Positions 1 through 64,000 of a DNA stretch of 64,000 nt are shown here, in pieces. Every line of letters begins with the position of its first letter. Positions within the stretch are counted from its first letter, which is position 1. Made by a program: the position numbers and the translations under genes. Where the stretch lies: NCBI RefSeq assembly GCF_004348725.1, contig NZ_SMKR01000014.1, forward strand, positions 1 through 64,000. Reading direction: 5' to 3'. Below the pieces are notes generated by a model that did not search any database, had not been told where the DNA came from, and saw only the letters and a list, made by a program, of their open reading frames with translations. This stretch comes from Kribbella turkmenica (GTDB taxonomy: Bacteria > Actinomycetota > Actinomycetes > Propionibacteriales > Kribbellaceae).

Positions 1-22
1 GTCAGAGGGGTATAAGAGACAG
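1..22 (+). other. Residual Illumina Nextera adaptor at the contig end
   Basis: Bases 4-22 match the 19-base Tn5 mosaic end used in Nextera libraries at 17 of 19 positions (differences at 7 and 9), and bases 1-3 (GTC) match the end of the Read-1 adaptor that precedes it. The match ends at base 22 and the reading frame of the following gene continues from base 23. This is library sequence, not genome, and should be trimmed. Confidence 0.9.
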
Positions 23-1084
23 TCGCCGACCCCCCCCCCCACGCCGACACCGAAGCCGACCCCAACACCCGTCAAGCCGACACCGACCGCGAAACCGACC
101 ACCGCCTCGCCGAAGCCGGCCGGACCGGTCAAGGTCACGGTGGACATCGCCAAGCTCGACGAGGGCCGGGCTCCGCAGATCCCGCACCTGGTCGGCCGCG
201 AGGTCCGTGGCGGCGCCGGCAGCTCGATCAAGATCCCCGGCAGCGGCAACATCCTCACGATCGGGCGCCTGGACACCGCCGCCCTCGCGGTCGTGATGAC
301 GGGCGAGTCGCAGACCGAGCTGCTGAAGGTCGACGGCACCGGCGACGTCCGCCGTACGCCCGACGTGACGTCGCTGGTGACGAAGGCGGACCAGTCGGCG
401 GCGGCCTACGCGGCGAGCCGGCTGAGCAATCTCGGTGGGTCCAGGGAGAAGGGCGGCATCGTCTACGCCGAGACCGCCGGCATGAGTGGCTCGCCGAAGT
501 CGCTGGAGCTGCCGGAGGCCTGGAGCGTCCAGGTGCTCGCGTACGTCGGCAGCAAGGTCTACTACCGCGCGGACAGTGATGACACGGGCGCCTGGAAGCT
601 CTACAGCTGGGTGCCCGGTGAGTCGAGGCCTACGCTGGTCAAGACCGTCGCTTCACCGTCGGCGGTCTCACGGGACGGCCGCGTGGCTTCGTCGGTCAAC
701 TTGATCAACGACAGCGGCAGTTGCTCGTCGATGGTGGACGTCGCCTCCGGCAAGCAGTTCTCGCGGACCTGCGACTACTGGGTCACCGGATTCACGCCGG
801 ACACGGCGACCGCGGTCGGCGGACCGGCGTACGGCGACGGCTACTGCAACATGGTCCAGGTTGCGCTGGACACCCGGACGGGCAAGGTGATCCGGGAGTG
901 GAACGGCTGCTTCCTGCAGATCGGCGTCGAGGACGACCAGCACGTCCTGATCGTCGCGGTCGGCGAGGGCCAAGGCGAGGAGACCAACGTCAAGCGAGCC
1001 ATCGTCCGCTGCGATCTCACCACCGCCACCTGCGAACGAGCCACCCCGATCCTCACCGACACCTCCCTCGACCTCGGCACGTGA
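23..1084 (+). CDS. Secreted or surface beta-propeller-like protein, 5' truncated
   Basis: An open frame runs from the first genomic base to a TGA at 1082-1084, giving 353 visible residues with no start. The first 40 or so are a low-complexity Pro/Thr/Lys linker (TPTPKPTPTP-like), typical of a stretch joining a membrane anchor or N-terminal domain to an extracellular domain. The rest has repeated short strands, Gly/Asp turns and several cysteines (GSCSS, RTCDYW, GYCNM, NGCFL, VRCDL, TCER), suggesting a disulfide-stabilised beta-propeller. I do not recognise the family. The gene is cut by the contig end, so the N-terminal part (for example a kinase domain or signal peptide) is unknown. A GTG at 140 lies inside the linker and is not a credible start. 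Confidence 0.7.
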   Translation, partial: SPTPPPTPTPKPTPTPVKPTPTAKPTTASPKPAGPVKVTVDIAKLDEGRAPQIPHLVGREVRGGAGSSIKIPGSGNILTIGRLDTAALAVVMTGESQTELLKVDGTGDVRRTPDVTSLVTKADQSAAAYAASRLSNLGGSREKGGIVYAETAGMSGSPKSLELPEAWSVQVLAYVGSKVYYRADSDDTGAWKLYSWVPGESRPTLVKTVASPSAVSRDGRVASSVNLINDSGSCSSMVDVASGKQFSRTCDYWVTGFTPDTATAVGGPAYGDGYCNMVQVALDTRTGKVIREWNGCFLQIGVEDDQHVLIVAVGEGQGEETNVKRAIVRCDLTTATCERATPILTDTSLDLGT

Positions 1085-1139
1085 TCTGCCGGTAGCAGAC
1101 ATTCCCGTCGGGGGTGGGGAATCGGAGCAGACTGGCGGG

Positions 1140-1877
1140 ATGACGACGGTTGCTGTCCTGGCGGATGTTCATGGGGTGTTGCCTGCGCTGGAGGCGGTGG
1201 TGGGGGAGGACGACGTTCGGGCGGCTGATGTGGTTGTGCTGGCAGGGGACATCGCCAGTGGGCCGATGCCCGTGGAGACACTGGATTCGTTGCGGTCGCT
1301 GGGCGGGCGGGTGGTCTGGGTCCGGGGGAACGCGGATCGGGAGCTGGTCGCGATGGCTCGAGGGGAGTTCACCGGGGAGCCGCCGGACGGGGTGAGTCCT
1401 TGGGCGGCTGCGGAGTTGCGGGCCGACCAGGTGGAGTTGCTGGCGGGGCTGCCTTCGACGCACACGATCGGCGACGTGATCTTCTGTCACGCGACGCCGA
1501 GGGACGACGAGGAGCTGGTGCTGGTCGACAGTCCGATCTCCCGGTGGGCCGAGGTGTTCAGCGGGTTGCCGGACGAGATCCGGACCGTGGTCTGCGGGCA
1601 CACGCACATGCCGTTCGCGCGGCAGGTCGACCGGCGGCTCGTGGTCAACGCCGGCAGCGTCGGCATGCCGTACGGCGCTCCCGGTCCGAGCTGGGCGTTG
1701 CTGACTCCGGACGGCGTGCAGCTGCGGCGGTCAGACCTCGACAGGACGAAGGCCGCCGAGCGGATCGTCGCGGAATCGTCGTACCCGGATCGGGAGGCGT
1801 GGGTCGCCGCGTACCTGCTGTCGAACTACTCCGACACCGAGGCCCTGGAGGCGTTCAGGCCCCGCGCCGAGGGCTGA
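1140..1877 (+). CDS. Metallophosphoesterase (YfcE/MJ0936-like)
   Basis: A 245-residue calcineurin-like phosphoesterase, the usual length for the small bacterial phosphodiesterase group. The two-metal signature is visible in order: D9-x-H11 (ADVHG), GDIASG near 40, GNAD near 64 (GNHD in most relatives, so the usual His is Ala), CHATPRD near 119 and GHTHMPF near 156. The likely role is hydrolysis of a phosphodiester or phosphomonoester in the cytoplasm; the substrate cannot be read from sequence. It has no signal peptide. The next gene follows after 17 bases but appears to have its own promoter, so the two need not be co-transcribed. Confidence 0.85.
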   Translation: MTTVAVLADVHGVLPALEAVVGEDDVRAADVVVLAGDIASGPMPVETLDSLRSLGGRVVWVRGNADRELVAMARGEFTGEPPDGVSPWAAAELRADQVELLAGLPSTHTIGDVIFCHATPRDDEELVLVDSPISRWAEVFSGLPDEIRTVVCGHTHMPFARQVDRRLVVNAGSVGMPYGAPGPSWALLTPDGVQLRRSDLDRTKAAERIVAESSYPDREAWVAAYLLSNYSDTEALEAFRPRAEG

Positions 1878-1882
1878 GCGGT

Positions 1883-1888
1883 TACCGT
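1883..1888 (+). promoter_or_regulatory. -10 element for a leaderless transcript of the sensor kinase
   Basis: TACCGT fits the actinobacterial -10 consensus TANNNT and ends 6 bases before the GTG at 1895, so transcription would begin on the start codon. No good -35 or Shine-Dalgarno sequence is present. The same arrangement recurs elsewhere in the window. Confidence 0.5.
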
Positions 1889-1894
1889 CGTCAC

Positions 1895-3028
1895 GTGTTC
1901 GTGCGACGGCGGAAGCATTTCGGGACCCTGGCCGACAAGGCGACGTACGCGACTCTGCATACGGCCTCGCTGGCCACTCCACACCTGCGCGAGGGGCTGA
2001 CCCCGGCCGCGGCGGGCAAGGCTAGCCGGCACCTCCGGGACCTCCTCGGTACGGCGGCCATCGCCATCTGCGACTCGTCCGGCGTACTGGCCTGGGACGG
2101 CGTCGGCGGACCGTACGAGAGCAACCACCGCGGTGACGCCAAGGCGCTCGCCGCCGCGACGCTGCGCACCGGCCGTACGGCGGTCCTCGGCGCACATGAC
2201 GTGGCCTGCGGCGATCCCCAGTGCCCGATCCGGACGGCGGTGCTCGCGCCGATCGTCACCGAGGAGCGAGTGGTGGCCGTACTGGTGGCGTACAGCATCA
2301 AGTCGTCGGCGGCGCTGGTCCGAGCGACCGAGGAGGTCGCCCGCTGGGTGTCCGGGCAGGTCGAGCTGGCCGAGCTCAACAGGGAGCGCACCCGGGCGAT
2401 GGAGGCCGAGCTGCGGGCGCTCCGGGCGCAGATCAGCCCGCACTTCATCTACAACGCGCTGGCCGCGATCGCGTCGTTCGTGCGGACCGACCCGGAGCGG
2501 GCACGGGAGCTGCTGCTGGAGTTCGCCGACTTCTCCCGGTACGCGCTCCGGCGGGGCGGTGAGTTCACCACGCTGGCGGACGAGCTGCGGAACGTCGAGC
2601 GCTACCTGGTGCTCGAACAGGCCCGGTTCGGGGACCGGTTGAAGGTGTCGCTGCTGATCGCGCCCGAGGTGCTGCCGGTGGTGATCCCGTTCCTGGTCGT
2701 CCAGCCGCTGGTGGAGAACGCCGTCCGCCACGGTCTGGAGGGCACCACCGGCGCCGGCCGGATCACCATCCGCGCCACGGACCGAATCAACGACGCCGAG
2801 ATCAGCGTGGAGGACGACGGCTCCGGCAGTGACCCGGAGGTCATCCGGGCCGCGCTGGCGGGCCAGTCCGGAAGTGACTCGATCGGCCTCGGGAACGTCG
2901 ACGCCCGCCTGCGGCAGGTGTACGGCGACGCGTACGGCCTGGTCGTGGAGACCGCCGTGGACGCGGGCACCAAGGTGACGTTCCGGGTGCCCAAATACTC
3001 CTCGGGTGTACACGCTGTCCCGCGTTGA
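1895..3028 (+). CDS. LytS/YpdA-type sensor histidine kinase
   Basis: A 377-residue kinase. Residues about 20-145 form a GAF-like sensory region with a Cys pair (HDVACGDPQC). Residues about 170-250 are the His_kinase family (PF06580) core with ALRAQISPHFIYNAL, phospho-acceptor His near 183. A HATPase region follows with N-box VQPLVENAVRHG and G-box GLGNVDARL. No membrane segments are visible, so this is a cytoplasmic sensor. GTG 1895 is chosen because it directly follows a leaderless -10 element and gives the conserved N-terminus FVRRRKHFGTLADKATYATL; GTG 1901 is possible. The probable partner is the LytTR regulator at 5901, 2.9 kb downstream, next to the monocarboxylate symporters that the pair likely controls. 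Confidence 0.9.
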   Translation: MFVRRRKHFGTLADKATYATLHTASLATPHLREGLTPAAAGKASRHLRDLLGTAAIAICDSSGVLAWDGVGGPYESNHRGDAKALAAATLRTGRTAVLGAHDVACGDPQCPIRTAVLAPIVTEERVVAVLVAYSIKSSAALVRATEEVARWVSGQVELAELNRERTRAMEAELRALRAQISPHFIYNALAAIASFVRTDPERARELLLEFADFSRYALRRGGEFTTLADELRNVERYLVLEQARFGDRLKVSLLIAPEVLPVVIPFLVVQPLVENAVRHGLEGTTGAGRITIRATDRINDAEISVEDDGSGSDPEVIRAALAGQSGSDSIGLGNVDARLRQVYGDAYGLVVETAVDAGTKVTFRVPKYSSGVHAVPR

Positions 3029-3053
3029 CCGTGGTGGTGGTGCGAACTAGCGT
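3025..3053 (+). promoter_or_regulatory. SigA/HrdB-type promoter for fdhA
   Basis: TTGACC (3025-3030), a 17-base spacer and TAGCGT (3048-3053) give a near-consensus vegetative promoter overlapping the kinase stop codon. Predicted start is near 3060, leaving a leader of about 164 nt before the fdhA start. Confidence 0.65.
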
Positions 3054-3059
3054 CGACAG

Positions 3060-3223
3060 CGATCCCCCGATGGCGCGTGAGTATCGCCGTCGAACGGATT
3101 CGCCTGGCGGGGCAGGCGACGACTGGATCGCCTCCCAGGAGGCGATCGCAGCCCCGCGACAGCGGTTTCGCGCGGCTCCACGGCGCTCTGCGGTGGAGCC
3201 TCCTCGGAGAGGAGCGGTTACAC
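3060..3223 (+). promoter_or_regulatory. Structured 5' leader of fdhA, candidate riboswitch or attenuator
   Basis: Visible pairings: P1 TCGCCTG (3100-3106) with CAGGCGA (3113-3119), loop GCGGGG; P2 GATCGCCTCC (3126-3135) with GGAGGCGATC (3138-3147); P3 GGCTCCAC (3174-3181) with GTGGAGCC (3193-3200). The P1 loop is exactly complementary to CCCCGC at 3152-3157, allowing a pseudoknot around P2. CTCCTC (3200-3205) pairs with GAGGAG (3209-3214), which is the Shine-Dalgarno region, so this hairpin would hide the ribosome binding site. GGAGG of P2 could instead pair with CCTCC at 3199-3203, so alternative folds exist. I recognise no known riboswitch class. Pairings are seen; function is inference. 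Confidence 0.5.
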
Positions 3224-4438
3224 GTGCCAGGCAACAGGGCAGTGATCTACAAGGGACCAGGCGACGTGGCGGTCGAGACGATCGACTACCCGAGTCTGGA
3301 ACTCAAGGACGGTCCCGGAGTCAACCCGGCGAACGTGGGACGGCAGATTCCGCACGGGGCGATCCTCAAGGTCGTGGCCAGCAACATCTGTGGCAGCGAC
3401 CAGCACATGGTCCGCGGCCGGACGACGGCCCCGTCCGGGCTCGCGCTCGGTCATGAGATCACCGGTGAGGTGGCGGAGGTCGGCCGGGACGTCGAGTTCA
3501 TCAAGGTCGGCGACCTGGTCTCGGTCCCGTTCAACATCGCCTGCGGGCGGTGCATCAACTGCAAGGAGGGCAAGACCGGCGTCTGCCTGAACGTGAACCC
3601 GGATCGGCCGGGCTCGGCGTACGGGTACGTCGACATGGGCGGCTGGGTCGGCGGTCAGGCGGAGTACGCGCTCGTGCCGTACGCCGACTGGAACCTGCTC
3701 AAATTCCCCGACAAGGACCAGGCGCTGGAGAAGATCCGCGACCTGGCCATGCTGTCGGACATCTTCCCGACCGGGTACCACGGCGCCGTCACGGCCGGCG
3801 TCGGGACCGGTTCGACCGTCTACGTCGCGGGCGCGGGGCCGGTCGGCCTGGCCGCGGCCACGGCGGCGTTCCTGCTCGGCGCGGCGGTGGTCATCGTGGC
3901 CGACCTGCAGAAGGAACGGCTCGAGCAGGCGCGGAGTTTCGGCTGCGAGACGATCGACGTGTCGGAAGGTGATCCGAAGGACCAGGTCGAGCAGATCCTC
4001 GGTGTGCCGGAGGTCGACTGCGCGATCGATGCGGTCGGATTCGAGGCGCACGGCCACGGCACCGACGCACAGACCGAGCGTCCCGCCACCGTGCTGAACA
4101 CGGTCATGGACGTCACCCGCGCCGGCGGCGCGGTCGGTATCCCGGGCCTCTACGTCACCGGCGACCCTGGTGCGATCGACGAGGCCGCGAAGACCGGCTC
4201 GCTGTCGATCCGGCTGGGACTCGGCTGGGCCAAGTCGCTGTCGTTCATGACCGGGCAGTGCCCGGTCATGCGGTACAACCGCCAGTTGATGCAGGCGATC
4301 CTGCACGACCGCACGCAGATCGCGAAGAATGTGAACGCCACGGTCATTCCCTTGGACGAGGCGCCACAGGGGTACAACCAGTTCGACCAGGGCGCGGCGC
4401 GCAAGTACGTGCTCGACCCGCACGGACTGATCAAGTAG
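3224..4438 (+). CDS. fdhA: Glutathione-independent formaldehyde dehydrogenase
   Basis: A 404-residue zinc-dependent medium-chain dehydrogenase, matching the length and motifs of the Pseudomonas putida enzyme that oxidises formaldehyde to formate with tightly bound NAD and can also dismutate aldehydes. Catalytic zinc ligands are C56 (NICGSDQH) and H77 (GHE); structural zinc Cys are 107, 110, 113 and 121 (CGRCINCKEGKTGVC). The Rossmann motif AGAGPVGLA follows. GTG 3224 has the strong ribosome binding site GGAGAGGAG (3206-3214) nine bases upstream. The gene has its own promoter and long leader and ends in a strong terminator, so it is a single-gene unit. Actinobacteria usually rely on a mycothiol-dependent enzyme, so this is a parallel route for formaldehyde removal. 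Confidence 0.92.
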   Translation: MPGNRAVIYKGPGDVAVETIDYPSLELKDGPGVNPANVGRQIPHGAILKVVASNICGSDQHMVRGRTTAPSGLALGHEITGEVAEVGRDVEFIKVGDLVSVPFNIACGRCINCKEGKTGVCLNVNPDRPGSAYGYVDMGGWVGGQAEYALVPYADWNLLKFPDKDQALEKIRDLAMLSDIFPTGYHGAVTAGVGTGSTVYVAGAGPVGLAAATAAFLLGAAVVIVADLQKERLEQARSFGCETIDVSEGDPKDQVEQILGVPEVDCAIDAVGFEAHGHGTDAQTERPATVLNTVMDVTRAGGAVGIPGLYVTGDPGAIDEAAKTGSLSIRLGLGWAKSLSFMTGQCPVMRYNRQLMQAILHDRTQIAKNVNATVIPLDEAPQGYNQFDQGAARKYVLDPHGLIK

Positions 4439-4450
4439 ACGCACAGGCGG

Positions 4451-4480
4451 ACGGGAGCAGGGCGACCGCCCTGCTCCCGT
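4451..4480 (+). terminator. Rho-independent-type terminator after fdhA
   Basis: ACGGGAGCAGGGCG (4451-4464) and CGCCCTGCTCCCGT (4467-4480) form a perfect 14-bp stem 13 bases after the fdhA stop. No U-tract follows, as is usual in actinobacteria. ACGGGAGCAG recurs at 4504-4513 and could pair with the same right arm. Confidence 0.75.
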
Positions 4481-4569
4481 CGCTCCGAGTCGTGACCGGG
4501 GCGACGGGAGCAGTGACAACTCGTTGGTCATACTGCAAGGAAGGGAATCCGTCACGAGAGCGACCCTCC

Positions 4570-4761
4570 ATGGACAGTGACAGCCGGCTCGACCTCGAGT
4601 TCGCCTACACGACGTACCGGGACTGCTGTAGAGACCTCTACTCGCCGTACTACTACTGCCGGCGCCCGCTCGGCCACGACGGCGTACACGCGGCAGGCTT
4701 CGGCTCGGGCCGCGTCCGCTGGGAGCACCGGCCTGACCATGCTCCGCACCTGCTGTCCTGA
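4570..4761 (+). CDS. Small Cys/Tyr-rich protein of unknown function
   Basis: ATG 4570 opens a 63-residue frame ending 14 bases before the next gene. The protein has an acidic start, a cluster RDCCRDLYSPYYYCRR with three Cys, and two downstream His (GHDGVHAA, WEHRP). A GAGAG about 10 bases upstream is a modest ribosome binding site. The Cys/His content could bind metal, but no family is recognised. Codon use is like its neighbours and the frame is compact between the fdhA terminator and the CapA gene, which favours a real gene. Confidence 0.5.
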   Translation: MDSDSRLDLEFAYTTYRDCCRDLYSPYYYCRRPLGHDGVHAAGFGSGRVRWEHRPDHAPHLLS

Positions 4762-4775
4762 GCAAGGGCGGAAGC

Positions 4776-5891
4776 GTGGCGGGCGGCACGGTGAAGCTGT
4801 TCCTGGGCGGCGATGTGATGCTCGGCCGAGGTGTCGACCAGATGCTGCCGCACCCGGGCGACCCGGCGCTTCGGGAAAGTTCTGTCAGGGATGCCCGGAC
4901 GTACGTCGAACTCGCCGAGAGCAGGAACGGCCCGATCCAGCGACCCGTCGACCCTTCCTGGCCGTGGGGCGACGCGCTGGCGATCCTCGATCGCTTCGAG
5001 CCTGACGGACGGCTGCTGAACCTGGAGACGAGCATCACCCGCAGCGACGACTTCGCGGCCGGCAAGGGCGTCCACTACCGCATGAGCCCCGACAACGTGC
5101 CCGCTCTGTCGGCTGGCCGGCCGGATGTCTGCTCGCTCGCCAACAACCACGTCCTCGACTTCGGCATCGGCGGACTCGAGGAGACGCTCGATGCGTTGGG
5201 CACGGCCGGGATCGCGGTCGCCGGTGCGGGCCGGAACGCGGCCGCGGCGGCCCGGCCCGCGATCGTGCCGGTGGGCGACGGCGGGCGGGTCGTCGTCTTC
5301 TCCTTCGGTACGACGAGCAGCGGCGTGCCGGGCAACTGGGCAGCGGGCCCGGACCGTCCCGGCATCTCCCTGCTGCCGGATCTGTCCGGCGGCACCGCAG
5401 ACGCGATCACCGCACAGGTGTCGCAGGTCAGGAGCCGGGGTGATGTCGTCGTCGTTTCGGTGCACTGGGGATCCAACTGGGGATACGCCGTGACGCCTGA
5501 GCAGGTCAGCTTCGCGCACCGGCTTGTCGACGGCGGTGCCGACATCGTGCACGGACACTCGGCACACCACCCGCGGCCGATCGAGGTCTACCGGGGCCGG
5601 CTGGTGCTCTACAGCTGCGGAGACCTGATCGACGACTACGAAGGCATCAGAGGTTACGAGGAGTACCGCGACGATCTGCGTCTGCTCTACCTGGCCACAG
5701 TGGACCGCACGACCGGCCGGCTGACCGCGCTGCGGATGGCACCGCTGCAGACCCACAAGCTCCGGCTGCGCCCGGCCGGGCCGGCGGACAGCGCGTGGCT
5801 GTGCCGGATGTTCAACCGGATGGGTCGGCGTCACGGCACCCGTTTCGCGCTCGCCCCGGACGGGCTGCTCGACCTCATTCCTTGGCATTAG
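4776..5891 (+). CDS. CapA-family protein (PGA_cap, metallophosphatase-like)
   Basis: A 371-residue protein of the CapA/PgsA family (PF09587), related to calcineurin-like phosphoesterases and first named for poly-gamma-glutamate capsule export. Visible motifs: LFLGGDVMLGRG near 8-19, LLNLETSIT, CSLANNHVLDFG, VVVSVHWGSNWG, HGHSAHHP and LVLYSCGDLIDDY. Neither a signal peptide nor a membrane helix is visible, unlike many family members, so it is probably cytoplasmic and unlikely to be a capsule exporter itself. The GTG start has AAGGGCGGAAG just upstream. Its stop overlaps the -10 element of the next gene. No other capsule genes lie nearby. Confidence 0.85.
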   Translation: MAGGTVKLFLGGDVMLGRGVDQMLPHPGDPALRESSVRDARTYVELAESRNGPIQRPVDPSWPWGDALAILDRFEPDGRLLNLETSITRSDDFAAGKGVHYRMSPDNVPALSAGRPDVCSLANNHVLDFGIGGLEETLDALGTAGIAVAGAGRNAAAAARPAIVPVGDGGRVVVFSFGTTSSGVPGNWAAGPDRPGISLLPDLSGGTADAITAQVSQVRSRGDVVVVSVHWGSNWGYAVTPEQVSFAHRLVDGGADIVHGHSAHHPRPIEVYRGRLVLYSCGDLIDDYEGIRGYEEYRDDLRLLYLATVDRTTGRLTALRMAPLQTHKLRLRPAGPADSAWLCRMFNRMGRRHGTRFALAPDGLLDLIPWH

Positions 5892-5894
5892 TGT
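5889..5894 (+). promoter_or_regulatory. -10 element for a leaderless transcript of the LytTR regulator
   Basis: TAGTGT (fits TANNNT) ends 6 bases before ATG 5901. This supports ATG 5901 over the in-frame GTG at 5895, and suggests transcription independent of the CapA gene. Confidence 0.5.
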
Positions 5895-5900
5895 GTGCGC

Positions 5901-6650
5901 ATGGCCGACAGTCCCCTGCGCGCGCTGGTCGCGGACGACGAGGAGCCCGCGCTGGCCGAGCTGGTGTATCTGCTGACGCAGGACAGCCGGATCGGCGAGA
6001 TCAAGACCGCGTCGAACGGGCCGGACGCGCTGAAGATCCTGCAGGCCGCGGACCTGGACGTGGTGTTCTGCGACATCAAGATGCCCGGCCTGACCGGGAT
6101 CGACCTGGCGCAGGTGCTGTCCAAGTTCCGCCACCCGCGTCCGCAGATCGTCTTCGTCACGGCCTACGACGAGCACGCGGTGGCGGCGTTCGAGCTCGAG
6201 GCGACCGACTACGTGATGAAGCCGGTCCGAGCCGAGCGGCTGTCCGAAGCCGTCCGCCGGGTCGTCACGGCCGGCGCACCGGCCGCGCTGCAGAGCGCGG
6301 ACGAGACCGACGACGAGGTGATCCCGGTCGAGCTGGCCGGCGTCACCCGGTTCGTCCAGCGCTCGACGGTCCGGTACGTCGAGGCGCAGGGCGACTACGC
6401 CCGCCTGCACACCGGGCAGAACTCGCATCTGGTCCGGATCCCGCTGAGCACGCTGGAGGACCGCTGGCGCGACTCCGGGTTCACCCGGATCCACCGCAGT
6501 ACGCTGGTCGCCCTCGCGCACGTGGACGAGATGCGCGTCGACGGCGGCCGGTGCGCGGTCCGCGTCGGCGGCGACTGGCTGCCGGTGAGCCGCCGCCACA
6601 CCCGCGAGCTCCGCGACCTGCTGGTCCGGTCGACGTCGCTGCGCGGCTGA
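5901..6650 (+). CDS. LytTR-family response regulator
   Basis: A 249-residue DNA-binding regulator. The receiver domain spans about 1-120, with acidic residues D12/D13 (VADDEEPAL), phospho-acceptor D58 (FCDIKMPG) and the conserved K in TDYVMKPV. A LytTR domain follows from about 140 (RYVEAQGDYARLHT, FTRIHRSTLVAL, LPVSRRHTREL). LytTR proteins bind imperfect direct repeats upstream of few targets, often transporters. The kinase at 1895 is the likely partner although three genes lie between them. The downstream small membrane protein and symporters are the likely targets. No separate phosphatase or sensor is adjacent. Confidence 0.92.
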   Translation: MADSPLRALVADDEEPALAELVYLLTQDSRIGEIKTASNGPDALKILQAADLDVVFCDIKMPGLTGIDLAQVLSKFRHPRPQIVFVTAYDEHAVAAFELEATDYVMKPVRAERLSEAVRRVVTAGAPAALQSADETDDEVIPVELAGVTRFVQRSTVRYVEAQGDYARLHTGQNSHLVRIPLSTLEDRWRDSGFTRIHRSTLVALAHVDEMRVDGGRCAVRVGGDWLPVSRRHTRELRDLLVRSTSLRG

Positions 6651-6661
6651 GGACGGCCGGG

Positions 6662-7042
6662 ATGAGTACGCCGGAGGGACCGCGCCGGGTCCGGGTGACG
6701 AGCCCGCGGACGAGTGCCGCCCGCCGGCCGATCACCCCGACCGGCACCCGGGAGATCGACGAGCAGACCCGGCTCGGCGAGGTCTACATGCACTCGCTGA
6801 TCCAGTCCCAGCTGCGGCTCGCGCTGGCCGTCATCGGCGGCGCGACAGTGCTCCTCGGCGGCATCCCGCTGCTGTTCGCACTGGTCCCGGCCACGCGCAC
6901 CCTGGACGTGCTCGGCGTACCGCTGCCGTGGGTGATCCTCGGCGTCGCGGTCTACCCGGTCGTGTACGTCGCCGCCCGCGTCTACGTCCGCAACGCGGAG
7001 CGGATCGAGGCGGAGTTCACCGAGTTCGTCGGACGGCAGTAG
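6662..7042 (+). CDS. Two-helix membrane protein, symporter partner
   Basis: A 126-residue protein with a basic, disordered N-terminus (about 45 residues), then two hydrophobic helices (LRLALAVIGGATVLLGGIPL and VPLPWVILGVAVYPVVYVAA) and a short charged C-terminus. ATG 6662 sits 11 bases after the regulator stop. It occupies the place that DUF485 proteins hold before acetate-type symporters and has the same helix-turn-helix-in-membrane layout, but it is not an obvious DUF485 member. It is probably co-translated with the symporter that follows after 23 bases and may assist its assembly or regulation. Confidence 0.75.
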   Translation: MSTPEGPRRVRVTSPRTSAARRPITPTGTREIDEQTRLGEVYMHSLIQSQLRLALAVIGGATVLLGGIPLLFALVPATRTLDVLGVPLPWVILGVAVYPVVYVAARVYVRNAERIEAEFTEFVGRQ

Positions 7043-7065
7043 TGCCTGCCGGTGGGAGGCACTGA

Positions 7066-8628
7066 ATGTCTCCGGCAACCAGTTTGACCGCGATCGGGCT
7101 GGTGATCGTCGCGACCATCGGCATCGGGCTGTTCGGGTTGCGGATCTCGCGGACGACGAGTGACTTCTACGTCGCCAGCCGGGTGGTCACGCCGCGGTGG
7201 AACGCGTCCGCGATCAGCGGCGAGTACCTGTCGGCGGCGTCGTTCCTCGGGGTCGCCGGCCTGGTGCTGGTGAACGGCGCGGACATGCTCTGGTTCTCCG
7301 TCGGCTACACGGTCGGCTACCTGATGCTGCTCGTCCTGGTCGCGGCACCGCTGCGCCGGTCCGGCGCCTACACGTTGCCCGACTTCGCCGAGACCAGGTT
7401 CGAGTCCGCGTTCGTCCGACGGATCTGCGCCGGCCTGGTCGTCGGCATCGGCACGCTCTACCTGCTGCCTCAGCTGCACGGCGCCGGGCTGACCCTGCAG
7501 ACGGTCACCGGCGCGCCGCCCGACGTCGGTGCCGCGGTCGTCGCGGTCATCGTGGTGATCAACGTCGCCGCGGGCGGCATGCGGTCGATCACCTTCGTCC
7601 AGGCGTTCCAGTACTGGCTGAAACTGACCGCGCTGGCGCTGCCGGTCTTCGTCATCCTGATCGCCTGGCGGTCGGTCGAGCACCCGGTCGGCGTACTCGA
7701 GGCGTTGCAGGGCGCGGGTGCCGAGTGGGCCGAGCCGTTGTCCACCGCGGGCGGCCGGGACCACCCGCTGTACGCGACCTATTCGTTGCTCTTGGCCCTT
7801 TGTTTCGGGACGATGGGCCTGCCGCACGTGCTGGTCCGGTTCTACACGAACCCGGACGGCCGGGCGGCCCGTCGTACGACCGTCGTCGTACTGGCGCTGC
7901 TGGGGACGTTCTACCTGTTCCCACCGGTGTACGCCGTGCTCGGGCGGACGTTCGCGCCGGATCTGGTCGGGAGCGGCGCGGACACCGTCGTACTGGAACT
8001 GCCGGGGCGGATCTTCCCCGGTACAGCAGGGGATCTGCTCGGTGCGCTGGTCGCGGCCGGGGCGTTCGCGGCGTTCCTGTCGACGTCGTCGGGACTCACC
8101 GTCGCGATCGCGGGCGTGATCGACCAGGACCTGTTGCGGAGCCGGCTGCACCGGTGGACCAGCGGGGATTACGTCGCGGTGAACAGCTTCCGGATCGCGG
8201 CCCTGCTGTCGATGTGTGTGCCGTACCTCGCGTTCCTGCTGACCGGGTCGCTGAGCCTCGCGGACACGGTCGGTCTTGCGTTCGCGGTGGCCGCGTCGAC
8301 GTTCTGCCCGTTGCTGGTGCTCGGGATCTGGTGGCGGCGGATGTCGACGACCGGGGCCGCGGCCGGGCTGATCGTCGGCGGCGTCGCGGCGAGTGCGGCC
8401 GCGCTGGTCAACGTCGTCGGCGGGCCGGACGACGGCTGGCCCCAGGCCCTGGTCGGTCAGCCGGCCGCGTGGACGATGCCACTCGCGTTCATCACCGTGA
8501 TCGTGGTGTCCAAGCTGACCCCGGACAAGATCCCGGCCGGCACCGCCCGCAGCATGGTCCGCCTGCACACCCCCGAAGCGGTCGACGTCGACCGCGGGCT
8601 GCCGCAGCCGCCGTACCGCTCGTCGTGA
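7066..8628 (+). CDS. Sodium:solute symporter, cation/monocarboxylate type
   Basis: A 520-residue SSS-family carrier with about 13 predicted membrane segments. Family signatures include TTSDFYVASR and SGEYLSAASFLGVAGL near the N-terminus, YWLKLTALALPVF, MGLPHVLVRFYT and AFLSTSSGLTVAIAGV. Acetate, pyruvate or propionate with a cation is the likely cargo. A GGGAGG ribosome binding site lies 6 bases before the ATG. It is shorter and more diverged from classical ActP than the second symporter at 9142, so the two carriers may differ in substrate. It belongs with the LytTR regulator and the small membrane protein upstream. Confidence 0.88.
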   Translation: MSPATSLTAIGLVIVATIGIGLFGLRISRTTSDFYVASRVVTPRWNASAISGEYLSAASFLGVAGLVLVNGADMLWFSVGYTVGYLMLLVLVAAPLRRSGAYTLPDFAETRFESAFVRRICAGLVVGIGTLYLLPQLHGAGLTLQTVTGAPPDVGAAVVAVIVVINVAAGGMRSITFVQAFQYWLKLTALALPVFVILIAWRSVEHPVGVLEALQGAGAEWAEPLSTAGGRDHPLYATYSLLLALCFGTMGLPHVLVRFYTNPDGRAARRTTVVVLALLGTFYLFPPVYAVLGRTFAPDLVGSGADTVVLELPGRIFPGTAGDLLGALVAAGAFAAFLSTSSGLTVAIAGVIDQDLLRSRLHRWTSGDYVAVNSFRIAALLSMCVPYLAFLLTGSLSLADTVGLAFAVAASTFCPLLVLGIWWRRMSTTGAAAGLIVGGVAASAAALVNVVGGPDDGWPQALVGQPAAWTMPLAFITVIVVSKLTPDKIPAGTARSMVRLHTPEAVDVDRGLPQPPYRSS

Positions 8629-8673
8629 GGATTCGACCGCTCGTCGCAGCGGCGTGATCCACCGGACGACTGG

Positions 8674-8735
8674 TGTGGTCCATTGAGCGCTCGACGCGCG
8701 TGGGTGCTGTCGATCGGGCCGTGACCCGGACCACA
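8674..8735. promoter_or_regulatory. Inverted repeat upstream of the DUF485-symporter operon
   Basis: TGTGGTCC (8674-8681) and GGACCACA (8728-8735) are exact inverted repeats 46 bases apart within the 172-bp gap before the DUF485 gene. A protein bound at both could loop the DNA or bracket the promoter. The LytTR regulator is one candidate, but the sequence does not show classic LytTR direct repeats. Confidence 0.35.
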
Positions 8736-8800
8736 GTACGACCAGCAGCAGCCCCCGCCGGCGTACCCGCCCGGCCTGATCTATGTCTGGAGGTCCCGCG

Positions 8801-9145
8801 ATGAGCGATACGACGCGATCCGCGGGCGACCCGGAGCTCACGACGTACCGAGACGTCCAGGTGTCACCGGACTTCTCGGAGTTGCGTCGCCGGTTCCGCC
8901 GCTTCGTGTTCCCGATGACCGGCCTGTTCCTGGTCTGGTACTTCCTCTACGTCCTGCTCGCCGCGTACGCGCCCGGGTTCATGTCCTCGCGGATCGGCGG
9001 CAACATCAACGTCGCGCTGCTGTTCGGGCTCGGCCAGTTCGTGTCGACCTTCGCCATCACGATGATTTACGTCCGCTGGGCCGACCGGCGATTCGACGCC
9101 GAGGCCGACCGGATGCGTCAACTGATCGAGGGAGCCGACCGGTGA
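8801..9145 (+). CDS. DUF485 membrane protein
   Basis: A 114-residue DUF485 protein (PF04341, YjcH-like) with two membrane helices: FPMTGLFLVWYFLYVLLAAY, then the typical loop APGFMSSRIGGNINVALLFGLGQF, a helix and a charged tail. Family members are encoded next to ActP-type acetate permeases and are thought to be accessory subunits. ATG 8801 is chosen over 8783 because GGAGG lies 7 bases before it. Its stop overlaps the symporter start (GTGA), so the two are translationally coupled. Confidence 0.92.
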   Translation: MSDTTRSAGDPELTTYRDVQVSPDFSELRRRFRRFVFPMTGLFLVWYFLYVLLAAYAPGFMSSRIGGNINVALLFGLGQFVSTFAITMIYVRWADRRFDAEADRMRQLIEGADR

Positions 9146-10788
9146 CCGCCCCACTCTTGTTGCCACAGGCGACCGACATCGGCAACCCGACGGTCAACAT
9201 CGCGATCTTCGCGCTGTTCGTGGTCGCGACGCTGGCCATCGTGATCAAGGCGTCCCGGAACAACCGGACCGCGGCCGACTTCTACGCCGGCGGCCGGTCG
9301 TTCACCGGCCCGCAGAACGGGGTGGCGATCGCCGGTGACTACCTGTCCGCCGCGTCCTTCCTCGGCATCGCGGGAGCGATCGCCCTGAACGGGTACGACG
9401 GCTTCCTCTACTCGATCGGCTTCCTGGTGGCGTGGCTCGTGGCCCTGTTGCTGGTCGCCGAACTGCTCCGGAACACCGGCCGCTTCACGATGGCCGACGT
9501 ACTGTCGTTCCGGCTCAAGCAGCGGCCCGTCCGGATGGCGGCCGCGATCTCGACCCTCGGCGTCTGCTTCTTCTACCTGCTGGCGCAGATGGCAGGCGCC
9601 GGGGGTCTCGTCGCCCTCCTGCTGGGCATCGACGGCCGCGCCGGGCAGAGCCTGGTGATCGCCGTGGTCGGCATCATCATGATCACGTACGTGCTGGTCG
9701 GCGGGATGAAGGGCACCACCTGGGTGCAGATCATCAAGGCCGTCCTGCTGGTCCTCGGCGCCGGTCTGATGACGCTGTGGGTGCTGGCGAAGTACACCTT
9801 CAACCTGTCCGGTCTGCTCGGTGCGGCCGTCGACAGAAGCCCGGCGGCCGGTGAGAGGCTGCTCAACCCGGGTCTGCAGTACGGCATGACCGGTATCACC
9901 AAGCTGGACTTCATCTCGCTGGCGCTGGCGCTGGTGCTCGGCACCGCCGGTCTACCGCACGTGCTGATGCGCTTCTACACGGTGCCGTCGGCCAAGGAAG
10001 CCAGGCGCAGTGTCAGCTGGGCGATCTGGATCATCGGCATCTTCTACCTGTTCACGCTGGTCCTCGGGTACGGCGCCGCCGCGCTCGTCGGGCCGGACGT
10101 CATCAGGGCCGCTCCGGGCAGGGCCAACTCCGCCGCGCCTCTGCTGGCCTTCGAACTGGGGGGCGAGCTTCTGCTCGGGGTGATCTCCGCGGTCGCGTTC
10201 GCCACCATCCTCGCCGTCGTCGCGGGGCTCACGATCACCGCGAGTGCGTCCTTCGCGCACGACGTCTACGGCCAGGTGATCAAGAGGGGCGAGGTCAACG
10301 CCGACGGCGAGGTCCGGGTCGCCCGGATCACCGCCGCGGTGATCGGTGCGGTAGCGATCGTCGGCGGCATCTTCGCCAACGGGCAGAACATCGCCTTCCT
10401 GGTGGCCCTGGCGTTCGCCGTCGCGGCCAGTGCGAACCTGCCGACGATCCTGTACTCGCTGTTCTGGCGGCGGTTCAACACCCGCGGCGCGCTCTGGAGC
10501 ATCTACGGCGGTCTGGGCTCGGCGATCGTCCTGATCGCGTTCAGCCCGGTCGTCTCCGGCAAGGTGGACGCCAAGACCGGCGCCAGCCTGTCGATGATCA
10601 CCGACACCGGGATCGACTTCCACTGGTTCCCACTGGACAACCCCGGCATCGTCTCGATCCCGCTGGCATTCTTCCTCGGCTGGCTCGGAACCGTCACCAG
10701 CAAGGAGCAGACCGACGTCGACAAGTTCGCCGAGATGGAGGTCCGCTCCCTGACCGGCGCCGGCGCCGAGAAGGCGGTGCAGCACTGA
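9142..10788 (+). CDS. Cation/acetate symporter (ActP/MctC-like)
   Basis: A 548-residue SSS-family carrier closest to ActP and corynebacterial MctC, which import acetate, pyruvate and propionate with a cation. Visible signatures: TAADFYAGGRSFTGPQNGVA, AGDYLSAASFLGIAGAIAL, FFYLLAQMAGAGGLV, GTAGLPHVLMRFYTVPSAKE and TILAVVAGLTITASASFAHD. About 13 membrane helices. The GTG start overlaps the DUF485 stop. Two hairpins follow the gene. It probably answers to the LytS/LytTR pair in this cluster, giving extracellular monocarboxylate scavenging. Confidence 0.92.
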   Translation: MTAPLLLPQATDIGNPTVNIAIFALFVVATLAIVIKASRNNRTAADFYAGGRSFTGPQNGVAIAGDYLSAASFLGIAGAIALNGYDGFLYSIGFLVAWLVALLLVAELLRNTGRFTMADVLSFRLKQRPVRMAAAISTLGVCFFYLLAQMAGAGGLVALLLGIDGRAGQSLVIAVVGIIMITYVLVGGMKGTTWVQIIKAVLLVLGAGLMTLWVLAKYTFNLSGLLGAAVDRSPAAGERLLNPGLQYGMTGITKLDFISLALALVLGTAGLPHVLMRFYTVPSAKEARRSVSWAIWIIGIFYLFTLVLGYGAAALVGPDVIRAAPGRANSAAPLLAFELGGELLLGVISAVAFATILAVVAGLTITASASFAHDVYGQVIKRGEVNADGEVRVARITAAVIGAVAIVGGIFANGQNIAFLVALAFAVAASANLPTILYSLFWRRFNTRGALWSIYGGLGSAIVLIAFSPVVSGKVDAKTGASLSMITDTGIDFHWFPLDNPGIVSIPLAFFLGWLGTVTSKEQTDVDKFAEMEVRSLTGAGAEKAVQH

Positions 10789-10802
10789 GAGGGCCGAAAG
10801 AC

Positions 10803-10846
10803 CTGTCAGGCAGGCCCTGCTGAACACCTGCGAACCTGCCTGACAG
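10803..10846. terminator. Long hairpin after the acetate symporter
   Basis: CTGTCAGGCAGG (10803-10814) and CCTGCCTGACAG (10835-10846) are perfect 12-bp arms with a 20-nt loop, starting 14 bases after the stop. Probably the first of two terminator stems. Confidence 0.6.
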
Positions 10847-10861
10847 CCCCACCTCCGCCCC

Positions 10862-10899
10862 AAGACGGACCCGGTATCCCCTGAGCCCGGGTCCGTCTT
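10862..10899. terminator. Bidirectional terminator between convergent genes
   Basis: AAGACGGACCCGG (10862-10874) and CCGGGTCCGTCTT (10887-10899) form a perfect 13-bp stem with a 12-nt loop. It ends in CTT on the plus strand and also serves the minus-strand CYTH/CHAD gene. The 116 bases after it hold no recognisable feature. Confidence 0.75.
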
Positions 10900-11015
10900 C
10901 CACGTCTTACCGAGAGCCGTGCCCGCTGAGGTCGATGGAGACGCCCGCAGTCAGCCCACGACCAGACTGCGCCGACACCACATCGCCGTCGGCGCGCGGA
11001 GCACCGGGTGCGGAA

Positions 11016-12506
11016 TCAGTTGAGTCTCAGGCTGGGCCAGAGGGTGTAGAAGGCGTCTCGGGAGCGGATGCCTCGCTGTTCCTCGGCGGCGTGGAGGCGG
11101 CCGAAGGTGAAGGCGTTGCCGCCGTCGAGGTGGACCTGGACGGCGAGCTGGCGGAGCAGGTCGCGGGAGACGACGGAGTCCTGGTGTTCGCCGAGGACCT
11201 CCTGGACTTCTTCGGCGCGGGCCGCGAGATCGGCGGCCTCGTCGCCCAGCACAGGTACGGCGGACTCCGCGGCGTACCGGAGTCGTTTGGCCGCCTTGCG
11301 GACCTCGTGGAGCTCGTGGTCCTGCTCGGCGGACGTCTCGGCGGCCTCGGAACGACGGACGGCCTTCCGCATCCGCTTCCAGTCGTGCTCGAGGAGGTCG
11401 CCGATCTGTTTCTTGGCTTTCCTGTCGTCCCCGGTCAGTGGCGGCCGCGCGATCAGCTCGTCGAGCGTGTCGAGGAGACGGAAGTACCGCTCGCTCTCCA
11501 ACGCGGCCAGTGCACCGGCCCGGCCCTCCTTGTACACACCTCGCAGGTGGTCGTCGATCCGCCCGGCGACCCGGCCCATGACCAGCTCGTCCGGCTGTTC
11601 GGCGACCTCGGCGGCGAAGTGTTCCCGCTGGACCTCGGCGTCGCGCGCGACCCCGAGCTCACCGGCGAGCCACTTCAGCTCGGTCCGGATCCGGTCGCCC
11701 TGCTCGCGGTCCACCACCGGCCGGTACGTCGCCAGCGCCGACCGCAGGCGCCGGGTCGCCACCCGGAACTTGTGGATCGAGTCCGGCACGTCGCGGCGGA
11801 CCTCGGGGTCGCGCTCGCGGATCGCCTGCACCTGCGCGCCGGCGTACGCCCGGAAGAGGTCGGACGTCAGCGGCTTCGAGGGCAGCTCCCACGCGTCGGC
11901 CGCCGGCACCCGATCACCCAGCGCACGGGCGAGTTTGCTCGGACCCGACGCGGGTGAGGCGCCGGCGGATCGCAGTACCTCCTCGGCGGCCTCCAGCAGT
12001 GCACGGTCGCCGCCGACCAGCTCGAGCTCCCACTCGCGCCAGCTGTCGGGCTCAGCGCCGGCGACGACAGCGGTGACGCGGTCGTCGGCGAGCTCCGCCA
12101 GTACGGCGCCGTCGGCGTCGAGCAACCTGTGGACGATGCGCTTCGTGCTCAACGTCACCACCGGAACGAGCTGAGAATCGCGCGCGTGGACCCGGACCGT
12201 TCGCACCACAGCGGCCGGCACGTTGTGGTTGGAGCGGCCGAGCGGGTGCCTGACCTCGAGCCGTTCCCCGGACGACACCGGGAACTTCACGTGCCAACCG
12301 TCGTCCTCGCCGCCGGTCCGGCGGCGCAGGGTCACCTTGTTGGCCGCGAGGACCAGCGCCTCGGTGTCGTAGTACACCGCCTCGAGGTCGAGCTCCACCG
12401 GTTGCGCGACACTCGCGACCCCGGGCAGCTCGTGCAGCGCCGGCAGGCTCGCGGCCTCGTCGACCTCGTACTTGGTCTCGATCTCGAGCTGCTCAGAGGG
12501 CGCCAT
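11016..12506 (-). CDS. CYTH and CHAD domain protein
   Basis: A 496-residue protein with an N-terminal CYTH (triphosphate tunnel) domain, about 5-195, and a C-terminal CHAD domain, about 205-490. The tunnel signature ExExK is E8, E10, K12; further tunnel residues appear in DLEAVYYDTE, LRRRTGG and VKFPV. The CHAD part has conserved His/Arg motifs (HKFRVATRRLRSALATY, HELHEVRKAAKRLRYAAES). CYTH domains hydrolyse or bind triphosphates such as tripolyphosphate, and CHAD domains bind polyphosphate, so a cytoplasmic polyphosphate-linked role is likely. It is last in an operon after a methyltransferase and a 51-residue membrane peptide. Confidence 0.93.
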   Translation of the reverse strand: MAPSEQLEIETKYEVDEAASLPALHELPGVASVAQPVELDLEAVYYDTEALVLAANKVTLRRRTGGEDDGWHVKFPVSSGERLEVRHPLGRSNHNVPAAVVRTVRVHARDSQLVPVVTLSTKRIVHRLLDADGAVLAELADDRVTAVVAGAEPDSWREWELELVGGDRALLEAAEEVLRSAGASPASGPSKLARALGDRVPAADAWELPSKPLTSDLFRAYAGAQVQAIRERDPEVRRDVPDSIHKFRVATRRLRSALATYRPVVDREQGDRIRTELKWLAGELGVARDAEVQREHFAAEVAEQPDELVMGRVAGRIDDHLRGVYKEGRAGALAALESERYFRLLDTLDELIARPPLTGDDRKAKKQIGDLLEHDWKRMRKAVRRSEAAETSAEQDHELHEVRKAAKRLRYAAESAVPVLGDEAADLAARAEEVQEVLGEHQDSVVSRDLLRQLAVQVHLDGGNAFTFGRLHAAEEQRGIRSRDAFYTLWPSLRLN

Positions 12507-12538
12507 GCACTCCTGTCTACCAGGCGTTCGTGAACTGG

Positions 12539-12694
12539 TCAGCGGAGTGCCCGCAGGTCGGCGCTCAGCCGTTCCAGATCGCGATCGGGTACGCCGTTGC
12601 GCGCGATCGCCGGCGTGGACGGCCAGGCCTGCCGGTCGTGGTTCAGCTGCAGGGCCCAGACGATCAGGGCGAGAAGGAGCAACAGGGTCAGCAT
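12539..12694 (-). CDS. Small single-helix membrane protein
   Basis: A 51-residue protein: an N-terminal helix (MLTLLLLLALIVWALQL) followed by a polar tail ending in LERLSADLRALR, which looks amphipathic. Its ATG overlaps the methyltransferase stop (ATGCTGA), indicating translational coupling, and the CYTH/CHAD gene starts 32 bases further on. I do not recognise a family. The overlap, coupling and clean membrane helix favour a real gene. Confidence 0.65.
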   Translation of the reverse strand: MLTLLLLLALIVWALQLNHDRQAWPSTPAIARNGVPDRDLERLSADLRALR

Positions 12695-13491
12695 TTCCGG
12701 CCTACCGAGGTGAAGAAGGTGTAGTGGAAGGTGCCGCCGGGTGCGGCGGTCTTCTCCAGGTCGCGGATGCCCGCCTGCCACTCGGCGGGAGTTCGCATCC
12801 CGGCGGCGAGCGCACGTTCGCGGACCGACTCGACCATCGCGACGAACGTCCTGCGGGTGAAGCCGTCGACCAGGTGCGGCAGCGTCTCGTCGGCGTACAC
12901 GGTGCACGGCCAGGCACGGACGTCGCCGTACCCCGCGTCCTTGAGCAACGGCTGCAGTCGGCGGCCGATCAGTGCGTCGCCCCCGGACGCGGCCTGCAGG
13001 TCGACGAGGCAGTCGATCGCCGCCTGCGCCGCCGTACTCCGCGGGTGGTAGAACGCCGACTCGTGATCGCCCTCGATCACGGTGATCGTGCCCGCGGGCC
13101 GGATGAGCCGTCGCAGCTCGACCAGCGCCTCCTCGGGCTTGGGCAGGTGCTCGAGGACGAAGCAGACGAAGACGTGGTCGAAGGACTCGTCGGGGAAGGG
13201 CAGGTCGAGGAGGTCGCCGTGGTGCCAGTCCACCTGGGCGCCGACGGCGGCGATGCGGGCCTTCGCCTGGGCGAGCGACTCCTCGGAGATGTCGACCGAG
13301 ACGAGGTCGATGCCGGGGCTGCGGGTCACCAGCTGGAGTGTCTGTGCACCGACGCCGCAGCCCGCCTCGAGCACGCGGCTCCCGGCCGGATAGCGGATGC
13401 CGGCATGCAGCAGGTCGGCGAGAGTCTGCGCCTGGTCGGTCAGCCGGCGGGACTCGGCGGGGGTGTAGCCGTGTACGTAGTCAGTTCCCAT
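12688..13491 (-). CDS. SAM-dependent class I methyltransferase
   Basis: A 267-residue methyltransferase. Motif I VLEAGCGVGAQT lies near 41-52, motif II LVSVDISEESLAQAKAR near 63-80, and FDHVFVCFVLEHLPKPEEAL contains the post-motif region, as in the UbiE/Methyltransf_11 group. The substrate is unknown. The start lies 28 bases from the divergent MocR-type regulator, whose candidate binding sites overlap this gene's promoter (-10 CATAAT at 13514-13509). It heads an operon with the membrane peptide and the CYTH/CHAD gene. Confidence 0.88.
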   Translation of the reverse strand: MGTDYVHGYTPAESRRLTDQAQTLADLLHAGIRYPAGSRVLEAGCGVGAQTLQLVTRSPGIDLVSVDISEESLAQAKARIAAVGAQVDWHHGDLLDLPFPDESFDHVFVCFVLEHLPKPEEALVELRRLIRPAGTITVIEGDHESAFYHPRSTAAQAAIDCLVDLQAASGGDALIGRRLQPLLKDAGYGDVRAWPCTVYADETLPHLVDGFTRRTFVAMVESVRERALAAGMRTPAEWQAGIRDLEKTAAPGGTFHYTFFTSVGRKC

Positions 13492-13508
13492 AGCTCCACG
13501 CTGACGGC

Positions 13509-13557
13509 ATTATGGACTAGTGAACAGGTCCAATCAGGGCGAAATTGGTCGGTCCAA
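13509..13557. promoter_or_regulatory. Candidate MocR operator in the divergent promoter
   Basis: GGTCCAAT (13527-13534), ATTGGTC (13544-13550) and GGTCCAA (13551-13557) make an inverted and direct arrangement of a CCAAT/ATTGG half-site, lying over the MocR start and the -35 side of the methyltransferase promoter. The second MocR gene in the window has the same half-sites at its start, which supports them as recognition elements. Confidence 0.5.
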
Positions 13558-15046
13558 AGCAGGGGCCGACTTCCTTCAGCTGGACCCGTCCGAGGCGGAG
13601 GCGGGCGGCCTGTCGGACTGGCTGACCGAGCGGCTCCGGACGGCGATCTCGGACGGCCGGCTCCCGATCGGCAGCCGCCTCCCGGCGACCCGGGTGCTCG
13701 CCGCCGAGCTCCAGATCTCCCGCGGCGTGGTGACCGAGGCCTACCAGCGCCTCACCGAGGACGGCCACGTGGCCGGTCAAGGCCGCGCCGGCACCATCGT
13801 CGTCGCCGCGCCCACGCACAGGACGAACGGCGCGGCTGAACACGGGCGGCGTGGCCGGGGTGGTGCAGTCCTCAGGAACCAAGGACTGGTCAAGCCGTCG
13901 AAGGCGAAAACTCCGACGTGGGAGGCCGTGGTTTCCGCGCCCGGGCTGGACGTCTTCGACAGTCTTCGGGCAGCGCCGGCGCGGATCGATCTCACGCCGG
14001 GGGTGCCGGATCTGGCGGCGTTCCCGCGGGCGGCCTGGCTCAAGGCCGAGCGGGCCGTGCTGGGCAACCTGGAGTCCGCCGAGTTCGGGTACGGCGATCC
14101 GTCCGGGACGCCGGCGATGCGACGGGCGATCGCCAACTGGCTGGCGCGCAACCGGGGCGTCGCCGCGCACCCGGAGGACCTGATCGTCGTGGCCGGCGTC
14201 TCCCAGGCGATCGGCCTGGTCGCCCAGGTCCTGACGTCCCGCGGGATCACCGCGATGGCGGTCGAGGATCCCGGCTCGCTCGGTTCCCGGCAGCACCTGC
14301 ACAACTGGGGTCTCGACACGCCGCCGATCCCGGTCGACGAAGGCGGCCTCCGGGTGGACCTTCTCCGGGAATCGGGTGCCCAGGTGGTGATGGTGACACC
14401 GGCACACCACTTCCCGACCGGCGTCGTCCTGGACGGTGAACGACGGCGGGCGCTGATCCAGTGGGCCGCCGAGGGCGGCCTGATCATGGAGGACGACTAC
14501 GACGCCGAGCACCGGTACGACCGCCCGCCCGTTCCGGCACTGCGGGCGATGCTGGCCGATCAGGTGATCTACGCGGGCAGCGTCTCGAAGCTGCTCGCGC
14601 CGTCCCTGCGCATCGGGTGGATGCTGCCGCCGCCGCAGTACAAGGACGAACTGATCGGCAGGAAGCGGCTGGCCGATCTCGGCAACGCCGCGCTCCCCCA
14701 GCTCACCCTCGCCCACCTGATGGAGTCCGGTGAGCTCGAACGCCAGCTGCGCTTCCTCCGCCGGCGCCACCGCACCCGCCGCGACGCCATGTCCCGGGCA
14801 GTCGCCAACTATCTGCCCTCAGCAACCGTTCACGGTGCCGCCGCCGGACTGCATCTGACGATCACCTTCGACGGCGACGTGAACGACGTCGAACTGGCCG
14901 CGGCGGCGCTCCAGAAGGGCGTCAAGACCCACCCGCTGTCCTGGCACTGTCAGCTCCCGCACGCCCCGGGCTTGGTCCTCGGGTACGCCGCCCGCACGCC
15001 CACTGAGCTCACCGAAGCCATCGCCACCATCGCCGACGTCATGTGA
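13520..15046 (+). CDS. MocR/PdxR-type PLP-dependent transcriptional regulator
   Basis: A 508-residue fusion of a GntR-type winged helix (about 30-95: LRTAISDGRLPIGSRLPATR, SRGVVTEAYQRL) and a fold-type I aminotransferase-like domain (about 150-500). The PLP lysine is in YAGSVSKLLAPSLRIGW, and EDDYDAEHRYD carries the ring-contacting Asp. Such proteins sense PLP or amino compounds and regulate neighbours. GTG 13520 is the best upstream start but lies within the candidate operator, so the protein could start later. The divergent methyltransferase is the obvious target; no pdxST genes are nearby, so this is not clearly a vitamin B6 regulator. Confidence 0.9.
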   Translation: MNRSNQGEIGRSKAGADFLQLDPSEAEAGGLSDWLTERLRTAISDGRLPIGSRLPATRVLAAELQISRGVVTEAYQRLTEDGHVAGQGRAGTIVVAAPTHRTNGAAEHGRRGRGGAVLRNQGLVKPSKAKTPTWEAVVSAPGLDVFDSLRAAPARIDLTPGVPDLAAFPRAAWLKAERAVLGNLESAEFGYGDPSGTPAMRRAIANWLARNRGVAAHPEDLIVVAGVSQAIGLVAQVLTSRGITAMAVEDPGSLGSRQHLHNWGLDTPPIPVDEGGLRVDLLRESGAQVVMVTPAHHFPTGVVLDGERRRALIQWAAEGGLIMEDDYDAEHRYDRPPVPALRAMLADQVIYAGSVSKLLAPSLRIGWMLPPPQYKDELIGRKRLADLGNAALPQLTLAHLMESGELERQLRFLRRRHRTRRDAMSRAVANYLPSATVHGAAAGLHLTITFDGDVNDVELAAAALQKGVKTHPLSWHCQLPHAPGLVLGYAARTPTELTEAIATIADVM

Positions 15047-15075
15047 CCGAGGGACAGGCGGTGGGCTCGGCCTCC

Positions 15076-16041
15076 TCAGCGTGTGTAGAGCGGTGACATC
15101 GCCAGTGCGAACGAGGTCATCGTGTCCGGGTCGATCGCCCGGGCCGGCAGCGGCACCAGGTCGACCAGTTTGTCGGCGCCGACCCGGATCGTGGTGCGAC
15201 CGGTGGCGGCGTCGACGTACGCCTCGTCGCCGAGCGGGATCGACTGAGCCGTCGGGGCCTTGCGGATCGGCGCCATCAACGCCTCCGCACTCGGCGTACG
15301 GCGTACCGAGGTCGAGAGCACGCTGGTCGGGGTGACCCAGCCGCAGACCAGGTCGCCGAGTGCGGTCCGGCCGTCCCGGCGGACCATGGCGGGCGCGCCC
15401 ATCACCTTCGCCGCGGCCGGCGAACCCCGCTCGCAGTCCGGCTGCGCGATCAGCGGCTGCGGCTCGGGCAGCCCGGGCGCCTGCCGGACGACCTCCTGCC
15501 CGAGGACGACGTACTTCGCGAGCGTGGCCGGCGGACCGCTGACCTTGTACAGCCTGCCCTTCAGCAGGAACACCACGAACGTGCTGGTCCCGAACCCGCC
15601 CTCGCCGACGACCGCGGCCCTGGCCGGCTCCCGCTTGGTCGCCGCGTAGGCCTTGTCGGCGCCCGTCAGCGTCGCCTTCGTTGCCGGCAGCACCGAAATC
15701 CCGACCCGCAGCACCGGGCCGCTCGGACTCGTGCTCAGGCCGAACTGGCAGACGTCGTACGTCGGCAGCCCGAAGTCGGCCGGCGCGGCCTTCGTCTGCA
15801 GGGTCACCACCGGGGCCCCGAGGGTCGCCTGCACGAGCGGCTGATCCATCCGCACGCACAGCGTCTCCGCGACCTTCGCGGTCGGCGGGGTGCTCGGCGA
15901 GGGGGTTTCCGACGGCGTCTCGGGGGGCGTCGTACTCACCGAGACCAACGGCGGCACGTTCGGCGCGGTCTCGTTGCCGGGGCCGCCACAGCCGACCACG
16001 GCGAACAGAGCGGCGGCCAGGACTACAGGACGGATACGCAT
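15076..16041 (-). CDS. Lipoprotein with two related domains (DUF3558-like)
   Basis: A 321-residue secreted lipoprotein: signal peptide with lipobox AVVGC (Cys near 18), a Ser/Thr/Pro linker (about 25-55), then two similar halves. Each half has a Cys, a short LGAP or MGAP motif and a second Cys (LCVRMDQ..LGAP..VCQFGL; DCERG..MGAP..LVCGWV), suggesting an internal duplication with one disulfide per half, as in DUF3558-type actinobacterial lipoproteins. TAGAGT lies 9 bases upstream of the ATG and could be a -10 for a leaderless or very short leader. It converges on the MocR gene with a 29-bp gap. Function unknown, probably an extracytoplasmic binding role. Confidence 0.75.
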   Translation of the reverse strand: MRIRPVVLAAALFAVVGCGGPGNETAPNVPPLVSVSTTPPETPSETPSPSTPPTAKVAETLCVRMDQPLVQATLGAPVVTLQTKAAPADFGLPTYDVCQFGLSTSPSGPVLRVGISVLPATKATLTGADKAYAATKREPARAAVVGEGGFGTSTFVVFLLKGRLYKVSGPPATLAKYVVLGQEVVRQAPGLPEPQPLIAQPDCERGSPAAAKVMGAPAMVRRDGRTALGDLVCGWVTPTSVLSTSVRRTPSAEALMAPIRKAPTAQSIPLGDEAYVDAATGRTTIRVGADKLVDLVPLPARAIDPDTMTSFALAMSPLYTR

Positions 16042-16095
16042 GGTGACTCGACTCTAGTGCCCCGCAAGCGCCAAGTGACATCCGGCGCTGGGCAC

Positions 16096-17403
16096 TCAAC
16101 TCGCCGCGCGCAGCTCCCTTTCCCGGACCGCGTGTTCGTCCGTGCGGGCGTCGTACCGCCAGAAGTCGCGCAGCCAGGCCGCGGTGGCGACGACGCCGGC
16201 GACGCACAGCACGCCGCCGCTGACGATCGAGGTGCGGACGCTGGTCAGGTCCGCCACCAGGCCGGACCGCGACTGGCCGCCGAGCGGGCCGAGCGAGTAC
16301 GACAGCATCTCGATCCCGGCGAGCCGGCCGCGCATCTCGTCCGGGATGGTCTGGTTCCAGATCACCGCGCGGAACAGGCCGGAGATCATGTCCGCGCCGC
16401 CGGCGATCGCGAAGAACGCGATCGCGAACCAGATGTTCGGCGCCAGCCCGGCGATCCCGACCGAGGCACCCCAGGTCATCGTCGCCAGGACGACGGCCCG
16501 GCCGTGGTGGTGCACGTGGCGGGCCCAGCCGCTGGTGAGCGTCGCGAGCATCGCCCCGACGGCCTCCGCGCTGTAGAGGAGGCCCAGCAGTGCCGGCTCC
16601 TTCAGCACCTCGGTCGCGAACGCCGGGAACAGCACGATCGGCATCGCCAGGAACATCCCGACCATGTCGACGGCGTACGTCCCGAGCAGGTCCCGGCGGC
16701 GGACTGCGTAGGTGATGCCTTCCCCGATCGCGCGCAGGCTGGGCGGCGTACTGTGCTCGCTCGTCTTGTACGGGCGAAGCAGCAGGTAGAGCAGCGTCGC
16801 GGCGGCCAGACCGGCCAGTTCGACCGTGAAGGCCCAAGCGACGCCCGCCGTGGCGACCAGGACACCGCCGAGCGCGGGACCGGCCAACTGGCCGACCTGG
16901 AGAGTGAGCGCGTTCAGCGTGACCGCGGCCGGCATCTCCTCGTGCTTCACCACCCGCGGGAACAGGGCGTCCCGGCTCGGACGCTGCAGTGACGAGGCGA
17001 TCGCGTTCAGGGCGCCGCAGACGTAGATCAGCCAGACCTGCGGGTTCGTGAGCAGCGTGTTCGCGAGCAGCACCGCGCAGACGGCGACCTGGGCGATCCC
17101 GGTGCCGATCAGCATCTTCCGCCGGTCGACGTGGTCGGCGAGCGCGCCGCCGTACAGGCCGAACACGACGAGTGGTGCGATCGTCACCAGACCCATCGCG
17201 CCGACGGCGAAGTTCGAGTGCGTCAACTGGTACAGCTGGTAGGGCAGGGCGACGTACCCGACCATGCCGCCGAGGAAGAACACCGAGCCCGAGATCACCA
17301 GGATCCGGAAGTCGCGGGAGCCCCGCCAGGGAGTCAGATCGACGCGCAGCCGGGAGAGGCGTTCGCGGACACGTGAGGCCACCGGCACATGGTGACACGG
17401 CAC
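16096..17403 (-). CDS. MFS transporter, EntS/MFS_3-like
   Basis: A 435-residue major facilitator with about 12 membrane helices. The loop 2-3 signature reads YGGALADHVDRRKML and the half-repeat signature is near RRRDLLGTYAVDM. The MFS_3 subgroup includes the enterobactin exporter EntS and many macrolide or siderophore exporters; the cargo here is unknown and no siderophore cluster is adjacent. Start choice is uncertain: GTG at 17403, 17388 or 17382 are in frame and none has a strong ribosome binding site. Confidence 0.85.
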   Translation of the reverse strand: MPCHHVPVASRVRERLSRLRVDLTPWRGSRDFRILVISGSVFFLGGMVGYVALPYQLYQLTHSNFAVGAMGLVTIAPLVVFGLYGGALADHVDRRKMLIGTGIAQVAVCAVLLANTLLTNPQVWLIYVCGALNAIASSLQRPSRDALFPRVVKHEEMPAAVTLNALTLQVGQLAGPALGGVLVATAGVAWAFTVELAGLAAATLLYLLLRPYKTSEHSTPPSLRAIGEGITYAVRRRDLLGTYAVDMVGMFLAMPIVLFPAFATEVLKEPALLGLLYSAEAVGAMLATLTSGWARHVHHHGRAVVLATMTWGASVGIAGLAPNIWFAIAFFAIAGGADMISGLFRAVIWNQTIPDEMRGRLAGIEMLSYSLGPLGGQSRSGLVADLTSVRTSIVSGGVLCVAGVVATAAWLRDFWRYDARTDEHAVRERELRAAS

Positions 17404-17472
17404 CCTGACCCAGAAGGAATCGTTTTCCGGCCCGTGGACCCGTTGGTTGCCGTCGGCTCCGATTCCGGGCGT

Positions 17473-17808
17473 TCAGGCGAGCGGGAGCAGCGGGCTCAGG
17501 TCGGTGCGTTCGCCGCTCGCGCGCAGTCTGCCGGTGGCGCGGGCGTCCGCCCAGGTGGTGCGTCCGAGGGCCAGGTCGATCCACAGCTCGGGCGGCAGTT
17601 CCACCACGGCGCCCGGGGTCCCGCGGGTGTGCCGGGGACCCTCGATGCACTGGACCGCGCCGTACGGCGGAACGCGGACCTCGACCGCGTGCCCGGGAGC
17701 CTTCGCGACCAGGCGTTTCAACAGGTGCTTGGTGAGCAGCTTCAGGTCGGCGCGCTCCGCCGTACCGGCGTCGTACCGCTGCAGGGCCTGGTCGAGAGCG
17801 GGGTCCAC
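17473..17808 (-). CDS. Sterol carrier family protein (SCP2-like)
   Basis: A 111-residue protein matching the actinobacterial 'sterol carrier family protein' group, recognised by EVRVPPYGAVQCIEGPRHTRGTP and the C-terminal TWADARATGRLRASGERTDLS. The SCP2 fold binds lipids or hydrophobic ligands; partners are unknown. GTG 17808 is chosen because it follows a -10 element (TACGCT) by 8 bases and because no earlier in-frame start fits the family. It is divergent from the gene at 17890. Confidence 0.8.
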   Translation of the reverse strand: MDPALDQALQRYDAGTAERADLKLLTKHLLKRLVAKAPGHAVEVRVPPYGAVQCIEGPRHTRGTPGAVVELPPELWIDLALGRTTWADARATGRLRASGERTDLSPLLPLA

Positions 17809-17816
17809 GACGAGCC

Positions 17817-17822
17817 AGCGTA
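17817..17822 (-). promoter_or_regulatory. -10 element for a leaderless SCP2-like transcript
   Basis: TACGCT on the minus strand ends 8 bases before GTG 17808 and fits TANNNT. No ribosome binding site precedes the start. Confidence 0.35.
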
Positions 17823-17830
17823 CGCGCGAA

Positions 17831-17861
17831 TTGTGGACTCGCCCCCTTCGTGGTCGATAAT
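17831..17861 (+). promoter_or_regulatory. Promoter candidate for the anchored protein gene
   Basis: TTGTGG (17831-17836) and GATAAT (17856-17861) are separated by 19 bases, slightly long, but GATAAT is a strong -10 for this base composition. The leader would be about 20 nt with GAGGTCGGG before the ATG. Confidence 0.4.
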
Positions 17862-17889
17862 CAGGCGGAGAGACGGAAGCGAGGTCGGG

Positions 17890-18516
17890 ATGCTCACGCC
17901 CAGGCACCAGGCGCTGCTGATGACGCTGGCGGGAATGACCGTCGGCGTAGCTGTGTTCGGCAGCGTGCTGGCGATCAACGGGAACCTGACGGGTAACGAC
18001 ACCCCCGCAGGGATCGTGAACTCCCAGTCCTCCCCCAGCACCCCCTCGTGCACGGACTGCCTGCAGTCCGACTCGCTGCGGTACGCCCTGCAGGCCTTCG
18101 GCACCAAGGACGATCCGGTGTCCGCCGAGGTGCCCACCGGCTGGAAGAGCCCCGAGGACGGCACCCGGCCGCGGTTCGCGGACCCGAGCGGCGTCTGGCA
18201 GATCCGGTTCGACACCCGCGGCAGCAGCCGCTCCCCGAACGAGCAGGTGGACAGCCGTGCCCGCAGCATCGACGAGCGCGACCTGAAGGTCATCAGCCGC
18301 GACAACGGCACGCTCGTCTACACCTACGCCGACCAGACACGCGGGCCGCGGATGGGTCTGTCCCGCTGGATCTCCACCGACCACGGCGAGAGCACCGCGA
18401 TCGAGATCACCGTCGGCGGCCGCCCGAAGGACGAGGCCGCCCTGCGCGCCGTGCTCGAGCACGCGACGCAGACCCTCCAGCTGCCGGCGTCAGCGAACGA
18501 CAACCGGCCGAGCTGA
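17890..18516 (+). CDS. Membrane-anchored extracytoplasmic protein, unknown function
   Basis: A 208-residue protein with a single N-terminal helix (LLMTLAGMTVGVAVFGSVLA, about 9-28) acting as signal anchor, then a Ser/Thr-rich stretch with CTDC (C-x-x-C near 53-56) and a folded domain of about 140 residues (YALQAFGTKDDPVSAEVPTG, WQIRFDTRG, LVYTYADQTRG, STAIEITVGGRPKDEAAL). GAGGTCGGG upstream is the ribosome binding site. It resembles small serine/threonine-kinase-associated sensor domains in layout, but no family is recognised. It ends 2 bases from the convergent peptidase gene. Confidence 0.7.
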   Translation: MLTPRHQALLMTLAGMTVGVAVFGSVLAINGNLTGNDTPAGIVNSQSSPSTPSCTDCLQSDSLRYALQAFGTKDDPVSAEVPTGWKSPEDGTRPRFADPSGVWQIRFDTRGSSRSPNEQVDSRARSIDERDLKVISRDNGTLVYTYADQTRGPRMGLSRWISTDHGESTAIEITVGGRPKDEAALRAVLEHATQTLQLPASANDNRPS

Positions 18517-18518
18517 CC

Positions 18519-20111
18519 TCAGCACTTGATGTCCGCGGTCGGGGCGGTGCCCTGGAGCAGGTAGCTCTCGACCGCGTTGTCGACACACGCGTTCCCAGCC
18601 TTGTAGCCGGTGTGCCCGTCGCCGTCACGGGTGATCAGGACACCACTGTCCAGCTGACTCGCCAACCCGACGGCCCACTCGTACGGCGTCGCCGGGTCCC
18701 GCGTGGTGCCGACGACCACGATCGGCTTCGCCCCGGCCGCCTTGATCGGGTGCGGCTTGTCCTTCGCCTTCGCCGGCCAGTTCGCGCACGCCAGCGAGCC
18801 CCAGAGCAGGAACGACCCGAAGCGCGGTGACTCCGCCTTGTACTCCGGCTCCTCAGCCTTGGCCTGCGCGATCGAGGTGATGTCCGGGCGGTCGAGGCAG
18901 TTCACGGCGTAGATCGCCTCGTTGCTGTTGCTGGCGTAGCCGCTGGGCTCGCGGTCGGTGTACTCGTCGGCCAGCGCGAGCAAGCGGGCGCCGTTCCCGG
19001 CCAGACCGTCCAGGACTGCGTCCTCGAGCCGCGGCCAGAAGTCCTTCACGTACAGCGGGTAGATGACCCCCAGCACCACGAGGGCCTGGGTGACCTGGCG
19101 CTTCCCGTCACCCGGCAGGGGGGTCGCATCGCTGTCGTTGATCAGCTTGTCGACCTTCGCGAGCACCTCCTCCTTTGAGCTGCCGAGCCGGCACGACCGC
19201 TGCGCACAGTCCTCGGCGAACGCGTCCAGGGCGGTGTCGAAACCCTTCGCCTGGGCGATGTTGTTCTGCTTCGAGGTCTTCGACGGGTCGACGGCGCCGT
19301 CCAGCACGAGCCGCCCGACGTTCTTCGGGAACAGCTCCGCGTACGTCGCTCCCAGGTACGTGCCGTACGACATGCCGAGGTAGTACAGCTCCGAGTCACC
19401 GACGATCCCCCGCAGTACGTCGATGTCGCGGGCGGCGTCCTTGGTCGACACGTGCGGCAGCAGCTCGCCGGAGCGCTGCTGGCACCCGTTGGCGAGGATC
19501 TTCGACTCCTCGTTCAGCTCGTTGATCTCGGCGTCGTCGTCCGGGCTGCCGTCGGTCGCGATGAACTTGTCCAGCTGCGCCGTGTCCAGGCAGCGCACCG
19601 GTGTCGACTGCGCCACGCCGCGCGGATCCCAGCCGATCACGTCGAACTTCCGCAGCAGCTGTGCGCCCAGCACGAACCCGGCCGACGCGGCGAACTCCTG
19701 CCCCGAGGCGCCCGGACCGCCGGGGTTGATGAACAGCGTGCCGATCTTGCCCCCGCGGTCCCGGGCCAGCACCTTGCGCGCCCGCAGCTCGATCGTCTCG
19801 CCCGCCGGCTTCGAGTAGTCGAGCGGGACGGTGATGGTCGCGCACTGCTGGTTCGAGCCGCAGCGCTCCCAGTCGGGTCGCTGCTCGTAAAACCTGTCCA
19901 GGCCCGCCGGGACGGGGCCTGCCGGGCCCTTGGTCGGATTGCCACCGCTGGAGCCGCTCGAGCTGCCGTCGCCCGCGTCCTGGGCCCGGCTGGCCACACC
20001 GCAGCCACTCGCCAGGACCGCCAGCACCGCTGTGAGGGCTATGCCGGCCTTGAGGGGCGTGGGCCGGGTCCTCGGCTGCGGGGTGAGCGCGGTCGTCCTG
20101 CGGTAACTCAC
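18519..20111 (-). CDS. Secreted lipoprotein alpha/beta-hydrolase, tripeptidyl aminopeptidase type
   Basis: A 530-residue exported hydrolase. The signal peptide ends in the lipobox LASGC (Cys near 37), followed by a Ser/Gly linker. The core matches the SlpD/TAP group that trims N-terminal tripeptides: oxyanion motif FINPGGPGASG, nucleophile GMSYGTYLG, catalytic Asp in GTTRDPATPYEWA and His in RDGDGHTGY, the last two within the TAP-like C-terminal domain (PF08386). Paired Cys (ERCGSNQQC, CAQRSC) suggest disulfides. The GTG start overlaps the PSP1 stop (GTGA), so the two genes are coupled. Confidence 0.9.
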   Translation of the reverse strand: MSYRRTTALTPQPRTRPTPLKAGIALTAVLAVLASGCGVASRAQDAGDGSSSGSSGGNPTKGPAGPVPAGLDRFYEQRPDWERCGSNQQCATITVPLDYSKPAGETIELRARKVLARDRGGKIGTLFINPGGPGASGQEFAASAGFVLGAQLLRKFDVIGWDPRGVAQSTPVRCLDTAQLDKFIATDGSPDDDAEINELNEESKILANGCQQRSGELLPHVSTKDAARDIDVLRGIVGDSELYYLGMSYGTYLGATYAELFPKNVGRLVLDGAVDPSKTSKQNNIAQAKGFDTALDAFAEDCAQRSCRLGSSKEEVLAKVDKLINDSDATPLPGDGKRQVTQALVVLGVIYPLYVKDFWPRLEDAVLDGLAGNGARLLALADEYTDREPSGYASNSNEAIYAVNCLDRPDITSIAQAKAEEPEYKAESPRFGSFLLWGSLACANWPAKAKDKPHPIKAAGAKPIVVVGTTRDPATPYEWAVGLASQLDSGVLITRDGDGHTGYKAGNACVDNAVESYLLQGTAPTADIKC

Positions 20112-21148
20112 TGCGAAGTGTCTCCCTCGTCGTCATGGTGCAGGCGCCTGCGCCGCCGTGGCTTCCGCTTCCGCGGCTGCTCCCCGGCCTCGGGCTCCCC
20201 GGCGGCCGCCGTTGAGTCCGCCGCCGCCTCCGCGGCCGGCTTCGCGGTGGGCTCCGTCGTCTGCGCGACCTCGGCTTCCGCCGGCTCGTCGATCAGCGGT
20301 GGCGCGTCCGGGGTCGTCGTACTGGAGGCCTCGTACTGCTGCCGCGGCGAGCAGACGTCCGCCCGGCTGCAGGCACACCGCCGGCCCGACGCGGCCAACC
20401 GCACCACCACGGTGTCGCTCGGCACATTGTGTCCGACCACCACTCCATCACCTGCGGGGGTCTCCACCGGCGTCCCGGTCGGCGGGGCCTTGGCGTTGAA
20501 CTCCTGGTACAGCGGGTGCTCGTATTTCAGGCAGCACATCAGCCGCCCACACGCGCCGGAGATCTTCAGCGGGTTCAGCGGCAGATCCTGGTCCTTCGCC
20601 ATCCGCACGCTGACCGGCTCGAAGTCCTTCAGGAACGTCGCGCAGCACAGGTCCCGCCCACACGGCCCGATCCCGCCCTGCAACCGCGCCTCGTCCCGCG
20701 CACCGACCTGCCGCAACTCGATCCGCGCCCGCAGCCCCCGGGCGAGATCCCGGACGAGCTCGCGGAAGTCCACCCGCTGCGGCGCGGAGAAGTACACGAT
20801 GACCAACTGGTCCACGTCCGGCCGCCGGTCGACGAAGTCGATCCCGACCACCTTCATCGGCAACCCGTGCTGCCGGATCAACCGCTTCGCAATCACCCGC
20901 GCGTCCGCCCGCCGCTGCCGGTTCTGCTCGTCCCGATCCAGGTCCGACGCGGTCGCGATCCCCTCACACAGCGGCAACCCGCCGATCTCCTCGGTGACGT
21001 ACTGCGGCGCCCACACGCACTCCGCCACCTCCGGACCGTCATCTGTCGGAACCAGCACTTTGTCCCCGACGCGCGGACGATGCGGGCCGGGGTCCAGGTA
21101 GTAGAGCCGCCCGTACCGCTCGAACGACACAGCCATCACCATGCCCAC
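20108..21148 (-). CDS. PSP1/YaaT-family protein
   Basis: A 346-residue PSP1 C-terminal domain protein, the actinobacterial relative of Bacillus YaaT/RicT. The family signature is clear: RYGRLYYLDPGPHRPRVGDK, VDFRELVRDLARGLRARIEL, RQVGARDEA, GPCGRDLCC and ISGACGRLMCCLKYEHPLY, with conserved Cys that in RicT help bind Fe-S clusters. In Bacillus the complex affects RNase Y and sporulation; the role in actinobacteria is not settled. A long Ala/Pro/Glu stretch and an Arg-rich tail (KRKPRRRRRLHH) follow. Start GTG 21148 is set by a -10 element 6 bases upstream; ATG 21142 and 21136 are alternatives. holB lies nearby, as in many genomes. Confidence 0.9.
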   Translation of the reverse strand: MGMVMAVSFERYGRLYYLDPGPHRPRVGDKVLVPTDDGPEVAECVWAPQYVTEEIGGLPLCEGIATASDLDRDEQNRQRRADARVIAKRLIRQHGLPMKVVGIDFVDRRPDVDQLVIVYFSAPQRVDFRELVRDLARGLRARIELRQVGARDEARLQGGIGPCGRDLCCATFLKDFEPVSVRMAKDQDLPLNPLKISGACGRLMCCLKYEHPLYQEFNAKAPPTGTPVETPAGDGVVVGHNVPSDTVVVRLAASGRRCACSRADVCSPRQQYEASSTTTPDAPPLIDEPAEAEVAQTTEPTAKPAAEAAADSTAAAGEPEAGEQPRKRKPRRRRRLHHDDEGDTSQ

Positions 21149-21154
21149 GCGGCC

Positions 21155-21160
21155 AGAGTA
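21155..21160 (-). promoter_or_regulatory. -10 element for a leaderless PSP1-peptidase transcript
   Basis: TACTCT on the minus strand ends 6 bases before GTG 21148 and fits TANNNT. This decides the start over the downstream ATGs. Confidence 0.45.
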
Positions 21161-21258
21161 CTTGCTGCCCCCGTACAAGGTTCTGGCGACAGCTGGGCTA
21201 GGACGGAGCCGGGTCGATTCGAGCGCGCGGAGCGGCCGTGACGCCCGGCCGAGTTGGC

Positions 21259-22293
21259 CTAACGACGAGTGTTCTTCACGGAGTCTGTGAGTCGGTCGAA
21301 GTCGGGACCGTACGCCGCGCAGACGACCAGGCGGTCGTCGGCGTTCCAGAGTTGTCTGGTGGGGGTCCAGTAGTCCCACTCGAGCTCGGTGGTCTTCACG
21401 GTCGAGCCGACGTACTCGGCGAACGCTGTGGCGCAGGCGTCCTCGCCGGACTTGTCGACCTCACGGTCGCCGGGCCAGGGGCCGTCGGGGAGGGCGACCC
21501 CGGCGATGATCTCGCCGTCGTGGGCTTCGGTGCAGGGTCGCCGGACGACCTCGTCCTCCTCGTCGCCGTCGTCGAAGCATTCGCCGACGGCCAGGTCGTC
21601 GACGTACGTCGACGGCGCGGAGTACGACGAGGCCGGCTCGGAGGCGTCGTAGTCGTCGGCGGAGCTGAAGCCGATCGCGAACATCACGATGAGGTAGATC
21701 AGCCAGCCGACCGTGCCGAGTCCGCCGAGCACGATGCCGGTGATCGCCATGGGTTTGCCACCGTCGTGGCGCTTCCTGATCTGCACCAGGGCACCGATGC
21801 CGAGGCCGACCGCCACCGGTGCGGCGATGCCGATGCAGAAACCGCCGATCCCGGTCGCCAGCGCGGCGATCGCGAGCCCGTTGGTGCCGCTGCCGGCCGC
21901 CGCCGGGTAGCCGTAGCCGTACGGCGCCGGCCAGGTCCCCGGATACCCCGGCTGACCGTACCGCGCCTGCCCACCAGGCTGACCGTAGGGCGCCTGACCG
22001 TAGGGCGCCTGACCGTAGGGCGCCTGACCGTAGGGCGCCTGACCGTAGGGCGCCTGACCGTAGGGCGCCTGACCGTAGGGCGCCTGACCGTAGGTCGACT
22101 GCCCGTACGGTGTCTGCCTGGTCGGCTGAGTCTGCCCCGGCGCCGCCCACTGGGTCGATCCCGCCGTCTGTCCGTAGAGGGTCTGTCCGGCGGACGGCTC
22201 GGCAGGCGGTTGCTCAGGGCGCACGTACGCCGGGAACGACCTCGGCACGTCCTGGGGCCGTTCCGGCTCCGGTCCGTAGGGTGGCTGACTCAA
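21259..22293 (-). CDS. DUF4190 and septum-formation-like membrane protein with QAPYG repeats
   Basis: A 344-residue protein. The first 130 residues are Pro/Gln/Tyr/Gly-rich and hold seven exact QAPYG repeats. A DUF4190 two-helix segment follows ([20 protein letters not shown] and [20 protein letters not shown]), then an extracytoplasmic domain with a septum-formation-like pattern ([46 protein letters not shown]), four Cys probably forming two disulfides. The start is TTG at 22293 with GGGGGA upstream. The neighbour at 22321 is a shorter paralogue, so the two may act together at the cell envelope. Confidence 0.75.
21981..22085 (-). repeat. Seven exact 15-bp tandem repeats coding QAPYG
   Basis: The 15-base unit GACCGTAGGGCGCCT (plus strand) is repeated seven times without a mismatch, with a degenerate eighth copy at 22086-22100. 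The unit keeps frame, so copy-number change would alter only the length of the Pro/Tyr/Gln-rich cytoplasmic arm. Perfect identity suggests recent expansion or ongoing slippage. Confidence 0.9.
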
Positions 22294-22320
22294 TCGATCC
22301 CCCAGTGTTCCCCGCGGGTG

Positions 22321-22986
22321 CTACCGCTGCGACCCGCGCATGCTACCCGTCAGGTGGTTCCCCGGCATGCCGACCAAACACAGGACGTTGCCGTCAGCAA
22401 TGGCACGATCCTCCAGCACGACGTAGTACATGTCCAGGTCCGACTGCTCGTACGGCTTGCCGACGAAATCGCCGAACGCGGTCGCGCACTGCTGGGTGGC
22501 GACCGTCTCCTTGTCCTCGGCCGACAGCCCGGCCAGGTTGGCACGCACCTTTGCGTACGCCTCACCGGTGTGAGCGACCGCACAGTCGGCGATCCGGACG
22601 ACCAGCAGCGTGTCCGCGTCCAGGTCGGCGTCGAAACACTGCTGTACGGCGACCTCGGAGATGGCGACCGTCCGTCCGATCCCGGCCCGGCGTTCGCCGT
22701 ACAGGCCGAGGGCGACCGCGACCCCGATCGCGATCATCCAGCACAGGCTGATCACGAAGGCGCCGTACGCCAGCCGCTTGCCGCGGCTCCCGGTCCGCTT
22801 GATCCGGCGCAGCGCGATCCCCGCCAGCACCACGGCGACCGGCACCAGCCCGGGCAGGCTCGTCACCAGAGCCGCGATGGCATACCGGTCCTGGCGCTGC
22901 TGCGCCGGTGTCGGAACGCCCGCGAGCCAGGACTCGGCCGGCGGCAAGGATGGCCGGGCAGGCTGGATCGGGGGCGGTTGCGTCAT
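22321..22986 (-). CDS. Septum-formation-like membrane protein, paralogue of the next gene
   Basis: A 221-residue protein with a Pro-rich N-terminus (about 30 residues), a two-helix DUF4190-like segment (YAIAALVTSLPGLVPVAVVL and YGAFVISLCWMIAIGVAVAL) and an extracytoplasmic domain with four Cys (VQQCFDAD, IADCAVAHTGEAYA, TQQCATAFGDFVGKPY, NVLCLVG). The Cys pattern and the repeated phrase CATAF match the protein encoded 27 bases downstream, so this is a tandem duplication in which only one copy gained the QAPYG array. Function unknown; an envelope or division role is suggested only by family naming. Confidence 0.7.
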   Translation of the reverse strand: MTQPPPIQPARPSLPPAESWLAGVPTPAQQRQDRYAIAALVTSLPGLVPVAVVLAGIALRRIKRTGSRGKRLAYGAFVISLCWMIAIGVAVALGLYGERRAGIGRTVAISEVAVQQCFDADLDADTLLVVRIADCAVAHTGEAYAKVRANLAGLSAEDKETVATQQCATAFGDFVGKPYEQSDLDMYYVVLEDRAIADGNVLCLVGMPGNHLTGSMRGSQR

Positions 22987-22990
22987 TCAG

Positions 22991-23027
22991 GTCCGTTCGG
23001 GCAGTACGCCGAGCCTTCTGCCCGGAC
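22991..23027 (-). terminator. Candidate terminator after holB
   Basis: CGGGCAG (22998-23004) pairs with CTGCCCG (23018-23024), with outer GTCC (22991-22994) and GGAC (23024-23027) as alternative closing pairs. It lies about 65 bases after the holB stop and just before the next gene. Confidence 0.35.
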
Positions 23028-23090
23028 ACCCAGACATCGGACCGGCCGGTCTCGGTGTTACAGCCCCTGCCCGCTCAGCGGACGTGGATC

Positions 23091-24260
23091 TCAGCCTTCG
23101 AACAGCGCGATCGTCATCGCCTCGAGAGCCAGCAAAGGCGCCACGTTGGTCTCGATCGCCTCTCTGCAGGCGGCGATGGCGTCGATCCTTCGAATCGTCT
23201 GCTCGGGGGTCGTCCGGCCCGCGAGTTGCTCGATGTTCGGGCCCAGTTCGGCGTTGATCAACTCGGCGCCCGCGCGGGTCTGAACCATCAGCACGTCGCG
23301 GTAGAGCGCCATCAGGTCGACGAGTGACCGGTCGAGCACGTCGCGTTCCCAGCGTTTGGCCCGGGCCTTCTGCTGGTCCTCGAGCTCCTTCAGCGCGGCG
23401 TTCGCCTCGCGTGGCTTGGCGCCCTTGGTGCCGACGCCGAGTGCCTGCTCGAGCGCGGACCGTTCCTTCTCGTCGACCTTCTCCGCGCTGGCCCCGGCCT
23501 CTTCCTTGGCCGCCTCGACCAGTTGCTGGGCCGCCTTGAGGCAGGCGCCGAGGTCGCGGAGCGCGAACGGGACATCGAGCACCCTGTTCCGGCGGTCGCG
23601 GACCTCCTCGTCGCGGGCCAGCGCCCGCGCGCGGCCGATGTGGCCCTGAGCGGCCCGGGCGGCGAACCCGGCAAGCTCCGGATCGACACCCAGCTTGCCG
23701 ACCAGCATGTGCGCGACCGCGTCCACCGGCGGGGTGCGCAACACCAGCAGCCGGCAGCGCGACCGGATCGTGGGTACGACGTCCTCGACGGTCGGCGCGC
23801 ACAGCACCCAGACGGTCCGCGGCGCCGGCTCCTCGATGCTCTTCAGCAGCGCGTCGGCGGCCTGCTCGGTCAGCCGGTCCGCGTCCTCGACGACCATCAC
23901 CTGCCAGCGGCCCTGCGTCGGGCTCATCGCGGCCCGGCGGACCAGTTCGCGGATCTCGCTGACCCGGATCGACAGCAGCTCGGTGCGGATCAGCGAAACG
24001 TCGGGGTGGGCGCCGCTCAGCGACGTCCGGCACTCGTTGCACTCGCCGCAGCCGTGGTTGGCGCACTGCAGGGCGGCCGCGAACGCCCGGCCCGCGTTCG
24101 ACCGGCCGGACCCCGGCGGCCCGGTGATGAGCCAGGCATGCGTCATCCCGGCCACCGCGGCCCCGGACTCACCCCGCATCCCCGCTTCCGCGCCGGCCAC
24201 AGCCTTCTGCAACACGGCAACCGCCGGCTCCTGCCCGACCAGGTCGTCCCACACGCTCAT
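23091..24260 (-). CDS. holB: DNA polymerase III delta' subunit
   Basis: A 389-residue clamp-loader subunit. The AAA+ N-terminal part has GPPGSGRSNAGRAF, a Walker A in which Arg replaces the usual Lys, consistent with delta' subunits not using ATP. A zinc module follows (CANHGCGECNECR), and VVEDADRL and SIEEPAPRTVWVL are the Walker B and sensor 1 regions; IRSRCR is the SRC-type motif. The central segment has an inserted charged, probably coiled stretch (about 230-300). The start overlaps the stop of the dTMP kinase fusion (ATGA), giving translational coupling of tmk and holB, a conserved bacterial pairing. Confidence 0.93.
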   Translation of the reverse strand: MSVWDDLVGQEPAVAVLQKAVAGAEAGMRGESGAAVAGMTHAWLITGPPGSGRSNAGRAFAAALQCANHGCGECNECRTSLSGAHPDVSLIRTELLSIRVSEIRELVRRAAMSPTQGRWQVMVVEDADRLTEQAADALLKSIEEPAPRTVWVLCAPTVEDVVPTIRSRCRLLVLRTPPVDAVAHMLVGKLGVDPELAGFAARAAQGHIGRARALARDEEVRDRRNRVLDVPFALRDLGACLKAAQQLVEAAKEEAGASAEKVDEKERSALEQALGVGTKGAKPREANAALKELEDQQKARAKRWERDVLDRSLVDLMALYRDVLMVQTRAGAELINAELGPNIEQLAGRTTPEQTIRRIDAIAACREAIETNVAPLLALEAMTIALFEG

Positions 24261-26242
24261 CAGTTCACCTTCGGAAGCATCGGCTGGAGTCGCGCCCGGA
24301 TCTGGGCGGCGAGCTCTTCGCGGTCCTGGGTGGCGTCGAGGATCAGGTAGTGCTGCGGCTCGGCGGCGGCGAGCTCGAGGAACGCGTTCCTCACCCGGAC
24401 GTGGAAGTCGTGCGACTGCGCCTCGATCCGGTCGCGTCCGGCGAACCGGTCGAGCCCGCTCTTCGGCGGGAGGTCGAGCAGGATGGTCAGGTTCGGCCGG
24501 AGGTCGTCGGTGGCCCAGCGGTTGACGCGTTCCACGTCGGACAGGTCCAGGTCGCGCCCGGAACCCTGGTAGGCCAGCGCGGAGTCGACGTACCGGTCGG
24601 TGATGACGACCGCGCCGGCCTTCAGCGCGGGTTTGATCACCGAGTCCACGTGCTCGGCCTTGTCGGCGGCGTACAGCAACGCCTCGGCGCGGTGGGAGAT
24701 GTCGCCGGTGGCGGGATCGAGGACGATGCCCCGCAGGGTCTTCCCCAGCTCGGTGGCGCCCGGCTCGCGGGTCAGCAGGACCTGCTGCCCCTGCTCCTTC
24801 AGCCACTCCACCAGCAGCGCGGACTGCGTCGACTTGCCGGCACCGTCCCCGCCTTCCATCGCGATGAACAGGCCGGTGGTCGGGTACACACCCGGGGTCT
24901 TGCCGAAGCTGCGCCGTACGTCGCGCCAGAACGGGACACCTGGCCGGTCGTCCATCTGCCGCCAGGCGATCACGCCGATCACACCGGCCAGCACAGCCGC
25001 GATCAGCATCGTCGTCGCGGCACCGTTGTAGCTGACCGACCGGCCGCCGATCGTCCAGGTGTTCCGGCCGATCGCACCGGCGGCGAACGGCGCGATCGCG
25101 AGCGTGACGGCGAGCACGGTCCGGACCGCGGACTGGACGAAGGCGAAGGTCCGGCCGCGGACCGCGTCCGGCACCTCGAGGCCCAGCAGGGTGTAACCGC
25201 AGACCCAGGAGGCGCCGGCGCAGAAGCCGAGCAGGATCGCGATCATGGTGGCGATCTCGATCTGCTGGATCAGCGCGAGGGCGGCCAGGCAGATGCCGGA
25301 GCCGACCAGGCCGGCCGCGAACAAGCGCCGCCGGGACAGCCCGGAGAACAGCCGCGGCGCGAACCCCATGCCGAGCGCGAGACCGCCGAAGACGGCACCG
25401 AACAGGACGCCGTACCCGGGGTCGCCGGCCTTCAGATCCTCGACGTAGGTGCGGCCGAGGCCGATCACGACCGCACCGGCCGCGAACGCCCCGGAGATTC
25501 CGACCACCAGGCCGCGGACGAGCGGCGTGCTGGTCACGTACGACCAGCCCTCGACCATCGTCCGCCAGAGCGTCGGGTGCTCCTCGTGGTCGTGCACGGC
25601 CCGGCCGATCTCGGCCACCGACACGATCGCCAGCGCGGACACCACGAACGTCGCCGCGTTGACGTAGACCGCCAGGTCGATGGCGAAGTCGCCCGCCCAG
25701 CGGGAGACCAGGGTGATCGCGGTGAAGATGACGGCGGCCGGCAGCGCCGTCCCGTACGTGGTGATCAGGCTGAGCTGGTTGGCGGCCTCGAGCCGGTGCC
25801 GGGGCACCAGGTTCGGCACGCTGGCGTCCTTGGCCGGGCCCCAGACCAGGCTGACGATCTCGATCAGCACGGTCGCGACCAGCACCCAGGTGAGCGTGCC
25901 GACGATCGGGATGCTGACGAAGAACGCGGCCCGGATCAGGTCGCCGAGGATCATCGTCCAGCGCCGGTCCAGCCGGTCCGCGACCCAGCCGGCCACCGGG
26001 CCCATCACCAGCGCGGGCAGCACCCGGAGGAACAGCACGCCGCCGATGGCGAAGTTCGCCGCCTGGTAGTCGTCACCGGCGAGCGACTTCGCCATCGCGG
26101 TCAGTGCGAGCAGGCCGATCCAGTCGCCCAGGCTGGACAGCCCGAACGCGATCCAGAGCCGCCGGAACGCCCGGATCCGCAACACCGCGCGCAGGTCATG
26201 CGCCGGTGCAGGGTCAGTCAACGGGTCATGAACCTCCGGCAC
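24260..26242 (-). CDS. tmk: Fused MFS transporter and thymidylate kinase
   Basis: A 660-residue two-part protein. Residues about 20-440 form a 12-helix major facilitator module (GWVADRLDRRWTMIL loop signature). After a short linker, residues about 455-655 are a complete dTMP kinase: P-loop FIAMEGGDGAGKST, TREPG, DRYVDSALAYQG and a basic lid region DRFAGRDRIEAQ. The kinase makes dTDP from dTMP for DNA synthesis. It is the only tmk seen here and is coupled to holB, so it is presumably essential. The fusion is known in actinobacteria; the transport cargo is unknown. GTG 26242 follows a -10 element by 6 bases. Confidence 0.93.
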   Translation of the reverse strand: MPEVHDPLTDPAPAHDLRAVLRIRAFRRLWIAFGLSSLGDWIGLLALTAMAKSLAGDDYQAANFAIGGVLFLRVLPALVMGPVAGWVADRLDRRWTMILGDLIRAAFFVSIPIVGTLTWVLVATVLIEIVSLVWGPAKDASVPNLVPRHRLEAANQLSLITTYGTALPAAVIFTAITLVSRWAGDFAIDLAVYVNAATFVVSALAIVSVAEIGRAVHDHEEHPTLWRTMVEGWSYVTSTPLVRGLVVGISGAFAAGAVVIGLGRTYVEDLKAGDPGYGVLFGAVFGGLALGMGFAPRLFSGLSRRRLFAAGLVGSGICLAALALIQQIEIATMIAILLGFCAGASWVCGYTLLGLEVPDAVRGRTFAFVQSAVRTVLAVTLAIAPFAAGAIGRNTWTIGGRSVSYNGAATTMLIAAVLAGVIGVIAWRQMDDRPGVPFWRDVRRSFGKTPGVYPTTGLFIAMEGGDGAGKSTQSALLVEWLKEQGQQVLLTREPGATELGKTLRGIVLDPATGDISHRAEALLYAADKAEHVDSVIKPALKAGAVVITDRYVDSALAYQGSGRDLDLSDVERVNRWATDDLRPNLTILLDLPPKSGLDRFAGRDRIEAQSHDFHVRVRNAFLELAAAEPQHYLILDATQDREELAAQIRARLQPMLPKVN

Positions 26243-26248
26243 ACCGCA

Positions 26249-26254
26249 AGACTA
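26249..26254 (-). promoter_or_regulatory. -10 element for a leaderless tmk-holB transcript
   Basis: TAGTCT on the minus strand ends 6 bases before GTG 26242 and fits TANNNT; there is no Shine-Dalgarno sequence. Confidence 0.5.
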
Positions 26255-26326
26255 GGGCATGGCTGACGGTCACCCGCCGTCGCGAGCGAGATGCCGTGCC
26301 GAGTGCCGCGCAGTCGGCGGGGACCG

Positions 26327-27451
26327 TCAGCCAAGCCCTTGGCCGGCCGCGGGGACAGCTCGGCGCAGCGCTGCGGTCAGGGCCTCCAGGGCGGCTTTCA
26401 GCTCGGCCGGCGGCAGGAATCCGAACCCGAGCCGGAAGATCCGCCGCTCGTCCCCGAACCAGTCGCCGTCGGCGACGCGCACGCTCAGCTCCGCGGCCGC
26501 CTGCTTGAACCGGTCGAGCGGGACCACTGGCCCCAGGCGGACACAGCAGAGTGCACCGGCGTCCGGACGGACCCACTCGACCAGTTCGCTGTTCGCCCCG
26601 ACCCAGTCCTCGGTCGAGGACAACGCTTCGGCCAGCCACCGACGCCGTACGCCGAGGATCTCGTCCTCCTGCTCGAAGACACGGACGGCGAGTGCCTCGG
26701 TCAGCGGGGCGGCGGTCACGACCGTGTTGAACTTGGCCGTCACCACCCGGTCGACCAAGTCCGCGTCCGTGCTGACGAGCCAGCCGATCCGCAGCCCGGC
26801 GGCGCCGTGGCACTTCGACAGCGAGGCGACCGACACCACCTTCGGGCCGAGTCGGACGGCGGTGTCCGCGATCGGATCGTCGCCGTAGGCCGCGGTCCGG
26901 TAGGTCTCGTCAACCATCAGGTACGCGTCCGGGCAGACGTCGTTCATCACGTCGACGATGTCCCGGAGCGTGCTGGCCGGAATCGCCACACCGGAAGGGT
27001 TCTGCGGAGTCGCCAGGCTGACCAGCTTGGTCTCCGGCGTCAGCTGCGCGCGGACGGCGTCAGCGGTCAACTGGTAGCCGTCGTCGAAGGACAGCGGGAT
27101 CACCCGGACGTCGGCGCCCACGGTGTCGAAGCAGTTGCGGGCCAGCGGGAACAGCGGTGCGGTCGTGACCACCTGGCCGTTCCCGTCCGGAACCAGGTAG
27201 GCGAGCAGGAAGATCGCGTGCATGCCGCCCACCGTGACGACGACCTGTTCCGGCCGTACGCCGTGCCGCTCGGCGATCGCGGTTCGCAGCCGCAGGTCGC
27301 CGTACGCGGTGCCGTAGCCGAGCTCGAGGCCGGCCAACTCCGGAGTGAGCAGATCGGCGAGCCGCAGGTCCGGCCCGTAGCTCTCGCCCAGCTCGTGCGT
27401 GGGCTGTACGTCGGTCAGGGACACGATCTCGTTGCGGGGAAAGGTGGCCAT
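26327..27451 (-). CDS. PLP-dependent aminotransferase, class I/II
   Basis: A 374-residue fold-type I aminotransferase. Visible landmarks: GYGTAYGDLRLRTAIAERHG, the Gly-rich phosphate loop VTVGGMHAIF, the NPSG motif in ATPQNPSGVAIP, DETYR (Asp to the pyridine N) and the PLP lysine in VASLSKCHGAAGLRIGW. The substrate is not evident; the group includes capreomycidine-synthase-like and alanine or aspartate enzymes. It is divergent from the MocR regulator at 27515, with shared candidate operator sites between them, so it is the likely target of that regulator. Confidence 0.88.
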   Translation of the reverse strand: MATFPRNEIVSLTDVQPTHELGESYGPDLRLADLLTPELAGLELGYGTAYGDLRLRTAIAERHGVRPEQVVVTVGGMHAIFLLAYLVPDGNGQVVTTAPLFPLARNCFDTVGADVRVIPLSFDDGYQLTADAVRAQLTPETKLVSLATPQNPSGVAIPASTLRDIVDVMNDVCPDAYLMVDETYRTAAYGDDPIADTAVRLGPKVVSVASLSKCHGAAGLRIGWLVSTDADLVDRVVTAKFNTVVTAAPLTEALAVRVFEQEDEILGVRRRWLAEALSSTEDWVGANSELVEWVRPDAGALCCVRLGPVVPLDRFKQAAAELSVRVADGDWFGDERRIFRLGFGFLPPAELKAALEALTAALRRAVPAAGQGLG

Positions 27452-27489
27452 ACCGCCATGGTCCGGGCCGTGGTCTGGTCACCCCAGAG

Positions 27490-27525
27490 CCAATCCGGCA
27501 CAATTGGTTTGCGAATGAGACCAAT
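27490..27525. promoter_or_regulatory. Candidate MocR operator between aminotransferase and regulator
   Basis: CCAAT (27490-27494), ATTGGT (27503-27508) and ACCAAT (27520-27525) form alternating half-sites; the last pair is a perfect 6-bp inverted repeat with an 11-base spacer and overlaps the regulator start codon. The same half-site occurs at the other MocR gene (13527-13557). Confidence 0.5.
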
Positions 27526-28939
27526 CGAGCTGAGTGAGCGTCTGGGCCGCTGGTCGTCCGGCCGCGGCCCTTTGTACGTGCTGCTCGCGGCCCGGATGCG
27601 CCGGCTGATCGACGACGGCGACCTGCCGCCGGGCGCGCTGCTGCCCCCGGACCGGGCGCTGGCGGCCGCGCTCGCGGTCGGACGCACCACTGTGGTCGCC
27701 GCGTACGAGTTGCTGCGGTCGGAAGGCCGCATCGTTCGTCGCCGAGGCAGCGGGACACGCGTGGCCGGCATCTCGTCGTCCGGAGCGGTCGAGGACGCAC
27801 CGGTCGACCCGATCTTCCTCGACTCGCTGGAGTCGCGGGACGACGACGTCCTGCTGGCCATCTGCGCGGCGCCCGGCGATCCGCCGCCGCAGGTGGCGGA
27901 GGCCTACGCACGCATCCTCCCGCTGCTGGGCGAGATCAGCGGCGACATCGGGTACTACCCGTACGGCCACCCGGCCCTGCGCGAGGCGATCGCGACCCGG
28001 TACGCCGGTCAGGGCGTACCGACGACGCCGGACCAGATCCTGGTGACGAACGGCGGTCAGCAGGCGCTCTCGCTGCTGGCCCACGCGCTGCTCTCGCCCG
28101 GGGACCAGGTGCTGGTCGAGGCGCCGACGTATCCGGGTGCGCTGGAGGCGTTCCGGGAGGAGGCCGCCGTACTGCGGGGTCTGCCGGTGGGCCTGGACGG
28201 GTTCGAGGCGGCCGTCCGTGAACGACGGCCGGGGTTGGCCTACGTGATCCCGACGTACCAGAACCCGACCGGGTCGGTGCTGCCGGCGCTGGTCCGGGAA
28301 CGGCTCGCCCGGGCTGCGGCGGCAGCCGGCGTACCGCTGATCGAGGACGAGGTGCCGGCGGATCTCGGCTTTCCCGGTACGACGAGGCCCGTGCCGATGG
28401 CGACGTTCGGCGATGCCGTGATCTCGCTCGGCTCGCTGAGCAAGAGCGTCTGGGGCGGCCTCCGGATCGGCTGGATCCGTTCACCCGCACCCCTGACCAA
28501 CCGCCTGGCTCGGATCCGCGCAGTCCACGATCTCGGCGGCAACGTGCCGGCCCAGCTGGCCGCGGCTCACCTGATCGCCGAGCTGGACGATCTGGATCTT
28601 CCGACCGAGCTGAAATCCCGCCACGACCACCTGCAGGCTCAGCTGGCCGAGCACCTGCCGAGCTGGCACGTCCCGACCGTCCAGGGCGGCCAGACACTCT
28701 GGGTCAGACTCCCAGAGGGCGACGGCAACTCGTTCGCCCAGACGGCGATGCGCCACGGCATCGCCGTCCTCCCGGGCTCAGGCCTGGACGTGACCGGCTC
28801 CAGCGAGTCCTACGTCCGTCTCCACTTCCGAGCCCGGCCGGACGAACTCACCGAAGCCGTCGACCGTCTGACTGCCGCCTGGCAGGCCTACCACCCCCCA
28901 ACCGACCGAGTTCCACCTCGGCCGGCCATCGCGATCTGA
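27515..28939 (+). CDS. MocR-type PLP-dependent transcriptional regulator
   Basis: A 474-residue GntR/aminotransferase fusion. The winged helix spans about 18-85 (MRRLIDDGDLPPGALLPPDR, GRTTVVAAYELLRSEGRIVRR); the effector domain spans about 120-460, with PYGHPALREAIA, NGGQQALSLLAHAL, YQNPTG, EDEVPADL and the PLP lysine in SLGSLSKSVWGGLRIGW. It probably controls the divergent aminotransferase. The window therefore has two MocR regulators, each divergent from a gene for an enzyme acting on small molecules. ATG 27515 lies inside the candidate operator, consistent with autorepression. Confidence 0.9.
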   Translation: MRPIELSERLGRWSSGRGPLYVLLAARMRRLIDDGDLPPGALLPPDRALAAALAVGRTTVVAAYELLRSEGRIVRRRGSGTRVAGISSSGAVEDAPVDPIFLDSLESRDDDVLLAICAAPGDPPPQVAEAYARILPLLGEISGDIGYYPYGHPALREAIATRYAGQGVPTTPDQILVTNGGQQALSLLAHALLSPGDQVLVEAPTYPGALEAFREEAAVLRGLPVGLDGFEAAVRERRPGLAYVIPTYQNPTGSVLPALVRERLARAAAAAGVPLIEDEVPADLGFPGTTRPVPMATFGDAVISLGSLSKSVWGGLRIGWIRSPAPLTNRLARIRAVHDLGGNVPAQLAAAHLIAELDDLDLPTELKSRHDHLQAQLAEHLPSWHVPTVQGGQTLWVRLPEGDGNSFAQTAMRHGIAVLPGSGLDVTGSSESYVRLHFRARPDELTEAVDRLTAAWQAYHPPTDRVPPRPAIAI

Positions 28940-28950
28940 CCAACTCGCGG

Positions 28951-28973
28951 TGTAGAACGTAACGTTCTACACT
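28951..28973 (+). promoter_or_regulatory. Palindromic operator and -10 element of the VapBC-type operon
   Basis: TGTAGAACGT (28951-28960) and ACGTTCTACA (28962-28971) are perfect 10-bp inverted arms around one base, just upstream of the antitoxin. The -10 TACACT (28968-28973) overlaps the right arm and ends 7 bases before the ATG. Antitoxin binding here would block the promoter. Confidence 0.75.
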
Positions 28974-28980
28974 GGATCGC

Positions 28981-29256
28981 ATGGACAGCATCCCAGTGCG
29001 TGAGCTCAACCAGCACACCAGCGCCGTGCTGGCCCGGGTGGCCGGCGGTGAGTCCCTCGAGATCACCGTCAGCGGCCGGCCCGCGGCTCGGCTGATTCCG
29101 ATTGACGACAGCACCAGCGGCCTCAGCGATCTCGTTCGCCGTGGCCGGCTGATCCCGGCCAGCGATCCGGCGCCACCGGCGCTGCCCCCGGGCGATCCGG
29201 ACCTGTCGACCGACTCCACCGAGGTCATCTCGGACCTGCGCGAGGAACGCCTGTGA
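28981..29256 (+). CDS. Phd/YefM-type antitoxin (VapB-like)
   Basis: A 91-residue antitoxin. Residues 1-50 are the PhdYeFM DNA-binding fold (IPVRELNQHTSAVLARVAGG, EITVSGRPAARLIPID); the rest is a Pro/Asp-rich flexible tail ending in EVISDLREERL, the part that usually wraps the toxin. It should neutralise the PIN toxin encoded immediately after (GTGA overlap) and repress the operon through the palindrome just upstream. The transcript is probably leaderless. Confidence 0.9.
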   Translation: MDSIPVRELNQHTSAVLARVAGGESLEITVSGRPAARLIPIDDSTSGLSDLVRRGRLIPASDPAPPALPPGDPDLSTDSTEVISDLREERL

Positions 29257-29663
29257 TCTATCTGGACTCCGCCGCGATCGTGAAGCTGATCAGGCGTGAG
29301 AAGGAGAGTCAGGCACTCCACGAGTGGCTCACCGCGCAGGAGGACAAGATCCTGGTGGCGTCGGCGCTGGTGCTGACCGAGGTTCCCCGCGCCTTGCGGC
29401 GGACGGATCCCGGCCGGTTGTCCGCCGTTCCGACGGTGCTGGCGAAGCTCAACCGGGTTCCGATGGACGACACAGTTCTCGCGACGGCCGCGGCGTACGA
29501 GGACCCGATGCTCCGAACCCTCGACGCGATCCACCTGGCGAGCGCCGAGACCCTCGTCCTCGAGGGCCTGTCACTGACGGCACTGGTCACCTACGACAAG
29601 CGTCTGCTGTCGGCGGCCGCCGACACAGGCTTCGCCACGGCTGCGCCGGGAGCGAGGGAATGA
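29253..29663 (+). CDS. PIN-domain ribonuclease toxin (VapC-like)
   Basis: A 136-residue PIN-domain protein. The acidic metal-binding residues are all present: D5 (YLDSAAI), E43 (VLTEVPRAL), D91 (TLDAIHLASA) and D115 (TYDKRLLSAA), so the nuclease should be active. VapC toxins cleave RNA, often tRNA or rRNA. Its GTG overlaps the antitoxin stop. The stop codon abuts a terminator stem shared with the convergent beta-galactosidase gene. Confidence 0.9.
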   Translation: MIYLDSAAIVKLIRREKESQALHEWLTAQEDKILVASALVLTEVPRALRRTDPGRLSAVPTVLAKLNRVPMDDTVLATAAAYEDPMLRTLDAIHLASAETLVLEGLSLTALVTYDKRLLSAAADTGFATAAPGARE

Positions 29664-29700
29664 CACCGCCTTGCCCCCAACTGCATGAGCAAGGCGGTGT
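29663..29700. terminator. Bidirectional terminator between vapC-like gene and lacZ-like gene
   Basis: ACACCGCCTTGC (29663-29674) and GCAAGGCGGTGT (29689-29700) form a perfect 12-bp stem with a 14-nt loop, starting at the last base of the toxin stop and ending 14 bases from the minus-strand beta-galactosidase stop. Confidence 0.75.
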
Positions 29701-29714
29701 GGTTAACGGCCAGA

Positions 29715-32735
<3,021 letters not shown>

Positions 32736-33167
32736 TCAGGGGCGGCAGTCCTTGCACACGCCGATCAGGGCGACCTGCTCCGGCGCCAGCTGGAAGCCGA
32801 GCTCGCGCTGGACCTTCCGGCGGGCCGCCTCCAGGATGTCGCCCGGGGCGTCGTACACCGTCCCGCAGTTCGAGCAGCGCAGGTGCAGGTGGCGTGGGGC
32901 CAGGTCACCGGCCAGGTGGTACGTCGTCCCGGCCCGGCCGAGGTGGACGTGCGTGACCAGGCCGAGCTCGCCGAGGGCGTCCAGGGCCCGGTAGACGGTG
33001 GCGCGGTGGATGCCGGGACGTACCTGCTCGGCCCGCTCGCCGATCTGCTCGGCGCTCAGGTGCTCCTCGGTGCCCGCGAGCACCTCCACCACCGCGAGCC
33101 GGGCCGGCGTGACCCGCTCGCCCCGGTCCCGCAGCCGCTGCGCGGTGACCTCGACAGCACTCGTCAC
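32736..33167 (-). CDS. Fur-family metal-dependent transcriptional regulator
   Basis: A 143-residue Fur-family protein. The winged helix spans about 1-85 (QRLRDRGERVTPARLAVVEV, GIHRATVYRALDALGELGLV), with the dimerisation and metal domain after it (RHLHLRCSNCGTVY, a Cys-x-x-Cys; second pair GVCKDC at the C-terminus) giving the structural zinc site. The regulatory metal (Fe, Zn or other) cannot be assigned; CSNC/CKDC fits Zur and FurB-like proteins equally. GTG 33167 has the strong site GGGAGGGGG upstream. It follows topA by 13 bases and is probably co-transcribed with it. Confidence 0.9.
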   Translation of the reverse strand: MTSAVEVTAQRLRDRGERVTPARLAVVEVLAGTEEHLSAEQIGERAEQVRPGIHRATVYRALDALGELGLVTHVHLGRAGTTYHLAGDLAPRHLHLRCSNCGTVYDAPGDILEAARRKVQRELGFQLAPEQVALIGVCKDCRP

Positions 33168-33180
33168 GTCGCCCCCTCCC

Positions 33181-35910
33181 TCAGGTCTTCTTCGCCGCCG
33201 TCTTCTTGGCCGTGGTCTTCGCGGCGGTCTTCTTCGCAGCCGTCTTCTTGGTCGTGGTCTTCTTGGCCGCCGTCTTCTTGGCGGCGGACTTCTTGGCCGA
33301 TTTCTTCACCGGGCCCCGGGAGCGCTTGTCCGCGAGCAGCTCGGCCGCGCGCAGCAGCGAGATGGTCTCGACCGAGTCGTCCTTGCGCAGGGTCGCGTTC
33401 GTCTCGCCGTCGGTCACGTACGGACCGAACCGGCCCTCCTTCACCACCACCGGCTTGCCGGACTCCGGGTCCTCGCCGAGCTCCTTCAGCGGCGGCGCCG
33501 CGGCCCGCCGGCCGCGCTGCTTCGGCTCCGAGTAGATCTTCAGCGCCTCTTCGAGGGTGATGTCGAACATCTGCTCCTCGGACGACAGCGAGCGCGAGTC
33601 CGTCCCCTTCTTCAGGTAGGGCCCGTAGCGGCCGTTCTGCGCGGTGATCTCCTCCCCGCTGTCCGGGTCCTTGCCGACCACCCGCGGCAGCGAGAGCAGC
33701 TTCATCGCGTCGTCGAGGCTGACGCTGTCCAGCGTCATCGACTTCAGCAGCGAGCCGGTCCGCGGCTTGGCACTCTTCGGCGCGTCGTCGGGCAGCACCT
33801 CGGTCACGTACGGACCGAAGCGGCCGGCCTTCGCGACCACCTTCAGCCCGGTGTCCGGCGCCGTACCGAGCTCGTGCTCGATCCCCGAGGGCTGCGCCAG
33901 CAGCTCCTGGGCCCTGTCGACGGTGAGCTCGTCCGGCGGCAGGTCCTCGGGCACGTTGGCGCGCCGCTCGTCCTTGTCCTCGACGTACGGCCCGTAGCGG
34001 CCCACCCGGACGACGATGCCGGTGTCGTCACCACCGACCGGGAACGTCGACATCTCCCGGGCGTCGATGTCGCCCAGGTCGTTCACCATCGAGTGCAGGC
34101 CCTCGAGATCGTCGTCGCCGAAGTAGAACCGGGACAGCACGCCCTCGCGCTGCAGTTCCCCGGCGGCGACCTCGTCGAGCACGTCCTCCATGGTCGCGGT
34201 GAACGCGTAGTCGACCAGCCGGGTGAAGTGCTCCTCCAGCAGCCGGACCACGGCGAACGCCAGCCAGGCCGGCACCAGCGCGGTGCCCTTCTTGTAGACG
34301 TACCCGCGCGCCTGGATCGTGCCGATGATGGATGCGTACGTCGACGGCCGGCCGATCTCCCGCTCTTCCAGCTCGCGGATCAGCGTCGCCTCGGTGTAGC
34401 GGGCCGGCGGCTTCGTCTCGTGACCCGAGGCCAGCACCTCGATCGCAGGCAGGACGTCGCCCTCGGCCACGTCGGGCAGCCGGGTCTCCTGGTCGTCGGT
34501 GCCGGCGGACGGATCGTCCGCGCCTTCGACGTACGCCTTGAGGAAGCCGTGGAAGGTGATCACCCGGCCGGACGAGGTGAACTCGCACAGCTGGCCGGTC
34601 GAGGCCTTCGCGTCGATCTTGATCGAGACGCTGCGGCCCTCGGCGTCCTTCATCTGGGACGCGATGGTGCGCATCCAGATCAGCTCGTAGAGCCGGTACT
34701 CCGCGCCGCTCAGCCCGGTCTGCGCCGGGGTCTGGAAGACCTCGCCGGCCGGCCGGATCGCCTCGTGCGCCTCCTGCGCGTTCTTCACCTTGGAGGTGTA
34801 GACCCGCGGCTTGTCCGGCAGGTACGACGCGCCGTACAGCTCGCGGACCTGGGCCCGGGCGGCGCTGATCGCGGTGTCGGACAGCGTCACGCTGTCCGTA
34901 CGCATGTAGGTGATGTTGCCGTTCTCGTACAGCCGCTGGGCGATCTGCATCGTCTGCGAGGCGGACATGCCGAGCTTGCGGCCGGCCTCCTGCTGCAGCG
35001 TCGTGGTCCGGAACGGCGCGTACGGCTTGCGGGTGTACGGCTTGGACTCGATCGACCGGACGGTGAACTGCGAGTCCCGCAGCGCCGCGGCCAGCGCGGT
35101 CGCGGTCTCCTCGTTCAGATGGACCGTGTTCTGGCTCTTCAGCTCGCCGGTCGCGTTGAAGTCGCGGCCCTGCGCCACCCGCCGGCTGTCCACCGAGACG
35201 AGCCGGGAGGGGAACTGCCGCGGCTGCCTGCCCTCACCGGCGTCGAGCGTGGCGTCCAGGTCCCAGTACGACGCGCTGCGGAAGGCGATCCGCTCACGCT
35301 CGCGGTCGACCACCATCCGGATCGCGACCGACTGCACCCGGCCCGCCGACAGCTTCGGCATGACCTTCTTCCAGAGCACCGGCGAGACCTCGTAGCCGTA
35401 CAGCCGGTCGAGGATCCGGCGCGCCTCCTGGGCGTCGACGAGCGCGTCGTTGATGTCGCGGGCGCTGCCGACCGCTTCCTGGATCGCCTTCGGCGTGATC
35501 TCGTGGAAGACCATCCGCTTGACCGGGACCTTCGGCTTCAGTTCGTCCAGCAGGTGCCAGGCGATGGCTTCGCCCTCGCGGTCCTCGTCTGTCGCCAGGT
35601 ACAGCTCGTCGGCGTCCTTGAGCAGGTCCCTCAGCTTGCGGATCTGGGCCTTCTTGTCGGCCGGGACGACGTACAGCGGGTCGAAGTGGTCCTCGATGTT
35701 GACGCCGAGCCGGGCCCAGGGCAGTCCCTTGTACTTCGCTGGAATCTCGTCCGCGCCCTTCGGCAGGTCGCGGATGTGACCGAAGCTGGACTCCACCACG
35801 TACCCCGACCCCAGGAAACCGGCGATCATCCGCGCCTTCTTCGGCGACTCGACGATCACCAGACGGCGTGCCGCCGCTGTTGCTGTCTTCGTCCCTGATG
35901 CCCCTGCCAC
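33181..35910 (-). CDS. topA: DNA topoisomerase I
   Basis: A 909-residue type IA topoisomerase that relaxes negative supercoils. Toprim domain at about 15-130 (VIVESPKKA, ATDEDREGEAIAWHL with the acidic triad), active-site Tyr335 in ITYMRTDS, and decatenation-loop and gate domains after it. No zinc fingers remain; instead there are several topoI C-terminal repeats (GRYGPYV, GRFGPYV and similar) and a Lys/Ala-rich tail (KKTAAKK repeats) that binds DNA, as in other actinobacteria. GTG 35910 has AAGGAG four bases upstream; GTG 35934 is an alternative. Essential housekeeping gene. Confidence 0.95.
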   Translation of the reverse strand: MAGASGTKTATAAARRLVIVESPKKARMIAGFLGSGYVVESSFGHIRDLPKGADEIPAKYKGLPWARLGVNIEDHFDPLYVVPADKKAQIRKLRDLLKDADELYLATDEDREGEAIAWHLLDELKPKVPVKRMVFHEITPKAIQEAVGSARDINDALVDAQEARRILDRLYGYEVSPVLWKKVMPKLSAGRVQSVAIRMVVDRERERIAFRSASYWDLDATLDAGEGRQPRQFPSRLVSVDSRRVAQGRDFNATGELKSQNTVHLNEETATALAAALRDSQFTVRSIESKPYTRKPYAPFRTTTLQQEAGRKLGMSASQTMQIAQRLYENGNITYMRTDSVTLSDTAISAARAQVRELYGASYLPDKPRVYTSKVKNAQEAHEAIRPAGEVFQTPAQTGLSGAEYRLYELIWMRTIASQMKDAEGRSVSIKIDAKASTGQLCEFTSSGRVITFHGFLKAYVEGADDPSAGTDDQETRLPDVAEGDVLPAIEVLASGHETKPPARYTEATLIRELEEREIGRPSTYASIIGTIQARGYVYKKGTALVPAWLAFAVVRLLEEHFTRLVDYAFTATMEDVLDEVAAGELQREGVLSRFYFGDDDLEGLHSMVNDLGDIDAREMSTFPVGGDDTGIVVRVGRYGPYVEDKDERRANVPEDLPPDELTVDRAQELLAQPSGIEHELGTAPDTGLKVVAKAGRFGPYVTEVLPDDAPKSAKPRTGSLLKSMTLDSVSLDDAMKLLSLPRVVGKDPDSGEEITAQNGRYGPYLKKGTDSRSLSSEEQMFDITLEEALKIYSEPKQRGRRAAAPPLKELGEDPESGKPVVVKEGRFGPYVTDGETNATLRKDDSVETISLLRAAELLADKRSRGPVKKSAKKSAAKKTAAKKTTTKKTAAKKTAAKTTAKKTAAKKT

Positions 35911-36237
35911 CGCGCTCCTTGCCCTAGCACTCACTCGTCCTGCCGACAACGTCCGTGACCGGACGTCTGTTCCCCGAGCACAGATCGACCCCGTCCGAGG
36001 ACAGGGTACGGCCGACGGCAACGCATTTCTCAACGCACGGTAACCGGTCCCGGCGTGCCTACACGTCACAGGGTTTCAGAAAGTGTCCGACAACCCCGCT
36101 CACCGCGCGCGCCACAGCCACCGAGCGCGCGCCGGACCTCCGCCCCATCCCGCCCTCTGGATCCCGAGCGTACGCCGTCCGGGCAGTGGCAGGAGTGGGC
36201 AGTGTCACACCCGGGGCTCAGCGGATCGGAACCGGCG
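35911..36237. other. Intergenic region upstream of topA
   Basis: A 327-bp gap between topA and the hydrolase gene, both on the minus strand. It must carry the topA promoter. On the minus strand TTGTCG, 17 bases, TAGGGC lies very close to the start and is a weak candidate; nothing stronger is obvious. No RNA gene or open frame with coding character was seen. Confidence 0.5.
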
Positions 36238-37578
36238 TCAGCGGGCGAAGCGCACCTCCGGGAACCTCGGCGACTCGCCGCGGAGCAGCAACTCGGGGCG
36301 GTGGCGCAGGTTCTGGTCGAAGAACGCGGTCAGGTACTGCCGCTGGGCGAGCACGCTCCGGGCCGGGTCGACCGAGCCGACCAGTGCGGTCATCACCGAG
36401 GTGATGATCTCGTCCTCGCCATAGATCGCGCGGAACAACTGGTCGAAGACGAACTGGTAGTCGGTGAACGCCTTCTGCTTGGCGCCGGCCAGGCCGAGGT
36501 TCAGCTTCCAGCCGCGCTGCGCGTCCCAGAAGCCGGCCCACGACTTGTCGTAGTGCTCCTTCCCCTCGTCGGTCCGCTGGGTGGTGTCCGACCCGAAGAG
36601 CAGGAACGGCTGGTCGAGCCCCTTCCGGGCGACCTCGCCGAGCGGGCCCTTCGACGGGTCGTCCTGGAGCGTGCCGTCCAGGTCCAGGCCGGCGCCGAAC
36701 CGCCGGTCCACGAGCAGGGTGTTCGCGGTCGCGTAACCGCCGAGTCCGAAGCCGAACATGCCGACCTTCTCCAGGTCGAGACCGCCGCCGAGCCCGGACG
36801 GCAGGGGCTTCCCGTCCGTGTCCTGGTTCCGGCCGCCGGCGATCCGCTCGAGCTGGTCCAGCACGAACCGCGCGTCGGCCGTCCGGGTCTCGACGGCCGC
36901 GCGGGTGAACGCCGGATCCGGCAGTTGGTCGGCCGGTACGCCGGGGAGGAACCGGCCGCCCGGGAACTCGGTGGGCGTCTCATGGGTGTGGTCCATGGTG
37001 ACGACGACGTACCCGCGGCTGGCCAGGTCCTCGACCTGGGCGGTGTTCACGAACCGGCTGTACTGGTAGCCGGGAGAGAACAGCACGACGGGGTGCGGGA
37101 CCGGCTGCATCGCCGCGTCCACCCGGGAGTGCGTCTCGGTGTTCGCGAAGTCGAACGAGCCGGTCGGCAGGGCCAGCCCGTACTCCCCGGTCCAGGCCGA
37201 GTCGACCTCGGTCGCGGTCCGCTTCGGCATGTACTTCGCGAACGGCGCACCGGAGGTCACCGAGGCCGGGTACCACAGGCTGACCATCAGCTCGCGGTGG
37301 CCGGAGGGCATCCGCGGGTCCGGACGGGACCGGTCGACCAGGTGCAGGGCGGTCGTGCCGAGCGCCTTCCTCCCGGTCGGCGCCGGCAGACGGAACGTCA
37401 CCGGGCGGAAGTCGGGGTCGGTCCGCACGGTCGAGCGATGAGGGTCGAAGGGCACGGCCCGGGCGACGGCCGGAGAGGCCAGCGCGACGCCGAGCGTGAG
37501 GCCACCGGCCAGGATCCCGCGCCGGCTGACCGAGCGCCCGGCTGTTGGTCGACTGTTCGCCATGCGAAACATCGTCAC
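36238..37578 (-). CDS. Tat-exported alpha/beta-hydrolase-fold protein, PAF-acetylhydrolase-like, nucleophile Ser missing
   Basis: A 446-residue protein with a twin-arginine signal (SRRGILAGG followed by a hydrophobic stretch and AVARA). The body follows the platelet-activating-factor acetylhydrolase plan: VSLWYPAS, HPVVLFSPGYQYSRF, YVVVTMDHTHET and a Ca-x-x-like LDLDGTL. In this family the nucleophile elbow is GHSFGG; here it reads GFGLGG, so Gly replaces the catalytic Ser, while the elbow glycines remain. The protein may be a pseudoenzyme, use another residue, or bind a ligand. GTG 37578 is preferred for its GGGGTGA site; ATG 37572 and 37563 are in frame. Confidence 0.75.
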   Translation of the reverse strand: MTMFRMANSRPTAGRSVSRRGILAGGLTLGVALASPAVARAVPFDPHRSTVRTDPDFRPVTFRLPAPTGRKALGTTALHLVDRSRPDPRMPSGHRELMVSLWYPASVTSGAPFAKYMPKRTATEVDSAWTGEYGLALPTGSFDFANTETHSRVDAAMQPVPHPVVLFSPGYQYSRFVNTAQVEDLASRGYVVVTMDHTHETPTEFPGGRFLPGVPADQLPDPAFTRAAVETRTADARFVLDQLERIAGGRNQDTDGKPLPSGLGGGLDLEKVGMFGFGLGGYATANTLLVDRRFGAGLDLDGTLQDDPSKGPLGEVARKGLDQPFLLFGSDTTQRTDEGKEHYDKSWAGFWDAQRGWKLNLGLAGAKQKAFTDYQFVFDQLFRAIYGEDEIITSVMTALVGSVDPARSVLAQRQYLTAFFDQNLRHRPELLLRGESPRFPEVRFAR

Positions 37579-37658
37579 GGCCCGGCTTCACCCCCTGATC
37601 CCGGCGGCGTCTCAACTTGGTGACGGCCGACCTGATGACAAGCCGACGCCCGTGCGGT

Positions 37659-37684
37659 TCAATGAGCGCATTCTTGTTCATTGA
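37659..37684. promoter_or_regulatory. Inverted repeat before the GH31 gene
   Basis: TCAATGA (37659-37665) and TCATTGA (37678-37684) are exact inverted repeats with a 12-base spacer, ending 19 bases before GTG 37704, in the 125-bp divergent gap between the hydrolase and GH31 genes. Candidate operator for either gene. Confidence 0.5.
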
Positions 37685-37703
37685 TGCGTGAAGTGAGGCA
37701 CTC

Positions 37704-40700
37704 GTGAGCATCTTTGTCCGCATGAAACGTTCAGTCACCGTTCTAGCGTTGATCGGCGGCGCGCTGGGTGCCATGAGCGCTCAGGCACAGGCCCAGCCCG
37801 CCGCCGACACCACGCTCGGTGACGTCACCGGGTTCTCCGCCGACAAGGCGGCGTACACCCTCAGCGCCGGTGAGGCGAAGGTGCGGGTGGCCTTCCTGAA
37901 GGACGACGTGTTCCGGCTCTGGCTGGCACCGGACGGCAACTTCACGGATCCCGCCAACACCCCGCCGGCCGACCCGGCCGCACCCGCGTCGAACATCGTG
38001 GTCAAGACCGACTACGGCACACCGCGCACGTCCTGGCGGGACCGCGGCAGCTACTACTCGCTGACGACCGGGAAGATCGAGGTCCGGGCGCAGAAGAAGC
38101 CGCTGACGTTCAGCGTGTACCGGAGCGACGGTCAGCTCGTCTGGGCGGAGAGTGCGCCGCTGGCGTGGAACGACACCGCCACCACCCAGTCGCTGGGCCG
38201 CGGGCCGAGCGAGCAGTTCTTCGGCGGCGGCATGCAGAACGGCCGGTTCTCGCACCGCGACCAGACCATCAGGATCTCCCGCGACTTCAACTGGGAGGAC
38301 GGCGGCAACCCGAACGCCTCGCCGTACTACATGAGCACCGCGGGGTACGGCGTACTGCGGAACACGTTCAGCCCCGGCAACTACAGCTTCACCGAACCGG
38401 TCGTCACCAGGCACGACGAGAAGCGCTTCGACGCGTACTACTTCGTCGGCGACCTCAAGACCTCGCTCGACCGCTACACCGAGCTCACCGGCCGGCCGTT
38501 CATGCCACCGATCTACGGTCTCGAGTACGGCGACTCCGACTGTTACAACCGCGGTCACTACGCGAAGGACCCGGACCCGAGCAACGACTGGAAGGTGCAC
38601 CCGGAGAAGGTCACCACCCTGGATGCGGTGAAGATCGCCCAGCGGTTCGAGGACGAGGACATGCCCGGCGGCTGGATGCTGGTCAACGACGACTACGGCT
38701 GCGGGTACTCCGACAACACCGAGTTCGAGCAGGTCGAGGGGACCTGGTGGGGCAAGCGCGACATCCCGGCACTCAAGCAGACCGGTGACGAGCTCCGGCA
38801 GCGCAACATCGAGATGGGCCTGTGGACGCAGTCGTCCCTGGACCGGCAGCCGGCCGAGGTCGGCGAGGCCGGGGTCCGGGTCCGCAAGCTGGACGTCGCC
38901 TGGGTCGGCCCGGGCTACCGGCACGCGCTCAGTGCCTGCGACACCGCACACGACGGCATAGAGGAGTACAGCAACGCCCGCGGCTTCGCCTGGATGGTGG
39001 AGGGCTGGGCCGGTGCGCAGCGGTGCGCGGTGCAGTGGACGGGTGACCACAGCGGCTCGCTGGACGCGATCAGGTGGCAGGTCCCGGCGATCCATGGCTC
39101 CGGCAACTCCGGTATCGCCTACACCGCCGGTGACGTCGACGGCATCTTCGGCGGCTCGCCCACGAGCTACGTGCGGGACATGCAGTGGAAGGTGTTCAAC
39201 CCGGCGTTCATGACCATGTCCGGCTGGGCCACCCCGGCGTTCAAGCAGCCGTGGGCGTACGGCGACCCGTACACCTCGATCAACCGCAAGTACCTCAAGC
39301 TGCGTGAGCGCCTGCTGCCGTACTTCTACACGTACGCCGCCGAGGCCCACCGGACCGGGGCTCCGCTGAACCGGTCGCTGGTGCTGGAGTACCCGGACGA
39401 CCCGAAGACGTGGGACGACAGCACGAAGTACGAGTTCCTGGCCGGCAAGGAGTTCCTGGTCGCGCCGATGTGGGGTGCCGACGAGGTGAAGAACGGCATC
39501 TACCTGCCCGAGGGCAACTGGGTCGACTACTGGACCGGCCGCGTCTACCAGGGCCCGGCCACGGTCAACGGCTACCACGCCCCGCTGGACACGCTGCCGC
39601 TGTTCGTGAAGGCGGGCGCCGTCGTGCCGATGTGGAAGGAAGGCATCAACCGCGCTGCCGAGCAGGCCTTCGGTGACCCGCTCACCCTCGACATCTACCC
39701 GCAGGGCGAGTCCTCGTTCAGCCTGTTCGAGGACGATCGGGTGACCAGGTCGCAGAGCTCGGCCCAGCAGCTCTTCACGGTCGACGCGCCCACGCAGGGC
39801 CGCGGGAACATTACCGTGACGATCGGTGCGAGCGTCGGCTCGTACGCCGGTAAGCCGGCCGCTCGACCGTACGAGTTGACCGTGCACACCGGCACCAAGC
39901 CACTGGTCGTCCTCGTGGACGGCCGGAAGGTGAACGACTGGAGTTACGACGACGGGGTGGTGCGGGTGAAGACCTCGCCGATCTCCACCGGGCGTTCGGC
40001 CGTCGTCCGGCTCCTCGGCACCTCCTCCGTCGGTGGACCGGATGTCGCGAACACCTTCGGCGCCGCGGAACTGTCCACTCCGTCGCTGTGGAACGCGCCC
40101 GGTCAGGCCACCGAGGTGACCGCCACCTTCCGCAACGACAGCCGGACCACGATGCGCAACGTGAACCTCGACCTGCAGGTCCCCGACGGCTGGACGGTCA
40201 CCGGACAGCAGGTGTTCCCGCAGGTCGGCCGTGGCGAGTCCGTGACGACCACGCTGCAGGTCACGCCGGGCGCCGACGTCGAGCCCGCGTCGTTCACGCT
40301 GCAGCTGAAGGCCGACTATGTTGCCGAAGGCAAGATTTATGGTGCCGGCGCCGCGGCCACGGCGCAGTTGCCCTACGCCTCGTTGTCGCAGGCGGCCACC
40401 GTGGTCGGGATCAGCGACGCCTCGAGTTACGCCCACGGCAACTTCGACGGATCAGGCAACAGCTTCAACGGTGAGGCGCTGGCCGCGGCCGGATACACGC
40501 CGGGTGCGACGGTGACCGTGCAGGACGCGCAGTTCACCTGGCCTTCCGGTGCGCCGGGGACGCCCAACCTGGTGAAGAACCAGCCGGCGCCGATCCTGGT
40601 CTCCGGCAGCGGCTCGCACCTCGCCCTGCTGGGCGCCGGCGCCAGCCTGAACGCTCGGGGAGCGGTGACGATCATCTACACCGACGGCTCGGAGTCCCAG

Positions 40701-41387
40701 GGCACGTTCCAGCTGCCGAACTGGTGTTGCCAGGACCCGACGACCGGCGGCGCGAAGGTGGCGGTGTCGGTGAAGGGTCGTTACACGCCGGCGGGGTTGA
40801 GCAACACGACGACCGACTACCGGGTCTTCTACACCGCCGTACCGCTGGATCCGGGCAAGACGGTCAAGGCGATCAAGCTGCCGGGCGGCGGTCTGGGGTT
40901 CTTCGCGGCCACCATCGCGGACAAGCCGTTGCCGCCGGCACCCACCGGCGACACCTGGGTGAGCGACCTGGAGTTCCTCGACTCGACCAACGGCTGGGGC
41001 CCGGTCGAGCGGGATCGCAGCAATGGTGAGGACGGCGCCGCCGACGGCAACCCGATCACGCTCGACGGGGTGCGGTACGCGAAGGGTCTGGGGACCCACG
41101 CGCCGTCGGTGGTCAGCGTCCGGATCGGCGGGAACTGCAGCACCTTCACCGCGAAGGTCGGCGTGGACGACGAGATGGACGATCGCGGCAAGGTCAGCTT
41201 CAAGGTCCTGGTCGACGGGGTCGCGAAGTACACCTCGGACCTGCTCACCGGTACGTCGCCGACCGCGAACGTCTCGGTGGACGTCTCGGGCGGCCAGACG
41301 CTGACCCTGCAGGTCACCGACGGCGGTGACGGCATCACCAGCGATCACGGCGACTGGGCGGAGGCGAAGGTGAGCTGCAACCCATAA
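37704..41387 (+). CDS. Secreted multidomain glycoside hydrolase family 31 enzyme
   Basis: A 1227-residue exported enzyme. Signal peptide about 1-31 (ALGAMSAQAQAQ). An N-terminal galactose-mutarotase-like domain (about 40-260) precedes the GH31 barrel (about 265-600): nucleophile D397 in RKLDVAWVG and acid/base D448 in VQWTGDHSG. Beta-sandwich domains follow, then a NEW3 domain (about 785-880), a region with its own Cys pair (NWCCQD) and a C-terminal NPCBM carbohydrate-binding domain (about 1085-1225). GH31 enzymes cleave alpha-linked glucose, xylose, galactose or GalNAc; the NEW3 and NPCBM modules point to a polymeric or glycoprotein substrate outside the cell. GTG 37704 has GTGAGG upstream; ATG 37722 is possible. 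Confidence 0.9.
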   Translation: MSIFVRMKRSVTVLALIGGALGAMSAQAQAQPAADTTLGDVTGFSADKAAYTLSAGEAKVRVAFLKDDVFRLWLAPDGNFTDPANTPPADPAAPASNIVVKTDYGTPRTSWRDRGSYYSLTTGKIEVRAQKKPLTFSVYRSDGQLVWAESAPLAWNDTATTQSLGRGPSEQFFGGGMQNGRFSHRDQTIRISRDFNWEDGGNPNASPYYMSTAGYGVLRNTFSPGNYSFTEPVVTRHDEKRFDAYYFVGDLKTSLDRYTELTGRPFMPPIYGLEYGDSDCYNRGHYAKDPDPSNDWKVHPEKVTTLDAVKIAQRFEDEDMPGGWMLVNDDYGCGYSDNTEFEQVEGTWWGKRDIPALKQTGDELRQRNIEMGLWTQSSLDRQPAEVGEAGVRVRKLDVAWVGPGYRHALSACDTAHDGIEEYSNARGFAWMVEGWAGAQRCAVQWTGDHSGSLDAIRWQVPAIHGSGNSGIAYTAGDVDGIFGGSPTSYVRDMQWKVFNPAFMTMSGWATPAFKQPWAYGDPYTSINRKYLKLRERLLPYFYTYAAEAHRTGAPLNRSLVLEYPDDPKTWDDSTKYEFLAGKEFLVAPMWGADEVKNGIYLPEGNWVDYWTGRVYQGPATVNGYHAPLDTLPLFVKAGAVVPMWKEGINRAAEQAFGDPLTLDIYPQGESSFSLFEDDRVTRSQSSAQQLFTVDAPTQGRGNITVTIGASVGSYAGKPAARPYELTVHTGTKPLVVLVDGRKVNDWSYDDGVVRVKTSPISTGRSAVVRLLGTSSVGGPDVANTFGAAELSTPSLWNAPGQATEVTATFRNDSRTTMRNVNLDLQVPDGWTVTGQQVFPQVGRGESVTTTLQVTPGADVEPASFTLQLKADYVAEGKIYGAGAAATAQLPYASLSQAATVVGISDASSYAHGNFDGSGNSFNGEALAAAGYTPGATVTVQDAQFTWPSGAPGTPNLVKNQPAPILVSGSGSHLALLGAGASLNARGAVTIIYTDGSESQGTFQLPNWCCQDPTTGGAKVAVSVKGRYTPAGLSNTTTDYRVFYTAVPLDPGKTVKAIKLPGGGLGFFAATIADKPLPPAPTGDTWVSDLEFLDSTNGWGPVERDRSNGEDGAADGNPITLDGVRYAKGLGTHAPSVVSVRIGGNCSTFTAKVGVDDEMDDRGKVSFKVLVDGVAKYTSDLLTGTSPTANVSVDVSGGQTLTLQVTDGGDGITSDHGDWAEAKVSCNP

Positions 41388-41394
41388 TGGCTGC

Positions 41395-42837
41395 ATGACC
41401 GAACTCACGGGCACCGAGGTGGACGCGCTCCGGCAGGCGTTCACCGCCGCCGGCTACACGGTCGACGGTGTGGCCGACCGGCTGGGTGCCCAGGCCAACG
41501 GTGCGCTGGCCCGCAACGAGACGACTCTGGCGGGCCGGCGGACCGGGTCCGGCGACGCGCTGGACACGTTCATCCGGTTGTTCCTGCTGCAGCACGCCGT
41601 ACCGGAGTTCCAGCTGCGAGCCGCCGTTCCGGAGCCGGACTTGGTTGCCCTGGGCATCGTTGTGGTCGAGGGCGGCGAAGCCCGGGCGGTGCTCGACATC
41701 CGGCCGTTCGCCGAGGACGACCGGGAGTGGTGGGTGGTCGCGGACCTCACCCCGGGGCTGGACGGGCGGCGCGAGCCGATGCGGTCCGACTACGTGCTTG
41801 GGATTGCGCCGGCCAGTCTGAGCCTCATCCAGCTGACCGTGCCGATCAAGGCCGAGCGAGCCCTGGACATCGGCACCGGGTGCGGCATCCAGTCGCTGCA
41901 CCTGGCCGACCGGGTCAACCAGGTCGTGGCCACCGACGTGAACCCGCGGGCGCTCCAGCTGGCCCGGTGGACGGCCGCGCTGAACCGGGCGGACCTCGAC
42001 GTCCGCTCCGGCAGTCTGTTCGAGCCGGTCCGTGGTGAGCGATTCGACCTGATCGTGAGCAATCCGCCGTACGTGATCTCGCCCGGGGACGGGCGGCTGA
42101 CGTACCGGGAGACCGGGTTCGCCGGTGACTCTGTGGTCGAGCAACTGGTGCGTCAGGCGCCGGACCACCTGACCGAGGGCGGCTGGTGTCAACTGCTTGC
42201 GAACTGGACGTGCGTCCGCGGTGAGGACTGGCGCGACCGGCTCGCCGGATGGATGGGTGACCGGTCCGCGTGGGCAGTGCAGCGCGAGCAGCTCGACCCG
42301 TCGGAGTACGTCGAGCTGTGGTTGCGGGACGCCGGTTTACACGGGTCCACGGAGTACAGCTCGCGGTACGACGCTTGGCTGCGCTGGCTGGACGACCAGG
42401 GTGTCGAGACGATCGGGATGGGCTGGATCACCCTGCACAACGTGCCCGGGACGCTCGCGGCCGAGGAGTGGCCGTACGAGATCGAGCGACCGATCGGTCC
42501 GCACGTACTGCGGCGGTTCGAACGGACGGAGGGTTTACCGGACGACCTGACCGGGCTGCACCTCGTGGTCGCCGACGACGTCATCCAGGAGACCAGCGGG
42601 CCGCCGGGCGCCGAGGACCCGGCGACGATCGTCCTCCGGCAGCAGCGCGGGATGCGGCGGGCGGAGCAGGCGGACACGGTGCTGGCCGGCTTCGTCGGTG
42701 CGTGTGACGGCGACTTGAGCGTCGGTCAGATCCTCGGAGCCCTCGCCGACCTGCTGGAGCGGCCGCTGGCGGACGTGCTCCGGGACTACCTCCCGCAGGT
42801 CAGACGCCTTGTCGTAGAAGGCTTCCTGAACTACTGA
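41395..42837 (+). CDS. Class I methyltransferase with NPPY motif (HemK/PrmC-like)
   Basis: A 480-residue protein with an N-terminal helical region (about 1-130), a SAM-binding domain (ALDIGTGCGIQSLHLAD near 160-176, ATDVNPRAL) and the motif VSNPPYVI typical of N5-glutamine or adenine-N6 methyltransferases. A C-terminal extension (about 340-480), partly winged-helix-like, is characteristic of a longer actinobacterial group related to PrmC. The substrate is unknown; protein or nucleic acid is likely from NPPY. It begins 7 bases after the GH31 stop and overlaps the convergent GGDEF gene by 7 bases. Confidence 0.85.
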   Translation: MTELTGTEVDALRQAFTAAGYTVDGVADRLGAQANGALARNETTLAGRRTGSGDALDTFIRLFLLQHAVPEFQLRAAVPEPDLVALGIVVVEGGEARAVLDIRPFAEDDREWWVVADLTPGLDGRREPMRSDYVLGIAPASLSLIQLTVPIKAERALDIGTGCGIQSLHLADRVNQVVATDVNPRALQLARWTAALNRADLDVRSGSLFEPVRGERFDLIVSNPPYVISPGDGRLTYRETGFAGDSVVEQLVRQAPDHLTEGGWCQLLANWTCVRGEDWRDRLAGWMGDRSAWAVQREQLDPSEYVELWLRDAGLHGSTEYSSRYDAWLRWLDDQGVETIGMGWITLHNVPGTLAAEEWPYEIERPIGPHVLRRFERTEGLPDDLTGLHLVVADDVIQETSGPPGAEDPATIVLRQQRGMRRAEQADTVLAGFVGACDGDLSVGQILGALADLLERPLADVLRDYLPQVRRLVVEGFLNY

Positions 42838-44393
42838 GGCCGGCGTCGGCGTTTGTCGGCGTACATGCGCCGGTCCGCCTCGGTGAGCAGGTCGTCGACC
42901 GGCGTACCGTCGGTGCTGCTCGCCTGGCCGATGCTCAGCCGCAGCATCGCGAACCACGGCTCCGCCGCGGTCGCCGCGACCCGGTCCGCCGCCAGCCTGA
43001 TCCGCTCGACCAGCTCCCGCGAACCACGCTCGTCCGGCTTGTCCAGGACGACGACGAACTCGTCACCACCGGCCCGGGCGACCACGTCCTCGGCCCGGCA
43101 CTGCTCGGTCAGCAGCTGCCCGACCCGTTGCAGTACCTCGTCTCCGCAGGCATGGCCGTAGCTGTCGTTGATCACCTTGAGGTTGTCCACGTCGATGGCG
43201 ATCACCGCGACCGACCGGCCGGCGTCGTGCGCCACCGACATCCGCTCGTCCAGCGCACGGCGGTTGCCCACACCGGTCAGCGGATCCTCCCGGGCGGCCC
43301 GCCACTCCGCGTCGTGGCGGATCGAGAGCTCGTGGTTGGCCAGCGCCGACCGTACGGCGTACAGGCCGCGCAACCGCTCGGCCCACCAGCCCCTGGTGAT
43401 CGCCCGCGCGTACTGCAGGCCTGTCTCGGCTCCCGCGTCGCCCGACTCCGCCACGATCTGCACAGCCGTGTGGCGGATCAGTGCCTCCACCGGCGGATCG
43501 GAGGTCGGGGGCAGGTCACTCCCGGCCCGGTGCGCGGCCTCGGTCGCGTCGTCGAGCCGGCCCAGTGTCGCGTACGCCTTGGCCAGGTAGGCGCCGCCGA
43601 TCGCGGCCAGCTCCAGGTCGCCGAGCTTGGCCAGCTGGTCGCGGCAGTCCTTGAGGACCACCACGGCCTCGGCGGCGTCGCCCTCGTCGTTGCTGGCGGC
43701 CAGCCACAGCCGCCCGGCGATCGGCCAGTACCCGAGCAGGTCGTCGCGGACGATCACCTTGACCGCCTCGGCCGCCCACCGGTGCGCTTCCCGCCGGCGC
43801 TCGCGGATCTCGCCGTCGTACGACGGGTCGCCCAGCCGCTCGAGCTCGTGCGCCCAGCGCAGGTTCGACTCGGCCAGGTTGAGCCGGTTGATCGCCGGGG
43901 CCTCGGGCAGGCCGAGCGGATCGTGGTCACCCTCGGCCGCGAGCTCGAAGTGCGGGATGCACAGCTCGTACAGCCGGAGCAGGTCGTAGGCGTATCCGAG
44001 GCCGGTGTGTGCCCAGCCCGCCAGGCCCAGGTCGCGCGTCCGCGACAGCGCGTTCTCGGCAGCGACCAGGTCGGCGACCGAGTCACCGCCCTCGCCGGTC
44101 CGGATCAAGGTGACGATCCGGATCGCGATCGCGTTCGCCTCCCAGCCGGGCTCGTCGATCGCACGGGCCGCCCGGATGCAGGCGTCGACCGCGTCCAGGG
44201 CCTCGACCGCGTCGGTGGCGTGGTGGGCCGCGACGGCGCGCACGTACTCGGCGGCGGCCCGCTCGGCGCTCGGCTCGTGACCCAGCTCGGCCAGCAGCCG
44301 GTTCAGGTCGGTCGCGGCCTCGGCCGGATTGCCCGACTGGGCCCGCGTCATCGCCGCCGCGATCCGTGCGGTCACCCCCGACGTGTCGCGCAC
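42831..44393 (-). CDS. TPR-like/GGDEF diguanylate cyclase
   Basis: A 520-residue soluble protein. Residues about 1-340 are helical repeats of TPR type (AHTGLGYAYDLLRLYELCIPH, LAAIGGAYLAKAYATLGRLD), and about 345-515 are a GGDEF domain: DPLTGVGNRRALDE, IDVDNLKVINDSYGHACGDE and ARAGGDEFVVVL, with the inhibitory I-site RAED five residues upstream. All catalytic residues are present, so it should make cyclic di-GMP from GTP. No EAL domain or membrane helix. It is the second gene of a tandem pair, 19 bases after its paralogue, sharing the N-terminus TARIAAAMT. GTG 44393 has AGGGGG upstream. Confidence 0.92.
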   Translation of the reverse strand: MRDTSGVTARIAAAMTRAQSGNPAEAATDLNRLLAELGHEPSAERAAAEYVRAVAAHHATDAVEALDAVDACIRAARAIDEPGWEANAIAIRIVTLIRTGEGGDSVADLVAAENALSRTRDLGLAGWAHTGLGYAYDLLRLYELCIPHFELAAEGDHDPLGLPEAPAINRLNLAESNLRWAHELERLGDPSYDGEIRERRREAHRWAAEAVKVIVRDDLLGYWPIAGRLWLAASNDEGDAAEAVVVLKDCRDQLAKLGDLELAAIGGAYLAKAYATLGRLDDATEAAHRAGSDLPPTSDPPVEALIRHTAVQIVAESGDAGAETGLQYARAITRGWWAERLRGLYAVRSALANHELSIRHDAEWRAAREDPLTGVGNRRALDERMSVAHDAGRSVAVIAIDVDNLKVINDSYGHACGDEVLQRVGQLLTEQCRAEDVVARAGGDEFVVVLDKPDERGSRELVERIRLAADRVAATAAEPWFAMLRLSIGQASSTDGTPVDDLLTEADRRMYADKRRRRPQ

Positions 44394-44412
44394 CTCTCAA
44401 CCCCCTGTCGCC

Positions 44413-45969
44413 TCACCGCCTGCGGCGCTTGTCGTCGTACAACCGGCGGTCCGCCGTGGCGATCAGCTGCTCCACGTCGACGCCCTCGGCCGTCGCGGCG
44501 TAGCCGATGCTCAACCCGAGCCGACCGAGCCACGGCTTCGGAGTCGACGCCGCGATCGCCGTGACCGCGGCCCGGATCCGCAGCGCCAGCTGCGCACCGC
44601 CCTTCGCGTCCGGCTGGTCGAGCACCACGATGAACTCGTCGCCACCCGATCGAACCACGGCATCGGTCGCTCGCGCCTGTTCTACCAGGAGATTTGCCAC
44701 AATTTGCAGCAATTCGTCCCCGCAGGCGTGCCCGTAGGTGTCGTTCACCGCCTTGAGGTCGTCCACGTCGATGGCCAGCACGGTCACCGCGCGCCCCGAG
44801 TCCCGGGCGGCGGTCAGTCGCTCCTCCAGCGCCCGCCGGTTGCCGACCCCGGTCAGCGGATCCTGTCGCGCCGCATGCCACTCGGCGTCGTGCCGGGCCG
44901 AGAGATCGTGCGTAACAAGTGCATGCCGTACGGCGTTCAGCGCCCGCTGGCGCTCCTTCCACCAGCCGCGGGCCACCGACCGCGCATAATCCACGCCTGC
45001 CAGGGCTCCCGGCCCACCGTCGGCCGCCACGATCTCCGACCGGGTCTGCAGCACCAGCACGTGCGTGGCCGGATCCGCCAACGGAATCAGGTCGTCCGCC
45101 GCCCGGTCCGCCGCCGCGCGTGCCTCCTCCGACCTGCCCTGCGCCTGCAACGCCCTGGCCAGGTAGGCACCCGCGATCGCGAGCCGCTCGGTCTCGCCCA
45201 GCTTGGAGATCTCGTCCCGGCAATCGGTCAGCTCGGTGACCGCCTTGCCCGGATCCTCGGACGTTGCCGCGGCAGCGAGCCACAGCCGGGCACTCAGCCG
45301 CCAGAACTCCTGGCTCTCGTCCTCGACGATGACCCGCTCCGCCTCCCGCGCCCAGTACGCCGCCGCCGCCAGCCGCTCCTGGATCTCCTGATCGTACGAC
45401 GGATCACCGAGCCGCTCGAGCTCGTGCGCCCAGCGCAGGTACGTCTCGGCGAGATTCAGCCGGTCGATCGCCAGTGACTCGGCCAACTCGAACACGTCCG
45501 CGTCCAGCCGGGTCGCCAGCTCGTAATGCGGAATGCACAGTTCATAAAGTCGGAGAACGTCGTACGCGTAGCCGAGGCCGGTGTGCGCCCACGCGGTCAG
45601 CCCGGCGTCCTTGGTCCGGCTCAGCGCGTGTTCGGCGGTGACCAGGTCCTTGACGGTGTCGCCGCCGCGGCCGCTGCGCGCGAGGTTGATGATCCGGATC
45701 GGCAGCGCGTTCGCTTCCCACCCCGGCTCGTGTATCGCCTTCGCCACCGCGATGCAGTCGTCCACGGCCTTCAGCGCCTCGTCCGCGTCGCTGGCATGGT
45801 GCGCCGTCACTCCACGGACGTACTCCGCCGCCGCCAACTGGTAACTCGGCACCCCACCGAGCTCCGCCCGGATCGCCTCGATCTCGGCAGCCGCGGTCGC
45901 ATGCCCACCCGACTGCGCCGACGTCATCGCGGCGGCGATCCGGGCCGTCAGCGCATCGCCCGTCCCCAT
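44413..45969 (-). CDS. TPR-like/GGDEF diguanylate cyclase, paralogue
   Basis: A 518-residue protein colinear with the next gene: helical TPR-like repeats (about 1-345; the same AHTGLGYAYD-LRLYELCIPH unit) and a GGDEF domain (DPLTGVGNRRALEE, IDVDDLKAVNDTYGHACGDE, VRSGGDEFIVVL) with I-site RATD. The active site is intact, so two active cyclases are predicted. ATG 45969 is chosen because it has GGGAAG 7 bases upstream and gives exactly the same N-terminal spacing as the paralogue (M + 6 residues + TARIAAAM); ATG 45984 and GTG 46020 are alternatives. The pair is a recent-looking duplication, probably transcribed from a promoter near 46050. Confidence 0.92.
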   Translation of the reverse strand: MGTGDALTARIAAAMTSAQSGGHATAAAEIEAIRAELGGVPSYQLAAAEYVRGVTAHHASDADEALKAVDDCIAVAKAIHEPGWEANALPIRIINLARSGRGGDTVKDLVTAEHALSRTKDAGLTAWAHTGLGYAYDVLRLYELCIPHYELATRLDADVFELAESLAIDRLNLAETYLRWAHELERLGDPSYDQEIQERLAAAAYWAREAERVIVEDESQEFWRLSARLWLAAAATSEDPGKAVTELTDCRDEISKLGETERLAIAGAYLARALQAQGRSEEARAAADRAADDLIPLADPATHVLVLQTRSEIVAADGGPGALAGVDYARSVARGWWKERQRALNAVRHALVTHDLSARHDAEWHAARQDPLTGVGNRRALEERLTAARDSGRAVTVLAIDVDDLKAVNDTYGHACGDELLQIVANLLVEQARATDAVVRSGGDEFIVVLDQPDAKGGAQLALRIRAAVTAIAASTPKPWLGRLGLSIGYAATAEGVDVEQLIATADRRLYDDKRRRR

Positions 45970-46037
45970 CTCGCCACTTCCCATACCCCGCCGGCGGCCT
46001 TCCCTGATCCACACCCGCACCTCGGGCCGGACCGCCT

Positions 46038-46110
46038 ATTGTGACCACCCACCCCCACATCTGTCACGACCCGAACAAGCCACCGACCACCTAGTGCCAC
46101 CCAAACAAGC
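46038..46110 (-). promoter_or_regulatory. Promoter and upstream direct repeats of the GGDEF operon
   Basis: On the minus strand, GTGACA (46067-46062), 18 bases, CACAAT (46043-46038) form a promoter candidate. Just upstream, GCTTGTTCGGGT (46080-46069) and GCTTGTTTGGGT (46110-46099) are direct repeats 30 bases apart, on one face of the helix, in the position of an activator site. Confidence 0.45.
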
Positions 46111-46168
46111 GAAAAGAAGGTGATCCACCCACCCGCTGCCACGCAGCACCTCCGCCGCCACCGTCGAG

Positions 46169-46450
46169 CTAGGGGCTGGCTGTCCCACGGTGCACCGATC
46201 GGCTTGGCAGCTCGTCCGACCAGCCTGGAATCACTTGCTCGGCCGGGATGAAATCGTCGTCCCGTCCCTCGCGAGCCGCCTCCATTGCCTGCTCGTACCC
46301 GGGATCGGAATACGCGACCGCTCGCAGTCGCCAGAGGTGGAGAACCTCACGCAAGTGCTGGAAACGCCAGAGCTCGTGAGCAGCGGCCGCGATCTCGCAT
46401 GGTGCCGGTGCGTCCGGTGTCCTCTCGGTACTGCGACGCGACCTTCCCAA
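46169..46450 (-). pseudogene. Possible remnant of a small gene
   Basis: A 93-codon frame contains a plausible protein segment (LREVLHLWRLRAVAYSDPGYEQAMEAAREGRDDDFIPAEQVIPGW in outline: helical, acidic, antitoxin-like), but the only in-frame start is TTG without a ribosome binding site and the flanks look non-coding. It may be a decayed small gene. The surrounding stretch 45970-46895 otherwise holds the GGDEF promoter and the structured element at 46567-46749. Confidence 0.25.
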
Positions 46451-46566
46451 CCCGCCATGTCGAGGTGCTGCGTCGGTCGTCCTGGTGCCTCACCCGGAAA
46501 CGTTGGGGCCGTAACTGTTGACGAGCGTGGTCGCGTGGTGGATGCCTGCGCCGATCCTCCGCCACC

Positions 46567-46749
46567 CGATGGGGACTGGGGCATCTGGTCAGCTGTCCCC
46601 AGTCCCCATTGCCGTCCACGGTTGGGGGATCCGGGCTGGTGTCTGCAGTTCGACAGGAGGTGTCCGGCGATCGAGCCGGATTGCTGGTCTGCTCAGGCGT
46701 GCGTCGTGGGCAGTGGGCGCATACGTCCTGTCGAACTGCAGCCAACGGC
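46567..46749 (+). ncRNA. Candidate structured RNA or palindromic element
   Basis: Two long perfect stems lie within 183 bases. Stem A: ATGGGGACTGGGG (46569-46581) with CCCCAGTCCCCAT (46597-46609), extended by one G-U and one C-G pair. Stem B: CTGCAGTTCGACAGGA (46643-46658) with TCCTGTCGAACTGCAG (46726-46741), extended by GTTGG/CCAAC (46621-46625, 46742-46746). Inside stem B are two hairpins, TCCGGC/GCCGGA (46663-46680) and CTGCTCA/TGGGCAG (46689-46713, one G-U), so a three-way junction forms. The G-U pairs favour the plus strand as the RNA. It could instead be a MITE-like or REP-like element. No protein-coding character. Confidence 0.45.
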
Positions 46750-46895
46750 GTTTCTGACGCGGCACTAGCAAGCGGTAAACAGCAGCTCTTTGGGCTCGGC
46801 AGTCCTCCGAACGACGGACCGAGCCGATCCGCGCACCGCCGAAGGCGGCAAGGGAGCAGCCGCCGCGCAAGCGGGGTCCGTTGGCCGTCAGCCGG

Positions 46896-48200
46896 TCAGC
46901 CGGCGACCTGTTCGGCCGTGGCGGCGTGGAGTTGCACGGGGAGCGACTCCACGCCGTACACGATCGAGAAGTCGCGGAAGCGCAGCTGCTCCTCGCGGAC
47001 CGCGAGGGCCAGGTCCGGGAAGCGGTGTGCGAGAGCGGTGAAGGCGGCGCGCAGTTCCATCCGGGCGAGTTCCGCGCCGACGCAGCGGTGCATGCCGTGG
47101 CCGAAGGCGAGGTGGGCGGCGGGGGCGTTGCGCCTGGGGTAGAAGTCCTCGGCGTCGAGGCCGAAGACCTGCTTGTCCCGGTCGGCGCCGGACAGCGAGA
47201 CCGCGACCAGGTCGCCCTTCTTCACCTGCTGGCCGAACAGCTCGAGGTCGTGCCGCGCGAACCGCGGGAACGCGACCTGTACGACGGTCAGGTAGCGCAG
47301 CAGTTCCTCGACGATCACGTCGACCGCGCCGGGCTCCTCCCGGATCCGCTCGAAGTTCGACGGGTCGCGCAGCAGCACCAGCGTGCCGAGGGCGAGCATG
47401 CTCGCGGAGGTCTCGTACCCGCCGAGGAAGACGCCGTCGGCGAGCCCGCCGAGCTCGACGTCGTCGATCGCGTCGCCCTGGTCGCGGATGATCGAGCCGA
47501 TCAGCCCGTCGCCGGGGTCGACCCGCTGCTTGCGGACGATCTCGAAGAGGAAGTCGCGGGACTCGCTCGCGGACCCGAAGACTCCGATGCCGCCGCCGGA
47601 CAGGTCGAACCGGGCCGGCCCGAGCGCCCGAAAGCGGTCGCGGTCGGACTCCTCGACGCCGAGCAGGTCGGCGATCAGCAGGAACGGCACATTGAAGGCG
47701 AAGTCGGAGACGATGTCGACGACCGGGCCCTTGGCCTCCATCAGGTCGAGCTGGTCGTTGACGATCTTCTCGATCGCCGGTTCGAGCCGGGCGAGCCGGC
47801 GCTTGGTGAACTCCGGCGTGAGCAGCTTGCGCAGCCGGGTGTGGTCCGGCGGGTCGGTGAAGCCGAGTCCGCCGATGCCCTCGGACGGCTTGTTCGGGTC
47901 CGAGCCGACAAGCGGCCGGATGTCGTTGCTGAAGTTGGTGGTGTCGGTGAGCACAGCCTTCGCCTCGGCGTGACCGCTGACCACCCACACGGTGAGTCCG
48001 AACAGATGAGCCAGTTTGTGCACCGGCTCGGCTTCGCGTACCTGTCCCAGTTCCGGGACCGGGTCCACCCCGTTGCGGCGGAGCGGCATCGAAACCTGAC
48101 GTGGGAACATCCGCATCTTCGACAGATCAAGACCACCCTTGCGGGTGGTCCTGTTCAAGATCCGGCTGCCGACCCATTTCTTCAGGTATGTCGCAACCAT
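46896..48200 (-). CDS. Cytochrome P450
   Basis: A 434-residue soluble bacterial P450. Landmarks: helix I GGYETSASM (oxygen-activation Thr), the ExxR pair in EELLRYLT, and the haem loop LAFGHGMHRCVGAELARMEL with the axial Cys near 373. It needs ferredoxin and reductase partners, none of which is adjacent, and there is no biosynthetic cluster around it. ATG 48200 is preferred; GTG 48209 with AGAGGG upstream is also possible. The N-terminus before LDLSKMRMFPRQ is longer than in many soluble P450s. A dyad about 90 bases upstream may be its operator. Confidence 0.92.
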   Translation of the reverse strand: MVATYLKKWVGSRILNRTTRKGGLDLSKMRMFPRQVSMPLRRNGVDPVPELGQVREAEPVHKLAHLFGLTVWVVSGHAEAKAVLTDTTNFSNDIRPLVGSDPNKPSEGIGGLGFTDPPDHTRLRKLLTPEFTKRRLARLEPAIEKIVNDQLDLMEAKGPVVDIVSDFAFNVPFLLIADLLGVEESDRDRFRALGPARFDLSGGGIGVFGSASESRDFLFEIVRKQRVDPGDGLIGSIIRDQGDAIDDVELGGLADGVFLGGYETSASMLALGTLVLLRDPSNFERIREEPGAVDVIVEELLRYLTVVQVAFPRFARHDLELFGQQVKKGDLVAVSLSGADRDKQVFGLDAEDFYPRRNAPAAHLAFGHGMHRCVGAELARMELRAAFTALAHRFPDLALAVREEQLRFRDFSIVYGVESLPVQLHAATAEQVAG

Positions 48201-48285
48201 GACTTCCACGCGCCCTCTCTGCCCTACTGCCCCCGACGGCTTTGTCAGCAGAAAACTAACGTCGCCGGAGACCAGATCCGATGGT

Positions 48286-48316
48286 GTTGGCACTACTGCG
48301 GTAGTGGCGTTGGCAC
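48286..48316. promoter_or_regulatory. Dyad within direct repeats upstream of the P450 gene
   Basis: CACTAC (48291-48296) and GTAGTG (48301-48306) surround TGCG, and GTTGGCAC occurs as a direct repeat at 48286-48293 and 48309-48316. This compact symmetrical site lies in the 301-bp gap between the DUF2785 gene and the P450 start and is a candidate operator for the P450. Nothing else notable is in the gap. Confidence 0.4.
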
Positions 48317-48501
48317 CACCGTGGGAGGGGGCCACGGTATTGCCAGCTCAGACGATCGCACGGGGACGGGTTCGCCTCCACCGGATACCACCTGTACCGT
48401 GCCCTGGATCACGGCACGCCGTACCTCGGGGTCACTTCAGGGAAACCCCACCCGAAAGTCGGATGCGCGGTCCACCGGCGGTCTGGTGCGCCCGAGGTTT
48501 C

Positions 48502-49293
48502 TCAGAGGTAGTACGGCGTGACCACGCGGATGACCTCGGCCAGCTTCGCCTTGACCTGGTCGCCGTACGGGACCCGGGCGAGCGTGCCACGGGGCAGCCG
48601 CACCCCATGGTCGATCAGCAGGTACGTCGCCCGCAGCGTGCGGATCGTGTTGGAGACCTCGGGCGCGAACCCGTCGACCGGCGGGCTCGCAAGCACCCGT
48701 ACGGCGGGATCGAGCCACTCCACCGCATCGGTGTCGGCCAGGTCGTCGCGGGTCAGCGTGACAGCGAGGGCGTAGCCGAGACGGTCGTCCTCCAGGTCGC
48801 GCAGCACGTACGGCGTGGGCGTCAGCAGCCGGCCGATGCCGAGGCGCAGCATCTGCACCGGCTCGACCGCGGGATGCAGGCCGAAGGTGCCGAGCAGGTC
48901 GGCGCCGTGGGCGATCGCGTGCAACCAGCCGAGCTTGCCGTCGTACCCGCGCAGGTCCTCCTCGGCGACGTACCAGCGCTCGAACGGCGGCACCCAGGTC
49001 GGCTCGAAGACGCCGGTGGAGACGATCGAGTCGAGGATCAGCGGCGCGAAGGTCCGGGCCTGGATCTCCGGGTCGGCGAACCGGGTGACCATCTCGTTCC
49101 CGAGTGCGGTGAGCTGGTCCGTGGACAGGACCCCGCGGCCGATCCAGGTGGCGAGCACGGCGTACGCCTGGGTGTCCCGCACCGCCGGGTCGGGTGAGCG
49201 CAGCAGCCCGGACAGCTCGGCGACGAGATCGGTCAGCGGACGATCGGTCGGGACGGCGTAGTCGTCGGCGCGCACCCGCGCCCAGTCGTTCAT
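48502..49293 (-). CDS. DUF2785 family protein
   Basis: A 263-residue soluble, all-helical protein matching the DUF2785 pattern (LTDLVAELSGLLRSPDPAVRDTQAYAVLATWI, GWLHAIAHGADLLGTFGLHP, RLGYALAVTLTRDDL). Helical-repeat (HEAT-like) organisation is likely. No catalytic residues are evident apart from conserved His in the HAIAHGAD segment. ATG 49293 is preferred to upstream in-frame starts because a -10 element lies 7 bases before it. Function unknown. Confidence 0.8.
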   Translation of the reverse strand: MNDWARVRADDYAVPTDRPLTDLVAELSGLLRSPDPAVRDTQAYAVLATWIGRGVLSTDQLTALGNEMVTRFADPEIQARTFAPLILDSIVSTGVFEPTWVPPFERWYVAEEDLRGYDGKLGWLHAIAHGADLLGTFGLHPAVEPVQMLRLGIGRLLTPTPYVLRDLEDDRLGYALAVTLTRDDLADTDAVEWLDPAVRVLASPPVDGFAPEVSNTIRTLRATYLLIDHGVRLPRGTLARVPYGDQVKAKLAEVIRVVTPYYL

Positions 49294-49300
49294 GCGCGGC

Positions 49301-49306
49301 AGGCTA
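49301..49306 (-). promoter_or_regulatory. -10 element for a leaderless DUF2785 transcript
   Basis: TAGCCT on the minus strand ends 7 bases before ATG 49293 and fits TANNNT; no ribosome binding site is present. Confidence 0.4.
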
Positions 49307-49395
49307 AACGCTTTCCAGCCCGACCCGCCAGCCCCGGCGACCGATTCCGGAACCAGCCGGTCCGGGTACGGCGACACCGCGAACGGCAACGGGGA

Positions 49396-49440
49396 ACGGC
49401 CCGTGGTCCACCCGGTCCTCCCGGATGATCCACGGGCCGT
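49396..49440 (-). terminator. Terminator after the ABC exporter operon
   Basis: ACGGCCCGTGG (49396-49406) and CCACGGGCCGT (49430-49440) are perfect 11-bp arms with a 23-nt loop that contains a small CCGG hairpin. It lies about 80 bases after the permease stop. Confidence 0.55.
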
Positions 49441-49517
49441 AGCGGCCGGGACCCCTCAGCCCGGCCGGGCCTCGCGTCCCCGGCCAGGGCCCCTCAACCT
49501 CGGCCGGGGTCGACTTG

Positions 49518-50282
49518 TCAGGCGTCGCGCTTGCTGGCGGCCGCCAGGGCGATGATCAGCAGACCGATGCCCCAGGCGGCGAAGTACGCCAGCGCCCACC
49601 ACGGCGACAGCGCGGTCGACGCGCCGGCCGCCTCCGCTCCGGCCAGGCCCATGTCCTGCTCGCCGTTGAGGAACTGGTTCGCGTTGGTGAACGGCGTCCA
49701 CTTCTGCAGGTCGTCGCCGATCTTCGGGATCAGCGGCAGCAGGCTCTCCACCAGCAGCGGCCACAGGATCAGGATCGCGATCGCACCGGCGCTCTGCCGG
49801 ATCAGGATGCCGACCGCGATCGCGAAGATCGCGGACAGCGCGTAGACGAACGCCTGGCCGAACATCAGCCGCCACTCGGCGTTGGTGTTGATCGCCATGT
49901 CGGCGCTCGGCGCCAGCAGGTTGCCGACGGCCCAGGAGCCCCAGGAGGCGGCCAGGCCGACGACCGCGGCCAGCGTGGCCACGACGACGGTCTTGTTCAG
50001 CAGCAGGGCCGCACGCTGCGGGACGGCCTGGAAGCTGGTCCGGATGGTGCCGAACCGGTACTCGGTGGTGACCGCGAGCGCGGCCATCACCATGATGACC
50101 ATCTGCCCGAGGCCGACGCCGAACTGCGTCATCGCCGGCGTCACCCGGGCCTCGTCCGGGCCGGTCGCGAACCCGGTCGCCAGCGCGGCCAGGCCGATGG
50201 ACAGGACGGCCGCGATGATCATGCACCACCACGGCGACCGGGTGGAGAAGAGCTTGATCCGCTCGACGGTGATCAGCGACAT
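49518..50282 (-). CDS. ABC transporter permease (ABC-2 type)
   Basis: A 254-residue integral membrane protein with six hydrophobic segments (for example WWCMIIAAVLSIGLAALATG, MVIMVMAALAVTTEYRF, AFVYALSAIFAIAVGILI, WALAYFAAWGIGLLIIALA), typical of short ABC-2 exporters paired with one ATPase. The cargo is unknown; such pairs export antibiotics, lipids or peptides. ATG 50282 has AAGGAGG 9 bases upstream and lies one base after the ATPase stop, so the two are coupled. Confidence 0.88.
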   Translation of the reverse strand: MSLITVERIKLFSTRSPWWCMIIAAVLSIGLAALATGFATGPDEARVTPAMTQFGVGLGQMVIMVMAALAVTTEYRFGTIRTSFQAVPQRAALLLNKTVVVATLAAVVGLAASWGSWAVGNLLAPSADMAINTNAEWRLMFGQAFVYALSAIFAIAVGILIRQSAGAIAILILWPLLVESLLPLIPKIGDDLQKWTPFTNANQFLNGEQDMGLAGAEAAGASTALSPWWALAYFAAWGIGLLIIALAAASKRDA

Positions 50283-50283
50283 G

Positions 50284-51282
50284 TCAGTTGTCCTCCTTCG
50301 GACCAGAGACGACCTCGACGTTCGACGGCGCATCGAGGCGGACGTCGCCGACGTGGGCGAGCTCGTCGTGTGCGTGGTACTGGACCGAGTCGCCGGTCAT
50401 CTGCATGAACGCCTGCTCCAGCGAGCCGCGCTGCAGGGTCAGCTCGTGCAGGACGATGCCGTGCGCGGCGGCCGCCTCACCGATCTGGTCGGTGGTCAGG
50501 TCGCCCTCGACGAACAGCGCCTTGCCCTGCTTGTCGACGTCCTCGATCCGGGTGACGAGCTGCTGCTGGTTGAGGACGCCGGCCAGCTGGTCCAGCTGCG
50601 GGCTGCGGACCTTGATCGTGGTGCCGCTGGCGCGGTCGACGAACTCCTGCGTGGAGCTCTGCGCGATCAGCTTGCCGCGGCCGATGACGATCAGTTCCTC
50701 GGCGGTCTGCGCCATCTCGGACAGCAGGTGGCTGGAGACCAGCACGGTCCTGCCCTCGGAGGCCAGCCGGTGCATGAAGTTCCGGATCCAGAGGATGCCC
50801 TCGGGGTCGAGGCCGTTGACCGGCTCGTCGAAGAGCAGGACCTCCGGGTCGCCGAGCAGGGCGCCGGCGATGCCGAGCCGCTGCGACATGCCCAGCGAGT
50901 AGGCACCGGCGCGCTTGTTCGCGACCGAGGTCAGGCCGACCATCTCCAGCGCCTTGTCCACACTCGACTTCGGCAGCTTGTTTGAGGCGGCCATCCAGGC
51001 CAGGTGGGCCCGGGCGGACCGGTTCGGGTGCACCCACTTCGCGTCCAGCAGCGCCCCGATCTTGGTCAGCGGCTGGTGCAGGTCGCGGTAGCGCTGGCCG
51101 TCGATCCGGACGTCGCCGGAGGTCGGGGTGTCCAGGCCGAGGATCATCCGCATGGTGGTGGACTTGCCGGCCCCGTTCGGGCCGAGGAAGCCGGTCACCT
51201 TGCCCGGTTTCACCTCGAAAGACAGGTTGTCAACGGCAACGGTTGCGCCGTATCGCTTGGTGAGGCCCTGTGCCTCGATCAT
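50284..51282 (-). CDS. ABC transporter ATP-binding protein
   Basis: A 332-residue DrrA-type ATPase. Walker A GPNGAGKSTTMRM near 34-46, signature YSLGMSQRLGIAGALLG, Walker B VLLFDEPVNGLD and switch His in LVSSHLLSEM. The C-terminal 100 residues (about 225-332) form the extension found in exporters of this group. GAGGAG lies 7 bases before the ATG. It works with the permease encoded next. No resistance or biosynthetic genes are adjacent to suggest the cargo. Confidence 0.93.
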   Translation of the reverse strand: MIEAQGLTKRYGATVAVDNLSFEVKPGKVTGFLGPNGAGKSTTMRMILGLDTPTSGDVRIDGQRYRDLHQPLTKIGALLDAKWVHPNRSARAHLAWMAASNKLPKSSVDKALEMVGLTSVANKRAGAYSLGMSQRLGIAGALLGDPEVLLFDEPVNGLDPEGILWIRNFMHRLASEGRTVLVSSHLLSEMAQTAEELIVIGRGKLIAQSSTQEFVDRASGTTIKVRSPQLDQLAGVLNQQQLVTRIEDVDKQGKALFVEGDLTTDQIGEAAAAHGIVLHELTLQRGSLEQAFMQMTGDSVQYHAHDELAHVGDVRLDAPSNVEVVSGPKEDN

Positions 51283-51578
51283 CGCCGTACTCCTCGTTCG
51301 GTGGCGCGCTGGTCGGTCGTCGGACGGTCAGTGTCGCATTCAGTATCGAGGTCTGACCGGGCCAGAACATCGGCCCCGGGGCGGATCCGGTGTGTCCACC
51401 CGTGGGTTGATTCTGCCGCCCGGCCGGGCCGCGCAGCCATCGGTTAAAGCCCTGACCACCACCCCGACGATCCCTTATCCACCCCACCGGCCACATCAGC
51501 CGAAAGTCGACGCCCGGCGGTACTTCGGGATATCACCGGCCGACGTCCACCTGAGGTTTATCGCGAAATCACCAAGCG
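51283..51578. other. Intergenic region upstream of the ABC exporter operon
   Basis: A 296-bp gap that must carry the exporter promoter (minus strand) and the 3' end of the sortase gene transcript. No strong -35/-10 pair, inverted repeat or RNA gene was recognised by eye. Confidence 0.4.
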
Positions 51579-52823
51579 TCAATCCAGCGGTACGCCGTAA
51601 AGCACCAGGTTGTGGCTGTAACGGTGCGCCGCGCGGTCGTACGAACCGGTGCAGGTCACCAACGCCAGCCGGGGTCTCGCGGCACCGCGGAAGAGATCGG
51701 CCGGCAGTGCGCTCTGCCGGTAGGTCCGGCGAGCCACGATGCGGTACCAGTGCACGTCGCCGTCCCCCGACTTCACCGAGACCCTGGCCCCGACCGGCAC
51801 CTTCGACAGCGCGGCGAACACCCCGCGCCCGCGGGCCGAGTCCACGTGGCCGGCCAGCAGCACCGTGCCGCCGGCCGAACCCGGCGCCGCGCCGGCCGCC
51901 CACCAGCCGACGTCGGCGGTCGACTTCGGCACCTGCAGGTGACCGTCCCGGGCGGTCGCGACCGGCATCACCGGCGCCTCCAGGTACCCGGGCAGGGTCA
52001 GCCGGACCGGCGGAATCGCCGCCTCCCGGTCCGATACCGCCGCTCCCGCCTCCGGCACCTGTCCGCCGTCACCAGGTCCGCCGAACACCATGACCAGCGC
52101 GGCGACGACCGCCGCGGCCCCGACCAGGCGTCGCCGTACCCGGACCTGCTTGCCGACGAGCAGGAGCAGTACGCCGATGCCGAGCAAGGCCAGCGCGGTC
52201 CGTGAACGGGTTCGCTCGGCGTCGGCGACCTGGCCGCCCTCGCCGGTGGACACGATCGGGGAACCGGTCTCGGCACGGCAGGAGCCGGACACCATCCGCA
52301 AATGCATCTCGACGACCGGCTGGGCGCCCCGAGCCACTGACTTGACGGTCTGGTCGGTCCCCTTCGCCAGCTCTTCCTCGATCAACTTCAGGAGCGCCTC
52401 GTGCTCCTGCCGCTGGAACGCCAGCCAGGCGGCGTCGTACCCGGAGGTCCCGGCCTTGGCGGCGAGGGCGTCCAGCCTCTCCCGCTGCGCCAGTGACGGG
52501 ATGGTGACCAGCCCGACTCCGAGCTGGGTGGCAGCCTCGAGCTCCTGGGCGGCCAGCTTGCGATGGTCCCGTTCCATCACGGCGCCGGCGCGCCGTACGC
52601 ACGCGGTCCGGCCCTTGGTCTTGGCCACCTCTCCGGCCTGGATGATCGTCAGGTTCGCCTGGTGGGCCGCGTTCAGGTAGCCGACGTCCGGCTGCGTCGG
52701 CGTCGCGCCGGCCGGCTGGACCACCGCCAGCATCCCCGCGACCACGATCAGCAGGAGCGCGGAGATCCGGGCAGTCCTCGCCCGCCAGGAAGGAACCGAG
52801 CCTCTGTCCTGTCGCCGGGGCAC
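51579..52823 (-). CDS. DUF4142 domain fused to a class F-type sortase
   Basis: A 414-residue exported protein. N-terminal signal helix (ALLLIVVAGMLAVVQPAGA), then a DUF4142 helical domain (about 40-190: LNAAHQANLTIIQAGEVAKT, RRAGAVMERDHRKLAAQELE, FQRQEHEALLKLIEEELAKG). A second membrane helix pair near 205-250 (LALLGIGVLLLLVG, LVGAAAVVAALVMVF) leads to a C-terminal sortase domain (about 290-414) with catalytic His in LLAGHVDSARGRGVF, Cys in LALVTCTGS and Arg in AHRYSHNLVLYG. Class F sortases are actinobacterial, with poorly known substrates. GTG 52823 has GGGAGG 5 bases upstream. No sorting-signal protein is seen in the window. Confidence 0.82.
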   Translation of the reverse strand: MPRRQDRGSVPSWRARTARISALLLIVVAGMLAVVQPAGATPTQPDVGYLNAAHQANLTIIQAGEVAKTKGRTACVRRAGAVMERDHRKLAAQELEAATQLGVGLVTIPSLAQRERLDALAAKAGTSGYDAAWLAFQRQEHEALLKLIEEELAKGTDQTVKSVARGAQPVVEMHLRMVSGSCRAETGSPIVSTGEGGQVADAERTRSRTALALLGIGVLLLLVGKQVRVRRRLVGAAAVVAALVMVFGGPGDGGQVPEAGAAVSDREAAIPPVRLTLPGYLEAPVMPVATARDGHLQVPKSTADVGWWAAGAAPGSAGGTVLLAGHVDSARGRGVFAALSKVPVGARVSVKSGDGDVHWYRIVARRTYRQSALPADLFRGAARPRLALVTCTGSYDRAAHRYSHNLVLYGVPLD

Positions 52824-52935
52824 CGTCACCTCCCTGCCGCTCGGACGCCGGCCCACGAGCGTCCTCCGTCGTACGACGACAGTAGATGGGCGTCCTGTCC
52901 GGGTCCAGCCATCGGCGAGCCGCCCGAGGACGCGG

Positions 52936-52965
52936 AACGGCCCGCCGGAAGACCGGCGGGCCGTT
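52936..52965 (-). terminator. Strong terminator after hppA
   Basis: AACGGCCCGCCGG (52936-52948) and CCGGCGGGCCGTT (52953-52965) form a perfect 13-bp stem closed by the tetraloop AAGA, 17 bases after the hppA stop. Confidence 0.85.
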
Positions 52966-52981
52966 GCGCTGCTTGCCCGGA

Positions 52982-55285
52982 TCAGGCGGCGGCGTTCACC
53001 TCGGCCGGGGTGTCGGCGATGACCGACTCCCGGCGCTTGGAGACGATCACGGCCGCGACCAGGATCGCGACCGCCACGAGGGCGATGCCGATCCGCAGCG
53101 GGGTGTTGGTGTCCTCGCCGATCGCCGACATGCCGACGACGGCCGGGGCGATCAGCACCGAGACCAGGTTCATCACCTTGATCAGCGGGTTGATGGCCGG
53201 CCCGGCGGTGTCCTTGAACGGGTCACCGACGGTGTCACCGATGACGGTGGCCTCGTGCGCGGGCGAACCCTTGCCGCCGTGGTTACCGTCCTCGACCAGC
53301 TTCTTGGCGTTGTCCCAGGCACCACCGGAGTTGGCCAGGAAGACCGCCATCAGGGTGCCGGACGCGATCGCACCGGCCAGGTAACCGGCCAGCGCCGAGG
53401 CACCGAGGCCGAAGCCGACGGCGATCGGCGCCAGGATCGCGAGCAGCCCCGGGGTGGCCAGCTCACGCAGCGAGTCGCGGGTGCAGATGTCCACGACCTT
53501 GCCGTACTCCGGCTTGCCGGTGCCCTCCATGATCCCGGGGATGTCGCGGAACTGGCGACGGACCTCGTAGACGACCGCACCGGCGGCCCGGCCGACGGCG
53601 TTGATCGCGAGACCGGAGAACATGAACACCACGGCGGCACCGATGATGATGCCGACCAGGGTGGACGGGTCGAACACCAGTGCGTCCGCGTTGAACGCCG
53701 CGTCGCCCGCGTCGTTCAGCACCGCGTAGATCGAGTCCGTGTAGGAGCCGAACAGCGCGGTCGCGGCGAGCACGGCGGTCGCGATCGCGATGCCCTTGGT
53801 GATCGCCTTGGTGGTGTTGCCGACGGCGTCCAGCTCGGTCAGGATCTGGGCCGCCTCGCCGTCCACGTCACCGGACATCTCGGCGATGCCCTGGGCGTTG
53901 TCGGAGACCGGGCCGAAGGTGTCCATCGCGACGATGACGCCGACGGTGGTGAGCAGACCACAACCGGCCAGTGCGATCGCGAACAGTGCGACGACACCCG
54001 AGCCGCCGACCAGGAAGGCGCCGTACACGGCGGCCGCGATCACCAGCGCGGTGTACACGGCCGACTCGAAACCGACCGAGATACCGGACAGGATGACGGT
54101 CGCCGCTCCGGTCAGCGAGGTCTTGCCGACGTCCTTGACCGGCTTGTCCTCGGTGCCGGTGAAGTAGCCGGTCAGCGCCAGGATGACCGCGGCCAGCACG
54201 ATGCCGATGAGCACCGAGACGGTCGCGATCAGCCGCGGGTCGCCGTCGTGGGCGGCGATCGCGTCGGTCGCACCGGTCAGTTCGCCGAAGCTGCTCGGCA
54301 GGTAGACGAACGCGGCCACGGCGCAGAGAACCGCGGAGATGATCGCCGAGATGTAGAACGCCCGGTTGATCGTCCGCAGACCGTTCTCGCCGGTGCGCGG
54401 GCGGGTCAGGAAGACCCCGATGACGGCGGTGACCGCACCGATGGCCGGCACGATCAGCGGGAAGATCAGGCCCTGCTCGCCGAAGGCGGCCTTGCCCAGG
54501 ATCAGCGATGCCACCAGCATCACGGCGTACGACTCGAACAGGTCGGCCGCCATACCGGCGCAGTCTCCCACGTTGTCACCGACGTTGTCGGCGATGGTGG
54601 CCGCGTTGCGCGGGTCGTCCTCGGGGATGTTCTGCTCGACCTTGCCGACCAGGTCGGCACCGACATCGGCGGCCTTGGTGAAGATACCGCCGCCGACACG
54701 CATGAACATGGCGAGCATGGCGGCACCGAAACCGAAGCCCTCGAGCACGGTCGGGGCGTCACCCTTGAACAGCAGGACGACGAGCGCGGCGCCGAACAGG
54801 CCGAAGCCCACCGTCGCCATACCGACGGTGCCGCCGGTCCGGAACGCGACCCGCATCGCCGGGTCGCGGCCTTCGTCCCGGGCCGCCGCGGCGACCCGGA
54901 CGTTGGCGCGCGTCGCGAGCCACATGCCCAGGTAGCCGATCAGGGCGGAGAAACCCGCACCGACCAGGAAGAAGACGGACCGGAAGATCTTCAGCGTGGT
55001 CTCGTTGCCGCCGTCACTGTGCGCAGGCAGCAGGAACAGCAACAGGAACGCGACCACGGCGAAGACCGACAGGGTGCGGAACTGCCGGTTCAGGTACGCC
55101 GATGCGCCTTCCTGGACCGCCGCGGCGATCGTCTTCATGTTCTCGGTGCCATCGTTCGCGGCAAGCACCTGGCCCCGGAAGACCATCGCAATGGCGACCG
55201 CGAGGAGCGCGATCACTCCGACGACGATCACCAGGGTGGTGTTGCTCGACGAAAGATCCACCGCTTGTGCAAGCAGCGCGGACAT
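52982..55285 (-). CDS. hppA: Proton-pumping membrane pyrophosphatase
   Basis: A 767-residue integral membrane pyrophosphatase with about 16 helices that couples PPi hydrolysis to ion pumping. The PPi-binding acidic motifs are intact (TKAADVGADLVGKVE, EDDPRNAATIADNVGDNVGD, DNAQGIAEMSG). In GNTTKAITKG, Lys occupies the position where K+-dependent enzymes have Ala, which marks the K+-independent, H+-pumping type; the annotation as a sodium pump common in databases is therefore doubtful here. ATG 55285 has AAGGAGG four bases upstream. It lies 212 bases after bldG on the same strand and ends in a strong terminator. Confidence 0.95.
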   Translation of the reverse strand: MSALLAQAVDLSSSNTTLVIVVGVIALLAVAIAMVFRGQVLAANDGTENMKTIAAAVQEGASAYLNRQFRTLSVFAVVAFLLLFLLPAHSDGGNETTLKIFRSVFFLVGAGFSALIGYLGMWLATRANVRVAAAARDEGRDPAMRVAFRTGGTVGMATVGFGLFGAALVVLLFKGDAPTVLEGFGFGAAMLAMFMRVGGGIFTKAADVGADLVGKVEQNIPEDDPRNAATIADNVGDNVGDCAGMAADLFESYAVMLVASLILGKAAFGEQGLIFPLIVPAIGAVTAVIGVFLTRPRTGENGLRTINRAFYISAIISAVLCAVAAFVYLPSSFGELTGATDAIAAHDGDPRLIATVSVLIGIVLAAVILALTGYFTGTEDKPVKDVGKTSLTGAATVILSGISVGFESAVYTALVIAAAVYGAFLVGGSGVVALFAIALAGCGLLTTVGVIVAMDTFGPVSDNAQGIAEMSGDVDGEAAQILTELDAVGNTTKAITKGIAIATAVLAATALFGSYTDSIYAVLNDAGDAAFNADALVFDPSTLVGIIIGAAVVFMFSGLAINAVGRAAGAVVYEVRRQFRDIPGIMEGTGKPEYGKVVDICTRDSLRELATPGLLAILAPIAVGFGLGASALAGYLAGAIASGTLMAVFLANSGGAWDNAKKLVEDGNHGGKGSPAHEATVIGDTVGDPFKDTAGPAINPLIKVMNLVSVLIAPAVVGMSAIGEDTNTPLRIGIALVAVAILVAAVIVSKRRESVIADTPAEVNAAA

Positions 55286-55497
55286 CCGTCCTCCTTGTAG
55301 GCAACCCTCCCGGGTCTGACGGCCCCCGTTTGCCGCAACCGAAGGGTTGGGGAAATACGACACAGCGCCGTGACTGGCGCGGTGGGTCACTCTAACGGGT
55401 ATCCGACCAGACCTGACGAGTGGGTGGTCTACGCCATACCTTCGGTGTCAATCAAGAGGTTCACTCTTCGTAGTACCAGGGATACCTTTCGCGTGGA

Positions 55498-55827
55498 TCA
55501 GATCGCTGAGGCGACGTCCGGATGGATGTCGAAGACCTTGGTCAGGCCGGTGATCCGGAAGATCTTCAGCAGCCGTTCCTGGGTGCAGACCAGGGACAGC
55601 GATCCGTCGTGGGTGCGCACCCGTTTCAGTCCGCCGACGAGAACGCCGAGGCCGGTGGAGTCCAGGAACTCCACGCGTTCCAGGTCGATCACCAGGTGGT
55701 GGACACCGTCGTCGACGAGCGCGGCGATCTTCTCGCGGAGCTTCGGTGCGGTGTAGACGTCGATCTCCCCCGCCACCTCGATGACGGTCCGCCCGCCCTC
55801 GGCGCGCGCGTTGAGCGACAGATCCAC
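55498..55827 (-). CDS. bldG: Anti-sigma factor antagonist BldG (STAS domain)
   Basis: A 109-residue STAS protein nearly identical in pattern to Streptomyces Bld[34 protein letters not shown] and [21 protein letters not shown] 55827 is chosen because GGAGG lies 5 bases before it and because it places the phospho-acceptor Ser at 57, as in BldG; an ATG at 55857 would add ten residues. BldG partners anti-sigma kinases and controls differentiation and stress sigma factors. In Streptomyces an anti-sigma gene follows bldG; here the next gene is hppA, so the partner must be encoded elsewhere. Confidence 0.93.
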
Positions 55828-56007
55828 TTCGGCCTCCGATCCCGTGAACTGCTGCATTCAACCATGTACGGACCGTGAGTAGGGCCGTCTCCGAAAACTC
55901 TTTCATCTCGCGACACCTCGCGTCGACGTCCACCCCCAAAATGCCGCGTGCATCCGGCGCGTGCAGGTGACCCGTGCACCAGGACTGCTGCTGTCCGTGG
56001 CCGGCAC

Positions 56008-56013
56008 TAGGCT
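56008..56013 (+). promoter_or_regulatory. -10 element for a leaderless helicase transcript
   Basis: TAGGCT fits TANNNT and ends 6 bases before ATG 56020. The 192-bp gap to bldG (divergent) must also hold the bldG promoter, which I cannot place with confidence. Confidence 0.5.
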
Positions 56014-56019
56014 CGCCGT

Positions 56020-58329
56020 ATGCGTGCGGGTGGTGAGGCGGCGGCGGTGCTGAAGCGCCTTGCCGTCGGCCGTGACGACCGGCTGACCCACGTCGAGTCC
56101 GTGCCGTCGCGGCCCGGACGGACGTGCGACTGGCCGCGGTGGGTGCCGGCCGAGGTCCTCGGTCAGCTGGCGGACGCCGGGATCACCGCGCCCTGGACGC
56201 ACCAGGCCGCCACCGCCGAGGCGGCGTACGCCGGGAAGCACGTAGTGGTCGCGACCGGAACGGCGTCGGGCAAGTCACTCGGGTACCTGCTGCCCGCGTT
56301 CGCCACGTTGAGCATCGCCCAGGCCGCCTCACCGCATCGCCGGACGGCCTCTGTTCTGTACTTGTCGCCGACGAAGGCCTTGGCGCACGACCAGCTCCGG
56401 GCAGTCTCGTCGTACACGGTGCCCGGCTTGCGAGCGGCCACGCTGGACGGCGACTCGGAACGCACCGAACGCGACTGGGCCCGCGACCACGCGACGTACG
56501 TGCTCAGCAACCCGGACATGCTGCACCGTTCGGTCCTGCCGAACCACCAGCGCTGGGCGCGCTTCCTCGGCTGCCTGCAGTACGTCGTGGTCGACGAGTG
56601 CCACCACTATCGCGGGGTCTTCGGTGCCCATGTGGCCGGCGTACTGCGGCGGCTCCGGCGGATCTGCGCGCAGTACGGCGCTCATCCGGTTTTCGTCTGC
56701 GCATCGGCGACAGTCGCCGAGCCGGCGGTGTCCGGTGAGCGGCTGACCGGCCTGCCGATGGTGGAGGTCGTGGACGACGGCTCGCCGCGTGGCGGTATCT
56801 CGTTCGGTCTGTGGGAGCCGCCGATGACCTCCCTGCGCGGCGAGAACGGCGCTCCGGTACGCCGCTCGGCCACTGCCGAGGTGGCCGACCTGCTGACCGA
56901 CCTCGTGGTCACCGGGGTCAGGACGGTGGCGTTCGTCCGGTCGAGGCGCGGGGCCGAGTCGGTCGCCATGACAGCGCGGGAGAACCTCATCGAGCTCGAC
57001 CCCGGGCTGGCCGACCAGGTGTCGGCGTACCGGGCCGGCTACCTGCCGGAGGAACGCCGTCGCCTCGAGGGCATGCTGCAGAGCGGTGGACTCACCGGTG
57101 TCGCCGCCACGAACGCTCTCGAGCTGGGCATCGACATCGCCGGGCTGGACGCCGTACTGCTGTCCGGCTGGCCAGGGACGCGCGCATCGCTCTGGCAGCA
57201 GGCCGGACGCGCCGGCCGCGCCGGCGGTGACGCGCTCGCCCTCCTGGTCGCCCGCGACGATCCACTCGACACCTATCTGGTGCGGCATCCGGTGGCGATC
57301 TTCGGACGTCCGGTCGAGGCGACGGTGTTCGACCCGGAGAACCCGTACGTGCTCGGCCCCCAACTCTGCGCCGCCGCCCAGGAGCTGCCGCTGACCGCCG
57401 CGGACCACGAGATCTTCGGCAGTACGACGCCCGCCGTGATCGCCCAACTGGTCCGCCAGGGCCTGCTGCGGGAGCGGCCGCACGGCTGGTTCTGGACCCG
57501 GCGCGAGCGGGCGGTGGACGCGATCGACATCCGCTCGGCCGGCGGCAAGACGGTGCAGATCGTCGAGGACCAGACCGGTCGCCTGCTCGGCACGGTCGAC
57601 GGCGGCTCGGCCCACTCGTCGGTGCACGAGGGCGCGGTCTACGTGCACGCCGGTGAGTCCTACCTGGTCAAGACCCTCGACCTCGAGGGGTACGCCGCCG
57701 TCGTCGAGCCGGCCGCACCGGACTACACCACCTTCGCCCGGGACGTGACCGAGATCAGCATCCTGGCGACCGAGGAGACCTGCACCTGGGGTACGGCGGA
57801 GCTGTCCCGCGGCTGGGTCCAGGTGACGAGCCAGGTGATCTCGTTCCAGCGGAAGCTGATCGCGACCGGCGACGTACTCGACGAACAGCCGCTCGACCTG
57901 CCCGAACGCACCCTGCGGACCAAGGCGGTCTGGTGGAGCGTGCCCGACTCGTGCGTGGCCACCCTCGGCCTGGACGACGTACCAGGGGCGGCCCACGCGG
58001 CCGAGCACGCGTCGATCGGGCTGCTCCCGCTGTTCGCCACCTGCGACCGCTGGGACATCGGCGGCGTCTCCACCGCCCGGCACGCCGACACCGGCTGCCT
58101 CACGGTCTTCGTGTACGACGGCCATCCGGGCGGCGCCGGATTCGCCGAGCACGGGTACGCCGCGGCGCGCGAGTGGTTGACCGCGACACGTGCGGCGATT
58201 GCACACTGTGAGTGCGCGGACGGGTGCCCGTCCTGCGTACAGTCGCCGAAATGTGGGAACCAGAACACCCCACTCGACAAGAGCGGCGCGGTCGCGCTGC
58301 TCACCGCATTGCTCAGCAGTGAGGCCTGA
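56020..58329 (+). CDS. DEAD/DEAH-box helicase with DUF1998 zinc domain (MrfA/Hrq1-like)
   Basis: A 769-residue superfamily 2 helicase. Walker A region ATGTASGKSLGYLLP near 79, motif II VVVDECHHYRG (DECH), motif III CASATVAEP, motif V ALELGIDIAGLDAVL and motif VI QQAGRAGRAG. The C-terminal DUF1998 domain ends in CECADGCPSCVQSPKCGNQN, a four-Cys zinc site. Bacillus MrfA and yeast Hrq1, with the same layout, repair DNA crosslinks and mitomycin damage, so a DNA-repair role is likely. The gene is divergent from bldG, as I recall for Streptomyces. Confidence 0.93.
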   Translation: MRAGGEAAAVLKRLAVGRDDRLTHVESVPSRPGRTCDWPRWVPAEVLGQLADAGITAPWTHQAATAEAAYAGKHVVVATGTASGKSLGYLLPAFATLSIAQAASPHRRTASVLYLSPTKALAHDQLRAVSSYTVPGLRAATLDGDSERTERDWARDHATYVLSNPDMLHRSVLPNHQRWARFLGCLQYVVVDECHHYRGVFGAHVAGVLRRLRRICAQYGAHPVFVCASATVAEPAVSGERLTGLPMVEVVDDGSPRGGISFGLWEPPMTSLRGENGAPVRRSATAEVADLLTDLVVTGVRTVAFVRSRRGAESVAMTARENLIELDPGLADQVSAYRAGYLPEERRRLEGMLQSGGLTGVAATNALELGIDIAGLDAVLLSGWPGTRASLWQQAGRAGRAGGDALALLVARDDPLDTYLVRHPVAIFGRPVEATVFDPENPYVLGPQLCAAAQELPLTAADHEIFGSTTPAVIAQLVRQGLLRERPHGWFWTRRERAVDAIDIRSAGGKTVQIVEDQTGRLLGTVDGGSAHSSVHEGAVYVHAGESYLVKTLDLEGYAAVVEPAAPDYTTFARDVTEISILATEETCTWGTAELSRGWVQVTSQVISFQRKLIATGDVLDEQPLDLPERTLRTKAVWWSVPDSCVATLGLDDVPGAAHAAEHASIGLLPLFATCDRWDIGGVSTARHADTGCLTVFVYDGHPGGAGFAEHGYAAAREWLTATRAAIAHCECADGCPSCVQSPKCGNQNTPLDKSGAVALLTALLSSEA

Positions 58330-58364
58330 ACAGCCAGCCGCGGCTGGCAGAGAGGCAGCCCGTG

Positions 58365-58784
58365 ATGGCCGTTCTCGGAATCGTCCTCATCATCCTTGCC
58401 GTCCTGTTCGGTCTCGGAGTCGTCGCGACGTCGACCCTGTCGACCACGATGGAGGTCTTCGGCGTCGACTTCGGCGTGTCGGTCGCGACCGTGTTCGTCC
58501 TCGGCGGGCTGGCCGGCGCGACACTGATCCTCGGCCTGTGGCTGACGAAGAAGGGACTCGGCCGCGGCTACCGCCGCCGCAAGGAGATCCGCGAGCTCCG
58601 CGCCCAGGCAGAGACCACGGAGACCACCGAGGACACCAAGACCGCCGCAGTCACCGAGAGTGACGTCGACCGCGACGCCGCTCCCGAGCTCAGCACCGAC
58701 CGAGACCAGCCGCCGGCGGACGACCACCTGGCCACCGAGCGGCCCACCGCCGACGGCTCCACCGAGACCAAACAGCCGCACTGA
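58365..58784 (+). CDS. Two-helix membrane protein with acidic tail (LapA-like)
   Basis: A 139-residue protein. Two membrane helices (VLGIVLIILAVLFGLGVVAT and VATVFVLGGLAGATLILGLW) with a small loop, a basic stretch (KKGLGRGYRRRKEIRELRAQ) and a Thr/Glu/Asp-rich tail of about 55 residues. The plan resembles DUF1049/LapA-domain proteins, but the match is by layout only. ATG 58365 and GTG 58362 both fit the GAGG site upstream. It begins 36 bases after the helicase and may share its transcript. Confidence 0.7.
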   Translation: MAVLGIVLIILAVLFGLGVVATSTLSTTMEVFGVDFGVSVATVFVLGGLAGATLILGLWLTKKGLGRGYRRRKEIRELRAQAETTETTEDTKTAAVTESDVDRDAAPELSTDRDQPPADDHLATERPTADGSTETKQPH

Positions 58785-59201
58785 GACTCTGTTGCCGACG
58801 GCATCGAACAACGCCCGGAGCTACCGGATCTCCACAGATTGCCGTAAGGTTTCGATCGGCGCACAGCCACCGCTCGGCCGCGGCACGGCGATCCTGCGGC
58901 CCGATTTCGATGCCCTGCGCAACGATTTCATGCTGGCAGTTAGTTGCCATTGGCATCAAGTTTCCCAGTTCAGCCATAACCACCCGGCAGCCTCCTGTGC
59001 CTTACTGGTTGTGGCGTCAACGTAGCGTTGAGTCACCATCGGCCGTCCGGGCCATACCGCCTCCTCACGGGGGACCGACCCGCAGCTCACCCTGAGCGCA
59101 CAGGGTGTCGCCGCGGTACCGGAGCCGGAGCCGGGCGGACTCGCGCGATCGGGGTCCCGACGACCTGACGCCGCGAGATGGTACGACCTCTGGAGGTTGT
59201 C
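58785..59201. other. Intergenic region with a possible operator
   Basis: A 417-bp gap. TGCCA-T-TGGCA (58945-58955) is a short palindrome, and TGGCA also occurs at 58934-58938, so an operator is possible. The segment 58920-59040 is clearly less GC-rich than its surroundings, as promoter regions here often are. No RNA gene or convincing small gene was seen. Confidence 0.35.
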
Positions 59202-59969
59202 TTGATCATCCGTAAGTTGTTGAGCCGTACCGGCGTGACGGTTCTCGCCGTCAGCGTCGCGCTGGCCACCGCCGTACCGGCGCAGGCCGCGAACCCGGAG
59301 CCGGCCCCATCGGCATCTCCGGGGGTCGAGGTCGGCGTGGCGAAACAGATCGCCACCCGCTCCGACACGCGGTACTGCCTCACCTTCGTCGCGGCCGCCA
59401 AGGTCCCGATGGCGGTCATGATGGCCTGCGCCCCGGGCAAGGAGGGCAAGACCCAGGAGTGGATCTACACCGACTCCGGCCAGCTGCAGGTGGCGATGAG
59501 CAAGAGCGTCGGTGGCGCCCTTGCCTCGACCGGCGCCTGCCTGGACAGCGGGGCGGATCTGGCCAAGGTTCCGGCCGACGCGCCGCTGCTGGTGCTGCCC
59601 TGCCGTGACGGCGACGGGCAAAAGTGGAGCTACGACGAGAGCGCCGGCACGTTCGTGAACGCCGCCAGTGGTCTCGCCCTGACGTCCTTGCTCGGCCAGG
59701 GGAAAGCCAAGCAGGCACAGCCGACCGGCAGCATGTCCGCGTCGGGCTCACCGGTCCAGGGCTGGAGCGCGCTGCCGCTCCCGGGTCTGGACATCCTGGG
59801 TGCGGTGCTGGCACTCGTGAACGCGCTGCTGGCTTCCCTGGGCCTGGCCCTGCCACTGCCGATCGCGAACGCCGCATCCAGTCTGCTCGAGCTGGTGCGG
59901 CCGAAGACGCCGATCCCGGCTCAGATGTCGGTGCTGCCGAAGCAGATGATGCAGCTGGCTCAGCGCTGA
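59202..59969 (+). CDS. Secreted protein with ricin-type lectin-like domain
   Basis: A 255-residue exported protein. TTG 59202 has GGAGG 5 bases upstream and gives a clean signal peptide (IIRKLLSRTGVTVLAVSVAL, cleavage near VPAQA); ATG 59178 would add eight residues without a site. Residues about 45-165 look like a partial beta-trefoil: two QxW motifs (TQEW, GQKW) with SGQLQV, GACLDSG and LVLPCRDGDGQKW, and four Cys. The C-terminal 75 residues are unusual: Leu/Pro-rich, hydrophobic (LPGLDILGAVLALVNALLAS), perhaps a membrane-binding helix. A very strong terminator follows. Confidence 0.75.
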   Translation: MIIRKLLSRTGVTVLAVSVALATAVPAQAANPEPAPSASPGVEVGVAKQIATRSDTRYCLTFVAAAKVPMAVMMACAPGKEGKTQEWIYTDSGQLQVAMSKSVGGALASTGACLDSGADLAKVPADAPLLVLPCRDGDGQKWSYDESAGTFVNAASGLALTSLLGQGKAKQAQPTGSMSASGSPVQGWSALPLPGLDILGAVLALVNALLASLGLALPLPIANAASSLLELVRPKTPIPAQMSVLPKQMMQLAQR

Positions 59970-59999
59970 TCCGCGAGGAGGATTCTCAGCCACACAGAG

Positions 60000-60034
60000 G
60001 ACAGCCGGCCCCGACGTCGTCGGGGCCGGCTGTC
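60000..60034. terminator. Strong bidirectional terminator
   Basis: GACAGCCGGCCCCGAC (60000-60015) and GTCGGGGCCGGCTGTC (60019-60034) form a perfect 16-bp stem with a 3-nt loop, 30 bases after the ricin-like gene, followed by GTTCTC. It would also stop minus-strand transcripts from the micropeptide gene. Confidence 0.85.
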
Positions 60035-60123
60035 GTTCTCACTCCTTCGGATCGACACCTCCTTCAGTTGTGGTCTGGTGATGATGCGGTCCGGAACCGG
60101 TGCTCGGGTTCGGCCTGTGGATC

Positions 60124-60146
60124 CCCGCTGCTTGCGCGTCAGCGGG
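60124..60146. terminator. Small hairpin downstream of the micropeptide
   Basis: CCCGCTG (60124-60130) and CAGCGGG (60140-60146) are perfect 7-bp arms with a 9-nt loop, about 65 bases after the minus-strand micropeptide stop. Weak terminator candidate. Confidence 0.35.
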
Positions 60147-60210
60147 AGCCTCGGGTCGTGGTCACCGTCCGCCCGTCTCGTCTGCGTCCGTCACCAGTCG
60201 GCCGGGCCTG

Positions 60211-60282
60211 TCACCACCAGCAGTGATGGTGGCAGTGCCAGAGCAGGTCCTCGAGAAGGCAAGCCAGTCCGTGCAACAGCAT
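60211..60282 (-). CDS. Cys/His/Trp-rich micropeptide, 23 residues
   Basis: ATG at 60282 is preceded by the near-perfect ribosome binding site GGAGGTG (60295-60289) with a 6-base spacer, the best in the window outside large genes. It encodes 23 residues: a hydrophobic N-terminal part with one Cys (GLACLLEDLL) and a C-terminus WHCHHHCWW before TGA. The His/Cys cluster suggests metal binding (copper or zinc); it could also be a sensory leader peptide or a small membrane peptide. No gene follows on this strand before the terminator at 60000. AT-rich sequence upstream (60300-60390), with ACAGGT/ACCTGT inverted repeats, could be its promoter. Confidence 0.45.
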   Translation of the reverse strand: MLLHGLACLLEDLLWHCHHHCWW

Positions 60283-60508
60283 GTCTTTCACCTCCGATCC
60301 ACTGAACCGATCGGCAAGGACGCTACAGGTTGTTGTTACTTTGTGTATCTAGTCAGCTACCTGTTGCCATAGAACCTTGAGGACTCTTTAACCCTTCCGC
60401 AACGCACGCCGCGAGCGCGCGATTTGACGTGGGCCCCGCATCCCCGATAACCGGCCGTCACCCGCCGTACGCCGGGCCGAAAGGTTGCCGGCGGCATCCG
60501 GGCAATGA

Positions 60509-60541
60509 TTGACAACGTTTTCTCCGGCGTCTGGTAAAAGT
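60509..60541 (+). promoter_or_regulatory. Promoter and LacI-type operator of the sugar ABC operon
   Basis: A perfect -35 TTGACA (60509-60514) overlaps GACAACGTTTTC (60511-60522), which has the central CG and five of six symmetric pairs of a LacI-family operator. The -10 is probably TGGTAA (60532-60537) at a 17-base spacing. Repression by a sugar-responsive LacI-type protein is the likely control. Confidence 0.5.
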
Positions 60542-60616
60542 CTTCACATCGTCGCGGACGAGTGTCACTGTTTGACCGGCACTTCGCAGCACCGAACCTC
60601 GCAAGGAGACCCCCTG

Positions 60617-62041
60617 ATGCGATCACTGAGGCCCTACTCCCCGGCCGTCCTGGGCGCCGCGGCTCTCGCCCTGCTCACCGGTTGCCTCGGCTCGTCCGAG
60701 TCCGGCAGCGGCGACCAGGACGCCAACCGCAACGCCGACGCCACCAAGGTCGAGCTCACCATCGGCTCGAACTCGGTCAAGGGCGGCAAGAACAGCGCCG
60801 GCGCGACGTTCGTGCAGGACGTGCTGATCCCGAAGTTCGTCGCCGAGCAGAAGGGCAAGGGCGTCGACGTCACGGTCAGGTTCCAGGGAGACGGCTCCGA
60901 CGACGAGGTCTACAAGCAGAAGCTGTCGCTCGACCTGTCCAACAAGTCCGGCCCGGACCTGTTCAACATCGACGGCATCTGGGTCGGCGAGTTCGCCCAG
61001 GCCGGCTACATCAAGCCGCTCACCGACACCGTCGGCGACGCCGCCAAGGTGGACGACTGGGACGGCTGGAAGCAGATCCCGGAGGCGGTCCAGCAGCTCG
61101 GCAGTTTCGAGGGCAAGCGGTACGGCGTCCCCGGCGGCACCGACGGCCGGGTGCTCTACTTCAACAAGAAGCTCTTCCAGCAGGCCGGACTGCCCGCCGA
61201 CTGGCAGCCGAAGTCGTGGGACGAGATCATCGCGGCCGGCGAGGCGCTGAAGAAGCTCCCCGGGGTCACGCCGATCCAGCTCAACGCCGGTACGGCGATG
61301 GGCGAGGCGACCACGATGCAAGGCGTGCTGCCGCTGCTGGTCGGCACCGGCACCGGCATCAACCCCGACGGCAAGTGGCTGGGCGACACCCCGAAGCTGC
61401 GCCAGGTGCTCGACTTCTACCGGAAGATCTACACCACCGGTCTCGGTGACCCGGTGCTGCAGCGCGAGGCCAAGGGCCGGGACAAGTCCTTCGCCCAGTT
61501 CGCCGCGAACAAGATCGGCATCCTGCTCGAGGGCGACTACTTCTGGCGCAGCGTGGTCGAGCCGAAGGAGGGCGTGGCCAAGATGGCCGACCGCGACACC
61601 GCCGTGGGCTACGCGCTGGTCCCGGCCGCCCTGCCGGGCGCCGGCGTCGACGGCCAGGACTTCGTCTCGATGTCCGGCGGCGGCGCGACCGCGATCAACC
61701 CGAACACCAAGTTCCCGCAGCAGGCCTGGGAGCTGCTCCAGTTCATGAACTCGGCCGAGATGGTGAAGGCGTCCCTGGACGGCGCGGCCAAGATCACCCA
61801 GCGCAACGACGTCAACGCCGAGGTGCTGGCCGGCGACCCGATGCTGAACTTCGTCGCCACCAGGGTGCTGCCGATCACGCAGTACCGGCCCGGCCTGGCG
61901 GAATACCCGAAGATCTCGGCCGCGCTGCAGCAGGCGACCGCGGACGTGGTCGGCGGCAAGACGACCGAGGCCGCGGCGATGGCGTACCAGAAGGCGGTCG
62001 AGGCGGCGGCCGGCGGCAAGGACAAGGTCGCCGGCAACTGA
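60617..62041 (+). CDS. Sugar ABC transporter substrate-binding lipoprotein
   Basis: A 474-residue extracellular binding protein of the family 1 (MalE-like) type. Signal peptide with lipobox LLTGC (Cys near 22), then the two-lobed fold (VTVRFQGDGSDDEVYKQKLS, GPDLFNIDGIWVGEFAQAGYIKPL, YGVPGGTDGRVLYFNKKLF, WDEIIAAGEALKKL, SMSGGGATAINPNTKFPQQAWELLQFM). AAGGAG is 8 bases before the ATG. It heads an importer operon with two permeases and an ATPase; its stop overlaps the first permease start (TGATG). The sugar is unknown. Confidence 0.93.
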   Translation: MRSLRPYSPAVLGAAALALLTGCLGSSESGSGDQDANRNADATKVELTIGSNSVKGGKNSAGATFVQDVLIPKFVAEQKGKGVDVTVRFQGDGSDDEVYKQKLSLDLSNKSGPDLFNIDGIWVGEFAQAGYIKPLTDTVGDAAKVDDWDGWKQIPEAVQQLGSFEGKRYGVPGGTDGRVLYFNKKLFQQAGLPADWQPKSWDEIIAAGEALKKLPGVTPIQLNAGTAMGEATTMQGVLPLLVGTGTGINPDGKWLGDTPKLRQVLDFYRKIYTTGLGDPVLQREAKGRDKSFAQFAANKIGILLEGDYFWRSVVEPKEGVAKMADRDTAVGYALVPAALPGAGVDGQDFVSMSGGGATAINPNTKFPQQAWELLQFMNSAEMVKASLDGAAKITQRNDVNAEVLAGDPMLNFVATRVLPITQYRPGLAEYPKISAALQQATADVVGGKTTEAAAMAYQKAVEAAAGGKDKVAGN

Positions 62042-63012
62042 TGACGTCGGCTTCCGCACCTGTACCGGTCGAACCGGTCCAGGATCGCGGTCCGGCCGGG
62101 CCGGGAGGCTCGGCCGGACCAGGACCGGAGCGGCGCGGTCCGGCCGTCGACGTCGCGGGGCTCGGCGTCGGCCGGGCCCTCGGCTTCGTCGCGCCGGCCC
62201 TGCTGCTGATCGGCGCGTTCCTGGTCTTCCCGGCGATCTGGACGATCTACATCGGCATCACCAACTACCGGCTGACCGGTGTCGAGGCGGTGGCGCCGTC
62301 GATCGTCGGCCTGTCGAACTACACCAAGGCCCTCGACGACGCGCTCTTCCACAACGCGCTCTGGCTGACGCTGCTGTTCGTCCTCGGCTCCGCGATCATC
62401 GGCCAGAACATCCTCGGCTTCACGCTGGCCTGGGTGATGCGGCGTACGCGGCCCGCCGTCCGCCGGACCGTCGAGGCCTTCGTGCTGCTGGCCTGGATCC
62501 TGCCGTCGACGGTGGTCGCCTACCTGTGGGTGGCCTTCTTCGACCGTGACGGCGGCACCCTCAACGGCATCCTCGGTACGCCGGGGACCGCGTGGCTGAT
62601 CGACTACCCGATGGCGTGCCTGGTGATCTTCAACACCTGGCGCGGTACGGCGTTCTCGATGATGCTCTACTCCTCCGCGCTGCAGGCGGTCCCGCCGTCC
62701 CAGCTGGAGTCGGCGCGGATGGTGGGAGCGTCGGGCTGGCAGACGTTGCGGGACGTGGTGTTCCCGCACATCCGCGGCCACGTGCTCACCAACACGCTGC
62801 TGATCTCGCTGTGGACCGCGAACGACTTCTCGCCGTTCCTGCTCACCAAGGGCGGGCCGAACCACGAGTCCGAGACGGTGCCGGTCTACATCTACAACGT
62901 CGCGCTGCAGGGCGGTGAGCTCGGCTACTCCTCGGCGATCTCGTTCCTGCTGCTGATCGCGAACCTGCTGGTCTCGCTGATCTACCTGCGGCTGCTGAGG
63001 AGGCGCTCGTGA
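62041..63012 (+). CDS. Sugar ABC transporter permease (MalF-like)
   Basis: A 323-residue inner-membrane permease with a Pro/Gly-rich cytoplasmic N-terminus (about 45 residues) and six helices. The EAA loop that contacts the ATPase is [24 protein letters not shown] near 230. The start overlaps the binding-protein stop, and the stop overlaps the second permease start, so the three genes are translationally coupled. Confidence 0.93.
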
Positions 63013-63827
63013 CCACGTTCGTGGTGCGCCGGATCGGCTTCTACGTCCTGATCTGCGCGATCACACTGTTCTTCGCCGTACCGATGCTGTGGATCGCGTC
63101 GGCGCCGTTCGACGCCTCGCCCGGGCTCGGTGTGCACTGGCCGGACTGGACGTTCGAGAACGTTCGCAAGACGCTCGAGCACCCGTACGCGATGCGCTCG
63201 ATGGTGAACTCGCTCGTCATCTGCGTGACCACCGCGGTCGCCGTGACCGCGTTCGCCGCGTTGGCGTCGTACGCGTTGTCGCGGGTGCGGATCCCCGGCC
63301 GGGACGCGTTGCTGTACGGACTGCTGCTGCTGTCGTCGGTCGTCACCGGGACCGCGGCGATGGTGCCGATCTTCGTGATGATGTTCCAGCTCGGCCTGAT
63401 CGACTCCCGGTTCGGGGTCGCGCTCGTGATGACCGGCGGGCTGTTGCCAGCGGCAATCTTCATTCTGAAGGACTTCGTCGACGCGGTGCCGAAGTCGTAC
63501 GAGGAGTCCGCGCGGGTCTTCGGCGCGTCCACCGGCCAGATCCTGCGGGACGTCGTCCTGCCGGTGGCGCGGCCCGGCCTGGCCACCATCATGGTCTGGG
63601 CGTTCGTCAACTCCTGGGGCAACTTCCTGGTGCCCTTCCTGCTCATCCGGTCGATCGAGCTGCAGCCCGGTGCGGTGCTCATGCAGACCCTCACCGACGA
63701 GGGCGGCAGCGTGAACCTGCAGGTGCTGCCGGTGTTCTCGCTGCTGTTCTCGATCCCGGTCGTCGTGCTGTACCTGCTGGTGAACTCGCGGTACGGGTTC
63801 CGCTTCCATGGAGGGATCAAGAGCTGA
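63009..63827 (+). CDS. Sugar ABC transporter permease (MalG-like)
   Basis: A 272-residue permease with six helices and the EAA loop [26 protein letters not shown] near 165-190. It forms the second half of the channel with the MalF-like protein. GTG 63009 overlaps the preceding stop (GTGA), and its own stop overlaps the ATPase start (TGATG). Confidence 0.93.
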
Positions 63828-64000
63828 TGGCGGGCATCGACATCGAGGGCCTCGCGACCGTCTACCCGAACGGCGTCCGCGCCGTCGACGGGCTGGACCT
63901 GCACGTCGAGGACGGCGAGTTCTTCGCCCTGCTCGGCCCGTCCGGGTGCGGCAAGACCACCCTGCTGCGGACGATCGCGGGCCTCGAACAGGCCACCGAG
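63827..64000 (+). CDS. Sugar ABC transporter ATP-binding protein, cut by the window end
   Basis: The first 58 codons of a MalK/UgpC/MsmX-type ATPase: strand [20 protein letters not shown] and Walker [21 protein letters not shown]. It energises the importer encoded just upstream. The rest lies beyond base 64000. Confidence 0.9.

Follow-up and report, generated by a model that had tools for sequence, protein, structure and literature searches.

What kind of element, if any, lies in the leader of the formaldehyde dehydrogenase gene fdhA of Kribbella turkmenica? The window analysed here is a stretch of 64,000 nucleotides (contig NZ_SMKR01000014.1, positions 1 to 64,000, forward strand), and its first-pass annotation had proposed a promoter followed by a leader with three hairpins, a loop pseudoknot and a pairing that hides the Shine-Dalgarno (SD) sequence, together forming a candidate new riboswitch. 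The promoter, the hairpins, the loop complement and the SD pairing are all present in the sequence at the positions given there. In the titles and abstracts of the literature, we found no account of a glutathione-independent formaldehyde dehydrogenase controlled at the RNA level and, among open-access publications judged in the same way, no relevant report that connects a riboswitch with formaldehyde dehydrogenase or with Kribbella. The gene and its boundaries are as follows.

3025..3053, + strand: fdhA promoter, read directly (-35 element TTGACC at 3025-3030, 17-nt spacer, -10 element TAGCGT at 3048-3053).
3224..4438, + strand: fdhA, glutathione-independent formaldehyde dehydrogenase, with a GTG start and a match to TIGR02819.
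4450..4481, + strand: perfect hairpin 3' of fdhA, a probable terminator without a T run, read directly.

The fdhA product scores 749.5 bits against TIGR02819 (cut-off 637), and the solved structures nearest to it, 4jlw and 1kol, are both formaldehyde dehydrogenases. Judged by its sequence, the open reading frame (3224-4438) genuinely encodes a formaldehyde dehydrogenase of the glutathione-independent type. Transcription is predicted to start at about 3060, which gives a leader of about 164 nt, and the promoter extends over the end of the upstream histidine kinase gene, whose stop codon it overlaps. The proposed promoter holds up: the same form, usually TTGAC-N17/18-TAGCGT, precedes fdhA in 15/15 orthologues of the genus, with TTGCG as the -35 element at locus L008 as an exception, although a generic sigma-70 scan, which requires A and T at positions 2 and 6 of the -10 element, respectively, did not find it.

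Around fdhA, the window has a GAF-containing histidine kinase (1847-3028) and a LytTR response regulator (5895-6650) as flanking genes, followed by an SSF-family symporter. Because the upstream genes differ in other members of the genus, fdhA and its neighbours may have been inserted into this kinase/regulator block. Directly downstream of fdhA lies the gene for a Cys-containing small protein of 63 aa (4570-4761, + strand), which had no match in a Pfam search. This gene is present in exactly the 15 fdhA-bearing genomes of the genus and in 0/23 others, and we consider its product a candidate partner in formaldehyde handling. A PGA_cap-family protein (4776-5891) is encoded behind fdhA in the window and at loci L008 and L012, and was not found within the 1.5 kb flank examined at the remaining loci.

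If the leader is a functional element, it should be found with its gene in relatives. Altogether, 58 genomes were searched, including 36 others of the host genus, and 38 genomes of the genus were covered in total. fdhA orthologues are present in 15 of these 38 (88-100% identity), and the covariance model R1, built on the leader, detects the structured leader from the predicted start onwards at 14 of the 15 loci (E 1.5e-21 to 1.2e-3 in the 38 genomes), with one copy per genome and only at fdhA. Because R1 was built from 12 of these loci, its scores at the 14 are partly a matter of construction, and the informative part of the result is the absence of other copies in the 38 genomes, in which there was no further match below E 0.08. 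A model of the core only, R2, recovers the same 14 loci within the genus. The core consensus at these loci reads GGAYTCACCTG-N(2-4)-CGGGGCAGGCGACGACYGSATCGC-loop-GCGRTCGCRGYCC, with few exceptions allowed. The one fdhA-bearing genome without an R1 match, G032 (locus L015), has the most diverged fdhA and a diverged core; its 5' hairpin can still be folded. Conservation among fdhA orthologues, on which the first-pass annotation had let its proposal depend, thus favours a real element (14/15, the exception being one very diverged copy), and this element holds a conserved position between the promoter and the start codon of orthologous fdhA genes. The upstream histidine kinase gene is present at 7/15 fdhA loci, and the leader is kept at 7 of the 8 loci that lack the kinase. 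On this gene content, the leader travels with fdhA and not with the upstream gene.

Outside the genus, R1 gave chance-level matches only over 246 genomes of the order, and R2 over 395 genomes of the class returned the genome of the window and a single chance-level match. A match at L142, outside the genus (E=0.0096), was rejected in the absence of the matching core, and a search of fdhA leaders outside the genus (from Jiangella, Nonomuraea, Arthrobacter and Microbacterium, among others) did not find the element.

Two kinds of variant occur within the genus. At the sister loci L010 and L013, the first part of the core consensus is absent, P2 has been lost together with the 5' half of P3 (see below), and L013 is also changed in P4; here, the element may be decaying, which would make these loci natural loss variants. 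Seven loci (L006, L008, L009, L011, L012, L014 and L015) have about 70-110 extra nt between the core and the SD sequence, including a conserved block centred on GGTGATGCC that is missing in the window and its nearest relatives.

The conserved part of the leader comprises the following parts.

3062..3099, + strand: P1/P2, a long 5' hairpin (ATCC 3062-3065 with GGAT 3096-3099; in P2, CGATGGCG 3068-3075 with CGCCGTCG 3085-3092).
3100..3119, + strand: P3, the first hairpin of the first-pass annotation (TCGCCTG 3100-3106 with CAGGCGA 3113-3119; loop GCGGGG 3107-3112).
3109..3112, + strand: candidate pseudoknot, 5' strand (GGGG, part of the P3 loop).
3123..3151, + strand: P4, the second hairpin of that annotation (CTG 3123-3125 with CAG 3149-3151; ATCGCCTC 3127-3134 with GAGGCGAT 3139-3146).
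3152..3155, + strand: candidate pseudoknot, 3' strand after P4 (CCCC; relatives have YCC).

The hairpins described earlier are present; however, the element is larger than was described, since the 5' hairpin P1/P2 is conserved and was not part of that description. Within P1 (ATCCC/GGGAT), which begins about 2 bases past the predicted start, lies the variable hairpin P2. No part of the element changes faster than P2 (49% mean identity), and still 13/13 species fold it into the same long hairpin, with a mean z=-1.95; for comparison, 23 orthologous windows of the fdhA coding sequence reach -1.31 at best and random windows average -0.23. These segments are cut at the P1 strands and, therefore, fixed windows of 60 nt were also used. 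In such unselected windows from 15 species, the folding signal peaks at the predicted start (mean z -1.57), other offsets giving means of -0.08 to -0.70, and with 70-nt windows the contrast is weaker (-0.82 at the predicted start versus 0.22 to -0.64 elsewhere). The hairpin behind fdhA, as an internal positive control, has a mean z=-4.27 in orthologous windows. In the window itself, the whole leader exceeds its shuffles modestly (z=-2.06) and the region 3053-3162 alone reaches z=-3.39; in other species, the folding energies of the leader core are near those of shuffled sequences.

In the core, about 34 of 69 alignment columns are invariant and the apical loops vary. P3 consists of CCTG/CAGG plus an outer UC/GA across an A.C mismatch, which occupies the third stem position in 10/12 species and is a G-C pair in the window. 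The CGGGG loop of P3 does not vary. Pairing in the P3 cells is complete (100%) across the 12 species; L014 shows a single compensatory change, from U-A to G-C, and L005 a single wobble. In P4, a bulged stem, 96% of the cells are paired in these species, and the lower stem carries a compensatory change from C-G to U-A in L001 and L002. A further pairing, P4a (alignment columns 97-133/98-132), was rejected, 98-132 being broken in 7/12 sequences.

The loop pseudoknot of the first-pass annotation survives in reduced form. Its six base pairs, GCGGGG/CCCCGC (3107-3112/3152-3157), are private to this genome, and CCCCGC occurs somewhere in 3120-3223 by chance with p=0.061 in dinucleotide shuffles. By contrast, a 3-bp core, GGG:YCC, can pair in 12/12 aligned species, in three of them via G-U. 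On covariation, the pseudoknotted fold beats the nested alternative (2/500 versus 69/500 shuffles as good). This alternative, Fold II (GGGC/GYCC plus GCGA/TCGC with an extended P1), was rejected for its weaker covariation and because its extended P1 lies upstream of the predicted start. GGG and YCC are nearly invariant, and covariation therefore cannot test the pseudoknot, which is compatible with the aligned sequences and not proven by them.

Could the folding be a chance product of GC-rich DNA, and the conservation a mere trace of recent common descent? Individual pairings give this reading some weight, with p values of 0.06-0.15 in single sequences, and a phylogeny-aware test found no significantly covarying pair among the 12 aligned sequences of one genus (best E about 0.28), as expected because there are 12 sequences with almost no changes in the core. 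However, identity in the core (0.81) exceeds that at third codon positions of fdhA (0.76), so that conservation of the core is higher than that of synonymous sites, even as the adjacent leader sequence turns over (P2 arm, 0.49), and the P1/P2 fold persists at the latter level of identity. The caution voiced earlier about chance pairing in GC-rich DNA concerns pairings that are weak one by one; the comparison with relatives carries more weight, and we regard this reading as quite improbable.

Alternatively, the conserved stretch could be a DNA operator bound by a transcription factor, with an incidental RNA fold. In favour of this, P4 forms an inverted repeat, contact sites could lie in the invariant blocks GGATTCACCTG and GGGGCAGGCGACGA, and a histidine kinase/LytTR regulator pair flanks fdhA in the window. 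The consensus-fold signal is, however, strand-specific: 2/300 column shuffles fold as well on the + strand and 66/300 on the - strand. Moreover, the P2 arm keeps its fold while losing sequence identity, loops differ in length by single bases, the conserved region lies downstream of the predicted transcription start, and the histidine kinase is missing at half of the loci. We therefore disfavour an operator and consider it unlikely.

A conserved leader may also prove to be an upstream reading frame. PMC10272879 reports that the Corynebacterium ilvB-II leader, which is likewise conserved in one actinobacterial genus, acts via such a frame, and the leader in the window is open in frame with fdhA. 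By contrast, in 6/15 fdhA leaders no start codon is preceded by an SD-like sequence, these leaders have no upstream frame in common, and length differences of 1 nt in the loops break the frame. An attenuator based on an upstream frame was rejected, as no shared translated frame was found in the 15 leaders, and a leader peptide is largely refuted and very improbable.

With an RNA element as the preferred reading, the next question is how it would act on fdhA. Two structures lie near the SD sequence.

3172..3199 (approximate limits), + strand: hairpin GGCTCCAC...GTGGAGCC immediately 5' of the SD sequence, present in several relatives and absent or replaced in others.
3200..3214, + strand: hairpin over the SD sequence (CTCCTC 3200-3205 with GAGGAG 3209-3214), with a similar form in L015.

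The SD-hiding CTCCTC/GAGGAG pairing that was central to the original proposal exists in the window, but most orthologues lack it; CTCCTC matches by chance with p=0.12 in 3120-3208 and p=0.15 in the 23 nt that precede the SD sequence (dinucleotide shuffles), and in most species the surroundings of the SD sequence fold much as shuffled sequences do. Most orthologues do not share the suggested competition of GGAGG for CCTCC; GGAGG is present in the apical part of P4 only in the window. Core and start codon lie at distances that differ by well over 100 nt from species to species, no T-rich terminator was found in the fdhA leader, and a conserved expression platform, whether SD sequestration or terminator, was not found across orthologues. 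Because neither the SD hairpin nor GGAGG is conserved and the start codon keeps no fixed spacing from the fold, the specific switch is unsupported as a shared mechanism. The lack of a conserved platform therefore lowers the case for the translational switch as proposed, and not that for regulation in general.

The earlier statement that no riboswitch class is known for this gene agrees with Rfam, in which a search of the window gave no match at the gathering threshold and, at permissive thresholds, only sub-threshold chance matches in the leader (E 1.1 or more). Among these, the orphan cis-regulatory motifs nhaA-II (RF03038; score 17.7, gathering 70.4, E 2.3) and chrB-a (RF03078; score 13.1, gathering 43.9, E 8.1) resemble the fdhA leader in their 5' leader position, their hairpins and their narrow gene association. 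Both match on the opposite strand, and on this evidence the fdhA leader is not homologous to either. The yjdF motif RNA, orphan-like and almost exclusively tied to one gene according to PMC4793209, shares the single-gene association; its gene differs and it has no match at the gathering threshold here. The fdhA leader is absent from Rfam and likely a previously undescribed element.

Based on the position of the leader, its conservation with the gene, the shape of its fold and its absence from Rfam, all of which are shown here, we suggest that a real, undescribed, genus-restricted orphan cis-regulatory leader RNA precedes fdhA, and we hold this to be likely; the leader RNA is probably a control element. 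In this model, the leader would be transcribed from the predicted start, and the first ~100 nt of the fdhA mRNA would fold into P1/P2, then P3 and P4. The CGGGG loop of P3 would probably pair with the YCC strand after P4, and the P3 loop, P4 and YCC would form a core to which a small molecule or a protein binds. The leader would thereby tune fdhA expression, in translation, in transcription elongation or through mRNA stability. Of the first reading of this locus, the compact fold, the possible pseudoknot, the association with one detoxification gene and the absence from Rfam remain, while its specific expression platform does not.

Two forms of such a leader RNA can be distinguished. In the first, it is a true riboswitch, in which the core of P3, P4 and the pseudoknot would bind a C1-related metabolite (a formaldehyde adduct, a folate, a thiol or an NAD-like cofactor). 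The many invariant positions of the core, its variable apical loops and a detoxification enzyme as the sole gene fit a riboswitch, while the lack of a conserved expression platform and the restriction to one gene in one genus do not, and on the sequences compared we put this forward tentatively, as a distinct possibility that falls short of probable. In the second, the leader is bound by a protein (autogenously or by a regulator) or governs RNA stability and does not sense a metabolite. Here, the restriction to one genus and one target gene and the unconstrained distance to the start codon agree, but loops and internal loops are conserved in sequence as well as stems, and we rate this form about as probable as the first. 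The narrower proposal of a new one-genus riboswitch class, in which the pseudoknotted core would sense formaldehyde stress (through a C1 adduct, a folate or a thiol) and control fdhA, is in our view somewhat unlikely.

As the fdhA leader shows, current libraries do not cover regulatory RNAs that are restricted to one genus. If it is a control element, it would give direct access to the way in which these bacteria sense a toxic C1 metabolite, and it may represent a new ligand-binding RNA.
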